Below are positions 1 through 48,661 of a stretch of DNA of 48,661 bases, piece after piece; the stretch's first letter is position 1, and each line of letters opens with the position of its first letter. The translations under genes and the position numbers were made by a program. This DNA comes from Lachnospiraceae bacterium. Lineage in GTDB: Bacteria; Bacillota; Clostridia; Lachnospirales; Lachnospiraceae. Under the pieces are notes generated by a model, which saw only the letters and a list, made by a program, of their open reading frames with translations, did no database searches and was not told the origin of the DNA. Where the stretch lies: contig SVFE01000014.1 of the NCBI GenBank assembly GCA_015057055.1, forward strand, positions 1 to 48,661. The letters run 5' to 3'.

Positions 1-55
1 TGTAAAATCAAGAGCCATGGCACCGGGCAGATGTCATGGCTCTTGTTATTTTACA
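1..55 (-). terminator. Terminator hairpin after pyrBI
   Basis: A long inverted repeat is visible: bases 9-22 pair with 32-45 (14 pairs, one G-T), and the outer bases 1-8 pair with 48-55. It overlaps the pyrI stop codon. Read on the minus strand, the stem is followed by a short T-rich tract, so it most likely ends the pyrBI transcript. The window edge cuts off anything beyond it. Confidence 0.7.
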
Positions 56-482
56 TTTTTTCGCTGTTTTTTTCTTCGCAGTATTTACAACGATAAACTT
101 CTTTTTTGCTGTCTGCAAGATAAAAAATGTGAGGAAGTTCCTGCTCAATGGAGGTGATGCATCGAGGATTTTTACATTTCAAAATCCCCTTTACCTCTGT
201 GGGAAGTACCAATGCCTTTTTGTCCACGATTTCCCCGTCCTTAATCACGTTGACGGTGATGGTATGGTCAATCACTGCAAGGGCATCCAGATTTAAGGTA
301 TTGATATCGCATTCTACTTTAATGATATCTTTCTTTTGCAACTTATTACTCTTGGCATTTTTTATGATTGCCACACAACAGTCCAATTTGTCCAGACCGA
401 GATGATAGTAAATGGACATGCTTTTTCCGGCAGGAATATGATCTAATACAAAGCCTTCTTCGATTTGTCCGACATTTAACAT
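51..482 (-). CDS. pyrI: Aspartate carbamoyltransferase regulatory chain
   Basis: This is the 143-residue regulatory subunit of aspartate transcarbamoylase, which binds nucleotide effectors and tunes the first committed step of pyrimidine synthesis. The N-terminal part matches the allosteric domain. The C-terminal part is the zinc domain, with four cysteines at about 103, 108, 132 and 135 (KCKNPRC and RCKYC). Length is close to the family norm of about 150. The start has a good ribosome site (AAGGAGA, 9 bases upstream on the minus strand). It lies 45 bases after pyrB on the same strand, so the two subunits are probably made from one transcript. Having a regulatory chain means the enzyme is the allosteric class, not the Bacillus type that lacks PyrI. 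Confidence 0.96.
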   Translation of the reverse strand: MLNVGQIEEGFVLDHIPAGKSMSIYYHLGLDKLDCCVAIIKNAKSNKLQKKDIIKVECDINTLNLDALAVIDHTITVNVIKDGEIVDKKALVLPTEVKGILKCKNPRCITSIEQELPHIFYLADSKKEVYRCKYCEEKNSEKM

Positions 483-527
483 TATCGTTCTCCTTTTCTT
501 GTAGTTTTTGCCTGATTCGGCTTCTTG

Positions 528-1439
528 TTATACCAGCTCCAACAGTGTCAGTATCAGTGCCATTCGCACATAAACACCGTATTGTACCTGTTTGAAATAA
601 ACGGCGCGCTCGTCCTCGTCCACTTCCACGGAAATTTCATTGACTCTGGGGAGGGGATGGAGCACCAGCATATCTTTTCTGGCAAGTTCCATTTTCTCTT
701 TGTTTAAAATGTAGAAATCTTTCAAACGTACGTAATCTTCCTCGTTAAAGAAGCGTTCTCTTTGCACACGGGTCATGTATAACAAATCTAACTCCGGCAT
801 GACCTCTTCCAAACGGATGACTTCTTTAAAAGGAATATCCATTTCAATAAGCATTTCTTTGACATACTCAGGAATCTTTAATTCTTCCGGTGAGATAAAA
901 ATGAATTTGACGTTGTCATATCGTACCAAAGCATTGATCAGGGAATGCACCGTCCGGCCGAATTTTAAGTCACCGCAAAGACCGATGGTAAAATTATTCA
1001 GGCGTCCTTTTAAGGAACGGATGGTAAGCAAGTCCGTCAGGGTCTGAGTGGGATGCTGGTGTCCGCCGTCCCCTGCGTTAATTACGGGAATGGATGCCTT
1101 GGTAGCGGCTACCATGGGGGCTCCTTCCTTGGGATGACGCATTGCGCAAATGTCTGCGTAGCAAGAGATCATTCGAATGGTGTCGGAGACGCTTTCTCCT
1201 TTCGTTGCAGAAGAGGATCCGGCATCGGAAAAACCGAGGACTTGTCCTCCGAGACCATACATGGCAGATTCAAAACTGAGTCTTGTCCTGGTACTGGGCT
1301 CGTAAAAGCAGGTTGCTAAAATCTTGCCGTTACACATGTGGGCATATTTGGATGGATTTTTTTCGATGTCGCCGGCCAGGTCGAAAAGACGTTCCAATTC
1401 ATCGGTTGTAAAATCCAAAGGTCGTAACAGATGTCTCAT
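528..1439 (-). CDS. pyrB: Aspartate carbamoyltransferase catalytic chain
   Basis: This 303-residue enzyme condenses carbamoyl phosphate with aspartate to give carbamoyl-aspartate. The carbamoyl-phosphate signature [11 protein letters not shown] is at residues 47-57, HPTQTLTDL is at 129-137, and HPLPR lies near 262. Length is normal for the family. The start is preceded by GAGAGGT. The 58 bases between it and the upstream nitroreductase gene hold that gene's terminator, and I see no PyrR-binding attenuator there. Expression may therefore rely on read-through or on a promoter I cannot recognise. Confidence 0.97.
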
Positions 1440-1471
1440 TTTTTCTACCTCTCATTCTTTGGTTTTGCTCA

Positions 1472-1499
1472 ATAAAAAGGAGAGAATAATTCTCTCCTT
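1472..1499 (-). terminator. Terminator after the nitroreductase gene
   Basis: A perfect 10-base stem (1477-1486 with 1490-1499) has a 3-base loop. On the minus strand it is followed by a run of Ts. It overlaps the nitroreductase stop codon and sits just before pyrB. Confidence 0.8.
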
Positions 1500-2037
1500 A
1501 TAAAATCTGCAACAAATCCTCCACGGGTTTACGCTTGGGAGCGGTGGGGGATTCGTCGGGATATCCTAAGGGAATCAATGCCACCAACTCACGGTCTGCC
1601 GGAAGTTGCAACAATTCTGTGATTTTGTCATTGTCAAAAATACCCAAGATAACAGTGCCTACACCATGTTCGTGGGCGGCGAGACAAAATGTCTGGGATG
1701 CAATACCGGCATCAAACATCTGCCAGGTATCTTTTCGTTCGGTGGTAAAAGAGCCGTCACGTTCATAACCGCACCGGTTTTTAATGACGGTTACAGCCAC
1801 CAGTACGGGAGCATTACGGATAATGTTGCCGTTGCCGGGATATACGCTGGTGCACTCGCTGATTTTTTCCTTCAGTGCTACGTCTTTTACTGCGATGTAG
1901 CGGACAATCTGGGTGTGTTTCCAGCTGGGTGAATAGGAAGCTTCTTCTACAATTTCCTGTAAAACGGAATCTTCCACCGCTTTGGGTTGGAACTTGCGGA
2001 TGCTTCGTCTGCCTAAGATACATTCTCTAACGTCCAT
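1498..2037 (-). CDS. Nitroreductase family protein
   Basis: This is a 179-residue FMN-dependent oxidoreductase of the nitroreductase fold. The family uses NAD(P)H to reduce nitro, quinone or flavin substrates, and the true substrate cannot be read from sequence. The N-terminal motif RRSIRKFQ (FMN phosphate contact) and the C-terminal LIPLGYPDE pattern are typical. The open frame extends further upstream, but I start at the ATG at 2037. That codon has a strong AGGGGG site 8-9 bases before it, and the motif then begins at residue 10 as usual. A well-formed promoter lies at 2066-2094. The gene is divergent from pheA. Confidence 0.88.
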   Translation of the reverse strand: MDVRECILGRRSIRKFQPKAVEDSVLQEIVEEASYSPSWKHTQIVRYIAVKDVALKEKISECTSVYPGNGNIIRNAPVLVAVTVIKNRCGYERDGSFTTERKDTWQMFDAGIASQTFCLAAHEHGVGTVILGIFDNDKITELLQLPADRELVALIPLGYPDESPTAPKRKPVEDLLQIL

Positions 2038-2065
2038 TTTAATACCCCCTTTATTTTCTCTATAA

Positions 2066-2094
2066 ATAATAGCATAGGAAACGGTTTCTTTCAA
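2066..2094 (-). promoter_or_regulatory. Sigma-A promoter of the nitroreductase gene
   Basis: On the minus strand TTGAAA (2089-2094) and TATTAT (2066-2071) are separated by exactly 17 bases. Transcription would start near 2059, about 20 bases before the start codon. This supports the short start chosen for the gene. Confidence 0.7.
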
Positions 2095-2178
2095 CCTTGC
2101 AGGACGTAGTTTTTTGGAGTAAACTAAGGAGGGGAAGAAGGGGTGGTGACACCGGTTTTTCTCCACCAAAAAGGATTT

Positions 2179-2184
2179 TATAAT
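2179..2184 (+). promoter_or_regulatory. Possible -10 box for pheA
   Basis: A perfect TATAAT lies 30 bases before the pheA start. The matching -35 position (2156-2161) is only T-rich, so this is a tentative promoter. Confidence 0.35.
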
Positions 2185-2214
2185 CCGTATTTATAAAGAA
2201 AGCGAAGGGATAAA

Positions 2215-3354
2215 ATGAAAGACTTAAAAGAATTGCGGGAAGAAATTGACAAAATAGATTCGCAGATGGTTGCCCTGTATGAAAAGCGTATGGAAGTGGC
2301 AGCCGGTGTGGCAGAATATAAATTGGCCAACGGCAAAAAGGTTTTTGACAGAGAACGGGAAAAAATTAAAATCGCGGCGGTAAAATCCCTGTTGGAAAAG
2401 CCGGAAAATGAGCAGGGAATTCAGGAATTATATGAACAGCTGATGTCCATGAGCCGGAAGTTACAATATAAAATGCTGATGGAAAGCGAGGCGGCAAAGG
2501 ATGGAGAATTGCGCCTTCCTTTTATTCCGATGGCTGAAATCAATAAAAGTGCAAGGGTAGTGTTCCAGGGAGCGGCCGGTTCCTATTCGGAAGCAGCGAT
2601 GCGGGAATTTTTCGGCGAAAATGCCAATAGTTTTCATGTGGAGACTTTCCGGGATGCCATGATGGCTTTGGAGGAAGGCAGTGCGGAATACGCCGTACTT
2701 CCTATCGAGAATTCCACTGCCGGAATGGTGAGTGAAATCTATGATTTGCTGGCAGAGTTTGAACATTTTATTGTGGCGGAGCAGGTAATCAAAATCGAGC
2801 ACTGTCTGATGGGATGTTCGGGTACCACATTGGATACCATTGAAACGGTTTATTCCCATCCCCAGTCCCTCATGCAGTCGGAACATTTCCTTCGGGAACA
2901 TGGGTCCTGGAATCAGATTTCCATGAAGAATAATGCATTTGCGGCCGAGAAGGTTGCCACGGAACAAAAGTGCAATCAGGCGGCAATCGCCGGAGAGTAT
3001 GCAGCAAAGGTGTATGGTCTGGAGATTATCAAGAAGGGAATAAATCACTCGGATTCCAATTCTACCAGATTTATCATTGTCAGTAACCGGAAAGTTTTTT
3101 TGCGGGATGCAAAAAAAATCAGTTTGTGCTTTGAGATTCCTCATGAAAGCGGTTCTCTCTATCGGATTTTGTCTCATTTCATTTTTAATGGGCTGAATAT
3201 GAACAAAATCGAAAGCCGCCCCATTGAGGGAAGAAACTGGGAATATCGCTTCTTTGTGGATTTTGAAGGAAATCTTGCAGACAGCGGGGTGCGAAATGCT
3301 CTTTGCGGTCTTAGGGAAGAGGCCATCAACCTTCGGGTACTGGGAAATTATTAG
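2215..3354 (+). CDS. pheA: Chorismate mutase / prephenate dehydratase
   Basis: This is a bifunctional P-protein of 379 residues that converts chorismate to prephenate and then to phenylpyruvate in phenylalanine synthesis. Residues 1-90 form an AroQ-type chorismate mutase (RxEIDxID start, KxxNGKKVFDRERE). Residues 113-290 form the prephenate dehydratase domain (FQGAAGSYSE, catalytic NSTRF at 282-286). Residues 300-379 form an ACT domain with GSLYRIL (313-319) and ESRP (333-336), which bind phenylalanine for feedback inhibition. The full domain set implies a regulated enzyme. The next gene starts 33 bases downstream. A connection to the aryl-pyruvate oxidoreductase at 32.6 kb is metabolic only. 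Confidence 0.96.
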   Translation: MKDLKELREEIDKIDSQMVALYEKRMEVAAGVAEYKLANGKKVFDREREKIKIAAVKSLLEKPENEQGIQELYEQLMSMSRKLQYKMLMESEAAKDGELRLPFIPMAEINKSARVVFQGAAGSYSEAAMREFFGENANSFHVETFRDAMMALEEGSAEYAVLPIENSTAGMVSEIYDLLAEFEHFIVAEQVIKIEHCLMGCSGTTLDTIETVYSHPQSLMQSEHFLREHGSWNQISMKNNAFAAEKVATEQKCNQAAIAGEYAAKVYGLEIIKKGINHSDSNSTRFIIVSNRKVFLRDAKKISLCFEIPHESGSLYRILSHFIFNGLNMNKIESRPIEGRNWEYRFFVDFEGNLADSGVRNALCGLREEAINLRVLGNY

Positions 3355-3387
3355 AACGGCGAAAAATTTCAGATAAGGATTGAATAT

Positions 3388-4689
3388 ATGAAAGCAGAAC
3401 AACTTATATTTTACAGGGATGCGGGCGAACATGGACTGTTGTATTCCATGTGCCGTCTGATGGAACGCAGGATTGCCGGCGTTTCGCAAAAACTTAATGA
3501 CGCAGAAGAACAGGAATATTTTTCCTGTGTGGCACAGTTATACGAATATGCCAGCGAAAATGGTTTTTACGGAAATCTTTGGCATTGCTATTTGACGGAG
3601 CTATTGGTATATAACGAAAATCCCTATACCATCGCCTGCGAGATGCGGGGAGAAGTGCAGGGCTCATTGCGCCAGGCAGTGCTGCATGATTTGCGGCTGT
3701 TTATGGAATTTTTCAAATATAATTTATACAAACTGGATACAGTATTTAAAACAGACAGCCTCGTTAAAGCGATGCATTATGAAGCGTCGCAAAAAAAGGC
3801 AATTAAGTACAACCGTCATATCAGCGCAGAGATTTGTGCCTTGGCAGTCCGTCTGGCAGGCGCGGCAGATGCAGAAGCATTTCGCCGAGAACTGGATGAA
3901 TTTTACGGAAAATACGGTGTGGGCGTTTTCGGGCTGCACAAAGCATTTCGCGTAGAGCATACGAGAGAATGCCTGCAGATTAATCCGATTTATAACATCG
4001 CGGTGACGGGCTTGGATGATATTATCGGTTATGAAATACCGAAGAAAAAACTGATTGATAATACGGAAGCTTTTTTGCAGGGGCAGAAAGCCAATAATTG
4101 CTTGATTTTCGGAGATGCCGGTACCGGGAAATCCTCCAGTATCCGGGCGATTTTGAATCAGTATTACGGTCGTGGGCTGCGTATGATAGAGGTTTATAAG
4201 CACCAGTACCAGGAGTTAAATGACTTGATTGACCGCTTGAAATGCCGAAATTACAAATTTATCATCTACATGGATGATTTGTCCTTTGAAGAATTTGAAA
4301 CCGAATACAAATACTTAAAGGCCGTGATTGAAGGCGGGCTGGAAAGCAAGCCGGACAATGTGCTGATTTATGCAACGTCGAACCGCCGGCATTTAATCCG
4401 GGAGAATTTTACGGATAAGGATGGCGACGGCGGAGATATTCACAAGAACGAAACCGTGCAGGAAAAATTGTCCTTGTTTGGAAGATTTGGTGTATCCATT
4501 TATTTCGGAGCACCAAACAAAACAGAGTTCCAGGAAATCGTGCTGGGATTGGCAAAAAAGTATGGGCTTCGTATGCCTGAGGAGCAGTTGTTGGCAGAGG
4601 CAAATAAATGGGAACTTTCCCACGGGGGATTGTCCGGCCGCTGTGCAAGACAGTTTATTGATGCGATGCGGGGACAAGAGTCAATATAA
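3388..4689 (+). CDS. AAA-type ATPase of the DUF815 family
   Basis: A 433-residue cytoplasmic protein. Residues 1-200 form an all-helical region of unknown role. Residues 205-433 form a P-loop ATPase resembling the DUF815 family, with Walker A GDAGTGKSS at 242-250, Walker B FIIYMDD at 291-297 and a sensor-like IYATSNRRHL at 327-336. The family has no settled function. Here it sits 21 bases before ppx and shares an apparent transcript with the polyphosphate genes, so a role in phosphate or stress physiology is an inference from context. The start has a fair ribosome site (AAGGAT). Confidence 0.8.
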   Translation: MKAEQLIFYRDAGEHGLLYSMCRLMERRIAGVSQKLNDAEEQEYFSCVAQLYEYASENGFYGNLWHCYLTELLVYNENPYTIACEMRGEVQGSLRQAVLHDLRLFMEFFKYNLYKLDTVFKTDSLVKAMHYEASQKKAIKYNRHISAEICALAVRLAGAADAEAFRRELDEFYGKYGVGVFGLHKAFRVEHTRECLQINPIYNIAVTGLDDIIGYEIPKKKLIDNTEAFLQGQKANNCLIFGDAGTGKSSSIRAILNQYYGRGLRMIEVYKHQYQELNDLIDRLKCRNYKFIIYMDDLSFEEFETEYKYLKAVIEGGLESKPDNVLIYATSNRRHLIRENFTDKDGDGGDIHKNETVQEKLSLFGRFGVSIYFGAPNKTEFQEIVLGLAKKYGLRMPEEQLLAEANKWELSHGGLSGRCARQFIDAMRGQESI

Positions 4690-4710
4690 GAGAAAGGAAT
4701 TTGGGGTGTT

Positions 4711-6252
4711 ATGGCAATTAAAACATTTGCGGCAATTGATGTTGGTTCCTTTGAAATGGCAATGAAAATCTTTGAAATATCCGCCAAATGTGGTATGCGG
4801 GAAATCGATTATATCCGGCATCATCTGGCGCTGGGGAGCGATACTTACAATACAAAGAAAATCGGCTATGAAAAAATGGATGAACTTTGCCGTATCCTTC
4901 GGGAATTTCAGCAAATTATGAAGACCTACGGTGTTACGGATTATCGTGCTTACGGAACCAGCGCGATACGGGAGGCGGAAAACACCTTAATTATTCTGGA
5001 TCAAATCCGAAACCGGACCGGTGTGGAGATTCAGGTGCTCAGTAATTCCGAGCAGCGCTTTTTGGATTACAAATCCATAGCGTCAAAAGGGGAGGAATTT
5101 CGTTCCTTCATCGGAAAGGGAACGGCAATTGTGGATATCGGCGGTGGCACCATCCAGCTGTCACTATTTGAAAATGACAGTTTGGTAACAACGCAGAACG
5201 TCAAAATCGGTGTGTTGCGATTGCATGAGCTTTTGATGCAGATGCGTCCCAAACCGGGACAGCAGGCTGCGATTTTGGATGAGATGATGGACAGCCAATT
5301 GTCCGTATTTAAAAAAATGTATTTGAAGGACCGGATTGTAAGTAACCTGATTGTCATGGATGATTATATTTCCGGCACCATTAAAGGACAGCTGGCGGAA
5401 GGCAAAAATGGTGTTGTGAGCAAAGAGGTCTTCGGGGCATTTGCAGATTCCTTTTTTGTTAAGAGTCGTGAGGCATTGGCAGAGACCTATGCCGTGGCAG
5501 AAGAAAATGTGGAACTGATGGGGATTTCGGCGCGGATTCTGTCTCATGTTATGGAGATGATGAACGCCGAGACCATATGGGCCCCCGGGGTGACTCTTTG
5601 CGACGGAATCGCGTATGAGTATGCGGAAAAGAAACGTATCAATATGACCCGTCACGATTTTGAAAAGGATATTATTGCCTGTGCAAAAAATATCAGCAAA
5701 CGGTACATGGGAAGTCGTAAGCGTAGTGAAGTCATGGAAGAAACTGCCCTGACGATTTTTGACAGCATGAAAAAAGTGCACGGCATGAGTAAACGGGAGC
5801 GGCTTTTGTTGCAGCTGGCTGCAATTATGCACGACTGCGGGAAGTTCATCAATATGACGGATGTGGGGATGTGCTCTTACAGCATTATCATGCATACCGA
5901 GATGATTGGTCTGTCTCACAGAGAACGGGAAATCGTGGCCTATGTGGCCCGGTTTATACATGATGATTTTTCGTATTATGACGAGATGGCGGCGGCGTCG
6001 GATATGAATAAAGAAACCTATCTGATTATTGCAAAACTAACTGCAATTATAAGGATTGCCAACGGACTGGATAAGAGTCATAAGCAAAAGTTTAAGAAAT
6101 TTAAAGCTTCGCTGGAGGAAGAGAGATTAATTCTTACGGTGGAAGGCAAACAGGATATTATGTACGAACAGGCAATTTTCCGGCAACGGTCTGATTTCTT
6201 TGAAGAAGTTTTCAGTATCGAGCCGGTGATTAAGCAAAAAAAGATGGATTAG
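4711..6252 (+). CDS. Ppx/GppA exopolyphosphatase with HD domain
   Basis: This 513-residue protein belongs to the Ppx/GppA family, which cuts terminal phosphate from polyphosphate or from pppGpp. The actin-like fold shows the phosphate-1 loop FAAIDVGSFE at the N-terminus and the phosphate-2 loop AIVDIGGGTIQL at about residues 136-147. A C-terminal HD-type helical domain (LAAIMHDCGKF) follows, as in the longer members. The gene ends 6 bases before ppk1, so synthesis and breakdown of polyphosphate are likely made together. Whether the preferred substrate is polyphosphate or pppGpp cannot be told from sequence, but the ppk1 neighbour favours polyphosphate. Confidence 0.88.
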   Translation: MAIKTFAAIDVGSFEMAMKIFEISAKCGMREIDYIRHHLALGSDTYNTKKIGYEKMDELCRILREFQQIMKTYGVTDYRAYGTSAIREAENTLIILDQIRNRTGVEIQVLSNSEQRFLDYKSIASKGEEFRSFIGKGTAIVDIGGGTIQLSLFENDSLVTTQNVKIGVLRLHELLMQMRPKPGQQAAILDEMMDSQLSVFKKMYLKDRIVSNLIVMDDYISGTIKGQLAEGKNGVVSKEVFGAFADSFFVKSREALAETYAVAEENVELMGISARILSHVMEMMNAETIWAPGVTLCDGIAYEYAEKKRINMTRHDFEKDIIACAKNISKRYMGSRKRSEVMEETALTIFDSMKKVHGMSKRERLLLQLAAIMHDCGKFINMTDVGMCSYSIIMHTEMIGLSHREREIVAYVARFIHDDFSYYDEMAAASDMNKETYLIIAKLTAIIRIANGLDKSHKQKFKKFKASLEEERLILTVEGKQDIMYEQAIFRQRSDFFEEVFSIEPVIKQKKMD

Positions 6253-6258
6253 GGGTGG

Positions 6259-8394
6259 ATGCAAATGAATTTCAGAAATCCGGAATTTTATACGAACCGG
6301 GAACTGAGCTGGCTTCGTTTTAATGCAAGGGTTTTGTCAGAGGCAAGAGATGCTTCGCTTCCTCTGTTTGAACGTTTAAAATTTTTGAGTATAACCGTAT
6401 CGAATCTGGATGAATTTTTTATGGTGCGTGTGGCATCGTTAAAGGATATGGTGCATGCAGGATACAATAAAAAGGACATCAGCGGATTGTCGCCAAAGGA
6501 ACAGCTGGAGGTATTGTATGGGGAAATTCACCGGTTCGTGGATTTGCAGTATGATACCTATAAGGAACTGATTATTCCGGCCCTGCAAGAGAACCGGGTG
6601 GGAATCGTGGAGCATCACGAGGAACTGACCCGGGAACAGGGAGCCTATGCGGACCGCTTTTTTGCGGAAAATGTATATCCGGTTTTGACTCCTATGGCGG
6701 TGGATTCTTCCAGACCCTTTCCGCTGATAAAAAATAAGTCTTTGAATTTGTGCGCATTGTTGTCCAAAAAAGACGGAAGTAAAGAGGTGGAGTTTGCTAC
6801 GGTGCAGGTTCCCAGTGTGTTGCCGCGTATTGTGGAACTCCCGTCTGCCGATAGTGATACGGTGACGCTGATTCGCCTGGAAGAGATTATTGAGCGCAAT
6901 ATCAGCAAGTTGTTCTTAAACTATGATGTGTTATGCGCTTATCCGTTTCGCATCATGAGAAATGCGGACCTTACCATTGAAGAGGAAGAAGCGGAAGATT
7001 TATTAAAAGAGATTGAGAAGCAGATTAAGAAGCGTCAGTGGGGCGAAGCAATCCGCCTGGAAGTGGAAGCCGGAATTGATAAAAGACTTTTGAAGATTCT
7101 GAAAAAAGAATTAAAGGTTTCTTCGGAAGATATCTATCCTATCGTAGGCCCGCTGGATTTGACGTTTTTGATGAAAATGTATTCCCTGCCGGGATTTGAG
7201 CATTTGAAGCGGAAAGGATTTGAACCGCAGCCCGTGCCGGCATTGCCCTCCGGATGTAATCTGTTTGAGGAAATACGGAAAGGAGATGTACTTTTGCATC
7301 ATCCGTATCAGACATTCACGCCGGTGGTGCGTTTTATTGAACAGGCTGCCACGGATGAAAAGGTGTTGGCAATCAAGCAGACCCTGTATCGTGTCAGCGG
7401 CAATTCGCCGATTATCAAGGCGCTTTCCAAAGCAGCGGAAAATGGTAAACAGGTAACGGTTTTGGTGGAGCTGAAGGCACGTTTTGATGAGGAAAACAAT
7501 ATCGTCTGGGCCAAAATGCTGGAACAGGCAGGATGTCACGTAATATACGGTTTGGTTGGTTTAAAAACCCATTCTAAAATTACGCTGGTGGTGCGTAGGG
7601 AAGAGGATGGCATTCGCCGGTATGTGCATCTGGGCACCGGAAACTACAATGATGCCACGGCAAAATTATACACGGATACCGGTCTCTTGACCTGCGATGA
7701 AGCCATCGGAGAAGACGCAACGGCAGTCTTTAATATGCTTTCCGGATATTCCGAGCCACCCGGATGGAACAAGTTGTCTGTGGCACCTCTTTGGCTGAAA
7801 AAGAAATTTTTGCGTTTGATTGACCGGGAGGCGCAAAATGCGAAGGCCGGTAGACCGGCGCGGATTGCGGCCAAAATGAATTCCCTCTGCGACCCGGATA
7901 TTATTGAAGCGCTTTATGAAGCGTCTTGCGCCGGCGTAGAGATTCATCTTCTGGTGCGCGGAATCTGCAGTTTGCGGGCCGGGGTTAAAGACGTCAGCGA
8001 AAATATTTTTGTCCGTTCCATTGTGGGCGATTATTTGGAGCACAGCCGGATTTTCTATTTTGAAAATGATTTGTCGCCGGAGGTATATATGGCCAGTGCA
8101 GATTGGATGCCAAGAAATCTGGACCGGCGTGTGGAAATTATGTTCCCGATTGAAAACCCGGATTTGAAGAAAGAAGTTATGCATATCTTGGATTTGCAGT
8201 TTAGGGATAATGTGAAGGCGCATCGCTTGATGCCGGACGGAACCTATGAAAAAGTCCAAAGAGGTGAGGATGAAAGATTTGCCTGTCAGGAAATCTTTTG
8301 TCAGGAAGCTAAGAAGGCGGCAAAACAAAAGAAAAAGGGCGGCGAAGGCGGAAAACGCGTCTTTATTCCGAAAACAAGTGCAGATGATATTTAA
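6259..8394 (+). CDS. ppk1: Polyphosphate kinase 1
   Basis: This 711-residue enzyme polymerises the gamma phosphate of ATP into polyphosphate and can run in reverse. The N-terminal region (NRELSWLRFNARVL) and the head domain are intact. The two phospholipase-D-like catalytic halves each carry the expected histidine: H438 in LKTHSK, the usual autophosphorylation site, and H595 in LEHSRIFYFEN. Length is normal, and the last 35 residues form a lysine-rich tail. GGGGTGG before the ATG serves as ribosome site. It directly follows the Ppx/GppA gene. Confidence 0.96.
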   Translation: MQMNFRNPEFYTNRELSWLRFNARVLSEARDASLPLFERLKFLSITVSNLDEFFMVRVASLKDMVHAGYNKKDISGLSPKEQLEVLYGEIHRFVDLQYDTYKELIIPALQENRVGIVEHHEELTREQGAYADRFFAENVYPVLTPMAVDSSRPFPLIKNKSLNLCALLSKKDGSKEVEFATVQVPSVLPRIVELPSADSDTVTLIRLEEIIERNISKLFLNYDVLCAYPFRIMRNADLTIEEEEAEDLLKEIEKQIKKRQWGEAIRLEVEAGIDKRLLKILKKELKVSSEDIYPIVGPLDLTFLMKMYSLPGFEHLKRKGFEPQPVPALPSGCNLFEEIRKGDVLLHHPYQTFTPVVRFIEQAATDEKVLAIKQTLYRVSGNSPIIKALSKAAENGKQVTVLVELKARFDEENNIVWAKMLEQAGCHVIYGLVGLKTHSKITLVVRREEDGIRRYVHLGTGNYNDATAKLYTDTGLLTCDEAIGEDATAVFNMLSGYSEPPGWNKLSVAPLWLKKKFLRLIDREAQNAKAGRPARIAAKMNSLCDPDIIEALYEASCAGVEIHLLVRGICSLRAGVKDVSENIFVRSIVGDYLEHSRIFYFENDLSPEVYMASADWMPRNLDRRVEIMFPIENPDLKKEVMHILDLQFRDNVKAHRLMPDGTYEKVQRGEDERFACQEIFCQEAKKAAKQKKKGGEGGKRVFIPKTSADDI

Positions 8395-8420
8395 AATGAA
8401 GCAGAATAGGATGTAACAAA

Positions 8421-9065
8421 ATGCAAAAGTGGCAATTGATACTGGCCTCCGGCTCTCCCAGACGGAGAGAGATTATGACGGAGCGGGGACTGGATTTTAC
8501 AATCAGGACCAAGGATACGGAGGAAATTACAAAGGAAGTACTGCCGGCCGAGGTGGTGAAAGATTTGTCGATGCAAAAGGCTCTGGCAGTAGCAGAAGAT
8601 TATCCTTTGAAAAATTCCGGAGAGGAAGTTGTAACATGCGTTATCGGCGCAGATACGGTGGTTGCATTCGGTGAGAAGATTTTAGGGAAACCCAGTGACC
8701 GTGAGGATGCGGCAGCGATGATTAAAATGCTGCAGGGAAATGTGCACCAGGTTTATACCGGTGTTGCCATTGCAGTAGTGACCGGACAGAAGAAATGCAA
8801 GGAGCCCCGCTGTATCTGTTTTGCAGAAAAGACGGATGTTTTGGTAAAATCCATGACTGACGAGGAAATTTTGGAATATGTGGCGACGGGGGAAAGTGAT
8901 GATAAGGCCGGAGCCTATGGAATTCAAGGGATTTTTGCAAAGTATATTGACGCAATTACGGGGGATTACTACAATGTAGTGGGGTTACCCATTGACAGAT
9001 TATGCGAGGAACTGGCAGCGTTAGGTTATCCTTTGCAGGAAAGAACCGGTATTGAGAATGTGTAA
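8421..9065 (+). CDS. maf: Maf-family nucleotide pyrophosphatase
   Basis: A 214-residue Maf/YhdE-type protein. The family hydrolyses non-canonical or modified nucleoside triphosphates (dTTP/UTP-type in many members) and has been linked to septum inhibition. The phosphate-binding start LASGSPRRREIM, the VIGADTVV strand and the DKAGAYGIQG motif are all present. A small insertion around KKCKEPRCICF carries two extra cysteines. It begins 26 bases after ppk1, and its last codons overlap the start of the next gene. Confidence 0.92.
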   Translation: MQKWQLILASGSPRRREIMTERGLDFTIRTKDTEEITKEVLPAEVVKDLSMQKALAVAEDYPLKNSGEEVVTCVIGADTVVAFGEKILGKPSDREDAAAMIKMLQGNVHQVYTGVAIAVVTGQKKCKEPRCICFAEKTDVLVKSMTDEEILEYVATGESDDKAGAYGIQGIFAKYIDAITGDYYNVVGLPIDRLCEELAALGYPLQERTGIENV

Positions 9066-9864
9066 AATAAAATTGGTGGTTTCGGATATCGACGGAACCT
9101 TGGTAAAGGATTCCTCCCCGGAGATTTATCCGGAGATGATTGAAGCAATTCGGGCATTGCAAAAGAAAGGAATTCGGTTCGGAATTGCCAGCGGAAGGCA
9201 GTACGCCAGCATCCGGAATATGTTTGCCGAAGTAGCGGATGATATTATCTATATTTGTGAAAATGGTGCCCATGTAGTATATAAAGGAGAAAACCTTCAT
9301 ATAAAGGAAATGGACAAAAACGATACCCGGGAATTATTACAGGAACTTAGGGCCTGCGGACCGGAGTATGATTATGTAATTTCCACGGCAGACGGATGCT
9401 ATTTGGAGACAAAAAAGCCGGAGTTTGAGGCATTTATCCGGGATTTCTACCGGAACAAGTATGCATTAACAAAAGACTTTTTGGAGTTGGATATCCCTTC
9501 CATCAAAATTGCGATTTATCAAAAAGGGACCATCCGGGAATTGGGAGAAACTGTGCTGATTCCCCGTTGGGAGAAACGTCTTAAGGCTTGTATGGCCGGT
9601 GAAGAATGGGTGGATTTCATGCATTCGGATGTGGATAAGGGAGAAGCCCTGCGATTTGTGCAGGAGCATTTCGGTATTACGGCTGAGGAGACGATGGTAT
9701 TTGGTGATAATTCCAATGATGTAGGGCTGATGGAAGCAGCTGGGGAGAGTTATGCGGTAGAAAATGCCAGAGAAGAAGTCAAAGAAAAGGCAAAATACAG
9801 TTGCCCTCCGTATCAGGAAAAAGGAGTGTACCAGGTGCTTAAGAAACGCTTTTTGGAAGAGTAA
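9058..9864 (+). CDS. Cof-type HAD phosphatase
   Basis: A haloacid dehalogenase superfamily phosphatase (class IIB, Cof type) of 268 residues. Motif I is VVSDIDGTL at the N-terminus, motif II is the SGR segment, and motif IV is VFGDNSNDVGLM. Such enzymes remove phosphate from small molecules such as sugar phosphates or cofactors, but the substrate is unknown. The start overlaps the end of maf. An in-frame TTG at 9052 is better spaced from the AGGAAAG site, so the protein could be two residues longer. It is the first of three Cof-like HAD domains in this window. Confidence 0.88.
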   Translation: MCKIKLVVSDIDGTLVKDSSPEIYPEMIEAIRALQKKGIRFGIASGRQYASIRNMFAEVADDIIYICENGAHVVYKGENLHIKEMDKNDTRELLQELRACGPEYDYVISTADGCYLETKKPEFEAFIRDFYRNKYALTKDFLELDIPSIKIAIYQKGTIRELGETVLIPRWEKRLKACMAGEEWVDFMHSDVDKGEALRFVQEHFGITAEETMVFGDNSNDVGLMEAAGESYAVENAREEVKEKAKYSCPPYQEKGVYQVLKKRFLEE

Positions 9865-9912
9865 ATTAACGGCGATAGGTGCCGAAAAATAATACAGAAA
9901 GGATGTAAGCCT

Positions 9913-10176
9913 ATGCAGATTTATGATGAAAAAGTATTACAATGTTTTTTGGAGCAACAGTTAAAGTTATTTCCGGAAGCAGTAGCAGAGACCCCGGAAG
10001 AAGCAGAAGATTTTTTGGAGGAATGTCTTGCCGTAGTTGTGGATAATTTAAAGGAGGTATGGAAATACTTTGAAGACGCCGGTGTGGACATCGCAGAATT
10101 GTCCATGGAAGATATCGAGGAAGCAGATGAAGTTTTCCCGGTAGGTGACGGACGTTATCTGATTGTTGAAGCATAG
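9913..10176 (+). CDS. Small acidic conserved-looking protein
   Basis: An 87-residue acidic protein that I do not recognise. It is predicted to be mostly helical, with a run of leucines and glutamates (EEAEDFLEECLAVVVDNL), and ends in GDGRYLIVEA. There is no signal peptide or membrane segment. GAAAGGATG precedes the ATG at a good distance, and a strong terminator follows 77 bases later. This supports a real gene at the end of the pheA-ppk cluster. The function is open. Confidence 0.75.
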   Translation: MQIYDEKVLQCFLEQQLKLFPEAVAETPEEAEDFLEECLAVVVDNLKEVWKYFEDAGVDIAELSMEDIEEADEVFPVGDGRYLIVEA

Positions 10177-10249
10177 AGGCAGCTGAAAAGAAGCCGGAAA
10201 AGTCTCGGGAAAAAGAAGCACGGGCAGAAAGAATGCGGAACTATAATAA

Positions 10250-10285
10250 AAAGAGGCGTGGATGATAAGTCCACGCCTTACTTTT
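10250..10285. terminator. Bidirectional terminator
   Basis: A perfect 9-base stem (10254-10262 with 10270-10278) has a 7-base loop, with a T run on the plus side and an A run on the other side. It therefore ends both the plus-strand cluster and the convergent minus-strand zinc-ribbon gene. Confidence 0.85.
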
Positions 10286-10312
10286 TGAAATTTTGAAATA
10301 GGAAACTTAAAA

Positions 10313-11209
10313 TTATAAGTACCAGTACAAATCACCGATATCGTTGATTCCCATCATACCGAGAAGGTCGATACACCAAGAACCGTTTACACAGATTACA
10401 GTGATATCCATCTTTTCGTCATCATCGTCTTCGCTGCCTTCGATGGTAAGCTTAATGTCAAGTACATAACCTTCGGTAACTTCTACTTCTTCGAATTCAC
10501 CGAGAAGTGCTTCACAGATTTTCTGAAGTTTCTTAATCTGGGAATCGGATAATTCCATATCATAGTAATCTTCAAGGTAGTCTGCAAGGTCTTCGTAGGT
10601 TTCTTCGTCATCAAGATCCATATCATCCAAAGAATCATAGAAGTCTTCGTACAATTCCTGAATTTCTTCCAATTCATCTTCGTCAAGTTCTTCTTCGTCA
10701 CGGAAATCTACAGAGATTCTCCAGTTGTCGCCGTAATCATCGGCCCAGTCATCATAACCGTCTTCCAAAGAATCAGCAATGTCTTCTTCGAAATCTTCGA
10801 TAACGTCAGCATCTACGTCTCTGATTAAGTCAACGAGGTCAAAGCAAGCTGTTGCTACAAAATCCGGAGCAACGGCATTTACAAAGTCTTCATAGTTTGT
10901 AGATTCTTTGTTGAGTGCCTTAACAAGGTCATTAATGGGGCTCTTGTAGCCTCCGCCAAGTGAGGAAATCAGTAAGCAAAGCAAAAGAATTACAACTACA
11001 GCAGCACCACCGATGATGGCAATCATACCAATTTTGGTGTTTTTATTTTTTTCTACTGCGGAATCTAAGGTTGCATTGTTAACCGGAGCTGCAACGGGCT
11101 CTGCTGCAGGAGCAGCCTGCTGAGGTTCTGCAGAAAGATTATTTCCGCAATTGTTACAGAATACAGCATCATCAGGAAGCTGAACTCCACATTTAGGACA
11201 ATTTTTCAT
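10313..11209 (-). CDS. Zinc-ribbon membrane protein with very acidic C-terminal domain
   Basis: A 298-residue protein. An N-terminal zinc ribbon has four cysteines (C4, C7, C18, C21; CPKCG and CNNCG). An Ala/Pro linker follows, then one membrane helix at about residues 55-80 (IGMIAIIGGAAVVVILLLCL). The remaining 210 residues are dominated by Asp and Glu. The layout places the ribbon in the cytoplasm and the acidic domain outside the cell. I start at the ATG at 11209 because a GGGAGAAG site precedes it and the ribbon then begins at once. The specific role is unknown. A consensus promoter lies at 11262-11290. Confidence 0.8.
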   Translation of the reverse strand: MKNCPKCGVQLPDDAVFCNNCGNNLSAEPQQAAPAAEPVAAPVNNATLDSAVEKNKNTKIGMIAIIGGAAVVVILLLCLLISSLGGGYKSPINDLVKALNKESTNYEDFVNAVAPDFVATACFDLVDLIRDVDADVIEDFEEDIADSLEDGYDDWADDYGDNWRISVDFRDEEELDEDELEEIQELYEDFYDSLDDMDLDDEETYEDLADYLEDYYDMELSDSQIKKLQKICEALLGEFEEVEVTEGYVLDIKLTIEGSEDDDDEKMDITVICVNGSWCIDLLGMMGINDIGDLYWYL

Positions 11210-11261
11210 TTCTTCTTCTCCCTTTCTCTTGTTCGTTAATAAACAAAATTGTTCTTCGTAT

Positions 11262-11290
11262 AGTATATATTTTTTGCTGAATAATGTCAA
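11262..11290 (-). promoter_or_regulatory. Sigma-A promoter of the zinc-ribbon gene
   Basis: On the minus strand TTGACA (11285-11290) and TATACT (11262-11267) are separated by 17 bases. The -35 box overlaps the last bases of the PHP-HAD gene. This indicates independent transcription of the zinc-ribbon protein and supports its downstream start. Confidence 0.75.
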
Positions 11291-12951
11291 TTATTAGTGG
11301 TGGCTTGTTTGAAAAACTCTGCCAACCCGTCGTGGTTATTGTCGAAGTCGCAGACATAATCGGCAGCGGCCTTTACCGCGTCAGTAGCATTGGCCATGGC
11401 GATGCCGTGCTGCGTAGCTTCCAGCATGGAAATATCATTTTGCTCATCTCCGGCGGCATAGGAATGCGCCAAAGGAACGGACAGCATTTGACACAGTTCT
11501 TTTACCGCGTTACCCTTTCCGGCATCCGCAGGAAAGATTTCCAATAAGGTAGGGCGGGAAAGGACGCAACTGATTTGACCTTCATAGCGTTCTTGCAGTT
11601 TTTTCGAAAAATCCCGTAGTTTTTCAGTGTCGGTAAGTTCAATGCAAAGCATTTTGCAGGGAGGTTCCGTAATTGCAGAAAAATCAGGAACGATTTTTAC
11701 CGGTAAATGAATGGTCTTGGTGTAATACTGTGTTTCTTTTTCCATAGCCGGTGCCAAAATAGAAGTATCGTCGTAGGTCTGGCAGTAGATTCCTTCTTTT
11801 TGACAGATGCTTTGAATTTCCGGAAGGAGACGCAGCGGCAAGGTCTTTTTCCGTGCAACGGTTTTGGTTTTGCAATGATAAATCAGGGTTCCGTTATAGG
11901 CGATGGCATAGAGATTATCGCCGCAAAGGCCGCTTTTTTCCACAACCTCCAAAATGCTGTTAAGCGGTCTTCCGGAGGAGAGGGCAAGGACATTTCCCTT
12001 TGCCAGGAATTCATCCAGGGCGGCCCGGGTTTTCGGAGTAATGATTTTTTCATCATTTAACAGTGTGCCGTCCATATCCGTAAAGAATATATTTTTGTGT
12101 TTGTCTCTGCCGGCTAAATATTGTTTCATTTTATCCAGTAATTCCTCCGGAACAAAGAGTTTTCCGTAGCCGGTGGCAAGTTCCAATCCGGGTTTGGCAT
12201 CGCCGTGATAATCCGAGCCGCCGCTTACGAGTAAGTCGTATTTCTCGGCAAGCCGTTTCATTTCCCGCTCGTCAGCGGGCGCATAGGTGGAATATACCGC
12301 TTCTAGGGCAACCAGTCCTGCGGCTTTCAATTCGCTGACCAAGGTATCCAACTGCCCTTTGGTCATGTGGTAGAGTACCGGATGGGCCAGGATGGGAATT
12401 CCGCCGAACTCCAAAATCAGTTTTACGGCTCCGGCAGGAGTGATTTTTTCCCGGGGTACAAAGCATTTGCAATGGTCGCCGATGTATCGTTCAAAGGCTT
12501 CTTTCCGGTTTTTGATATAGCCGTGCCGGAACAGGTATTCTGCGTAGTGAGAGCGGGTGATTACGGAATCCGGATTCTCTGCCAGGAGTTTTTCATAGGT
12601 AATATCAATGCCTTCCTCCTGAAGCCGCCGGCACATTTTTTCGTTCCGCAGGGTGCGGGAATCCCGGAATGTCTGAATCCGGGACAAAAATGCCGGATTT
12701 TCATAATCAAAATAAATTCCTACAATATGAATATCCCGGCCTTGGTATTCGGTAGAAAACTCAATTCCGGGAATGACTTCAATGGGTTTGCCTTTCGCGT
12801 AGGAAATGGCTTCCTCCAAACCGTCAATGGAATCATGATCGGTCAGGGCAAAGGCAGCTAAATTTTTGGAAATTGCATAATCAACCAGCTCGGACGGTGT
12901 TAAAGAACCGTCCGATTTGGTGGAATGCACATGTAAATCAACAGCACGCAT
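11287..12951 (-). CDS. PHP phosphoesterase fused to a Cof-type HAD phosphatase
   Basis: One 554-residue chain holds two hydrolase domains. Residues 1-280 are a PHP domain of the YciV/TrpH type, with metal-binding motifs HVH (7-9), TDHD (37-40), AHP (189-191) and GSDYHG (245-250). Members of that branch hydrolyse 3'-5' adenosine bisphosphate or short RNA ends. Residues 285-554 are a complete Cof-type HAD phosphatase, with motif I FTDMDGTL (D292, D294) and motif IV AAGDEQNDISML. Both active sites look intact. The next gene upstream ends at 12952, directly abutting this start, so the two are co-transcribed. The fusion suggests two consecutive dephosphorylation steps, but the substrate is not visible. 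Confidence 0.9.
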   Translation of the reverse strand: MRAVDLHVHSTKSDGSLTPSELVDYAISKNLAAFALTDHDSIDGLEEAISYAKGKPIEVIPGIEFSTEYQGRDIHIVGIYFDYENPAFLSRIQTFRDSRTLRNEKMCRRLQEEGIDITYEKLLAENPDSVITRSHYAEYLFRHGYIKNRKEAFERYIGDHCKCFVPREKITPAGAVKLILEFGGIPILAHPVLYHMTKGQLDTLVSELKAAGLVALEAVYSTYAPADEREMKRLAEKYDLLVSGGSDYHGDAKPGLELATGYGKLFVPEELLDKMKQYLAGRDKHKNIFFTDMDGTLLNDEKIITPKTRAALDEFLAKGNVLALSSGRPLNSILEVVEKSGLCGDNLYAIAYNGTLIYHCKTKTVARKKTLPLRLLPEIQSICQKEGIYCQTYDDTSILAPAMEKETQYYTKTIHLPVKIVPDFSAITEPPCKMLCIELTDTEKLRDFSKKLQERYEGQISCVLSRPTLLEIFPADAGKGNAVKELCQMLSVPLAHSYAAGDEQNDISMLEATQHGIAMANATDAVKAAADYVCDFDNNHDGLAEFFKQATTNN

Positions 12952-14589
12952 TTAATTTTCATCCTCCTGGATTTGTGCCTGATATACGGTACGTTTTCTG
13001 GCCATTTCGTCATTTGCCAGATATTCGTCGTAGGTGGTTTCTTTATCTACAATGGTGCCGTCCGGCAAAAATTCGATGATTCGGTTGGCTGTAGTCTGTA
13101 CAAACTGATGATCGTGACAGGAGAACAGGATAACGCCGGGAAACTTGATAACACCGTTGTTGAGCGCCGTAATGGACTCCATGTCCAAGTGGTTGGTGGG
13201 TTCGTCGAAGATGAGACAGTTTGCGCCGCTGATCATCATCTTGGAAAGGAGACAACGCACCTTTTCTCCACCGGAAAGCACGCGAACCTTCTTAACACCG
13301 TCTTCGCCGGGGAACAGCATACGTCCGAGGAATCCGCGGACATAGGTCACGTCCTTGACAGGAGAGTATCCCATAAGCCAGTCGGTAATGGTCAAATCAT
13401 TGTCGAATTCCTGGGTGTTGTCCTTGGGGAAGTAAGCCTGGGAAGTAGTAACGCCCCATTTAATGCTTCCTTCGTCCGGTGTGATTTCGCCCATCAGTAC
13501 TTTGAACAAAGTGGTTTTTGCAAGTTCATTTCCGCCCACGAAAGCCACCTTGTGGTCACGACCGAGGGTAAAGGAAACGTGATTCAATATTTTTTCACCG
13601 TCCACGGTTACGGTAAGGTCGTCTACGAAAAGCACTTCATTACCGATTTCCCGTTCGGGACGGAAGTCGATATAGGGATATTTACGACTGGAAGGCTTGA
13701 TTTCATCCAGTTCGATTTTTTCCAATGCACGTTTACGGCTGGTAGCCTGTTTGGATTTGGAAGCGTTTGCGGAGAAACGGGAAATAAATTCCTGCAACTC
13801 TTTGATTTTTTCTTCCTTCTTTTTGTTGGCTTCCTTCATCTGCTTAATCAAAAGCTGGCTGGATTCATACCAGAAATCGTAGTTTCCTGCGTAGAGCTGG
13901 ATTTTGCCGTAGTCAATATCTGCGGTATGGGTACATACTTTATTTAAGAAGTAACGGTCGTGGGAAACCACGATAACCGTATTGTCAAAGTTAATCAGGA
14001 ATTCTTCCAGCCACGCAATGGCATCCAAATCCAAGTGGTTGGTAGGCTCGTCAAGGAGCAGGATGTCCGGATTACCAAAGAGAGCCTTGGCCAAAAGAAC
14101 CTTTACCTTTTCATTACCGTTTAAGTCTCTCATGGTGGAATAGTGAAGAGAAGTATCAATGCCAAGACCGTTTAAGAGCATGGCTGCATTGGATTCGGCT
14201 TCCCAGCCGTCCATCTCTGCGAATTCGCCTTCCAGTTCGCTGGCACGGATTCCGTCTTCGTCCGTAAAATTTTCCTTGGCATAGATGGCGTCTTTTTCTT
14301 TCATAATGTCATAGAGACGCTTGTTACCCATAATTACCGTATCCATAACCGAATACTCATCGTATTTAAAGTGGTCCTGTTCCAACACGGAAAGACGCTG
14401 ACCTGGAGTGATGGTAACATCGCCCTTGGTGGTTTCCAGGTTGCCGGAGAGAATCTTTAAAAAGGTGGATTTGCCGGCACCGTTGGCGCCGATAAGACCG
14501 TAGCAGTTTCCCTCGGTAAATTTGATATTTACATCCTCGAACAACGCTTTCTTGCCGATTCGTAAAGTTACATTGTTTGCACTAATCAT
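12952..14589 (-). CDS. ABC-F ATPase, YbiT/YkpA type
   Basis: A 545-residue soluble protein with two ATPase domains joined by a charged helical linker (about 245-300) and no membrane segment. This is the ABC-F layout of ribosome-acting translation factors. Domain 1 has Walker A GANGAGKST (34-42) and LLLDEPTNHLD. Its signature is degenerate (LNGNE, 156-160), as in E. coli YbiT. Domain 2 has LSGGE (438-442) and LIFDEPTNHLD, but its Walker A reads GGNELAKTT (352-360) and lacks the second glycine before lysine. Linker residues FSANASKSKQATSR are typical of the YbiT branch. It is probably a housekeeping translation factor, not a resistance determinant. Confidence 0.92.
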   Translation of the reverse strand: MISANNVTLRIGKKALFEDVNIKFTEGNCYGLIGANGAGKSTFLKILSGNLETTKGDVTITPGQRLSVLEQDHFKYDEYSVMDTVIMGNKRLYDIMKEKDAIYAKENFTDEDGIRASELEGEFAEMDGWEAESNAAMLLNGLGIDTSLHYSTMRDLNGNEKVKVLLAKALFGNPDILLLDEPTNHLDLDAIAWLEEFLINFDNTVIVVSHDRYFLNKVCTHTADIDYGKIQLYAGNYDFWYESSQLLIKQMKEANKKKEEKIKELQEFISRFSANASKSKQATSRKRALEKIELDEIKPSSRKYPYIDFRPEREIGNEVLFVDDLTVTVDGEKILNHVSFTLGRDHKVAFVGGNELAKTTLFKVLMGEITPDEGSIKWGVTTSQAYFPKDNTQEFDNDLTITDWLMGYSPVKDVTYVRGFLGRMLFPGEDGVKKVRVLSGGEKVRCLLSKMMISGANCLIFDEPTNHLDMESITALNNGVIKFPGVILFSCHDHQFVQTTANRIIEFLPDGTIVDKETTYDEYLANDEMARKRTVYQAQIQEDEN

Positions 14590-14616
14590 AAAACTAAAAA
14601 CCTTTCTGCATTATAA

Positions 14617-14645
14617 TTTATATAGAAATTGTTGTTAGAACACAA
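14617..14645 (-). promoter_or_regulatory. Likely promoter of the ABC-F gene
   Basis: On the minus strand TTGTGT (14640-14645) and TATAAA (14617-14622) are separated by 17 bases, within and just after the end of the diguanylate cyclase gene. The match is moderate. Confidence 0.4.
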
Positions 14646-15732
14646 CAATATTCTTTCCGTTTTTCTTTCCGATATAAAGTTTATCGTCAGCCTGCTGAAC
14701 CAGATGTTCAATTTTGTATCCGGGAATGGATTCCGCGATACCGAAGGTCATGGTAACCTGAATGGCCTGGCCTTCATAGTAGGTAACCTTTTCCGCAATC
14801 ATCTGGCGGATACGTTCGGCTGCATTGGTGGCGGTTTCCAAAGGAGCATGGATTAGAATGAGAATTTCCTCGCCGCCCCACCGGCATACCACATCGCCGG
14901 AGCGCATATTTTGGGAAATAATGTCTGCCACATTAACCAATACCAAATCCCCGGCATCATGACCGTAGGTATCGTTTACTTTTTTGAAATCATCGATATC
15001 ACAAAGAACCAGACTGAATCGTTTGCCGGAAGAACGCAGTGCATCCATACTCTGTTGCAGGTGCGTATTCATGCTGCGGCGGTTCATCAGGTGGGTCAGT
15101 GGATCAATATGTGCCATTTCCGTCAATTTATCGTTTTGTGTTTCCAGAATATTCTGGTTGGATTTAATTTCCCATACGAACAGGAAATTGAAGATAATCA
15201 TAACCGCGAAGGAAACTACGTAATTGGCAACATGAAAAGCATGAACCCAGTGCTCATTGGGAAGTGCATACATGGGACCGTTTACATTGTCAATAATATA
15301 TCCGATTACATATAACAGAGCGGAAAACAGAGAAAGGAAAAAGGGAATGGATTCCTTGCTCCGGAATTTTTCAATCACAAAGGAGAGGTAGAAGCAGGCT
15401 ACAATCAGTGCGAAATTGTACACGGAAAAGCCGGCCTCAATACCAACACAAAAGGTGGCGGCGAAGGAACAGAAGAGAACTTCAAATATGGATACCAAAA
15501 CGGAGAAGCCAAATTGTTCCTTGCGGATGCAACCGCGAATATAGACCGCAAAAAAGAAGACCGAAAAGGCGCAGTATATCATCATAGGGTATATTTCCGT
15601 AAGGAAAAATGCCACTGTCAGGAGCAGATGAAAAGCAGCCAGGAAATTACAAATATAAGTAAGTTTTACTTTGAGTGTATAATAACTTTCGCCGGAACTA
15701 AGGGCTTTAATATAATGTTTTAAATTTCCCAT
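14635..15732 (-). CDS. Membrane-bound GGDEF diguanylate cyclase
   Basis: A 365-residue protein with about six membrane helices in residues 25-190, followed by a short coiled stretch and a GGDEF domain (about 205-365). The active site reads GGEEI preceded by RW, so catalysis of c-di-GMP from two GTP looks possible. RSGD, an RxxD inhibitory site, lies five residues before the GGEE motif, so product feedback is likely. The membrane part resembles no sensor family I can name. It is preceded by AAGGAGG. It is divergent from the HAD gene at 15.9 kb. An HD-GYP protein at 27 kb could degrade the product. Confidence 0.92.
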   Translation of the reverse strand: MGNLKHYIKALSSGESYYTLKVKLTYICNFLAAFHLLLTVAFFLTEIYPMMIYCAFSVFFFAVYIRGCIRKEQFGFSVLVSIFEVLFCSFAATFCVGIEAGFSVYNFALIVACFYLSFVIEKFRSKESIPFFLSLFSALLYVIGYIIDNVNGPMYALPNEHWVHAFHVANYVVSFAVMIIFNFLFVWEIKSNQNILETQNDKLTEMAHIDPLTHLMNRRSMNTHLQQSMDALRSSGKRFSLVLCDIDDFKKVNDTYGHDAGDLVLVNVADIISQNMRSGDVVCRWGGEEILILIHAPLETATNAAERIRQMIAEKVTYYEGQAIQVTMTFGIAESIPGYKIEHLVQQADDKLYIGKKNGKNIVVF

Positions 15733-15822
15733 GGCGACGCCTCCTTAGTGTTAAGACGGATTTAAAATGTTTAAATCGCAAAAAAGCACATATATATAAA
15801 ATCATAGCATTTTTTTAGCGGA

Positions 15823-15851
15823 TTGAAAAGAGATTTATTTTACGATATGAT
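15823..15851 (+). promoter_or_regulatory. Sigma-A promoter of the second HAD gene
   Basis: TTGAAA (15823-15828) and TATGAT (15846-15851) are separated by 17 bases. The position rules out the long open frame that begins with TTG at 15823 and supports the start at 15907. Confidence 0.65.
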
Positions 15852-15906
15852 TGATATACGAATGAAAACAGTCACAGATTATGAGGACATAAAAAGGTGG
15901 TATATA

Positions 15907-16707
15907 ATGAGGAAAGCGGTTTTTTTCGATGTGGACGGAACTTTATATAAAGAGGGCAGGGGAGTGCCGGAGAGTACCCGGGAAGGGATTCGAAAACTGC
16001 GGGAAAACGGACATTTGGCATTTGTTTGTTCCGGAAGAGGGCGTCTCATGGTGCCGGAAGAAATTCTGGATATCGGATTTGACGGAATTCTTGCCACCTG
16101 CGGAATGTACGGTGAATTTCGGGGAGAGAAGGTATTTGAGTACCGGATGGAGGAGGAATTGGTGCATTGGACGCGCCGTTATCTGGCTGGCTACAAAAGT
16201 AACTTCATTATGGAAGGCAACGAGTGGATTTTTTACGAAGAAGAAAAATACAGGGAACACGGGGCGGATTGGTATATTAAGGCAATTCTGGCCAAATGTC
16301 CGGAATGTTTTCTGCCGATTGCAAAGGAAGGGGATGTCCGGGCCTGCAAGTGCGGAGTGCACATTTTTGGCGATGAGAATACGGTGGAACGAGGATTTGC
16401 GGGACTTAAGGAACGTTTTCAGGTAATGCGTCACACGCCGAATATTGCGGAAATTGTTCCCCACGGCCATTCCAAAGGCACCGGAATCCGGCATATTTGC
16501 GAAAAACTCGGCATAGCATTAACGGATACGTTTTCCTTTGGTGACAGTTGCAATGATGTGGCAATGTTGCAAACGACGAATACCGGTATTGTTATGGGAG
16601 ACGGGACGGATGCGGCCATGGCGTACGCGGATTATGTGACATCGCCGCTATACGAAGACGGAATATGGAACGGACTGAGCCATTTCGGGCTGCTTAAAAA
16701 AATGTGA
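15907..16707 (+). CDS. Cof-type HAD phosphatase
   Basis: A 266-residue class IIB HAD phosphatase. Motif I is FFDVDGTLY at residues 5-13, motif II is VCSGRGR, and motif IV is FGDSCNDVAMLQ, followed by GIVMGDGTDAA. The catalytic aspartates are present. The start at 15907 has AAAGGTGG 7 bases before it. It has its own promoter and stands alone between a divergent GGDEF gene and groESL. The substrate is unknown. It shares its fold, but not close sequence, with the HAD gene at 9.1 kb. Confidence 0.88.
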   Translation: MRKAVFFDVDGTLYKEGRGVPESTREGIRKLRENGHLAFVCSGRGRLMVPEEILDIGFDGILATCGMYGEFRGEKVFEYRMEEELVHWTRRYLAGYKSNFIMEGNEWIFYEEEKYREHGADWYIKAILAKCPECFLPIAKEGDVRACKCGVHIFGDENTVERGFAGLKERFQVMRHTPNIAEIVPHGHSKGTGIRHICEKLGIALTDTFSFGDSCNDVAMLQTTNTGIVMGDGTDAAMAYADYVTSPLYEDGIWNGLSHFGLLKKM

Positions 16708-16805
16708 ATTTTTTGAAAAAAGGCAGCGGGCTCTAAAAAACAACAAAAACAAAAGAAAAAGAGAGAAAAAATGAGAAAACAAGATGCAAATCGGAAAATA
16801 TGGAG

Positions 16806-16834
16806 TTGCAGAAGAAGTGGTGAAAAACTAATAT
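16806..16834 (+). promoter_or_regulatory. groESL promoter
   Basis: TTGCAG (16806-16811) and TAATAT (16829-16834) are separated by 17 bases. Transcription should begin near 16841, so the CIRCE operator just downstream would cover the start region. Confidence 0.7.
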
Positions 16835-16845
16835 AGTGGTTGTGG

Positions 16846-16872
16846 TTAGCACTCAAATCAAAAGAGTGCTAA
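16846..16872 (+). promoter_or_regulatory. CIRCE operator (HrcA site)
   Basis: A perfect match to the CIRCE element: TTAGCACTC, nine bases, then GAGTGCTAA. HrcA binds this repeat and blocks chaperonin genes until heat or misfolded protein titrates GroEL. It overlaps the predicted transcription start and the 5' leader. No hrcA gene is in the window. Confidence 0.97.
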
Positions 16873-16955
16873 CAAAAAAGAAAAAACTGCGATATGGCAG
16901 TTTTGATATTATCCGAAGAAAAATATTTATCAATTATAAAAGGAGGCATTTAATT

Positions 16956-17228
16956 ATGAAGTTAGTACCTTTAGGTGACAGAGTTGTTTTGAAGCAGATG
17001 GAAGCAGAGGAAACAACCAAATCCGGTATTGTATTGCCGGGACAGAGCAAAGAAAAACCCCAGCAGGCAGAAGTGGTTGCTGTAGGCCCCGGTACGGAAG
17101 ACGTTAAGATGGAAGTAAAGAAGGGCGATATGGTTATCTATTCCAAGTATGCGGGAACAGAAGTGAAACTTGAAAAAGAAGAGTACATCATCGTAAAACA
17201 GAGCGATATTTTGGCTGTAGTAAAATAA
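16956..17228 (+). CDS. groES: Co-chaperonin GroES
   Basis: A 90-residue 10-kDa chaperonin that caps the GroEL ring. [13 protein letters not shown] opens the protein, the mobile loop is around [11 protein letters not shown], and the C-terminal [15 protein letters not shown] is typical. AAAGGAGG precedes the ATG. An upstream in-frame start is rejected because it would read through CIRCE. The gene is 34 bases before groEL and is controlled by CIRCE. Confidence 0.98.
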
Positions 17229-17247
17229 GTATCAGAAATATATTTGA

Positions 17248-18885
<1,638 letters not shown>

Positions 18886-18903
18886 GAAAAACATCGGTAT
18901 AAT

Positions 18904-18941
18904 ACAGCCGCTTCGGACGATTTGTCCGGAGCGGTTTTTTT
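18904..18941 (+). terminator. groESL terminator
   Basis: An 11-base stem (18908-18918 with 18924-18934, one G-T pair) has a 5-base loop and is followed by seven Ts. Confidence 0.9.
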
Positions 18942-18976
18942 GTGTTATTTTCATGGGCGCGGAAAACAGAAAAATT

Positions 18977-19006
18977 TTGACTTTTCACCATTGTGTGAAT
19001 TATAAT
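18977..19006 (+). promoter_or_regulatory. Promoter of apt-relA
   Basis: TTGACT (18977-18982) and a perfect TATAAT (19001-19006) are separated by 18 bases, starting 36 bases after the groESL terminator. Confidence 0.7.
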
Positions 19007-19036
19007 ATTGTTGGAATACTATAGGAAAGAAGGCAG

Positions 19037-19567
19037 ATGCGTATGAAACAATTGGAAGATTATGTAGTAAGTATTCCGGATTTTCCGGAACCGGGAATTA
19101 TTTTCCGAGATGTAACCAGTGTTTTGCAGGATGCGGACGGATTAAAACTTGCCATTGATACCATGCAGGATGCGGTATCGGAATGGGATTTTGATGTTGT
19201 GGCAGGAGCGGAGTCCCGAGGATTTATTTTCGGAATGCCCATCGCATATAATAAACACAAACCCTTTGTTTTGATTCGTAAGAAAGGAAAACTGCCCCGG
19301 GAAACCGTGGAGAAGTCCTATGCCTTGGAGTACGGCACGGCTACGATTGAGATGCATAAAGACAGCATTAAGCCGGGGGATCGGGTGCTTTTGGTGGATG
19401 ATTTGATTGCTACCGGAGGAACCACAAAGGCGATGATTGAATTGGTGGAAGAACTCGGAGGCACCGTGGCAGGTGTTGTTGTGCTTATGGAATTGGCCGG
19501 TTTGAACGGCCGGGAAAAAATTTCGGGATATCCGCTAAAAGCGGCGATTACATACGAGGGGAAATAA
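19037..19567 (+). CDS. apt: Adenine phosphoribosyltransferase
   Basis: A 176-residue salvage enzyme making AMP from adenine and PRPP. The PRPP loop VLLVDDLIATGGTT is present, along with DFPEPGIIFRDVT near the N-terminus and ESRGFIFG. GAAAGAAGG precedes the ATG at 19037, and a second ATG two codons later is possible. It is 29 bases before relA, a pairing common in Firmicutes that places purine salvage beside the alarmone enzyme. Confidence 0.97.
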   Translation: MRMKQLEDYVVSIPDFPEPGIIFRDVTSVLQDADGLKLAIDTMQDAVSEWDFDVVAGAESRGFIFGMPIAYNKHKPFVLIRKKGKLPRETVEKSYALEYGTATIEMHKDSIKPGDRVLLVDDLIATGGTTKAMIELVEELGGTVAGVVVLMELAGLNGREKISGYPLKAAITYEGK

Positions 19568-19596
19568 AAAGACAGCAGAAACAGGAGTGACATTGT

Positions 19597-21876
19597 ATGG
19601 CGATAGATGTTGTCATTGATGATGGTAGAATAGAGAATATTGCAGAGTTTCAGTCCCCGGAAAAACTGTATGAGGAACTGATTTCCAGAGTGCGTCTGTA
19701 TCACCCTTCCGACGATATTTCTCTGATTGAAAAGGCCTATAATACAGCCAAAGATTTTCATAAAGAACAGGTGCGTAAATCCGGAGAACCTTACATCATT
19801 CATCCGCTTTGCGTGGCTATTATTTTGGCGGATATGGAGATGGATAAGGAAACCATTGCTGCCGGAATTCTTCATGATGTGGTGGAAGACACCATCATGA
19901 CCAATGAGGAGCTTCGGGCTGAGTTCGGAGCGGAAGTGGAACTTTTGGTTGACGGAGTTACCAAACTGGAAAAGTTGCAGTATTCTACGGATAAAATCGA
20001 AGTTCAGGCAGAAAATCTGCGTAAGATGTTCCTGGCTATGGCAAAGGATATCCGCGTAATTATGATTAAACTGGCAGACCGTTTGCATAATATGCGTACC
20101 TTAACCTACATGCGCCCGGAGAAGCAGCAGGAAAAAGCCCGGGAGACCATGGATATTTACGCGCCCATTGCCCAGAGACTCGGTATTTCCAAAATCAAGG
20201 TTGAACTGGATGACCTGGCGCTGAAGTATCTGGAGCCGGAAGTATACCGGGATCTTGTGGAGAAAATTGCCGTGCGGAAAAGCGTGCGGGAAAAGTATGT
20301 ACAGAGCATTGTGGATGAAGTCAGTGTGCATATCAAAAATGCCGGCATCAATGCCCAGATTGACGGGCGTGTAAAGCATTTCTTCAGTATCTACAAGAAA
20401 ATGAAGAACCAGAATAAGACCATTGACCAGATTTACGATTTGTTTGCTGTGCGTATTATTGTGGACAGCGTAAAAGACTGCTATGCAGCGCTTGGTGTGA
20501 TTCATGAAATGTATAAGCCCATTCCGGGGCGATTTAAAGATTACATTGCCGTACCCAAGGACAATATGTATCAGTCCTTGCATACGACATTGATTGGCTC
20601 TACCGGTACGCCCTTTGAAATCCAGATTCGTACTTATGAAATGCATAAGACAGCGGAGTACGGTATTGCCGCCCATTGGAAATACAAAGAAGCTTCCGAC
20701 GGAAAGAAGCCGGAGGCACAGGAAGAAGAGAAGCTTTCCTGGCTGCGCCAGATTTTGGAATGGCAGAAGGATATGTCGGATAACAAGGAATTTATGAATC
20801 TCTTAAAAGGCGATTTGGATTTGTTCTCCGATAAGGTATATTGTTTCACTCCCACAGGCGATGTAAAGAACCTTCCGGTGGGAAGTACGCCCATTGATTT
20901 TGCCTACAGCATTCATTCGGCGGTAGGAAACAAGATGATTGGCGCCAGAGTAAACGGAAAACTGGTAACCATTAACTATGAAATCAAGAACGGGGACTGC
21001 ATTGAGATACTGACGTCACAGAATTCCAGAGGCCCCAGCCGGGATTGGCTCAGCGTGGTGAAGAGTACCCAGGCCAAGAATAAGATTTCCCAATGGTTCA
21101 AGAACGAATTTAAGGAAGAAAACATTGTCAAAGGAAAAGAACTTTTGGCAAATTATTGTAAGGCGAAAGCCATTGCCCTTTCGGAGTTGATGAAGCCGGA
21201 GTATATGGACGTAGTGGTACAAAAATACGGTTTCCACAATTGGGATGCGGTTATGGCGGCGATTGGTCACGGCGCTCTGAAAGAGGGACAGGTGATCAAT
21301 AAAATGCTGGAAAAAGCGGAGCGTGTTCGGAAAGAAACCATTACGGATGAACAGGTTCTGGAGGAAATCAACGAAGCCGGTGAAAAGCACATGCTTCCGG
21401 CAGGAAAAGGCAAAGGCGGTATTTTGGTCCGGGGCATGAATGATTTGGCAGTCCGTTTCCCGAAATGTTGTAATCCTCTTCCCGGCGATGAAATTGTAGG
21501 TTTCGTAACCAGAGGCCGTGGTGTTTCCATTCATCGTACGGATTGTGTGAATGTGTTGCAACTTCCGGAAGATGAGAGGGCCCGCCTGATTGAAGCAGAG
21601 TGGGAACTGGGAGCAGACGGCGAAGTCGGCGGAAAATATATGGTGGGAATTACCATCTATGCCAACAACCGCAGCGGTTTGCTTGCGGATATTTCCAAGA
21701 TTATGACGGATAACAATATTGATATTATGGCTATGCACAGTAAGGCCAGCAAGCAGGGTGTTGCGACTACCACAATGTCTTTTGAGGTTTCTTCCCGTGA
21801 AGAACTGAACCGGATTGCCGAGAAGATTAAGCAGGTTCCCAGCGTATTGGATGTGGACCGGCAGGCGAACGGATAG
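19597..21876 (+). CDS. relA: Bifunctional (p)ppGpp synthetase/hydrolase
   Basis: A 759-residue long RelA/SpoT homologue. Residues about 45-200 form the HD hydrolase domain, with an intact HDVVEDT, so it should both make and degrade ppGpp. The synthetase domain follows (DLFAVRIIVDSVKDCYAALG), then TGS (VYCFTPTGDVKNLP, about 400-460) and a C-terminal ACT domain (LLADISKIMTDNNIDIMAM). Length is typical of the Firmicutes Rel enzyme. A GGAG site lies before the ATG. It is the main stringent-response enzyme of the cell. Confidence 0.97.
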   Translation: MAIDVVIDDGRIENIAEFQSPEKLYEELISRVRLYHPSDDISLIEKAYNTAKDFHKEQVRKSGEPYIIHPLCVAIILADMEMDKETIAAGILHDVVEDTIMTNEELRAEFGAEVELLVDGVTKLEKLQYSTDKIEVQAENLRKMFLAMAKDIRVIMIKLADRLHNMRTLTYMRPEKQQEKARETMDIYAPIAQRLGISKIKVELDDLALKYLEPEVYRDLVEKIAVRKSVREKYVQSIVDEVSVHIKNAGINAQIDGRVKHFFSIYKKMKNQNKTIDQIYDLFAVRIIVDSVKDCYAALGVIHEMYKPIPGRFKDYIAVPKDNMYQSLHTTLIGSTGTPFEIQIRTYEMHKTAEYGIAAHWKYKEASDGKKPEAQEEEKLSWLRQILEWQKDMSDNKEFMNLLKGDLDLFSDKVYCFTPTGDVKNLPVGSTPIDFAYSIHSAVGNKMIGARVNGKLVTINYEIKNGDCIEILTSQNSRGPSRDWLSVVKSTQAKNKISQWFKNEFKEENIVKGKELLANYCKAKAIALSELMKPEYMDVVVQKYGFHNWDAVMAAIGHGALKEGQVINKMLEKAERVRKETITDEQVLEEINEAGEKHMLPAGKGKGGILVRGMNDLAVRFPKCCNPLPGDEIVGFVTRGRGVSIHRTDCVNVLQLPEDERARLIEAEWELGADGEVGGKYMVGITIYANNRSGLLADISKIMTDNNIDIMAMHSKASKQGVATTTMSFEVSSREELNRIAEKIKQVPSVLDVDRQANG

Positions 21877-21915
21877 GCATTTAGCATTTTAATTTTAGAA
21901 AGGCAGCTACGAACT

Positions 21916-22545
21916 ATGGCAAAATTAAAAATCGGCAGAATTATGCTGGGAATGTGTCAGACCAACTGTTACTTTTTGTACCGGGAGGGAGAGACCAAGG
22001 TGATTTTCATTGACCCGGCAGACCAGGGAAAATACATTTATGACAAGCTTGCGGAAAAGGGGTTTTCCGTAGAGGCTATATTGCTGACCCACGGTCACTT
22101 TGACCATATCCTGGGGGCAAAGGCTTTAAGAGAATTGTCCGGAGCAAAGATTTATGCTACGGAAGCGGACAAGGTGCTTTTGCAGGACCCGTATGTGAAT
22201 GTGTCGGCGCAGTGGGCAAAGCCCTACACGATGGAGGCGGACGAATATATCAGAGACGGACAGGTCCTTACCTTTGGGGACATTTCCTGTAAGGTGCTGG
22301 TAACGCCGGGACATACCATCGGAAGCTGCTGCTTTTATTTTGAGGAAGACGGTATCCTGATAAGCGGGGATACGCTGTTTCAGGAATCGGTGGGAAGGAC
22401 GGATTTACCCACCGGCAGCATGAGCAAACTGGTGCGTTCCCTGCAGGAAAAGCTTTTTGTATTACCGGAAGAAACAGCCGTTTATCCCGGACACGGAAAT
22501 CCAACTTCGATAGGATATGAAAAGAAATATAACCCGTATGCATAG
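21916..22545 (+). CDS. Metallo-beta-lactamase-fold hydrolase (glyoxalase II-like)
   Basis: A 209-residue protein of the YqgX/glyoxalase-II-like group. The metal motif THGHFDH is at about residues 58-64, and further ligands are in TPGHTIGS and SGDTLF, ending in YPGHGNPT. Family members hydrolyse thioesters such as lactoyl-glutathione or bacillithiol conjugates, but the substrate here is unknown. It lies 39 bases after relA in the usual Firmicutes neighbourhood leading to hemZ and hisS, although the dtd gene often found there is absent. Confidence 0.9.
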   Translation: MAKLKIGRIMLGMCQTNCYFLYREGETKVIFIDPADQGKYIYDKLAEKGFSVEAILLTHGHFDHILGAKALRELSGAKIYATEADKVLLQDPYVNVSAQWAKPYTMEADEYIRDGQVLTFGDISCKVLVTPGHTIGSCCFYFEEDGILISGDTLFQESVGRTDLPTGSMSKLVRSLQEKLFVLPEETAVYPGHGNPTSIGYEKKYNPYA

Positions 22546-22575
22546 TTTCTATGCCACGGGTATTCTTTTGTTTTA
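22533..22575 (+). terminator. Weak terminator-like hairpin
   Basis: An imperfect stem (22533-22545 with 22548-22560, one bulge) overlaps the stop codon of the hydrolase gene. A T-rich stretch follows. It could partly end the apt-relA transcript. Confidence 0.45.
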
Positions 22576-22634
22576 CGGACAGGGTGGTCTCTGATAACGA
22601 GCGGAAACAGAATGAAAACAGAAGCGGTAGAACG

Positions 22635-22699
22635 GGGAAGAAGAACAGGGAAAAAGAACAGGGAAAAAGAACAGAGAAAAAGAACAAGGAAAAAGAGCA
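22635..22699 (+). repeat. Five tandem 13-base repeats
   Basis: Five adjacent copies of a 13-base purine-rich unit, consensus GGGAAAAAGAACA. The copies start at 22635, 22648, 22661, 22674 and 22687. Copies 2 and 3 are identical, and the others differ at one to three bases. Because 13 is not a multiple of three, the repeat changes reading frame from copy to copy, so it is not a protein repeat. It ends 2 bases before the likely start of the acetyltransferase gene and may supply its ribosome site. Confidence 0.9.
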
Positions 22700-22701
22700 G
22701 G

Positions 22702-23784
22702 ATGGAAAAGATGGAAAAAGAAAATTTTGATTTAGAGCGGGTAATCATTCGCCCTATGAATCCGGGGGAAGAAAAAACAATCGCCAAAATCGGCCGAAGT
22801 GCCTTTGGGTTTTTCGAAGCACTGTTTGTATCGGTACCAAGGCATGCTATGGTGGCAGATTACGAAGGTAACATTGCCGGCGGTATTCTATATAAACCCA
22901 TGAACCTTCCCGGCGGGAAGAAAGTATTGTATATGGACATCGGTTTTGTTCATCCGGATTATCAGGGGATGGGCGTAGGGAAAAAACTTTATTCCGAAAC
23001 CTTCCGGATGCTCTGGGAGACGGATTGTGATTATATGACAGCGCTGGTAAAGGATGATAATATCGGCTCTTACAAGCCGCTTTTGCAAAACGGATACCGC
23101 AGGGTAAGCTGCAAGGAAGTTTTGAAAAAGTTTGGTTTTCTGGGATTTTTTAAGCAGTATCTTGGGACGGTGTGGTTCCTGGCCGGCGGTATGGATTTTT
23201 ATATGGCTGAGCGGAAAAAGGAAAAACAGGAGGAGAAGCGGTTCCCGATTTTGTGTTATTTTTTGTCGAACCTTTTGTTGCTCCTTCCCATGTTTGGAAT
23301 GTTATTGCTGGAAAATAATAACCCCGAGAAGGTTTGTTTTATGTTTTTGGCCTTTGCTACCATTCTTTTTGCTTTGTTTGCAACCCGTTCTTTGGGGGCT
23401 CTGATAGCGAAAAGAAAGTGGAAATTCAGGTTCAATAACGGTGGTGCACTTTTGACCCTTCTTCTCGGATTGGGGAACAGTCTTTTTCCCATGAATGGAA
23501 ACTGGTATTTGGAAGATTATGAAAACAGCGAAAAAGACAGAAAAAGTATGGCATGTACGGAACTGGTAAGGTGGTTTGTTTTTCTTTTTCTTCCGTTAGC
23601 GCAGCTGGGCGGAACCGTTTACGGAAAAAGTCTTGCGCAGTTGGCACAGGTATTTATGGTATATAGTCTGATTCCGATTTACCCCTTCGAGCATTTGGGT
23701 GCGGGACGTATTTACCGTTACAATAAATGGCTTTGGCTTATTACCACGGTGATAACCATAGCAGTTTTATATTTTTATTCATAG
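22702..23784 (+). CDS. GNAT acetyltransferase fused to a membrane domain
   Basis: A 360-residue protein. Residues 10-150 are a GNAT acetyltransferase domain, with the acetyl-CoA loop HPDYQGMGVGKKLY and a C-terminal NGYRRV. Residues 175-360 form about five membrane helices. The membrane part resembles a site-2-protease (M50) scaffold without catalytic residues: RSLGALIAKRKWKF falls where HExxH should be, and IPIYPFEHLGAGRIYRYNK where the second motif should be. That reading is inference. The open frame starts at 22612, but its first 30 residues are translated tandem repeat, so I prefer the ATG at 22702 (22711 is also possible). The next gene, hemZ, follows after 15 bases. Confidence 0.78.
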   Translation: MEKMEKENFDLERVIIRPMNPGEEKTIAKIGRSAFGFFEALFVSVPRHAMVADYEGNIAGGILYKPMNLPGGKKVLYMDIGFVHPDYQGMGVGKKLYSETFRMLWETDCDYMTALVKDDNIGSYKPLLQNGYRRVSCKEVLKKFGFLGFFKQYLGTVWFLAGGMDFYMAERKKEKQEEKRFPILCYFLSNLLLLLPMFGMLLLENNNPEKVCFMFLAFATILFALFATRSLGALIAKRKWKFRFNNGGALLTLLLGLGNSLFPMNGNWYLEDYENSEKDRKSMACTELVRWFVFLFLPLAQLGGTVYGKSLAQLAQVFMVYSLIPIYPFEHLGAGRIYRYNKWLWLITTVITIAVLYFYS

Positions 23785-23799
23785 ACAGCGGAGGAAACG

Positions 23800-25317
23800 A
23801 TGATTACATTAAGCATTAGTAAGCCGGAATACCAATATGATATTTATACTCTGGTGAAATCCTTTTGGCCGGGGGAGGAGATTTTACAAAATCCGGAGCC
23901 TTCTATGGAAAAAAAGGATTTCCTTTCCGTGAATATAAATGGGAGCGAAGTGGACATCTGCATCGTTTCGGGAGAAATTTTTGCTGCAGATGCAGAGCAG
24001 AAAGCCTTTTGCGGAGTCGAATCCGGAAAAGAGTGGGGCGAAGATGGTGAAAGAGAAACGACAGATGTCATCAATAAAAAGTCTCTCAAGAAAGTTTTTT
24101 ATGATTTTTTATGTGAATATACCGGAAAGACGCTTCCCTGGGGGAATCTTACGGGAATTCGTCCCACGAAGCTGATTCTTGGCATGATGAAGGAAGAGGC
24201 CGCGGCTACCGGCGAGGAAATCGGCAGTGATAAGGTGGCGCTTTCCGTAAAGGAAAAGCTCTTCGATATGCACCGGGTAGGGGAGGAAAAGGCTTCCCTT
24301 GGCATGGAGATTGCCCTTCGGGAAGAAGGCATCATGCAGATGCTCTCCGGGACGGATGGTTACAGCATTTACATTGGCATTCCCTTTTGCCCTTCGACCT
24401 GTCTGTATTGTTCCTTTACCTCCAATCCGATTTTTAAGTGGAAGGATAAAATGCCGGAGTACCTTGCCTGCCTGAAAAAGGAACTGGCAGTTACCATGGA
24501 GCTGATGGGAGGAAAAATGCCGGATACCGTATATATCGGCGGCGGCACCCCCACAACGCTTTCGGCTAAGGAACTGGAGATTTTGCTGGGAGACATTGCG
24601 GAGCAGATTGATTTTTCCGCGGTGAAAGAGTTTACGGTGGAAGCCGGCCGGGCCGACAGTATCACTATGGATAAGTTAAAGGTGATGCGGGAGTTTCCGG
24701 TGAGCCGTATTTCGGTAAATCCCCAGACCATGAAGGAGGAAACCCTTCGGGTTATCGGGCGAAACCATACGGTGGAGGATGTCAAACGTGCGTATGCCAT
24801 GGCCAGGGAGGCCGGTTTTGACAATATCAATATGGATACGATTTTGGGACTTCCCGGCGAAACGGTGGAGGATGTGACCCATACGTTTTCGGAAATTACA
24901 AAGCTGGCGCCGGAAAGCTTGACGGTACATTCCTTGGCGATTAAGCGGGCCTCAAAGTTAAAGCAGTGGTTGGAAACCCATGAAGGGTATGAGTGCATGG
25001 AACATGAAAAAGCCATGGAAATCGCGGCATTGGCGGCAAAGAACATGGGGATGGAGCCGTATTATTTGTACCGGCAAAAAAATATGGCCGGCAATTTGGA
25101 AAATACCGGTTATGCAAAGCCCGGGAAATACGGACTATACAACATTCTCATCATGGAAGAGGTGCAGTCCATCGTTGCACTGGGAGCCGGCAGCGTCAGC
25201 AAGCGGGTATTTGGAGACGGTCGGATTGAACGATGCGACAATGTAAAAGACGTGGCACTCTACATGGAGAAACTGGATGAGATGCTGGAGCGGAAGCGGG
25301 CGCTGTTTGGAGTTTAG
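23800..25317 (+). CDS. hemZ: HemZ-type radical SAM protein (coproporphyrinogen dehydrogenase-like)
   Basis: A 505-residue radical SAM enzyme. The iron-sulfur motif is CPSTCLYC (C197, C201, C204), preceded by YIGIPF and followed by YIGGGTPTTLS. The 190-residue N-terminal extension is characteristic of HemZ rather than HemN or HemW. HemZ is named for oxygen-independent coproporphyrinogen oxidation, but its enzymatic role is less firmly established than that of HemN. No other heme-synthesis genes are in the window. It is the last main gene before the repeat region. Confidence 0.9.
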   Translation: MITLSISKPEYQYDIYTLVKSFWPGEEILQNPEPSMEKKDFLSVNINGSEVDICIVSGEIFAADAEQKAFCGVESGKEWGEDGERETTDVINKKSLKKVFYDFLCEYTGKTLPWGNLTGIRPTKLILGMMKEEAAATGEEIGSDKVALSVKEKLFDMHRVGEEKASLGMEIALREEGIMQMLSGTDGYSIYIGIPFCPSTCLYCSFTSNPIFKWKDKMPEYLACLKKELAVTMELMGGKMPDTVYIGGGTPTTLSAKELEILLGDIAEQIDFSAVKEFTVEAGRADSITMDKLKVMREFPVSRISVNPQTMKEETLRVIGRNHTVEDVKRAYAMAREAGFDNINMDTILGLPGETVEDVTHTFSEITKLAPESLTVHSLAIKRASKLKQWLETHEGYECMEHEKAMEIAALAAKNMGMEPYYLYRQKNMAGNLENTGYAKPGKYGLYNILIMEEVQSIVALGAGSVSKRVFGDGRIERCDNVKDVALYMEKLDEMLERKRALFGV

Positions 25318-25371
25318 GACGCGGCGGCGAAGGATTTAGAATGGTGCAACGCCCTGCGGAAAGGAAATGAT

Positions 25372-25548
25372 ATGAACGAAATGGTTCCAATCGGTTATGC
25401 AAAGACAAGTATGGGAAGATTTCTGGCAGGGGCAATCGCCGTCGGGGCGCTATTGCTTACGGTTCTCTTTGTCAAAAGCGGAGCGGATTTCATAGTCCCG
25501 TTACCGGTTGATTCAGAGGTGGTATTACCTACTGGCACTTCAGTGTGA
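25372..25548 (+). CDS. Small single-pass membrane peptide
   Basis: A 58-residue open frame that I do not recognise. It has a good ribosome site (AAAGGAAA, 7 bases before the ATG) and one clear membrane helix at about residues 17-34 (FLAGAIAVGALLLTVLFV) after a short N-terminal segment. The C-terminal 18 residues include VPLPVDSEVVLPTGTSV. The last eight codons run into the first box of the repeat array, so the present C-terminus may be a by-product of array insertion. Its 54-base distance from hemZ is compatible with co-transcription. Confidence 0.5.
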   Translation: MNEMVPIGYAKTSMGRFLAGAIAVGALLLTVLFVKSGADFIVPLPVDSEVVLPTGTSV

Positions 25549-25753
25549 GTTGCGGGTGGGTAAAATATAATCGTTTTTGCGATAGTTTACCTACTGAGGA
25601 AACATGAAAATTGCGGTAATAGGTAAAATCTTGCATTTGGCGATTGCTTTTTACCTGCTGTGAGAGATGATTTGCGTGTGAATGGGTAAAGTCTTCCGGA
25701 AGTGTGCGGAGATTACCTATTGTTGGAGCCGGCTTGAAGTGCCGGTTGGTAAA
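25525..25753 (+). repeat. Array of eight alternating TAGGTAAA boxes (hairpin array, 63-base period)
   Basis: Eight copies of a TAGGTAAA-like box occur in strictly alternating orientation. TTACCT lies at 25525, 25587, 25651 and 25713. The reverse form RGGTAAA (the last copy TGGTAAA) lies at 25558, 25621, 25684 and 25747, spaced exactly 63 bases each time. Neighbouring boxes can pair, giving hairpins at 25558-25592, 25621-25656 and 25684-25718. The inner stems differ in sequence but still pair, for example TCTTCCG with CGGAGA in the third. Segments between hairpins are 27-28 bases and share a 5' RYTG and mostly an internal TTGCG. No protein frame is preserved. The function is unknown. Confidence 0.8.
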
Positions 25754-25797
25754 GCGGGGGAAAGTACAAAACATTTCAGCCTGTTACAGGAAATTGG

Positions 25798-25857
25798 AAA
25801 ACACTTCGCATTTATGGGGCATGATAGTTCCTCATAAGTGTGAGGTGTTTTTGTTTT
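25798..25857 (+). terminator. Long wobble-paired hairpin, likely terminator
   Basis: Bases around 25798-25819 pair with 25830-25852 over roughly 20 positions, with about four G-T pairs and no true mismatch. The stem is followed by a T-rich run. It would end transcripts coming from hemZ or through the box array. The gene-free stretch 25549-26053 holds only the array, this hairpin, the inverted repeat at 25854-25900 and the leader of the next gene. Confidence 0.65.
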
Positions 25858-25900
25858 AACGAAATGAGACATTAGCCCCATGCCTCTCCTGTCGTTAAAA
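25854..25900. other. Inverted repeat, 9-base arms
   Basis: TTTTAACGA (25854-25862) is the exact reverse complement of TCGTTAAAA (25892-25900), with 29 bases between. It follows the long hairpin directly. It could be a regulator site or part of a larger transcript structure. Confidence 0.5.
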
Positions 25901-26053
25901 AAGTAATCATAAACTAAAAATTTTGTCGCAGTTATGATATGATTAGAGTAGTGAAAAAGATAAGCGAATACAACACATACGGCAAATCCGGTGGGCAGAG
26001 CCAATATGGAACGGATGATAGAACGTTATTGGCCTTAAACAGGAGGGAAAGAT

Positions 26054-26905
26054 ATGGGAAGAGAAGAAAATGTAAAAGTATTTCAGGATACGGAGCGGCT
26101 GGTAAAGGAGCGCAAAGCCCTCTCGGAGGCGGTGAAGTATTCCACGAAGAATCAGATTTTGATTCCGGAATATATGCAGGTGGCGGATATGATGCCGGAC
26201 CGGGGCGAACGGAGCCGTGTTGACGGCCAGGCGGGGGAAATTGTGGTTTCCAAGAAGCGTACCTATGAAGCGGCAGCAGCGTATAAGGGAAAAAAGGTGT
26301 GCGTGCACAATTTTGCATCGGCCACTAACCCGGGAGGCGGCGTTACAAAGGGGAGCTCCGCCCAAGAAGAATGCCTTTGCCGGTGCTCGACCTTATATTT
26401 CAACTTGAATACGTCGGATATGTGGGGCGGTTTTTATGCTCCCCACAGAAGTGCACAGGATCCGGTTCATAACGACGATTGCATCTATACGCCGGAGGTC
26501 GTGGTTTTTAAGACGGATACCGATTGCCCGAAACTGATGCCGGAAGAAGAGTGGTACAAGGTAAATGTAGTTACCTGCGCCGCGCCGAATTTAAGACTGA
26601 TGCCGAGCAACGGGATGAACAGCGGAGACGGAATGACGAGAGCAAAATTATCGGAGGAAGAGTTGTATCACTTGCATGTGAAGCGGTTGTCCAGAATTAT
26701 GGAAGTGGCGGTGGCCGGCGGCAATGAGGTGATGATTCTCGGAGCCTTTGGTTGCGGCGCTTTTGAAAATAATCCGGAGGTTGTGGCTAAGGCATCCAAG
26801 GCGGTGGCAGAAAAATATCGCAGCTGTTTTGCCGTGATTGAGTTTGCGATATATTGTTCCCCGCGGGATGAGCAAAATTATAAGATTTTCAGCAGAGTCA
26901 TCTGA
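26054..26905 (+). CDS. PARG-like macrodomain protein (TIGR02452 type)
   Basis: A 283-residue protein of the microbial poly(ADP-ribose) glycohydrolase-like family. The catalytic signature GGG-x7-QEE is exact: G94-G96 after NP, then Q104-E105-E106, with the two glutamates that cleave the ribosyl bond. The N-terminal helical domain begins RLVKERKALSEAVKYST, and the C-terminal half has VMILGAFGCGAFENNP, typical of macrodomain loops. The likely role is removal of ADP-ribose from proteins or nucleic acids, or processing of free ADP-ribose derivatives. AGGAGGG lies before the ATG. No ADP-ribosyltransferase is nearby. Two overlapping TATGAT boxes at 25933-25943 may mark a promoter, but the -35 is poor. 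Confidence 0.88.
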   Translation: MGREENVKVFQDTERLVKERKALSEAVKYSTKNQILIPEYMQVADMMPDRGERSRVDGQAGEIVVSKKRTYEAAAAYKGKKVCVHNFASATNPGGGVTKGSSAQEECLCRCSTLYFNLNTSDMWGGFYAPHRSAQDPVHNDDCIYTPEVVVFKTDTDCPKLMPEEEWYKVNVVTCAAPNLRLMPSNGMNSGDGMTRAKLSEEELYHLHVKRLSRIMEVAVAGGNEVMILGAFGCGAFENNPEVVAKASKAVAEKYRSCFAVIEFAIYCSPRDEQNYKIFSRVI

Positions 26906-26912
26906 CCGAATC

Positions 26913-26941
26913 TTGATTTATGTCACGGCAAAAAGTATAAT
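26913..26941 (+). promoter_or_regulatory. Promoter of the HD-GYP gene
   Basis: TTGATT (26913-26918) and TATAAT (26936-26941) are separated by 17 bases, 45 bases before the GTG start. Confidence 0.7.
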
Positions 26942-26985
26942 ATTTGGTAATTTGAAACAGATTTGATACAAAGGAGACAGAGCCG

Positions 26986-28665
26986 GTGTTACCCTATTAC
27001 GTAATCACTTCCGTAATTGCATTTTTCAATCTAGTCCTTTTGGTGAGTATGACCGAAGGAAAAAAAGTGAATTACTACAGCGTTATGATGGCAATCGTGA
27101 TGGCCATATCCAATATTGGCTATTTGGCAGTGGCGTTATCCACCAATCTGGACGAAGCCATTCTCGCTAACAAGGTGGGCTATGTGGGTGGCTGTTTTGT
27201 AGCGCCGCTTATGCTGCTTTGCATTTGTTCGGTTTGCAATCTGAAGCTGGGCAAACTCCTACAGTTTGTGGTGTTTTTCGCTAGTTTTGTGGTCTACGTG
27301 ATGGTTCTGTTTATCGGGTACAGCGATTTTTATTACAAGGAAGCCTTTCTTAGGACGGTTGGCGGCGTAAGTGCCCTGGGGCAGGAATACGGGCCCGGAC
27401 ATGTGCTTTTCTATATTTTGTTATATGGGCACATTGCGTCCCAGATTATTATTTTGATTTACTGTATGGTGAAAAAGGCGTCGGTGCCGCGCACCAGTTT
27501 ATGGACCATGGCGATGATTGAAGTGGTCAATATCGCTTCTTTTATTGTGGTGCGGGCGATTCATGAGGATTTGGAAATCATGCCGCTGATGTTTACCTTG
27601 GACGGCTTTTTCTTGATTTATTTGTGTAATAATGCGGCGCTGTACAATATCGAAGATACGATTTCTGATGCTCTTGGAAAACAGGAATTTTACGGTTATG
27701 TGGTTTTGGATAAACGGGGACGTTTCATGGGGTGCAATGAATTTGCCAAAAGCATTTTCCCGGCCATTACCGAATGCCGGGTGGACCAGCCCGTAAAAGA
27801 AGTTCCCGGCTTGGAGGTTATGGCAGAATGGATTGGCCGGCATCCGGGCAAAGAAGATTTGCGCACCTCTTATGAGGCCGGTGAAAAATATTACGAATGC
27901 CGGGTGGAACGGATTTTGCAAAGGAAAAAACTGCGGGGTTATATTGTTGAATTGCAGGACGATACCCAGCGGAGAGACTACTTAAATCTGCTTTCTTCTT
28001 ACAATGATGAACTGGAACAGCAGGTGGATGAAAAGACAAAGCAGGTAGAAAATATCCAGGCCCAGGTGCTCCTAGGCATGGCAAACATCGTGGAAAACCG
28101 GGATGATAATACCGGCGGTCACATCAAGCGGACCAGCGAAGTGATGAAAATGCTGATTGCTACCATCGTTGAGGAAAAACTGCTTCCCATGAGCAAAGAG
28201 TTTTGTGATGACATTATCAAGGCGGCGCCCCTTCACGACCTTGGGAAAATCGCCATTGATGATAAAATCCTCAGAAAGCCGGGGCGGCTTACGGAGGAAG
28301 AATTTGCCGTTATGAAGACCCATGCGGAGCGGAGTGCGGAATTGGTGGACAGCATCTTTCGGGACGTAGAGACGGACCATTTTGTGAAGGTTGCGTACAA
28401 CATTGCCCGGCATCACCATGAAAAGTGGAACGGCACCGGATATCCGGAAGGCTTAAAGGGAGAGGACATCCCTCTGGAAGCAAGAATCATGGCGGTTGCC
28501 GATGTGTATGATGCGCTGGTAAGTAAGCGGTGCTACAAGGATGCTATGAGCTTTGAAGAGGCGAAAAAGGTTATGCTGGAATCCATGGGCAGTCATTTTG
28601 ACCCGCAGATGGAACCGGTGCTTTTAAAGAGTTTGGATAAACTGGAAGCGTATTACCGGGGATAA
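26986..28665 (+). CDS. Membrane sensor with HD-GYP c-di-GMP phosphodiesterase domain
   Basis: A 559-residue protein. Residues 1-225 form about seven membrane helices, similar in layout to the 7TM sensor regions of histidine kinases. Residues 235-325 resemble a PAS domain. A short coiled coil follows (EQQVDEKTKQVENIQAQ), then an HD-GYP domain (about 365-559) with HDLGKIAIDD and HHHEKWNGTGYPEGL. HD-GYP enzymes degrade c-di-GMP, so this is the natural opponent of the GGDEF protein at 15 kb. The start codon is GTG, with AAAGGAG about 9 bases before it and a promoter upstream. The input signal is unknown. Confidence 0.9.
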   Translation: MLPYYVITSVIAFFNLVLLVSMTEGKKVNYYSVMMAIVMAISNIGYLAVALSTNLDEAILANKVGYVGGCFVAPLMLLCICSVCNLKLGKLLQFVVFFASFVVYVMVLFIGYSDFYYKEAFLRTVGGVSALGQEYGPGHVLFYILLYGHIASQIIILIYCMVKKASVPRTSLWTMAMIEVVNIASFIVVRAIHEDLEIMPLMFTLDGFFLIYLCNNAALYNIEDTISDALGKQEFYGYVVLDKRGRFMGCNEFAKSIFPAITECRVDQPVKEVPGLEVMAEWIGRHPGKEDLRTSYEAGEKYYECRVERILQRKKLRGYIVELQDDTQRRDYLNLLSSYNDELEQQVDEKTKQVENIQAQVLLGMANIVENRDDNTGGHIKRTSEVMKMLIATIVEEKLLPMSKEFCDDIIKAAPLHDLGKIAIDDKILRKPGRLTEEEFAVMKTHAERSAELVDSIFRDVETDHFVKVAYNIARHHHEKWNGTGYPEGLKGEDIPLEARIMAVADVYDALVSKRCYKDAMSFEEAKKVMLESMGSHFDPQMEPVLLKSLDKLEAYYRG

Positions 28666-28699
28666 ATGCGCTCGCCGCAGAGATTTTTAAATAAAATTG

Positions 28700-28728
28700 T
28701 TGAGAACTACTAAAAAAAAGAGTAGAAT
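28700..28728 (+). promoter_or_regulatory. Promoter of hisS-aspS
   Basis: TTGAGA (28700-28705) and TAGAAT (28723-28728) are separated by 17 bases. The leader to hisS is under 50 bases, too short for a T-box riboswitch. Confidence 0.6.
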
Positions 28729-28772
28729 ATTAGCGTTATTACGAATAAGGCAGGAAAAGTTGGAGGAGAGTT

Positions 28773-30041
28773 ATGGCACTGAGTAAAAAGCCGGTGAAGG
28801 GTATGAAGGATGTTATGCCCGCAGAAATGCAGATTCGGGATTATGTGATTGCTCTGATAAAAGAGACTTATCAGGCATACGGATTCACATCCATTGAGAC
28901 CCCTTGCGTAGAAAATATTGAAAACCTGACCAATAAGCAGGGCGGGGAAAATGAAAAACTGATTTTTAAGATTTTGAAACGCGGAGATAAATTGAAATTA
29001 GAGAGCGCCAAAGAGGAAGCGGATGTGGTTGACAGCGGTCTTCGTTATGACCTTACCGTTCCTTTGGCAAGATATTATTCCAATCATGCCAACGAGCTTC
29101 CTACCCCTTTTAAGGCGTTGCAGATGGGAAATGTATGGCGTGCGGACCAGCCCCAGCGGGGAAGATTTCGTCAGTTTATGCAGTGCGATATCGATATCTT
29201 AGGGGAACCCGGCAATTTAGCGGAAATTGAGTTGATTCTGGCAACTACCACGGTTCTTGGAAAATTGAATTTTAAGAATTTTAATATCCGCATCAATGAC
29301 CGCCGGATGTTAAAGGCTATGGCAGCCTATGCCGGCTTTGAAGAGGATTCTTACGACAGCGTATTTATCACATTGGACAAGATGGATAAAATCGGAACGG
29401 ACGGCGTTAAGGAATGTCTGATTGCCGATGGATTTGCTGCAGAAAAGGTAGAAAAATACATGGCTCTTTTTGAGGGCTTAAAGACGGCTGAGGACGGCGT
29501 CTCCTACCTGGCCTCCGTACTCGGGGATTATCTTCCGGAAGAATGTAAGAAGAACCTGGAAGAGATTTCTGCCAGCGTAAATGCGGCAAAGACAGCGGAT
29601 TTTACCCTTTTGTTTGACCCTACTTTGGTAAGGGGTATGTCTTACTATACCGGAACCATTTTTGAAGTAGAATTAAAAGAGTTTCATTCCAGCTGCGGCG
29701 GCGGCGGACGGTATGACAAGATGATTGGCAAGTTTACCGGAAACGATACGCCGGCCTGCGGATTTTCCATCGGATTTGAACGAATCATTACGATTTTGAT
29801 GGAGAATGATTTCAAGGTTCCTACCCAAGGAAAGAAGATGGCCTTTTTGGTAGAGAAAAATCTTCCCACCGAGGAGTTAAATGCCGTGTTGAAAGAAGCG
29901 GCAGACCTTAGAGGTCAGGGCAATATTGTTTTGGTGTCCAAGATGATGAAGAATAAAAAATTCCAGAAAGAACAGCTGGCAAAAGACGGCTATACGGAAG
30001 TGAAAGAATTTTTCGGAGGTGCAAAATGGCAGAATCAATGA
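28773..30041 (+). CDS. hisS: Histidyl-tRNA synthetase
   Basis: A 422-residue class II synthetase that charges tRNA-His. Motif 1 lies around FTSIETPCVENIENL. Motif 2 and the histidine loop are RYDLTVPLARYYSNH and GNVWRADQPQRGRFRQF, motif 3 is GFSIGFERI, and GRYDKMIG is present. The C-terminal anticodon domain appears trimmed compared with some bacterial enzymes. GGAGGA precedes the ATG. It overlaps aspS by 16 bases, so translation of the two is probably coupled. Confidence 0.96.
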   Translation: MALSKKPVKGMKDVMPAEMQIRDYVIALIKETYQAYGFTSIETPCVENIENLTNKQGGENEKLIFKILKRGDKLKLESAKEEADVVDSGLRYDLTVPLARYYSNHANELPTPFKALQMGNVWRADQPQRGRFRQFMQCDIDILGEPGNLAEIELILATTTVLGKLNFKNFNIRINDRRMLKAMAAYAGFEEDSYDSVFITLDKMDKIGTDGVKECLIADGFAAEKVEKYMALFEGLKTAEDGVSYLASVLGDYLPEECKKNLEEISASVNAAKTADFTLLFDPTLVRGMSYYTGTIFEVELKEFHSSCGGGGRYDKMIGKFTGNDTPACGFSIGFERIITILMENDFKVPTQGKKMAFLVEKNLPTEELNAVLKEAADLRGQGNIVLVSKMMKNKKFQKEQLAKDGYTEVKEFFGGAKWQNQ

Positions 30042-31840
30042 AAGGACTGAAACGGTCCCATCGCTGCGCAGAACTTAGCGAAGCAAACATCGGCGAGAAA
30101 GTGACCCTGATGGGATGGGTACAAAAGAGCCGTAACAAAGGCGGAATTATTTTCCTGGATCTTCGTGACAGAAGCGGTCTTGTTCAGATTATTTTTGAAC
30201 AGTCCGAAGAAGCAAAGGATAACTATATCGATGCAGCAGGATTTGAAAAAGCGGAGAAGCTTCGTAGCGAGTTTGTTATCGCGGTTACCGGTAAGGTAGA
30301 AAAACGAGGCGGTGCGGAAAATCCGAATCTGAAGACCGGTACCATCGAGGTGCGTGCAACGGATTTGCGTATTTTATCCGAGGCAGAGACCCCGCCCTTC
30401 CCTATTGAAGCGGATTCCAAGACAAAAGAAGAACTGCGACTGAAATACCGCTATCTGGATCTTAGAAGACCGGACATTCAGCATAATCTGATGTTCCGTA
30501 GTGATGTAACCAAGTCTGTTCGAAACTTCTTATATGAAGAGGGATTTTTGGAAATCGAGACACCGATTTTGAATCGTTCCACACCGGAAGGAGCAAGAGA
30601 CTATCTGGTTCCCAGCCGCGTGCATCCGGGGAATTTCTATGCACTTCCCCAGTCCCCCCAGCTGTTTAAGCAGCTCCTTATGTGTTCCGGATACGACCGT
30701 TATTTCCAGATTGCAAAGTGTTTCCGTGATGAGGACCTTCGTGCGGACCGTCAACCGGAATTTACCCAGATTGATATGGAGCTTTCCTTTGTGGATGTGG
30801 ATGACGTAATTGATGTAAATGAGCGTTTGATTCAGAAATTGTTTAAAGACTGTCTGAATGTGGAGGTGTCCCTTCCCATGCAGCGTATTACCTGGCAGGA
30901 AGCCATGGACCGTTTCGGTTCGGACAAACCGGATGTGCGCTTTGGTATGGAACTGAAGGATGTTTCCGAAACTGTAGCAGACTGTGAATTTGTAGTATTT
31001 AAGAGTGCGTTGGAAAACGGCGGTTCCGTTCGCGGTATCAATGCAAAAGGTCAGGCGGAAATGCCCCGAAAGAAAATTGATGCCCTGGTGGAATTTGCCA
31101 AAGGCTTTGGTGCCAAAGGTCTTGCTTACCTTGCGGTAATGCCGGACGGAAGCTACAAATCCTCCTTTGCTAAATTTTTAACCGAAGAGCAGTTGGAGCG
31201 TTTGGTGAAGGCTATGGAAGGCGAAAAGGGTGACCTTCTCCTCTTCGCAGCAGACAAAAATAAAGTGGTTTGGGATGTTCTTGGAAATCTTCGTCTGGAG
31301 ATTGCAAGAAATCTGGATTTGTTAAAGAAAGATGATTATCGTTTCCTTTGGGTAACCGAGTTCCCGCTTCTTGAGTGGGACGAAGAGGAAGAACGCTTCG
31401 TGGCAATGCACCACCCGTTCACCATGCCCATGGAAGAGGATTTGCCCCTGTTAGATACCGACCCCGGCAAGGTCCGTGCAAAAGCGTACGACTGCGTGTT
31501 AAACGGCGTAGAGCTGGGCGGCGGTTCCGTTCGAATCTACCAGTCGGATGTACAGGAAAAGATGTTTGAAAAACTGGGCATTACAAAAGAAGATGCCTAT
31601 GAAAAATTCGGCTTCCTTTTGCAGGCATTTAAGTACGGTGTGCCGCCTCACGCAGGTCTGGCTTTTGGTCTTGACCGTCTCATCATGCTTATGGTACAGG
31701 CAGACAACATTCGTGAAGTGATTGCCTTCCCGAAGGTGAAGGATGCGTCCTGTCTGATGAGTGAAGCACCTAATGTGGTAGACCCTAAACAGCTGGAAGA
31801 GTTGGAAATTGCCATTACCGCAAAGAATGAAGATGAGTAA
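30026..31840 (+). CDS. aspS: Aspartyl-tRNA synthetase
   Basis: A 604-residue bacterial-type class II synthetase. An N-terminal OB fold binds the anticodon (VTLMGWVQKSRNKGGIIFLDLRD). The catalytic core carries NRSTPEGARDYLVPSR, FRDEDLRADRQPEFTQID and FGLDRLIMLM, with the GAD insertion domain in the middle. Length matches the family. GGAGGTG lies inside the end of hisS, directly before the start. The discriminating versus non-discriminating type cannot be decided from motifs alone. Confidence 0.97.
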   Translation: MAESMKGLKRSHRCAELSEANIGEKVTLMGWVQKSRNKGGIIFLDLRDRSGLVQIIFEQSEEAKDNYIDAAGFEKAEKLRSEFVIAVTGKVEKRGGAENPNLKTGTIEVRATDLRILSEAETPPFPIEADSKTKEELRLKYRYLDLRRPDIQHNLMFRSDVTKSVRNFLYEEGFLEIETPILNRSTPEGARDYLVPSRVHPGNFYALPQSPQLFKQLLMCSGYDRYFQIAKCFRDEDLRADRQPEFTQIDMELSFVDVDDVIDVNERLIQKLFKDCLNVEVSLPMQRITWQEAMDRFGSDKPDVRFGMELKDVSETVADCEFVVFKSALENGGSVRGINAKGQAEMPRKKIDALVEFAKGFGAKGLAYLAVMPDGSYKSSFAKFLTEEQLERLVKAMEGEKGDLLLFAADKNKVVWDVLGNLRLEIARNLDLLKKDDYRFLWVTEFPLLEWDEEEERFVAMHHPFTMPMEEDLPLLDTDPGKVRAKAYDCVLNGVELGGGSVRIYQSDVQEKMFEKLGITKEDAYEKFGFLLQAFKYGVPPHAGLAFGLDRLIMLMVQADNIREVIAFPKVKDASCLMSEAPNVVDPKQLEELEIAITAKNEDE

Positions 31841-32567
31841 ATTGTATTATATGGACACGACGCCCTTTCTGAATTCCACGGTTTTTTCTGCGGGATTGCA
31901 GAGGGTGGGACAGGTCCGGAATAAAAAAATTGCAGAGTGTAAAAATGATGCAGACAAGGCCAGAAGCTTAGCAGCTGGCCTTTTATTCTGTTATGGCTAC
32001 CGGGAGCATTTGGGGACGGGAAAGATGATTTCATGCAACGGAAAAACTCCGAAGCAGGACGTGCCGGAAGAAGGCTTACCCGGCCCTCACGGAAAGCCCC
32101 TGGCCGTAGATGGAGTATATTACAGTCTGTCCCATTCAGGAAATTATGCAGCCTGCCTAATCGGCAGAAGTGAAAACGGATTGGATATCCAGGTTCGCCG
32201 CCCGGTACGGGAAGGCTTGGAAAAACGTTTTTTTGCCAAAGAGGAAAATGATTACCTGGACGGATTGCGTGGCAAAGGCGGGGCGGAGGAAGTTACGGAT
32301 GCATTTTTTACCATCTGGACCCTGAAGGAAGCCTATGCAAAATATACGGGTAAGGGAATGAGCGAAGGCTTTTCCGGTTTTTCCGTAATGCCCTCGGTTT
32401 TGCGCGAGGGCAAGGGTACCGTAGGCGGGTCTATTTTGCAGAGCGGCCGGTATGGGAAGCTTGGAAAGGACTGTTTCTGGGCTGTATTTTCCGGGGAAGA
32501 TGGCTGCGGCAAAGCGCCGGAAGTAGAAGTAATAGAAATTTTGCCGGAAAATTTGTTTTTACCGTAA
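31833..32567 (+). CDS. 4'-phosphopantetheinyl transferase (Sfp-like)
   Basis: A 244-residue enzyme that attaches phosphopantetheine from CoA to carrier proteins. Recognisable motifs are YYSLSHSGNYAACLIG, the metal motif GLDIQ and WTLKEAYAKYTGKGM. In most Sfp-type enzymes the third acidic metal ligand is Glu in G-x-D-x-E, whereas here it is Gln. I start at the ATG overlapping the aspS stop (ATGAGTAA). Other in-frame starts at 31827 or 31851 remain possible because no clear ribosome site is visible. No polyketide or peptide synthetase genes are nearby. Confidence 0.82.
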   Translation: MSKLYYMDTTPFLNSTVFSAGLQRVGQVRNKKIAECKNDADKARSLAAGLLFCYGYREHLGTGKMISCNGKTPKQDVPEEGLPGPHGKPLAVDGVYYSLSHSGNYAACLIGRSENGLDIQVRRPVREGLEKRFFAKEENDYLDGLRGKGGAEEVTDAFFTIWTLKEAYAKYTGKGMSEGFSGFSVMPSVLREGKGTVGGSILQSGRYGKLGKDCFWAVFSGEDGCGKAPEVEVIEILPENLFLP

Positions 32568-32643
32568 TATTGTGATAGAATGTTGCAAGTATGAATATTT
32601 GACTAAGGAATTAGTGATATAAGATATAAGAAGGAGAAAAAGA

Positions 32644-34383
32644 ATGAGTGAAAAGAAAATAATGCTTGGAAATGAAGCAATTGCTCGTGGTGCTTATGAA
32701 GCCGGTGTTAAGGTTTCGGCGGCATATCCGGGTACACCCAGCACGGAAATCAGCGAAAATATCGTGCATTATCCGGAAATTTACGCAGAGTGGTCCCCCA
32801 ATGAAAAGGTAGCGATGGAGGTTGCCATCGGTGCTTCTATCAGCGGTGTGCGTGCGTTGGCGTCTATGAAACATGTCGGCGTTAACGTTGCGTCTGACCC
32901 CCTCTTTACCATTGCGTACTCCGGTGTAAACGGCGGACTTGTTTTGGTGGCTGCAGATGATCCGGGGCTTTATTCTTCCCAGAATGAGCAGGATTCCCGT
33001 CTGGTTGCGAGAACGGCTCAGATTCCTGTACTGGAGCCTTCCGATTCCATGGAAGCAAAGGAATTTACCAAGCTGGCATTTGAACTCAGTGAGCAGTATG
33101 ATACGCCCATGATGGTGCGTACTACGACAAGACTTGCCCATTCCCAGGGCGTTGTGGAACTTTGCGACCGCGCGGAAGTAGAAGATAAGCCCTATGAAAG
33201 AAATGCTGCAAAATACGTTATGATGCCCGGCAATGCCAAGTTGCGTCATGTATTTGTAGAGCAGAGATTAAAGAAAATGGCGGAAGATGCTTCTTCCATG
33301 GCAATCAATAAAGCAGAGTACAAAGATACCAAAATCGGTGTGATTACCAGCGGTATTCCTTACCAGTATGTGAAGGAAGCATTGCCGGAAGCCTCCGTTT
33401 TGAAACTCGGTCTGGTTCATCCCCTTCCGAAAAAACTCATTGAAGAGTTTGCTTCCAAGGTGGAAACACTTTACGTAGTGGAAGAGTTGGAACCTTTGAT
33501 GGAAGAGCAGATTAAGTCTTGGGGAATCAAGGCCATCGGCAAAGAGATTTTTACCCTGCAGGGAGAATACAGCGCTAATATGCTTCGGAAAGCAATTCTC
33601 GGAGAAGAAATCGAGACTAAGGCACCTGCGCAGGTACCTGCAAGACCTCCGATTTTGTGTCCCGGATGTCCCCACAGAAGCACCTTTACCGTACTGAAAC
33701 AGCTGGGAATCCACGGCGCAGGTGACATCGGATGTTATACGCTGGGAGCCGTTGCACCGCTGAACGTAATCGATACTACGGTTTGTATGGGCTCCAGTAT
33801 TTCCACACTGCACGGTATGGAAAAGGCGAAAGGAAAAGATTACATCAAGAATTGGGTAGCCTTAATCGGTGATTCCACATTCTTACATACGGGTATCAAC
33901 TCCCTTATGAATATGGTATATAACAAATCTACCGGAACGGTTATGATTCTGGATAACTCCACTACCGGTATGACCGGTCATCAGGAGCATGCGGCGACCG
34001 GCAAGACCTTGCAGGGAGAGCCCACAACGGCCATTGATTTGGAGAAATTATGTCATGCCATCGGCGTGAAAAATGTCACCGTGGTAAATGCATTTGATAC
34101 GGAACTTTTAAAGGAGACCGTTAAGCGCGAAGTGGCTAAGGATGAGATTTCGGTCATTATTTCCCAGGCACCCTGTGCACTGTTAAAGAGCAATGTTTCC
34201 AAATCCAAATGCGTAGCAATTCCGGAAAAATGTAAGAAGTGCGGAATGTGTCTTGTGCCGGGATGTCCTGCCATTACCAAACAGGAAGACGGTACGGTGA
34301 AGATTGATGAGACGATGTGTAACGGTTGCGGACTTTGCATGAGCCGTTGTAAGTTCGGTGCCATCGAGAAGGTGGAGGTGTAA
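32644..34383 (+). CDS. iorA: Indolepyruvate:ferredoxin oxidoreductase, alpha subunit
   Basis: A 579-residue thiamine-diphosphate enzyme subunit that oxidatively decarboxylates aryl-pyruvates to aryl-acetyl-CoA while reducing ferredoxin. The N-terminal part (GNEAIARGAYEAG, AYPGTPSTE) and the TPP domain (CPGCPHRSTF, GDIGCYTLG, IGDSTFLHTG) are complete. The C-terminus carries two [4Fe-4S] motifs, CKKCGMCLVPGCP and CNGCGLCMSRCKFG. GAAGGAG precedes the ATG. The gene is 1 base before iorB. A weak promoter (TTGACT at 32599) may serve the pair. Confidence 0.96.
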   Translation: MSEKKIMLGNEAIARGAYEAGVKVSAAYPGTPSTEISENIVHYPEIYAEWSPNEKVAMEVAIGASISGVRALASMKHVGVNVASDPLFTIAYSGVNGGLVLVAADDPGLYSSQNEQDSRLVARTAQIPVLEPSDSMEAKEFTKLAFELSEQYDTPMMVRTTTRLAHSQGVVELCDRAEVEDKPYERNAAKYVMMPGNAKLRHVFVEQRLKKMAEDASSMAINKAEYKDTKIGVITSGIPYQYVKEALPEASVLKLGLVHPLPKKLIEEFASKVETLYVVEELEPLMEEQIKSWGIKAIGKEIFTLQGEYSANMLRKAILGEEIETKAPAQVPARPPILCPGCPHRSTFTVLKQLGIHGAGDIGCYTLGAVAPLNVIDTTVCMGSSISTLHGMEKAKGKDYIKNWVALIGDSTFLHTGINSLMNMVYNKSTGTVMILDNSTTGMTGHQEHAATGKTLQGEPTTAIDLEKLCHAIGVKNVTVVNAFDTELLKETVKREVAKDEISVIISQAPCALLKSNVSKSKCVAIPEKCKKCGMCLVPGCPAITKQEDGTVKIDETMCNGCGLCMSRCKFGAIEKVEV

Positions 34384-34384
34384 T

Positions 34385-34957
34385 ATGGAACAGACAAAGA
34401 GTATTATGATTGTTGGTGTCGGCGGGCAGGGTACTTTGCTTACCAGCCGTATCCTTGGCGGTATTACAACCCAGGCCGGCTATGACGTAAAACTTTCCGA
34501 AGTACACGGAATGGCTCAGCGCGGCGGTTCGGTGGTAACGTTTGTCCGCTACGGTAAAGAAGTGTTTGAACCCATTGTGGAAGAAGGCTGTGCTGATGTA
34601 CTGATTGCATTTGAACGTTTGGAAGCGCTTCGCTATGCCCATTTCTTAAAAGAAGACGGCGTGCTTATTATTAACGACCAGCGCATTGACCCCATGACGG
34701 TAGTAACCGGTGCAATGCAGTATCCGGAAAATATTATTGAGAATTTATCCAAGGATTATAAGGTTGTGGCGGTTGATGCCATGGCAGAAGCCAAGAAACT
34801 GGGCAATTCCAAAGTGTTTAATACCATCATTATCGGTGTTGCCGCAAAACAGATGAATTTTGCAAAAGAGGATTGGCTTAAGGTAATCGAAAATACAGTG
34901 CCGGCAAAGACCGTGGACATTAATAAGCAGGCATTTGAAGTCGGATATGCACTGTAA
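34385..34957 (+). CDS. iorB: Indolepyruvate:ferredoxin oxidoreductase, beta subunit
   Basis: A 190-residue gamma-type domain that completes the aryl-pyruvate oxidoreductase. The nucleotide-like loop IVGVGGQGTLLTSRIL at the N-terminus and HGMAQRGGSVVTFVR are typical. I start at 34385, where GGAGGTG sits just before the ATG, instead of the upstream in-frame start inside iorA. Together with IorA it would feed aryl-acetyl-CoA to a ligase such as the PaaK at 38.5 kb. Confidence 0.95.
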   Translation: MEQTKSIMIVGVGGQGTLLTSRILGGITTQAGYDVKLSEVHGMAQRGGSVVTFVRYGKEVFEPIVEEGCADVLIAFERLEALRYAHFLKEDGVLIINDQRIDPMTVVTGAMQYPENIIENLSKDYKVVAVDAMAEAKKLGNSKVFNTIIIGVAAKQMNFAKEDWLKVIENTVPAKTVDINKQAFEVGYAL

Positions 34958-34965
34958 AAATTCCG

Positions 34966-35033
34966 TGCTGCTTCGGATGAAAGACTGCTTTGGATGAAAG
35001 ACTGTTTCGGATGAACGATTGCTTCAGATGAAC
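34966..35033 (+). repeat. Four tandem 17-base repeats with ATGA ladder
   Basis: Four adjacent 17-base units at 34966, 34983, 35000 and 35017, consensus GACTGCTTCGGATGAAA. Each unit contains ATGA. Because the period is 17, the ATG of one unit meets an in-frame TGA exactly at the ATGA of the next. This gives a chain of six-codon frames linked by stop-start overlaps, leading towards the ATG at 35062. The units lie between iorB and a small unknown gene. Confidence 0.9.
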
Positions 35034-35061
35034 GTCAAGAAAATGAGTCGGGAGAAGACGG

Positions 35062-35361
35062 ATGATAGATAATATGATGACCCATGTAAAGGTAAATAAC
35101 GAGATTGACCTTTGCGAGATAAAGAGTGAAAAGGCGAGAAAAAAAGTAGAGACTGCCATGCAGTATGCGCAGATTTCCTACTTCCTCCGCTGGCAGGAGC
35201 CCGGTTTTTTGGAAAAACTCTTGTTCCATAAATCGACGAAAGTAGTGATGTGCGTCAACCGGGCGCAGCTGGAATTTGCAATTGAAGCATTGGCGGATTT
35301 GGAACTTACCGATAAGGAAATTGTGTTTTTGGGTGAGTCAGCCAGAAAAAGAGAAAAATAA
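35062..35361 (+). CDS. Small hypothetical protein
   Basis: A 99-residue soluble protein of mixed charge with no motif I recognise. The middle contains KKVETAMQYAQISYFLRWQEPGFL and the second half TKVVMCVNRAQLEFAIEALADLEL, suggesting an alpha/beta fold. GGGAGAAG precedes the ATG. Further ATGs lie 4 and 5 codons in. A strong terminator follows, so it is the last gene of the iorAB transcript. No partner indicates its role. Confidence 0.7.
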   Translation: MIDNMMTHVKVNNEIDLCEIKSEKARKKVETAMQYAQISYFLRWQEPGFLEKLLFHKSTKVVMCVNRAQLEFAIEALADLELTDKEIVFLGESARKREK

Positions 35362-35378
35362 GAAAAAACAGAAAAATG

Positions 35379-35428
35379 AGGCCCCCGCATTTGTTTTATA
35401 AGCTTTGCGGGGGCTTCGTTTTTTTTTG
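35379..35428 (+). terminator. Terminator of the iorAB transcript
   Basis: A GC-rich stem pairs GCCCCCGCA (35381-35389) with TGCGGGGGC (35406-35414), extended by two outer pairs. The loop is 16 bases, and about ten Ts follow closely. Confidence 0.92.
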
Positions 35429-35438
35429 TATTTAGGTA

Positions 35439-35471
35439 TTGACACTTGGCTGTTATTGGTGTATATATAAC
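35439..35471 (+). promoter_or_regulatory. Promoter and possible operator of the gntR-ABC operon
   Basis: TTGACA (35439-35444) and TATATA (35462-35467) are separated by 17 bases. TGTTAT (35451-35456) and ATAACA (35466-35471) form an inverted repeat across the spacer and -10 box, a fitting position for autorepression by the GntR protein encoded next. Confidence 0.65.
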
Positions 35472-35554
35472 ATATAAACAGTTGAAGGGGGTTATATTAC
35501 TCCAAAAGAATATTTAACAGACTGAAAATAATCAAAAGTGAAAGGAGGAAGCGC

Positions 35555-35926
35555 ATGAAAATAATGCAAAATTCCGGAGTGCCTATCTATCAGCAGATTG
35601 CAGAACAGTTTAAAACTGACATTCTGAACGGAAAAATGAAGCAGGGAGAATATCTGCCGTCCATTCGCGGCCTGGCAAAAGAACTGCGGATTAGTGTTAT
35701 TACTACGATGAAGGCATACGAAGAATTGGAAAAACAGGGACTTGTAACGGCGGTGCAGGGCAAAGGTTATTATGTCAATGCCCAGGATAGTGAAATGCTT
35801 CGGGAACAACATATGCGTAAGATGGAAGAATTTCTTATGAGTGCCATTGCCGCAGCCAGAGTTGCGGGTATTACGGATAAAGAACTGCTCGAAACCCTGA
35901 AGGTGCTTTGTGCGGCGGAAGAATAG
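35555..35926 (+). CDS. GntR-family regulator, YtrA subfamily
   Basis: A 123-residue regulator. The N-terminal winged helix runs from VPIYQQIAEQFKTDIL through LPSIRGLAKELRIS to GKGYYVN. The short helical tail without a ligand domain is the hallmark of the YtrA subfamily, which normally controls an adjacent ABC transporter and responds to envelope stress or drugs. The next three genes fit that pattern. AAAGGAGG lies 8 bases before the ATG. Confidence 0.9.
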   Translation: MKIMQNSGVPIYQQIAEQFKTDILNGKMKQGEYLPSIRGLAKELRISVITTMKAYEELEKQGLVTAVQGKGYYVNAQDSEMLREQHMRKMEEFLMSAIAAARVAGITDKELLETLKVLCAAEE

Positions 35927-36010
35927 GGACATAACAAAGAAAACAAACGTAAAAGGGGTTTGTGAAGATAAATGATTGTGTCCAAAGATTTGGAGAGGAG
36001 TGAAATTGGA

Positions 36011-36889
36011 ATGGAAACAAAAACAGTGATTGATATAAAAAATGTAAAAAAGAAATTTAAAGGATTCGAACTTTCGATTCCGGATTTGCAAATTCCGCAG
36101 GGATTTGCTACGGCGTTAATCGGAGAAAACGGCGCAGGAAAGAGCACCCTATTAAATATTCTGGCCGGTATAAGGCTGGATTACAAAGGGGAACTTCGGT
36201 TTTTTGACGGGACTGCTTCTGATGAAGAGGTGCGGGAGCGGATTGGCTATACGGCTTCCTCCCTGTACTTTTTGCCCCATTGGGATGCAGAGGCCATTGC
36301 GGAGGCAGGGGAGGTTTTGTACGAAAGTTTTTCAAAAGAAGAATTTTGGAAACTGTGCGAGGATATGGCTATAACCGACCGGAAGAAACCGATAAAAAAG
36401 TTGTCGGACGGTATGAAAATGAAAATGATGCTGGCGGCTACCTTTGCCAGAAAAACCGATTTGCTTGTGCTGGATGAGCCGGCATCCCCCTTGGACCCTT
36501 TGATGCGGGATAAACTTTGCGAAATGATTCGCAGTTATATTGAAGAGGGTGAAGGAAAGAAAAGTGTATTCTTTTCCACCCACAATGTGGCAGATATGGA
36601 AAGTGTGACCGATTACGCAGTTATCATGGAAAAGGGAACCGTGGTAGAGTGCGGTTTTGTGGAAGAACTGAAGGAAAAATATATTTTGGTAAAAGGGGAG
36701 GCCGCGGATGCAAAACGTCTGAAAGAGCTACTGGTAGGATTCCGGGAAAGCGCCTATGGCTGTGAGGGATTATGCCTTGCTGAGCACCTGGACCACCTTG
36801 CGGGAATGGATGTGGTTAAGGAAACCCCGACATTGTCTCAAATTTGCGTGGCTGTGATGCGGCAGTATTCACTTCTTAAGTCAGCATAG
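36011..36889 (+). CDS. ABC transporter ATP-binding protein (YtrB-like)
   Basis: A 292-residue ATPase. Walker A is GENGAGKST, the signature is LSDGMKMKM in place of LSGGQ, and Walker B is LLVLDEPASPLD, followed by an H-loop (FFSTHN). The ~80-residue C-terminal extension is common in this branch. I start at 36011 (GAGGAGTG upstream), and a start at 35972 is possible. The next two genes encode its likely membrane partners. The substrate is unknown. Confidence 0.88.
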   Translation: METKTVIDIKNVKKKFKGFELSIPDLQIPQGFATALIGENGAGKSTLLNILAGIRLDYKGELRFFDGTASDEEVRERIGYTASSLYFLPHWDAEAIAEAGEVLYESFSKEEFWKLCEDMAITDRKKPIKKLSDGMKMKMMLAATFARKTDLLVLDEPASPLDPLMRDKLCEMIRSYIEEGEGKKSVFFSTHNVADMESVTDYAVIMEKGTVVECGFVEELKEKYILVKGEAADAKRLKELLVGFRESAYGCEGLCLAEHLDHLAGMDVVKETPTLSQICVAVMRQYSLLKSA

Positions 36890-36903
36890 AGTGAGGTGGA
36901 AGT

Positions 36904-37578
36904 ATGAAAGAATTATTAAAAATGTATCATATTTTTTTCCCGAACAAAAGATGGCTTTGGGTATTATATGTTTTGTATCCGGCGATCATAATATTTCTGG
37001 CGTGTATATGGAATCGTTTTTCCTTTACACCGGAATTCGGTATTGGTATGGGAACTATGTGTGCAGTGTCGCTCCTGGATATTGGGGAATATCTTCTGGA
37101 TTCCCTTTCGTTTTACGGGATTGCGGCAAGAGAGAATGCCTCCATGGAATTTGTACGGGCTTCGAAAAAGGGCATGCACGCAGTGAAGACAGCGCTTGTT
37201 ATGGATGCATTACGGAGGGTTCTTACCACTGCTTTTGTATTGGCAGTTGCGGGATGCTATGCGCGGAATTGTTTCGGCACCGGTTATGAACTATTTTATG
37301 TACAAATTTGGCTCGTTCTCCTGCTTTTGGTCGAGGGTGGACTTTGGATTGTAAGAAAATATAAAAATGGTGTTGCAACATTATTGGTACTGTATTTTTC
37401 TTCGGCATTTGCCTGCGGATCCGTTCCCGGAATACTTGCTTTTGCCAATATGACTGCAGTTATTGTTTTGGCAATCGTTTTGATGGTTATTATGGTGGGT
37501 ACAAGATTACATTTAATAAAAAAGGGAAAGGAGAATTACTATGATTGCGGATTTGAAAAAGTGCATCACGCTGTATAA
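36904..37578 (+). CDS. Membrane protein, putative ABC permease subunit
   Basis: A 224-residue protein with about six membrane helices and no recognised domain. GAGGTGG precedes the ATG, 15 bases after the ATPase gene. Position and topology suggest it is one half of the export permease of the GntR-controlled transporter. It shares its last 38 bases with the next gene in another frame. Confidence 0.75.
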   Translation: MKELLKMYHIFFPNKRWLWVLYVLYPAIIIFLACIWNRFSFTPEFGIGMGTMCAVSLLDIGEYLLDSLSFYGIAARENASMEFVRASKKGMHAVKTALVMDALRRVLTTAFVLAVAGCYARNCFGTGYELFYVQIWLVLLLLVEGGLWIVRKYKNGVATLLVLYFSSAFACGSVPGILAFANMTAVIVLAIVLMVIMVGTRLHLIKKGKENYYDCGFEKVHHAV

Positions 37579-38191
37579 ACACGGAAATTCTGCAAAGATA
37601 AATCTTGCAGCCTGTATTCTTTTTATCGTCATGAGTTTTCTTTTTGTTCTGGTAGATGGCGACGGAATTGTTATGGGTAGTATGTACAGTTATCTGGCGG
37701 TATGTCTGCTGACACAGGTGATGGTGCAAAACGTTTTGGCGGGCTTTGTAGGGGCATCGCCGCTTCGAAAGAAAATCGAGTTGAAATATGTGGATATGAT
37801 GAATGTTATCATCGGTGTTCCGTTGGCAATTCTGTATCTTCTGTTTGCCGTAAATATAGGCTCCTACGAGGAAAGTTATGCGGAAATACAGATTGCATGC
37901 TGCGGGCTGATGGCAATCGTAATGTATCCGTATCTGGCGGTGGCGTATAAATATTTTTGGCTCGGTGTTATCTATGTAGTGGTGGGACTCACCTTTGTGC
38001 TGGATACCCCCGTATATTTTGGAGAACAGCTGGCTCCGATGCTGAAAGGCAATATGGGACTTGCGGTTTTAATTTATGCGGTTTTGCTTTTTGCGGGAAT
38101 GGGAATGGGACATCTGATTAGGCGTATTCTTTATCGGTATGACTTTTCACGTTTTTCTCTGGGAGCAAAGTTTAAATCCGATTTGCAATAA
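37541..38191 (+). CDS. Membrane protein, putative ABC permease subunit
   Basis: A 216-residue protein with about six membrane helices and an N-terminal cytoplasmic segment (MIADLKKCITLYKHGN). It starts inside the end of the previous gene behind AAAGGAGA, so translation is likely coupled. The paired permease-like genes differ in sequence and would form a heterodimer with the ATPase. The family is not recognised. Confidence 0.75.
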   Translation: MIADLKKCITLYKHGNSAKINLAACILFIVMSFLFVLVDGDGIVMGSMYSYLAVCLLTQVMVQNVLAGFVGASPLRKKIELKYVDMMNVIIGVPLAILYLLFAVNIGSYEESYAEIQIACCGLMAIVMYPYLAVAYKYFWLGVIYVVVGLTFVLDTPVYFGEQLAPMLKGNMGLAVLIYAVLLFAGMGMGHLIRRILYRYDFSRFSLGAKFKSDLQ

Positions 38192-38208
38192 AACTTAGTG
38201 AGTTTGAC

Positions 38209-38237
38209 TTGACACTTCTCCTTTTATTTGATAACAT
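38209..38237 (+). promoter_or_regulatory. Promoter of tRNA-Thr
   Basis: TTGACA (38209-38214) and TAACAT (38232-38237) are separated by 17 bases, 34 bases before the tRNA. Confidence 0.75.
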
Positions 38238-38241
38238 ATGT

Positions 38242-38263
38242 CGGGTGAGCAAATGCTCACTCG
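38242..38263. other. Palindrome in the tRNA-Thr leader
   Basis: A 10-base stem (38242-38251 with 38254-38263, one G-T) with a 2-base loop, core GTGAGCA-AA-TGCTCAC. It overlaps the expected transcription start region. It looks like an operator of the TetR type or a processing hairpin in the pre-tRNA. Confidence 0.7.
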
Positions 38264-38270
38264 CATAGGT

Positions 38271-38343
38271 GCTGTTGTGGCTCAGTCGGTAGAGCGTCGC
38301 ATTGGTAGTGCGGAGGTCACGGGTTCGATTCCCGTCAGCAGCT
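38271..38343 (+). tRNA. tRNA-Thr (anticodon GGT)
   Basis: All arms fold: a 7-base acceptor stem with one G-T pair, D arm, anticodon stem TCGCA/TGCGG with loop TTGGTAG, a 5-base variable loop and T arm with TTCGATT. Anticodon GGT reads ACC and ACT. A37 agrees with t6A modification in threonine tRNAs. CCA is not encoded. It has its own promoter and terminator. Confidence 0.95.
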
Positions 38344-38349
38344 TGGTAA

Positions 38350-38392
38350 AAAAACGGAAATGTTGTGATGCAGCATTTCCGTTTTTGTTTTT
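38350..38392 (+). terminator. Terminator after tRNA-Thr
   Basis: A nearly perfect 16-base stem (38350-38365 with 38371-38386) has a 5-base loop and a T-rich tail. Confidence 0.92.
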
Positions 38393-38414
38393 TCTGTGAA
38401 TCGACGGCTTTTCA

Positions 38415-38443
38415 TTGACACTGAAATTGGAAAATTATATAAT
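38415..38443 (+). promoter_or_regulatory. Consensus promoter of paaK
   Basis: A perfect TTGACA (38415-38420) and perfect TATAAT (38438-38443) are separated by 17 bases. This is the best sigma-A promoter in the window, so the operon is likely strong and in need of repression. Confidence 0.85.
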
Positions 38444-38457
38444 TTTTTTGAAATTAA

Positions 38458-38474
38458 TTCGGTTTAAAACCGAA
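38458..38474. promoter_or_regulatory. Perfect palindrome, putative operator of paaK
   Basis: TTCGGTTT-A-AAACCGAA is a perfect 17-base palindrome about 7 bases after the expected transcription start of the paaK operon. Position and symmetry suggest a repressor site. The regulator is not identified. Confidence 0.6.
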
Positions 38475-38493
38475 GAAAAGAGGGTACAAGCAG

Positions 38494-39801
38494 ATGGAGA
38501 ATTATTATCAGAAAGAGATTGAATGTGCCTCCAGAGAAGAGATTAAGGCACTTCAGGACCAGCGGTTGGTGGAGCAGGTAAAACATGTTTATGAAAATGT
38601 TCCTTATTATCGCAATCTTATGGAAGAGAAAGGTGTTACCCCGGAAGATATTAAATCAACGGATGATTTACATAAACTTCCCTTTATCAGTAAAGCGGAT
38701 TTGCGCGATGCATATCCTACGGGTCTTTTGGCTGTTCCTTTGAGTGAATGCGTAGAAATCCATTCCACCAGCGGAACCACAGGAAGAAGAGTGGTTGCAT
38801 TTTATACCCAGGGCGATATTGATTTGTGGCATGAATGCTGTGCAAGAGCCGTTGTGGCAGCCGGCGGAACCAAAGATGATATTGTGCAGGTTGCATACGG
38901 ATACGGATTATTTACCGGCGGAGCCGGATTGGACGGCGGTTCGCATAAAGTCGGCTGTATGACACTTCCTATGTCATCTGGTAATACGGAACGCCAGATT
39001 CAGTTTATGCAGGATCTGAAAGCCACCATTCTTTGCTGTACCCCGTCTTATGCGGCTTACATCGGAGAAACGCTTCATGATATGGGATTATCTCCGGAGG
39101 ATATCAGCCTTAAGGCAGGTATTTTCGGGGCAGAGCCTTGGACGGAAGAGATGCGCCGGGACATTGAAAAGAGTCTCGGAATCAAAGCCTATGATATTTA
39201 CGGTCTTACAGAGACCAGTGGTCCGGGAGTTGCATATGAATGTAGCGCCCAGAACGGTATGCATATCAATGAAGATCACTTTATTGCAGAAATTATTGAC
39301 CCGGATACCGGAGAAGTTCTTCCGGAAGGAGAGAAAGGGGAACTGGTATTTACCAGCATTACGAAAAAAGCGTTCCCGCTTCTTCGTTACCGCACCAGAG
39401 ATATCTGCGTTTTGACAAGGGAAAAATGTTCCTGTGGCAGAACCCATGTAAAGATGACGAAACCCATGGGACGAAGCGATGATATGATGATTATCCGTGG
39501 TGTTAACGTATTCCCGTCCCAGATTGAAACCGTTCTTTTGGAACAGGGCTATTCACCGAATTATCTTATTGAGGTGGATCGTGTAAATAATACCGATACA
39601 TTGGATGTATTTGTAGAACTTTCTTCCGATATGTTCTCGGATACGGTCAAAGAGATTGCAAAACGGGAAAAAGACTTATCCATTGCAATGCGTACCATGC
39701 TTGGAATCGGCCCGAAAGTGCATTTGGTTCCGGCCAAGAGTATTGCCCGTTCGGAAGGAAAGGCTGTTCGTGTTGTTGACAAACGTAAATTACATGATTA
39801 A
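38494..39801 (+). CDS. paaK: Phenylacetate-CoA ligase family protein
   Basis: A 435-residue adenylate-forming enzyme that links CoA to phenylacetate or related aryl-acetates, or releases ATP from the reverse reaction. The phosphate loop HSTSGTTGRRV, the YGLTETSGPG motif, RYRTRDIC and a C-terminal lid (SDDMMIIRGVNVFP) are all in place. In anaerobes this gene often accompanies iorAB and an ACT-domain gene. Here it lies 3.5 kb from iorB, with a transporter cassette between. AGAGGGT precedes the ATG. Confidence 0.94.
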   Translation: MENYYQKEIECASREEIKALQDQRLVEQVKHVYENVPYYRNLMEEKGVTPEDIKSTDDLHKLPFISKADLRDAYPTGLLAVPLSECVEIHSTSGTTGRRVVAFYTQGDIDLWHECCARAVVAAGGTKDDIVQVAYGYGLFTGGAGLDGGSHKVGCMTLPMSSGNTERQIQFMQDLKATILCCTPSYAAYIGETLHDMGLSPEDISLKAGIFGAEPWTEEMRRDIEKSLGIKAYDIYGLTETSGPGVAYECSAQNGMHINEDHFIAEIIDPDTGEVLPEGEKGELVFTSITKKAFPLLRYRTRDICVLTREKCSCGRTHVKMTKPMGRSDDMMIIRGVNVFPSQIETVLLEQGYSPNYLIEVDRVNNTDTLDVFVELSSDMFSDTVKEIAKREKDLSIAMRTMLGIGPKVHLVPAKSIARSEGKAVRVVDKRKLHD

Positions 39802-39821
39802 GAGAAGGAGGTTAGGGTGGT

Positions 39822-40250
39822 ATGAGCATTAAACAGGTATCCGTTTTTATTGAAAATAAAGCGGGGAAATTAGCAGAAACAACAAAGTTTCTGGCAGAAA
39901 AGAATGTGAATTTAAAGGCATTGTCCATCGCGGATTCCCCGGATTTCGGTATTGTAAGAATTATTTGTGAGAATCCGGAGGAAGCACTTTCTGTACTTCG
40001 CGAAGCGGAATATGTGACCACATTGACGGATGTTTTTGCGGTAGAACTTTCGGATAAAGCCGGAAGTCTTGCGGAGGTTCTTTATATTTTGGCGGATGCA
40101 GGCATCTTTGTGGAATACACCTATGCGTTCCTTTCTACCAAAAAGGAAGGCTCGGCGTACATGATTTTCCGTGTGGACAGAAATGAGGATGCTATTGCGG
40201 CATTAAAAGCCAAAGGAATTGAAATCGTATTGCAGAAGGATATTTTCTAA
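39822..40250 (+). CDS. Tandem ACT-domain protein
   Basis: A 142-residue protein made of two ACT-like halves (about 1-68 and 69-142): VSVFIENKAGKLAETTKFLAEKNVN, then VELSDKAGSLAEVLYILADAG. ACT pairs bind small molecules, usually amino acids. Placed right after paaK, it probably senses an aromatic amino acid or related acid and modulates the ligase or oxidoreductase. GGAGGTTAGG lies before the ATG. The next gene starts 1 base after its stop. Confidence 0.9.
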   Translation: MSIKQVSVFIENKAGKLAETTKFLAEKNVNLKALSIADSPDFGIVRIICENPEEALSVLREAEYVTTLTDVFAVELSDKAGSLAEVLYILADAGIFVEYTYAFLSTKKEGSAYMIFRVDRNEDAIAALKAKGIEIVLQKDIF

Positions 40251-40251
40251 G

Positions 40252-40956
40252 ATGTCATTTATTGAGTTTAACAATGTCGGAAAAGTATACGGACGCGCGG
40301 GAGAGGCACAGATTCATGCGCTGGAAGGAGCGAGTTTTACCATTGAAAAAGGGGAACTTGCGGTAATCTTAGGAGCGTCGGGGGCGGGAAAAACAACCGC
40401 CCTTAATATACTTGGCGGAATGGACAGTGCCAGCAGCGGTGATGTAATCGTGGACGGACGTAATATCCGCAACTATAAGAGCCGTGAACTGGCAAAGTAC
40501 CGTCGGCTTGATATTGGTTTCATTTTTCAGTTTTATAATCTGGTGCCGAATTTGACGGCGCTGGAAAATGTGGAGTTGGCGGCACAGATTTGCCCCCATT
40601 CCCTGGATGCGGGGCTGATGCTGGAAAAGGTGGGATTGGGCGAGCGTAAGAATAATTTTCCGTCCCAGCTCTCCGGCGGAGAGCAGCAGCGCGTGGCCAT
40701 TGCCAGGGCGATTGCCAAGAACCCGAAGATTCTGCTTTGTGACGAACCGACCGGAGCGTTGGACTACAACACCGGAAAACAGGTATTACAGATTTTGCAG
40801 GATACCTGCCGACAGGACAAAATAACGGTCATTATCATTACCCATAATTCCGCTCTTGCAGATATGGCGGACAAGGTTATTCGCTTTAAGTCGGGAAAGG
40901 TGCGGGATATACGCATTAATGAGAATCCCATCCCCATTGCGGATATTGAATGGTAA
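40252..40956 (+). CDS. MacB/LolD-type ABC ATPase without a permease neighbour
   Basis: A 234-residue ATPase of the MacB/LolD/SalX type. Walker A is GASGAGKTT, the Q-loop is [11 protein letters not shown], the signature is [14 protein letters not shown], and Walker B is [11 protein letters not shown]. All motifs are intact. Partners in this family are FtsX-like permeases, usually encoded directly downstream, but here the next feature is a tRNA gene. It follows the ACT gene by 1 base, within the paaK operon. It may work with a permease elsewhere or be a leftover of a larger transporter. Confidence 0.9.
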
Positions 40957-41032
40957 TCCCGGTAAAACACGTTGGTTTTAACCGGTTGCAGTGAAAATTG
41001 CGAAAAAAATTGATGAAAATACAAAATAGGGA

Positions 41033-41061
41033 TTGACATTTTTTGTTACAATTGGTATTAT
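41033..41061 (+). promoter_or_regulatory. Promoter of tRNA-Pro
   Basis: TTGACA (41033-41038) and TATTAT (41056-41061) are separated by 17 bases, 22 bases before the tRNA. Confidence 0.75.
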
Positions 41062-41082
41062 AACGCTTGTGAGTTTTCACAT

Positions 41083-41157
41083 CGGGGTGTGGCTCAGTTT
41101 GGCTAGAGCGCCGTGTTAGGGACGCGGAGGCCGCAAGTTCGAATCTTGTCACTCCGA
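41083..41157 (+). tRNA. tRNA-Pro (anticodon AGG)
   Basis: All arms fold: acceptor CGGGGTG/CACTCCG with the C1-G72 pair typical of bacterial proline tRNAs, a D arm with GG, anticodon stem CCGTG/CGCGG, loop TTAGGGA, a 5-base variable loop, T arm and discriminator A. The anticodon at 34-36 is AGG, with G37 as expected for proline. A34 is unusual in bacteria outside tRNA-Arg(ACG). CCA is not encoded. It has its own promoter and terminator. Confidence 0.93.
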
Positions 41158-41161
41158 CGAT

Positions 41162-41193
41162 AAAGAGATTGGCTTTGCCGGTCTCTTTTTTTT
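41162..41193 (+). terminator. Terminator after tRNA-Pro
   Basis: A 12-base stem (41162-41173 with 41176-41187 approximately, two G-T pairs) has a 3-base loop and is followed by a run of Ts. Confidence 0.88.
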
Positions 41194-41213
41194 GTTCCTG
41201 TCGGTGCAAATGC

Positions 41214-41242
41214 TTGACGCAGATGCGTGGATGAATTATAAT
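41214..41242 (+). promoter_or_regulatory. Promoter of the yicC-remA-gmk-rpoZ operon
   Basis: TTGACG (41214-41219) and perfect TATAAT (41237-41242) are separated by 17 bases. Confidence 0.75.
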
Positions 41243-41252
41243 TGTGTGGAGT

Positions 41253-41284
41253 ATGTGACTGGGGAGAGAAGGTTTTTGTCACAT
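41253..41284 (+). other. Inverted repeat in the yicC leader
   Basis: ATGTGAC (41253-41259) and GTCACAT (41278-41284) are exact inverted copies, lying just after the expected transcription start. The loop is 18 bases and contains GGGGAGAGAAGG, a ribosome-site-like purine run. It could be a leader hairpin or an operator. Confidence 0.5.
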
Positions 41285-41324
41285 CTTAATTTGGGATAAT
41301 CAGGATGAAATGTGGAGGCAAAAG

Positions 41325-42203
41325 ATGATTAAAAGTATGACGGGGTTTGGACGTTGTGAAGTCCAGGAAGGCAATCGTAAATTTACGGTTGAGATGAAAG
41401 CGGTGAATCATCGCTATTTGGATGCGAATATTAAATTGCCCAAAAAACTCAATTTTTTTGAGTCAGCAATTCGTAACTATTTAAAAGATTATGTACAGCG
41501 CGGTAAGGTTGATATATTTATCAGCTACGAAGACTATTCGGAAGAGAATGTCAGCATTAAGTACAATCATGATATTGCAGCGGAGTATTTAAAATTCCTT
41601 CGTCAGATGAAGGAGGATTTCGGATTGGAGGACGATATCCGTGTATCTACATTGTCCCGGTATCCGGAAGTCTTTACCATGGAAGAACAGACCATGGATG
41701 AAGAAGAAATATGGAAGATTCTTGAGAAAGCCCTTCATGGTGCGGCCACTGCTTTTGTAGAGACCCGGATTAAAGAAGGGGAAAATCTGAAGAATGATTT
41801 GATTGGTAAGCTGGATGGTATGCTTTCCTGCGTGGATTATATTGAGGAACGTTCGCCGGAAATCATCCGTGAATACAAAGAAAAATTGCAGGGCAAGGTA
41901 AAGGAAATGCTTGCCGATGTCAAGATTGATGAAAACCGTCTTTTGATGGAAACCACAATCTTTGCAGATAAGGTTTGCGTGGACGAAGAGATTGTTCGTC
42001 TTAGAAGTCATGTGGAAGCAACCAAGAAGACCCTTCTTGCCGGCGGCAGCGTGGGAAGAAAGTTGGATTTTATTGCCCAGGAAATGAACCGGGAGGCCAA
42101 TACAATCTTGTCCAAGGCCAATGACCTTACCATTTCCGAAAAAGCAATTGAATTAAAGACCGAGATTGAAAAGGTCAGAGAACAGATTCAGAACATTGAA
42201 TAA
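41325..42203 (+). CDS. YicC/YloC-family endoribonuclease
   Basis: A 292-residue protein of the YicC/YloC family, which has endoribonuclease activity in characterised members. The N-terminus MIKSMTGFGRCE and the C-terminal DUF1732 part (KLDFIAQEMNREANTILSKAND) are both highly typical. GTGGAGG precedes the chosen ATG at 41325. The order yicC-remA-gmk-rpoZ is a conserved Firmicutes block. Confidence 0.93.
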   Translation: MIKSMTGFGRCEVQEGNRKFTVEMKAVNHRYLDANIKLPKKLNFFESAIRNYLKDYVQRGKVDIFISYEDYSEENVSIKYNHDIAAEYLKFLRQMKEDFGLEDDIRVSTLSRYPEVFTMEEQTMDEEEIWKILEKALHGAATAFVETRIKEGENLKNDLIGKLDGMLSCVDYIEERSPEIIREYKEKLQGKVKEMLADVKIDENRLLMETTIFADKVCVDEEIVRLRSHVEATKKTLLAGGSVGRKLDFIAQEMNREANTILSKANDLTISEKAIELKTEIEKVREQIQNIE

Positions 42204-42215
42204 CGGAGTGAATTT

Positions 42216-42476
42216 ATGAGTAAGCTGATTCATATCGGTTTTGGAAATGTGATAAATGTTGAAAAAATGATTTCTATTGTCAGTCCGGATGCGGCACCGA
42301 TTAAGCGTCTGGTGCAGAAAGCCAAAGAAGAGGGAATGGCCATTGATGCCACCCAGGGACGAAAGACAAAATCGGTGATTGTGATGGAAAACCGGCAGGT
42401 AGTACTGTCGGCCTTACTTCCGGAAACCATCGTGGGAAGAGCACAGGCGGAAAGCGGTGAAGAAAATGAAGCGTGA
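42216..42476 (+). CDS. remA: RemA-like regulator (DUF370)
   Basis: An 86-residue protein of the RemA family. In Bacillus RemA is a DNA-binding activator of biofilm-matrix genes and of osmoprotection. LIHIGFGNVINVEKMISIVSPDAAPIKR and the RKTKSVIVM strand are diagnostic. The C-terminus (AESGEENEA) overlaps the next gene by 11 bases. In Clostridia its targets are little known. Confidence 0.92.
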   Translation: MSKLIHIGFGNVINVEKMISIVSPDAAPIKRLVQKAKEEGMAIDATQGRKTKSVIVMENRQVVLSALLPETIVGRAQAESGEENEA

Positions 42477-43098
42477 AGGAATCTTAATTGTAATATCAGG
42501 ATTTGCCGGTACCGGAAAAGGTACGATTGTAAAGGAACTGATTGCCGGGCATGACAATTATGCGCTGTCGGTTTCGATGACTACGAGAAATCCCAGACCC
42601 GGAGAAGAGAACGGCGTGGCTTACTTTTTTGTAAGCCGGGAAGAATTTGAAAAAACCATTGCGGAAGACGGATTGGTGGAATATGCTTCCTACTGTGACA
42701 ATTATTACGGTACGCCCAAGTCTTATGTAGAGCAGAAATTGCAGGAAGGTAAAGATGTGATTCTGGAAATTGAAATCCAGGGTGCATTAAAAATCAAGGA
42801 GCAATTTCCGAAGTCCTTGCTTTTGTTTGTGGTTCCGCCCTCGGCAGAGGAGTTAAAACGCCGCCTTGTGGGCCGCGGTACGGAAACCATGGATGTGGTG
42901 GAAAAGCGGATGCGCCGTGCAGCCGAAGAAGCACAGGGTATGGAGCAGTACGATTACATTGTGGTCAATGATGATTTGGCGAAGTGCGTAGAACAGACTC
43001 ATGCCATTATTGAAGCAGCCCATGCAAAACCATTCCGTAATGCGGAATTTTTGGATAAATTAAAAACAGAATTAAAAGAGATGGCGAAAGGAGAATAA
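42466..43098 (+). CDS. gmk: Guanylate kinase
   Basis: A 210-residue enzyme that phosphorylates GMP to GDP. The P-loop reads GFAGTGKGT (12-20) in place of the more common GPSGAGKGT, and the essential lysine is kept. SVSMTTRNPRPGE and VILEIEIQGA form the GMP site. I start at the ATG at 42466, and a GTG at 42457 would add three residues. The overlap with remA suggests coupled translation. Confidence 0.95.
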   Translation: MKREGILIVISGFAGTGKGTIVKELIAGHDNYALSVSMTTRNPRPGEENGVAYFFVSREEFEKTIAEDGLVEYASYCDNYYGTPKSYVEQKLQEGKDVILEIEIQGALKIKEQFPKSLLLFVVPPSAEELKRRLVGRGTETMDVVEKRMRRAAEEAQGMEQYDYIVVNDDLAKCVEQTHAIIEAAHAKPFRNAEFLDKLKTELKEMAKGE

Positions 43099-43101
43099 AA
43101 A

Positions 43102-43335
43102 ATGTTACATCCGTCTTATACTGATCTTATGGAGGTCGTAAACAGTGAAGTAGAACCCGGGGAACATCCCGTAGTTAACAGCAGATATTCCATCGTAATG
43201 GCTACTGCAAAACGTGCAAGACAGATTATTGCAGGACAGAAACCGATGGTAAGTGAAAAAGGCAAGAAACCTTTGTCTATTGCCGTAGAGGAATTGAACA
43301 ATTCCCAGTTCAGGATTTTGGGAGATGAAGAATAA
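43102..43335 (+). CDS. rpoZ: RNA polymerase omega subunit
   Basis: A 77-residue small subunit that helps assemble RNA polymerase. MLHPSYTDLMEVVN, the central RYSIVMATAKRARQI and the KKPLSIAVEEL segment are typical of Clostridia omega. AAAGGAG precedes the ATG, only 3 bases after gmk. A terminator follows. Confidence 0.93.
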   Translation: MLHPSYTDLMEVVNSEVEPGEHPVVNSRYSIVMATAKRARQIIAGQKPMVSEKGKKPLSIAVEELNNSQFRILGDEE

Positions 43336-43345
43336 GTAATTTGGG

Positions 43346-43387
43346 GGAAAGAGAAATTGCTGAGGCGCTTTCTCTTTTTCTTTCTGT
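43346..43387 (+). terminator. Terminator after rpoZ
   Basis: A 9-base stem (43348-43356 with 43369-43377) is followed by a T/C-rich tail. The stem is A/T-rich, so termination may be partial, and it lies before rimO on the same strand. Confidence 0.6.
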
Positions 43388-43414
43388 TACGGATTTGCAG
43401 AAACGGAGCATATT

Positions 43415-44752
43415 ATGAATATACTGTTTGTATCCCTGGGTTGTGACAAAAATCTGGTGGACAGCGAAATGATGCTGGGGGAACTTACTCTTGCAGGACA
43501 TACCATTGTAAATGAAGAGGCGCAGGCAGATGCGGTGATTGTGAATACCTGTTGCTTTATTCTGGATGCCAAAGAAGAAAGCATCAATACCTTATTGGAA
43601 TATGCGGAAATGAAACAGCAGGGAGAAATCCGGGCGCTGATTGCGACGGGATGCTTAGCGCAGCGGTATGCAAAGGAAATACACGAAGAGATTCCGGAAG
43701 TGGATGCCGTGGTGGGAACGGCCGGATTTGACCGCATTGTTTCGGTTTTGGAAAACATCGAAAGCGGAGCGCCTGAGGATGCTTTGGGTGACATCCACGG
43801 CCCGGCAATTTGCGGCAAGAAACGTTTGCTTACCACCGGTGGTCACTATGCTTATCTTAAGATTGCCGAGGGGTGTGACAAACGGTGTACCTATTGCATT
43901 ATACCATCAATCCGCGGCTCTTTCCGTTCCGTACCCATGGAAACTCTTTTAAAAGAAGCAACGTCTCTGGCAGAGGGCGGTGTCAAAGAACTCATTTTGG
44001 TAGCCCAGGAGACCACGGTATACGGAACTGATTTATACGGAAGAAAGGCATTGCCGGAATTGTTGGAAAAACTGAGCCGGATAGAAGAATTGTCATGGAT
44101 TCGTTTGCTGTATTGTTATCCGGAAGAGATTGATGAAGATTTGATTGCCGTGATGAAAAAAGAGCCGAAAATATGTCACTATCTGGATATTCCCGTGCAA
44201 CATGCAGATGACTATATTTTGCAGAGAATGGGACGGAGAACCAACCGGGCGGATTTGGAACGGATTATCGCTACGCTGCGGAAGGAGATTCCGGATATCT
44301 GTCTGCGAACCACGCTGATTACCGGTTTCCCGGGAGAAGAACAGAAGCATTTTGATTCCTTAAAAGAATTCGTGGAGAAAATGCGTTTTGAGCGGCTTGG
44401 TGTATTTGCTTATTCGCCGGAGGAAGATACGGTGGCGGCGGCTATGCCCTGTCAGGTGGAAGACGAGGTAAAAGAGGCCCGCAGAGATGAAATTATGAGC
44501 CTGCAACAGACGATTGCCTTTGAAAAGGCAGAGGGGATGGTGGGCAAAACCATTCCCGTGCTGGTGGAAGGGCGTCTTGTGGAGGATGGCGTTTTAATCG
44601 GACGTTCCTACATGGATGCTCCCGGAGTGGACGGGTATGTGTTTATCCGCACAGACCGGGATATTGAGAGCGGACGGATTGTTTCCGTGGTAATAGAAGC
44701 AAGTAATGAATATGACCTGATTGGAGGATTGGAAGATGAATTTACCGAATAA
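43415..44752 (+). CDS. rimO: Ribosomal protein S12 methylthiotransferase RimO
   Basis: A 445-residue radical SAM enzyme that adds a methylthio group to the S12 aspartate. The N-terminal UPF0004 domain (SLGCDKNLVDSEMMLG) is followed by the radical SAM motif CDKRCTYC (C154, C158, C161) and a C-terminal TRAM domain. The GCDKNLVDSE start distinguishes RimO from MiaB. Its last 17 bases overlap pgsA. Confidence 0.95.
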   Translation: MNILFVSLGCDKNLVDSEMMLGELTLAGHTIVNEEAQADAVIVNTCCFILDAKEESINTLLEYAEMKQQGEIRALIATGCLAQRYAKEIHEEIPEVDAVVGTAGFDRIVSVLENIESGAPEDALGDIHGPAICGKKRLLTTGGHYAYLKIAEGCDKRCTYCIIPSIRGSFRSVPMETLLKEATSLAEGGVKELILVAQETTVYGTDLYGRKALPELLEKLSRIEELSWIRLLYCYPEEIDEDLIAVMKKEPKICHYLDIPVQHADDYILQRMGRRTNRADLERIIATLRKEIPDICLRTTLITGFPGEEQKHFDSLKEFVEKMRFERLGVFAYSPEEDTVAAAMPCQVEDEVKEARRDEIMSLQQTIAFEKAEGMVGKTIPVLVEGRLVEDGVLIGRSYMDAPGVDGYVFIRTDRDIESGRIVSVVIEASNEYDLIGGLEDEFTE

Positions 44753-45272
44753 ATTGACGATACTCAGAGTAATCCTGATACCGTTTTTTGTATTTTTCCT
44801 GTTGACGGATGTGGCGGGAGAAGCAAGCAAATGGATTGCGCTTGGAATTTTTGCCTTGGCCAGCATTACCGATTTTTTTGACGGATTTTTGGCAAGAAAA
44901 TATAATTTGATTACAAATTTCGGTAAATTTATGGACCCCTTGGCGGATAAACTTCTTGTGTGTAGTGCGCTCATTTGCTTTGTGGAACTGGGGCAGCTTC
45001 CTTCCTGGATTGTGATTGTAATTATTGCCAGAGAGTTTATTATCAGCGGATTTCGTCTGATTGCCTCAGACAATAACGTGGTGATTGCAGCAAGCTGGTG
45101 GGGTAAATTTAAAACCACATTCCAGATTATTATGGTTATTTTACTGATTGCGGATATCGAGAAGCTCGCATTGTTTACACAGATTATTATTTGGATTTCC
45201 CTTGCGCTGACAATTATTTCGTTGATTGATTACCTTGTGAAAAATAAGAGCGTGATGAAGGATACGAAATAG
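44736..45272 (+). CDS. pgsA: CDP-diacylglycerol-glycerol-3-phosphate phosphatidyltransferase
   Basis: A 178-residue membrane enzyme that makes phosphatidylglycerol phosphate, the first step to phosphatidylglycerol and cardiolipin. The CDP-alcohol motif is complete (DGFLAR, then GKFMDPLADKLL). About five membrane helices are visible. I start at the ATG at 44736, 8 bases after GGAGG. It overlaps the end of rimO. Confidence 0.95.
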   Translation: MNLPNKLTILRVILIPFFVFFLLTDVAGEASKWIALGIFALASITDFFDGFLARKYNLITNFGKFMDPLADKLLVCSALICFVELGQLPSWIVIVIIAREFIISGFRLIASDNNVVIAASWWGKFKTTFQIIMVILLIADIEKLALFTQIIIWISLALTIISLIDYLVKNKSVMKDTK

Positions 45273-45300
45273 AAAACGAAGCGTGAGGAGGTAGTAAAAT

Positions 45301-46572
45301 ATGATTGCTGAGACAATTTTTGTAGGAACCGAGTTGCTTCTTGGAAATATTGTAAATACCAATGCGACGTATCTGGCGCAGGAATTGGCAAAACTGGGAA
45401 TCAGCTCTTACTACCAGACGGTGGTGGGAGATAATAAAGAACGGTTGAAGGGCTGCATTGAGACCGCATTGTCCCGATCGGACATTGTGATTTTGAGCGG
45501 AGGCCTTGGCCCTACCCAGGATGACATTACCAAGGAAACGGCGGCGGAGGTCTTCGGCATGGAACTTTTGCCGGACGAGAGTTGCAAGGCGGATTTGCTG
45601 GCTTATTTTGCCGGAAAAAATATGCAGATGCCGGAATGCAATTATAAGCAGGCGATGATTCCAAAAGGGGCAACGGTGCTTCGAAATGCTAATGGCACGG
45701 CGCCCGGAATCTATATGGAAAAAGACGGAAAGATTCAGATTTTGCTGCCGGGACCGCCGGTGGAACTGCGTCCCATGTTTGCGGAGCAGGTGATTCCTCT
45801 TTTGAAAAAAGAGCAAAAAGAAGTGATTGTTTCTGTTATGGTAAAGGCCTGCGGCATTAGCGAAAGCGACGTCGCACAGCGGCTTTCGGATTTAATCACG
45901 GGTTGCGGTGACGTGACTGTGGCTCCTTATGCCAAGACCGGTGAGGTACATCTTCGGGTGACGACCAGAGCAGGCAGCGAAAAGGATGCGGAAAAAAGGA
46001 TTAAACCGGTAATTAAGGAAATTAAGAGCAAATTGGGGGATTGTGTCTATACGACCCACGAAGATGTTACTTTGGAAAAAGCGGTGGTGGATTTACTGGT
46101 GGCAAATGACCTGACGGTTACCACGGTAGAATCCTGTACCGGAGGATTGATTGCGGCAAGACTGATTAATGTGCCGGGGGTATCTTCGGTATTCAAAGAC
46201 GGTTATGTTACGTATTCCAATCGGGCAAAGCGTAAAATTGTGGGCGTGAAGCGTCATACGTTAGATAAGTACGGAGCCGTAAGCGAGCAGGTAGTGAAAG
46301 AAATGCTGGCGGGCGGTTCGGCATACCGGAAGGCGGATGTGGTGGTTGCGGTATCGGGCATCGCAGGACCGGACGGAGGAACGGAAGAAAAACCGGTGGG
46401 ACTGGTGTATATTGGTTGCAGCGTATGCGGTGAGATGACGGTGAAAAAATACCGGTTTTTCGGAAACAGAGAAAAAATACGGGAGTCATCCGTGGCGCAG
46501 GCATTGGTACTGATGCGCCGGTGCGTTCTGGAGTATTACGGAAAAAATACCTTTGGTAAAGTGAAAAAATAA
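45301..46572 (+). CDS. cinA: CinA family protein
   Basis: A 423-residue protein with an N-terminal MoaB/MogA-like domain (GTELLLGNIVNTNATYLAQ, SGGLGPTQDDITKE) and a C-terminal nicotinamide-mononucleotide amidohydrolase domain (TVESCTGGLIAARL, VSGIAGPDGGTEEKPVGLV). The family recycles pyridine nucleotides. The usual CinA-RecA gene order is kept, but recA here has its own SOS promoter after a terminator. GAGGAGG precedes the ATG. Confidence 0.94.
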   Translation: MIAETIFVGTELLLGNIVNTNATYLAQELAKLGISSYYQTVVGDNKERLKGCIETALSRSDIVILSGGLGPTQDDITKETAAEVFGMELLPDESCKADLLAYFAGKNMQMPECNYKQAMIPKGATVLRNANGTAPGIYMEKDGKIQILLPGPPVELRPMFAEQVIPLLKKEQKEVIVSVMVKACGISESDVAQRLSDLITGCGDVTVAPYAKTGEVHLRVTTRAGSEKDAEKRIKPVIKEIKSKLGDCVYTTHEDVTLEKAVVDLLVANDLTVTTVESCTGGLIAARLINVPGVSSVFKDGYVTYSNRAKRKIVGVKRHTLDKYGAVSEQVVKEMLAGGSAYRKADVVVAVSGIAGPDGGTEEKPVGLVYIGCSVCGEMTVKKYRFFGNREKIRESSVAQALVLMRRCVLEYYGKNTFGKVKK

Positions 46573-46596
46573 AATTCCATAGTTGCATAGAAACGG

Positions 46597-46635
46597 CACA
46601 TGTGTTATATTGATATTATAACACATGTGTTTTTC
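46597..46635 (+). terminator. cinA terminator
   Basis: A perfect 13-base stem (46597-46609 with 46617-46629) has a 7-base loop and is followed by six Ts. Confidence 0.88.
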
Positions 46636-46641
46636 TGTTAC

Positions 46642-46755
46642 GGTGCGTTCGCACCATCTGACGGCATTTCGCCGGATATCCCATAGGAGAAATAAAAAAG
46701 TAAGGGAGGGATGCGTTTGAGGGACTTTTATCGGACTGATAGTGTGTTATTTTAG
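46642..46755 (+). other. Gene-free stretch with two small hairpins and a mini-frame
   Basis: Between the cinA terminator and the recA promoter lie two short hairpins: GGTGC-GTTC-GCACC (46642-46655) and CGGC-ATTTC-GCCG (46662-46674). Then AAGGGAGGG is followed by a start-like ATG or TTG and a frame of about a dozen codons ending TAG near 46755. No known RNA family is recognised. It may be a small leader or a decayed gene. Confidence 0.35.
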
Positions 46756-46804
46756 GAAAGGCATCAGGAATATATAAAAATATTTCAAAAAATAAAAATA
46801 ATGG

Positions 46805-46833
46805 TTGACATAATCGAACAAATGTTTTATTCT
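46805..46833 (+). promoter_or_regulatory. recA promoter
   Basis: TTGACA (46805-46810) and TATTCT (46828-46833) are separated by 17 bases. A LexA box fills the spacer and a second one covers the transcription start. Confidence 0.82.
46815..46828. promoter_or_regulatory. LexA (SOS) box 1
   Basis: CGAACAAATGTTTT matches the Gram-positive SOS box CGAACRNRYGTTYG in all but the last base. It lies between the -35 and -10 boxes of recA, where LexA would block RNA polymerase. Confidence 0.85.
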
Positions 46834-46840
46834 ATGAAAA

Positions 46841-46852
46841 GAACAGATGTTC
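46841..46852. promoter_or_regulatory. LexA (SOS) box 2
   Basis: GAACAGATGTTC is a perfect 12-base palindrome fitting the SOS core GAAC-N4-GTTC, just after the expected recA transcription start, 26 bases from box 1. Confidence 0.82.
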
Positions 46853-46882
46853 TAATGTGCCAAACAAGTTAGGAGAACAGAT

Positions 46883-47947
46883 ATGGAAAGAGAAGAAAAG
46901 TTACGAGCATTGGAAGCGGCTATGAGCCAGGTGGAAAGACAGTTTGGTAAGGGTGCGGTTATGAAGTTGGGAGACCCGTCTTCAAAGTTAAATGTAGAGA
47001 CGATTCCTACCGGTTCCCTTAGTTTGGATATTGCGTTAGGACTTGGCGGAATTCCGAAGGGACGTGTAATTGAAATATACGGACCGGAATCTTCCGGTAA
47101 AACTACCGTTACGTTACACATGATTGCAGAAGTGCAAAAGCGCGGCGGTATTGCAGGATTTATTGATGCAGAGCATGCACTTGACCCGGTATATGCAGCA
47201 GCAATCGGTGTTGATGTGGATAATCTTTATATTAACCAGCCGGATTACGGTGAACAGGGCTTGGAGATTGCAGAGACTATGGTACGCTCCGGCGCGATGG
47301 ATATTGTGGTCGTTGACTCCGTTGCAGCCCTTACGCCGAAAGCCGAATTGGAAGGCGATATGGGAGATGCCCATGTGGGTCTGCAGGCAAGGCTTATGTC
47401 TCAGGCGCTTCGTAAACTGGCAGGAGCCATTAGTAAATCCAATTGTACAGTGGTATTTATTAATCAGCTTCGTGAAAAAGTCGGAGTTATTTATGGAAAT
47501 CCCCAGGTTACTACCGGCGGTAATGCTTTGAAATATTACGCATCCGTTCGTATGGAAATCCGAAGAGTGGAGCAGTTGAAGCAGGGCGGTGAATTTATCG
47601 GAAACCGTACTCGTGCCAAGATTGTAAAGAACAAGGTGGCACCTCCTTTCAAAGAGGCAGAATTTGATATTATGTTCGGTGAAGGAATTTCTTACGAAGG
47701 AGATTTGCTGGATATAGCGGCAGATTTGAATATCATTTCCAAGAGCGGTGCCTGGTATGCTTATGAAGGCAACAAGATTGGACAGGGAAGAGAGAATGCA
47801 AAGATTTTCCTGAAGGACAATCCGGATATCTGTGCAGCTGTAGATCAGAAGGTTCGTGCACATTATAACTTGGAGGGAAGCCCTTCCGAGATGGATACCA
47901 AGAAGGACAAGAAAAAGAAAACGGAGAAGGAAGATGGAGATAACTAA
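46883..47947 (+). CDS. recA: Recombinase RecA
   Basis: A 354-residue recombinase that forms filaments on single-stranded DNA, drives strand exchange and triggers LexA self-cleavage. Walker [10 protein letters not shown] is at 67-75. The DNA-binding loops ([18 protein letters not shown] and [19 protein letters not shown]) and [11 protein letters not shown] are intact. The C-terminal tail is rich in Lys, Asp and Glu. GGAGAACAG precedes the ATG. It is controlled by two LexA boxes, and recX overlaps its end by 14 bases. Confidence 0.99.
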
Positions 47948-48575
47948 ACTCCAATGGCTGGATAAAAAGAAATGTATTGTCTATATTGATTACGAAATCG
48001 CCTTTGTTTTATACAAGGGCGATTTGCGTAAGTATGACTTGAATGAAGGTGGAGAGTTTTCGGAGGAAATATTGCAGGAAATAATGTGCCAATTGCTTCC
48101 GAAGAGAGCAAAATTACGCCTTCTTCATCTGCTGGAAAAAAGGGATTATACCGAACTGCAACTTCGAAGAAAACTGGAAGAAGGAAAATATCCGGAGGCG
48201 GTGATAGAAGAAGCGCTTGGTTATGTGAAAGATTATGGTTACGTGAATGATAAAAATTATGCAAGAAGATATTTTGAATGCTACGGGGAGCGGAAAAGCA
48301 AGGGAGAAATAAGACGAAAATTACGGGAAAAGGGGATTTCGCCGGCAGTGATTGCTGTTGCAATAGATGAGTGGATTGATGCCGGAGGCGGTAGGAATGA
48401 AGAAGGAATAATAGAAGCATTGTTAATTAAGAGACATTTTATTGAGCGGAGTCATGAGCGGAAAGAATGGAATAAGCAGGAATTGTATTTGTTAGGGAAA
48501 GGTTTTGATAAAACGGCAATTCGACGCGTTATGAAAAGGATGGGTACTACAAAGGATTTGCTTGACATAACATAG
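47934..48575 (+). CDS. recX: Regulatory protein RecX
   Basis: A 213-residue modulator that binds and limits RecA filaments. The C-terminal 140 residues carry RecX repeats ([48 protein letters not shown]). The start at 47934 lies inside recA behind GGAGAAGG, and an upstream in-frame start is rejected because it lacks a ribosome site. Coupled translation would keep RecX in proportion to RecA. Confidence 0.92.
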
Positions 48576-48590
48576 TAAAACAGTTAAAAT
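48562..48590 (+). promoter_or_regulatory. Strong promoter for the next gene beyond the window
   Basis: TTGACA (48562-48567) and TAAAAT (48585-48590) are separated by 17 bases. The -35 box lies inside the last codons of recX. In many Firmicutes the next gene is rny (ribonuclease Y), but it is not in the window. Confidence 0.7.
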
Positions 48591-48661
48591 TGTAGTGTTG
48601 TGATGACGACATTTAGAATGGAGTTATTGTTTACTCAATTCTATTTATATTCGTACAATGA

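Follow-up and report, generated by a model that had tools for sequence, protein, structure and literature searches.

Alternating, regularly spaced boxes in a Lachnospiraceae genome, a probable member of a family of helically phased arrays linked to a nuclease-like gene

The array and its surroundings

In the window, by which we mean the whole 48,661-nucleotide stretch of Lachnospiraceae DNA analysed here, eight copies of an 11-bp box with the consensus TTTACCYAYTG lie between 25524 and 25753 in strictly alternating orientation. The plus-strand boxes occupy 25524..25534 (ATTACCTACTG), 25586..25596 (TTTACCTACTG, a perfect consensus), 25650..25660 (TTTACCTGCTG) and 25712..25722 (ATTACCTATTG); the minus-strand boxes, given in their minus-strand reading, are found at 25554..25564 (TTTACCCACCC), 25617..25627 (TTTACCTATTA), 25680..25690 (TTTACCCATTC) and 25743..25753 (TTTACCAACCG). 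Together they form four box pairs, with successive steps of 30, 32, 31, 33, 30, 32 and 31 bp. Neighbouring boxes are about three helical turns apart, and hence on one face of the helix.

A first-pass annotation of this DNA had described eight alternating boxes with an exact 63-base period and three covarying hairpins. The eight boxes stand, with TTACC(T) at 25525, 25587, 25651 and 25713 and RGGTAAA-type boxes at 25558, 25621, 25684 and 25747, although the last of these reads TGGTAAA instead of RGGTAAA. The exact period belongs to one orientation only: the RGGTAAA-type starts are 63 bases apart three times, whereas the TTACC set is spaced 62, 64 and 62. The three GGTAAA...TTACC inverted pairs that had been read as hairpins are also present.

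The array is situated between a radical-SAM gene (open reading frame 23800-25317), which we take to be hemZ, and a gene of the microbial PARG type (26054-26905). A terminator-like hairpin, separate from the array, stands just 3' of it at 25795..25853 (ends approximate), and a putative 58-codon open frame with a membrane-like stretch (25372..25548, plus strand) overlaps box 1 with its 3' end. Neither a match to this frame nor the PARG gene was found in any of 29 hemZ-homologue loci of relatives. A hisS homologue lies about 120 bp downstream of the hemZ homologue in one of the 29 (in genome G005) and about 1.2 kb off in two more, with none within the stretch examined in the rest. Because these loci differ in their downstream genes and are without PARG, we place the array and its neighbours in a variable stretch. 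Two short tandem repeats also occur in the window, a 13-bp unit (AGAACAGGGAAAA, 5.6 copies, 22629-22701) at the start of an open frame with a GNAT domain and a 17-bp unit (CTGCTTCGGATGAAAGA, 3.8 copies, 34968-35032) between open frames.

A dispersed family in the same genome and in relatives

The window's own genome (G000; 2.23 Mb in 104 contigs) was scanned with the three-box pattern GGTAAAN{16,28}TTACCN{22,34}GGTAAA, the reversed pattern serving as control. It gave 29 matches (17 forward, 12 reverse) against none for the control, which puts the window array beyond chance. Seven of 34 other genomes of the genus had one to three matches, and two had one reversed-control match. Counting the window array, the genome has four, the other three holding 15 (contig C26), 8 (C52) and 19 (C55) boxes. 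A scan of 84,980 species returned 14 stretches, five of which, all in MAG records that bear the name Lachnospiraceae, were accepted as arrays; in the genomes of these five, G426 to G430, a looser three-box pattern yielded 3 to 73 matches, against 0 or 1 per strand for its reversed control. The annotation had suggested a miniature repeat family and had set the finding of no copies in relatives against its own proposal; with copies in five further MAGs that objection is answered, and the repeat-family option holds.

Open frames overlapping the examined arrays are short, the longest having 95 codons in the window's genome and 123 at locus L102. Two loci, L106 (2028-2446) and L111 (4237-4654), have a 420-bp segment in common that is 83% identical and comprises an array and a GC-rich tail, in different gene neighbourhoods. 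Within it the TACC cores agree at 31 of 32 positions, whole boxes at 79 of 88 and the sequence between boxes at 117 of 141; the comparison of cores with the rest gives a one-sided p of 0.03 for this single pair. The GC-rich tail itself looks like a further repeat. In G428, several TTTACC arrays (loci L172, L173, L174, L176, L179 and L180) are flanked by direct or inverted copies of another interspersed repeat, about 136 bp long, and mosaic repeat clusters result. At four loci (L096:8490-9011, L102:975-1992, L106:2683-3309 and window 22612-23784) a gene for a GNAT acetyltransferase is found close to an array; GNAT is a common domain, and it was the only one to recur among 19 array-neighbour proteins scanned.

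Conservation of boxes and spacing

Conservation was assessed on 28 arrays with 273 boxes from six genomes, chained with allowed steps of 29-34. Positions 3-6 of the box (TACC) are nearly invariant, at 1.8-2.0 bits, the remaining box positions carry about 0.6-1.5 bits, and the interiors mostly 0.0-0.4 bits. With the arrays pre-chained at these steps, the two cores of a pair lie 33/34 bp apart in 64 cases; from one pair to the next the distance is 28-30 bp in 57 cases, and in 54 of these it is exactly 29 bp.

Selection on hairpins would make the variable box positions change together in partner boxes. Among 127 elements and 112 spacers no clear covariation of partner boxes was seen, agreement being about as with shuffled partners; positive z values rose no higher than 2.3 in elements (position 11; 0.7 once partners were shuffled within genomes) and 2.0 in spacers (position 8), and box position 1 runs against pairing, with z about -4. 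The interiors of 42 elements and 40 spacers, which are diverse, fold no better than shuffled ones (mean z of -0.11 each). As joint change is barely seen, hairpin selection is not supported. The covariation noticed in the first-pass annotation is thus a property of one locus that fails on 28 arrays from six genomes. Judged by sequence, what is conserved is the box and its spacing, not the hairpin.

Gene X and its place beside tuf

The array on contig C55 ends about 15 bp upstream of a gene of 257 amino acids, here called X, for which no Pfam or NCBIfam family was found. Homologues of X in G427, G428 and G429 (51, 50 and 72% identical; that of G428 has one in-frame TAG) are also preceded by an array of the same TTTACC box. 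All four loci adjoin tuf, with the array between tuf and X. Beyond tuf, fus follows in three of the four, the G428 contig holding the tuf end only. The spacers of these four arrays are dissimilar by eye. As to the other two TTTACC-array genomes, the only X of G426 goes with another box, and an X match was not found in G430. The window itself yielded neither an X gene nor a remnant of one to tblastn with 19 X proteins (E up to 1e-4, in a set that included it).

The C-terminal part of X resembles PD-(D/E)XK nucleases. The motifs RSKSE, DF and EH.G, and with them E152, D186 and E201, are invariant in 19 of 19 X proteins, and the usual lysine of E-x-K is unconserved in the alignment. A low-confidence structural model (mean pLDDT 55) has the order helix-strands-helix-strand, and weak fold matches were obtained to nucleases of the Holliday junction resolvase, Bax1 and XisH class, along with PHROG matches to resolvases and endonucleases. 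This nuclease domain is found elsewhere in AAA ATPase and helicase proteins, and all 19 X proteins of our alignment (A1) match a PADLOC model of PDC-S68 within it. The N-terminal part, for which no Pfam family was found, is the more variable, with a mean identity of 0.28 against 0.48 for the C-terminal part. This is as expected if the N-terminus reads the box; pairs of X with the same box were not clearly distinct at equal C-terminal identity.

Two X loci differ from this arrangement. At L324 (contig C32 of G424), X stands beside tuf, but the box is GCTTTCC and the period 74; given this case, the position of X beside tuf may be older than the box. At L210 (contig C79 of G000), a second X of the own genome, with an open frame of 345 codons, lies behind a 52-bp array whose word CACCGCC/GGCGGTG occurs in 31 copies.

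Arrays with other boxes at X loci

Where a genome has no TTTACC array, its X homologues, which within the own genus are mostly 34-41% identical, are often preceded by arrays of other boxes. Searching the order with the 19-sequence alignment A1 located X in 82 of 392 genomes, often several times in one; up to seven candidates were scored for each, and some genomes hold at least seven paralogues. We collected 137 X loci, made up of 29, 28 of 30 from the order survey (two repeats dropped) and 80 that were fetched. A tandem array was called where 60-bp self-identity was at least 0.75 at lags of 35-129, the upstream test needing at least 300 bp (n = 131). By this measure 71 of 131 X loci have an upstream array, against 5 of 164 same-size control windows taken elsewhere in genomes of the order (p = 2e-25), the other 60 having none at this threshold; raising the threshold to 0.85 leaves 59 of 131 and 4 of 164. 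Downstream arrays were found at 23 of 136 loci. In 49 of 72 upstream arrays, against 13% of column-permuted controls, some 7-mer occurs two or more times, as does its reverse complement, and the two usually alternate. One of the control windows with a tandem array, L028 (contig C84 of G018; period 54, 0.95 identity), comes from a genome without an X match and is possibly an orphan array.

In three genomes, of which two share a genus, a second family, with the box ACAGCG/CGCTGT, likewise has arrays at X and scattered ones. In G007 the X array is on C50 and scattered arrays are on C19, C39, C51 and C63; in G169 X is on C9 and scattered arrays are on C1, C4 and C6; in G423, the congener of G169, the X-linked array is on C13 and the scattered ones are on C2 and C7. 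G418 has an X-linked array of this box only, and G029 has matches on one contig, which is not one of its X contigs. No such arrays were found in any of 10 other genomes, nine of them without an X match, and the reversed controls were all 0.

The box follows X. With sharing defined as a common 5-mer of the box word at 45 loci, a box is shared by 23 of 77 X pairs that are at least 50% identical, 0 of 63 at 40-50%, 14 of 816 at 30-40% and 1 of 34 below 30%; that the first figure is not higher is partly because one 7-mer per array was compared.

Helical phasing of the periods

The periods of arrays upstream of X fall into separate classes, at 51-54, 60-64, 71-75, 83-85 and 94-95 bp. The values 35, 100 and 115 occur once each, and the ranges 55-59, 65-70, 76-82 and 86-93 are empty. 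Downstream periods, which are fewer and less clean, lie at 51-53, 62-64, 73-75, 85 and 94-96 bp, plus 35 and 39-44 bp, and these last two fit whole turns less well. Two downstream arrays, L199:1368-1572 and that of L203, have a period of 40-41 bp, near four turns.

There are 61 non-redundant upstream arrays, and for the 59 with periods of 45-100 bp the resultant R is 0.79 at 10.5 bp, with the best period at 10.3; random sets reach R of 0.45 at the 99.9th percentile. As a control for kinship, X was clustered at 50% identity, arrays being present in 24 of the 39 clusters. Over these 24 the best period is 10.5 bp with R of 0.86, and 0 of 2000 random sets did as well. Clustering at 45% identity leaves 13 clusters (p = 0.0025) and at 42% two, and the period classes are not fully independent, because X clusters are related to one another. 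Within a single X cluster, periods of 73-75 and 83-84 occur together, and in another 63-64 and 74, that is, in steps of one turn. Such steps of 10.5 bp are what protein binding on one face of B-form DNA predicts, and they would be unexpected of RNA.

Interpretation

We suggest that the window array belongs, as a scattered or "solo" copy, to a family of binding arrays, double-stranded and helically phased, that is linked to X, and we consider this reading likely. The phased protein-binding array that the first-pass annotation had listed among its options holds as the best inference, given a spacing kept across genomes with differing spacers and periods upstream of X near multiples of 10.5 bp. 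In sequence terms, there are the boxes and their spacing, an upstream array at about half of the X loci examined, periods that keep close to multiples of 10.5 bp, and scattered arrays that match the box of the X-linked array in the same genome. The best reading of the cognate partner of the boxes is X, which has an array of the same box directly upstream and which would presumably bind the boxes and might cleave DNA.

As a possible mechanism, we propose that the N-terminal part of X, or an accompanying protein, binds the boxes cooperatively as inverted pairs, and that the array before X would be its operator or loading site. The scattered arrays may have arisen by copying and been kept as platforms for X binding, having diverged everywhere but in what binding needs. 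Copying is suggested by the shared spacers within G428 and G007 and by the 420-bp segment of L106 and L111. As to what the system is for, our confidence is clearly lower than it is for the phased, X-linked reading; we lean towards a selfish or domesticated pair of repeat and nuclease, akin in logic to REP/BIME-RAYT though its enzyme is unrelated, over a purely regulatory role, and place defence or self-marking below both.

In the regulatory alternative, the phased boxes are only the operator of X and of the genes near scattered arrays, and X is neither mobile nor copying. We regard this as a quite possible, if not the favoured, account. Phasing is typical of cooperative operator binding, the array lies directly before X, and the order tuf-array-X is stable in four genomes despite the turnover of spacers. 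Against a merely regulatory X stand its invariant nuclease-like residues in 19 of 19 proteins, the scattered arrays with common spacers in G428 and G007, which were probably copied, and the 19 scanned proteins neighbouring arrays, in which nothing but the GNAT domain recurs.

It is improbable, to our mind, that the system serves defence or self-recognition, X cutting DNA that lacks, or that carries, arrays. The PDC-S68 matches and the occurrence of the X nuclease domain in AAA ATPase and helicase proteins would agree with such a role; however, the PDC-S68 match is confined to the shared C-terminal domain of much longer models, and Pfam recognised no gene of a defence system among the 19 array neighbours scanned.

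We think it unlikely that the arrays are a structured RNA, in which transcribed hairpins with a selected fold would act as a small RNA, an attenuator or a 3' UTR element. As plus-strand RNA, window positions 25500-25860, which include the separate terminator-like hairpin, do fold well (z of -7.4; 0 of 100 shuffles), and the interiors of the first and third window hairpins can pair. Yet Rfam gave three matches, all far below the gathering score and so none near threshold, and the covariation tests (with box position 1 against pairing), the folding of interiors and the 10.5-bp steps all argue the other way. This option of the annotation is accordingly not supported.

An origin as neutral tandem-repeat debris, with slippage and recombination maintaining its regularity, is similarly unlikely, if anything a shade more so. 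Some arrays are indeed homogenised tandem copies (C55, and C4 of G427), and other tandem repeats exist in these genomes (5 of 164 control windows). But the window units have little in common beyond boxes and spacing, the orthologous tuf-X arrays keep both over different spacers, the cores of the one L106/L111 pair are better preserved than the sequence between boxes, and neutral slippage gives no reason for periods to keep near multiples of 10.5 bp.

Lastly, we hold it very improbable that the arrays are of the REP/BIME kind and owe their mobility to a Y1 (RAYT) transposase. Like BIMEs as described in PMC2817692, they alternate in orientation, are regularly spaced, lie between genes and occur as scattered copies, but the boxes are not conserved hairpins and PF01797, found in 5 of 14 control genomes including E. 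coli, had 0 matches in G000, G427, G428, G429 and G430 and 1 in G426, all draft genomes.

Relation to known systems

REP/BIME-RAYT systems (REPtrons) are nonetheless the closest known kind. Two papers describe spaced, alternating units that are mostly extragenic and scattered, with the gene of a cognate enzyme beside some of them (PMC2817692, PMC3733652). Our arrays are alike in their regular, alternating, intergenic and scattered units and in the cognate gene beside some. They are unlike in that the transposase of the Y1/HUH (IS200/IS605) type was not found in five of the six array genomes, which are drafts, in that the candidate enzyme is PD-(D/E)XK-like and the period near whole helical turns, and in that the unit is a pair of sequence-conserved 11-bp boxes whose stem pairing, unlike that of REP/BIME palindromes, is not preserved. 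Membership among the REPtrons therefore fails on the enzyme (PF01797) and on the hairpin (covariation, interiors).

Compared with PD-(D/E)XK nucleases of the Holliday junction resolvase, Bax1 and XisH types, X has the invariant motifs given above and an unconserved E-x-K lysine, and we know of no such nuclease that is linked to a phased array. Phased operator or centromere arrays such as parC/ParR have repeated boxes on one face of the helix next to the gene for what presumably binds them, and the arrays before X are alike in this; they differ in that the orientation of their boxes alternates, many arrays are dispersed over the chromosome, and the boxes vary between X subfamilies. A CRISPR array was ruled out, as the 11-bp boxes alternate in orientation and the stretches between boxes are common to units in C26 and C55; no cassettes of the integron attC kind were seen in the arrays.

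We rate the system as new in kind. Among the titles and abstracts listed by a literature search, none dealt with these arrays or with X; its coverage was mostly without subscription papers, and a prior description is possible. On balance, and with less assurance than for the window array itself, we take the system to be an undescribed class of the Lachnospiraceae and their kin, in which a box-reading N-terminus and a PD-(D/E)XK-like nuclease would be joined to arrays of the protein's own inverted boxes at whole-turn spacing, with copies at further genomic sites. As part of the same reading, and held with the same measured preference, X subfamilies with their own boxes, paralogues among them, would form a natural series of matched protein-DNA specificities.

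If this is true, about a fifth of the sampled genomes of the order (82 of 392) carry an unnamed nuclease-like gene, many with phased boxes of its own, and some hold scattered copies of these boxes in addition. It would be a second solution, built on an unrelated enzyme, to the task of REP/BIME-RAYT systems. The 10.5-bp steps make cooperative binding on one face directly testable, and X paralogues with different boxes offer a data set for how a protein reads DNA. The arrays may also explain repeats that break assemblies: many of the 14 accepted arrays of G428 lie at or near contig ends.
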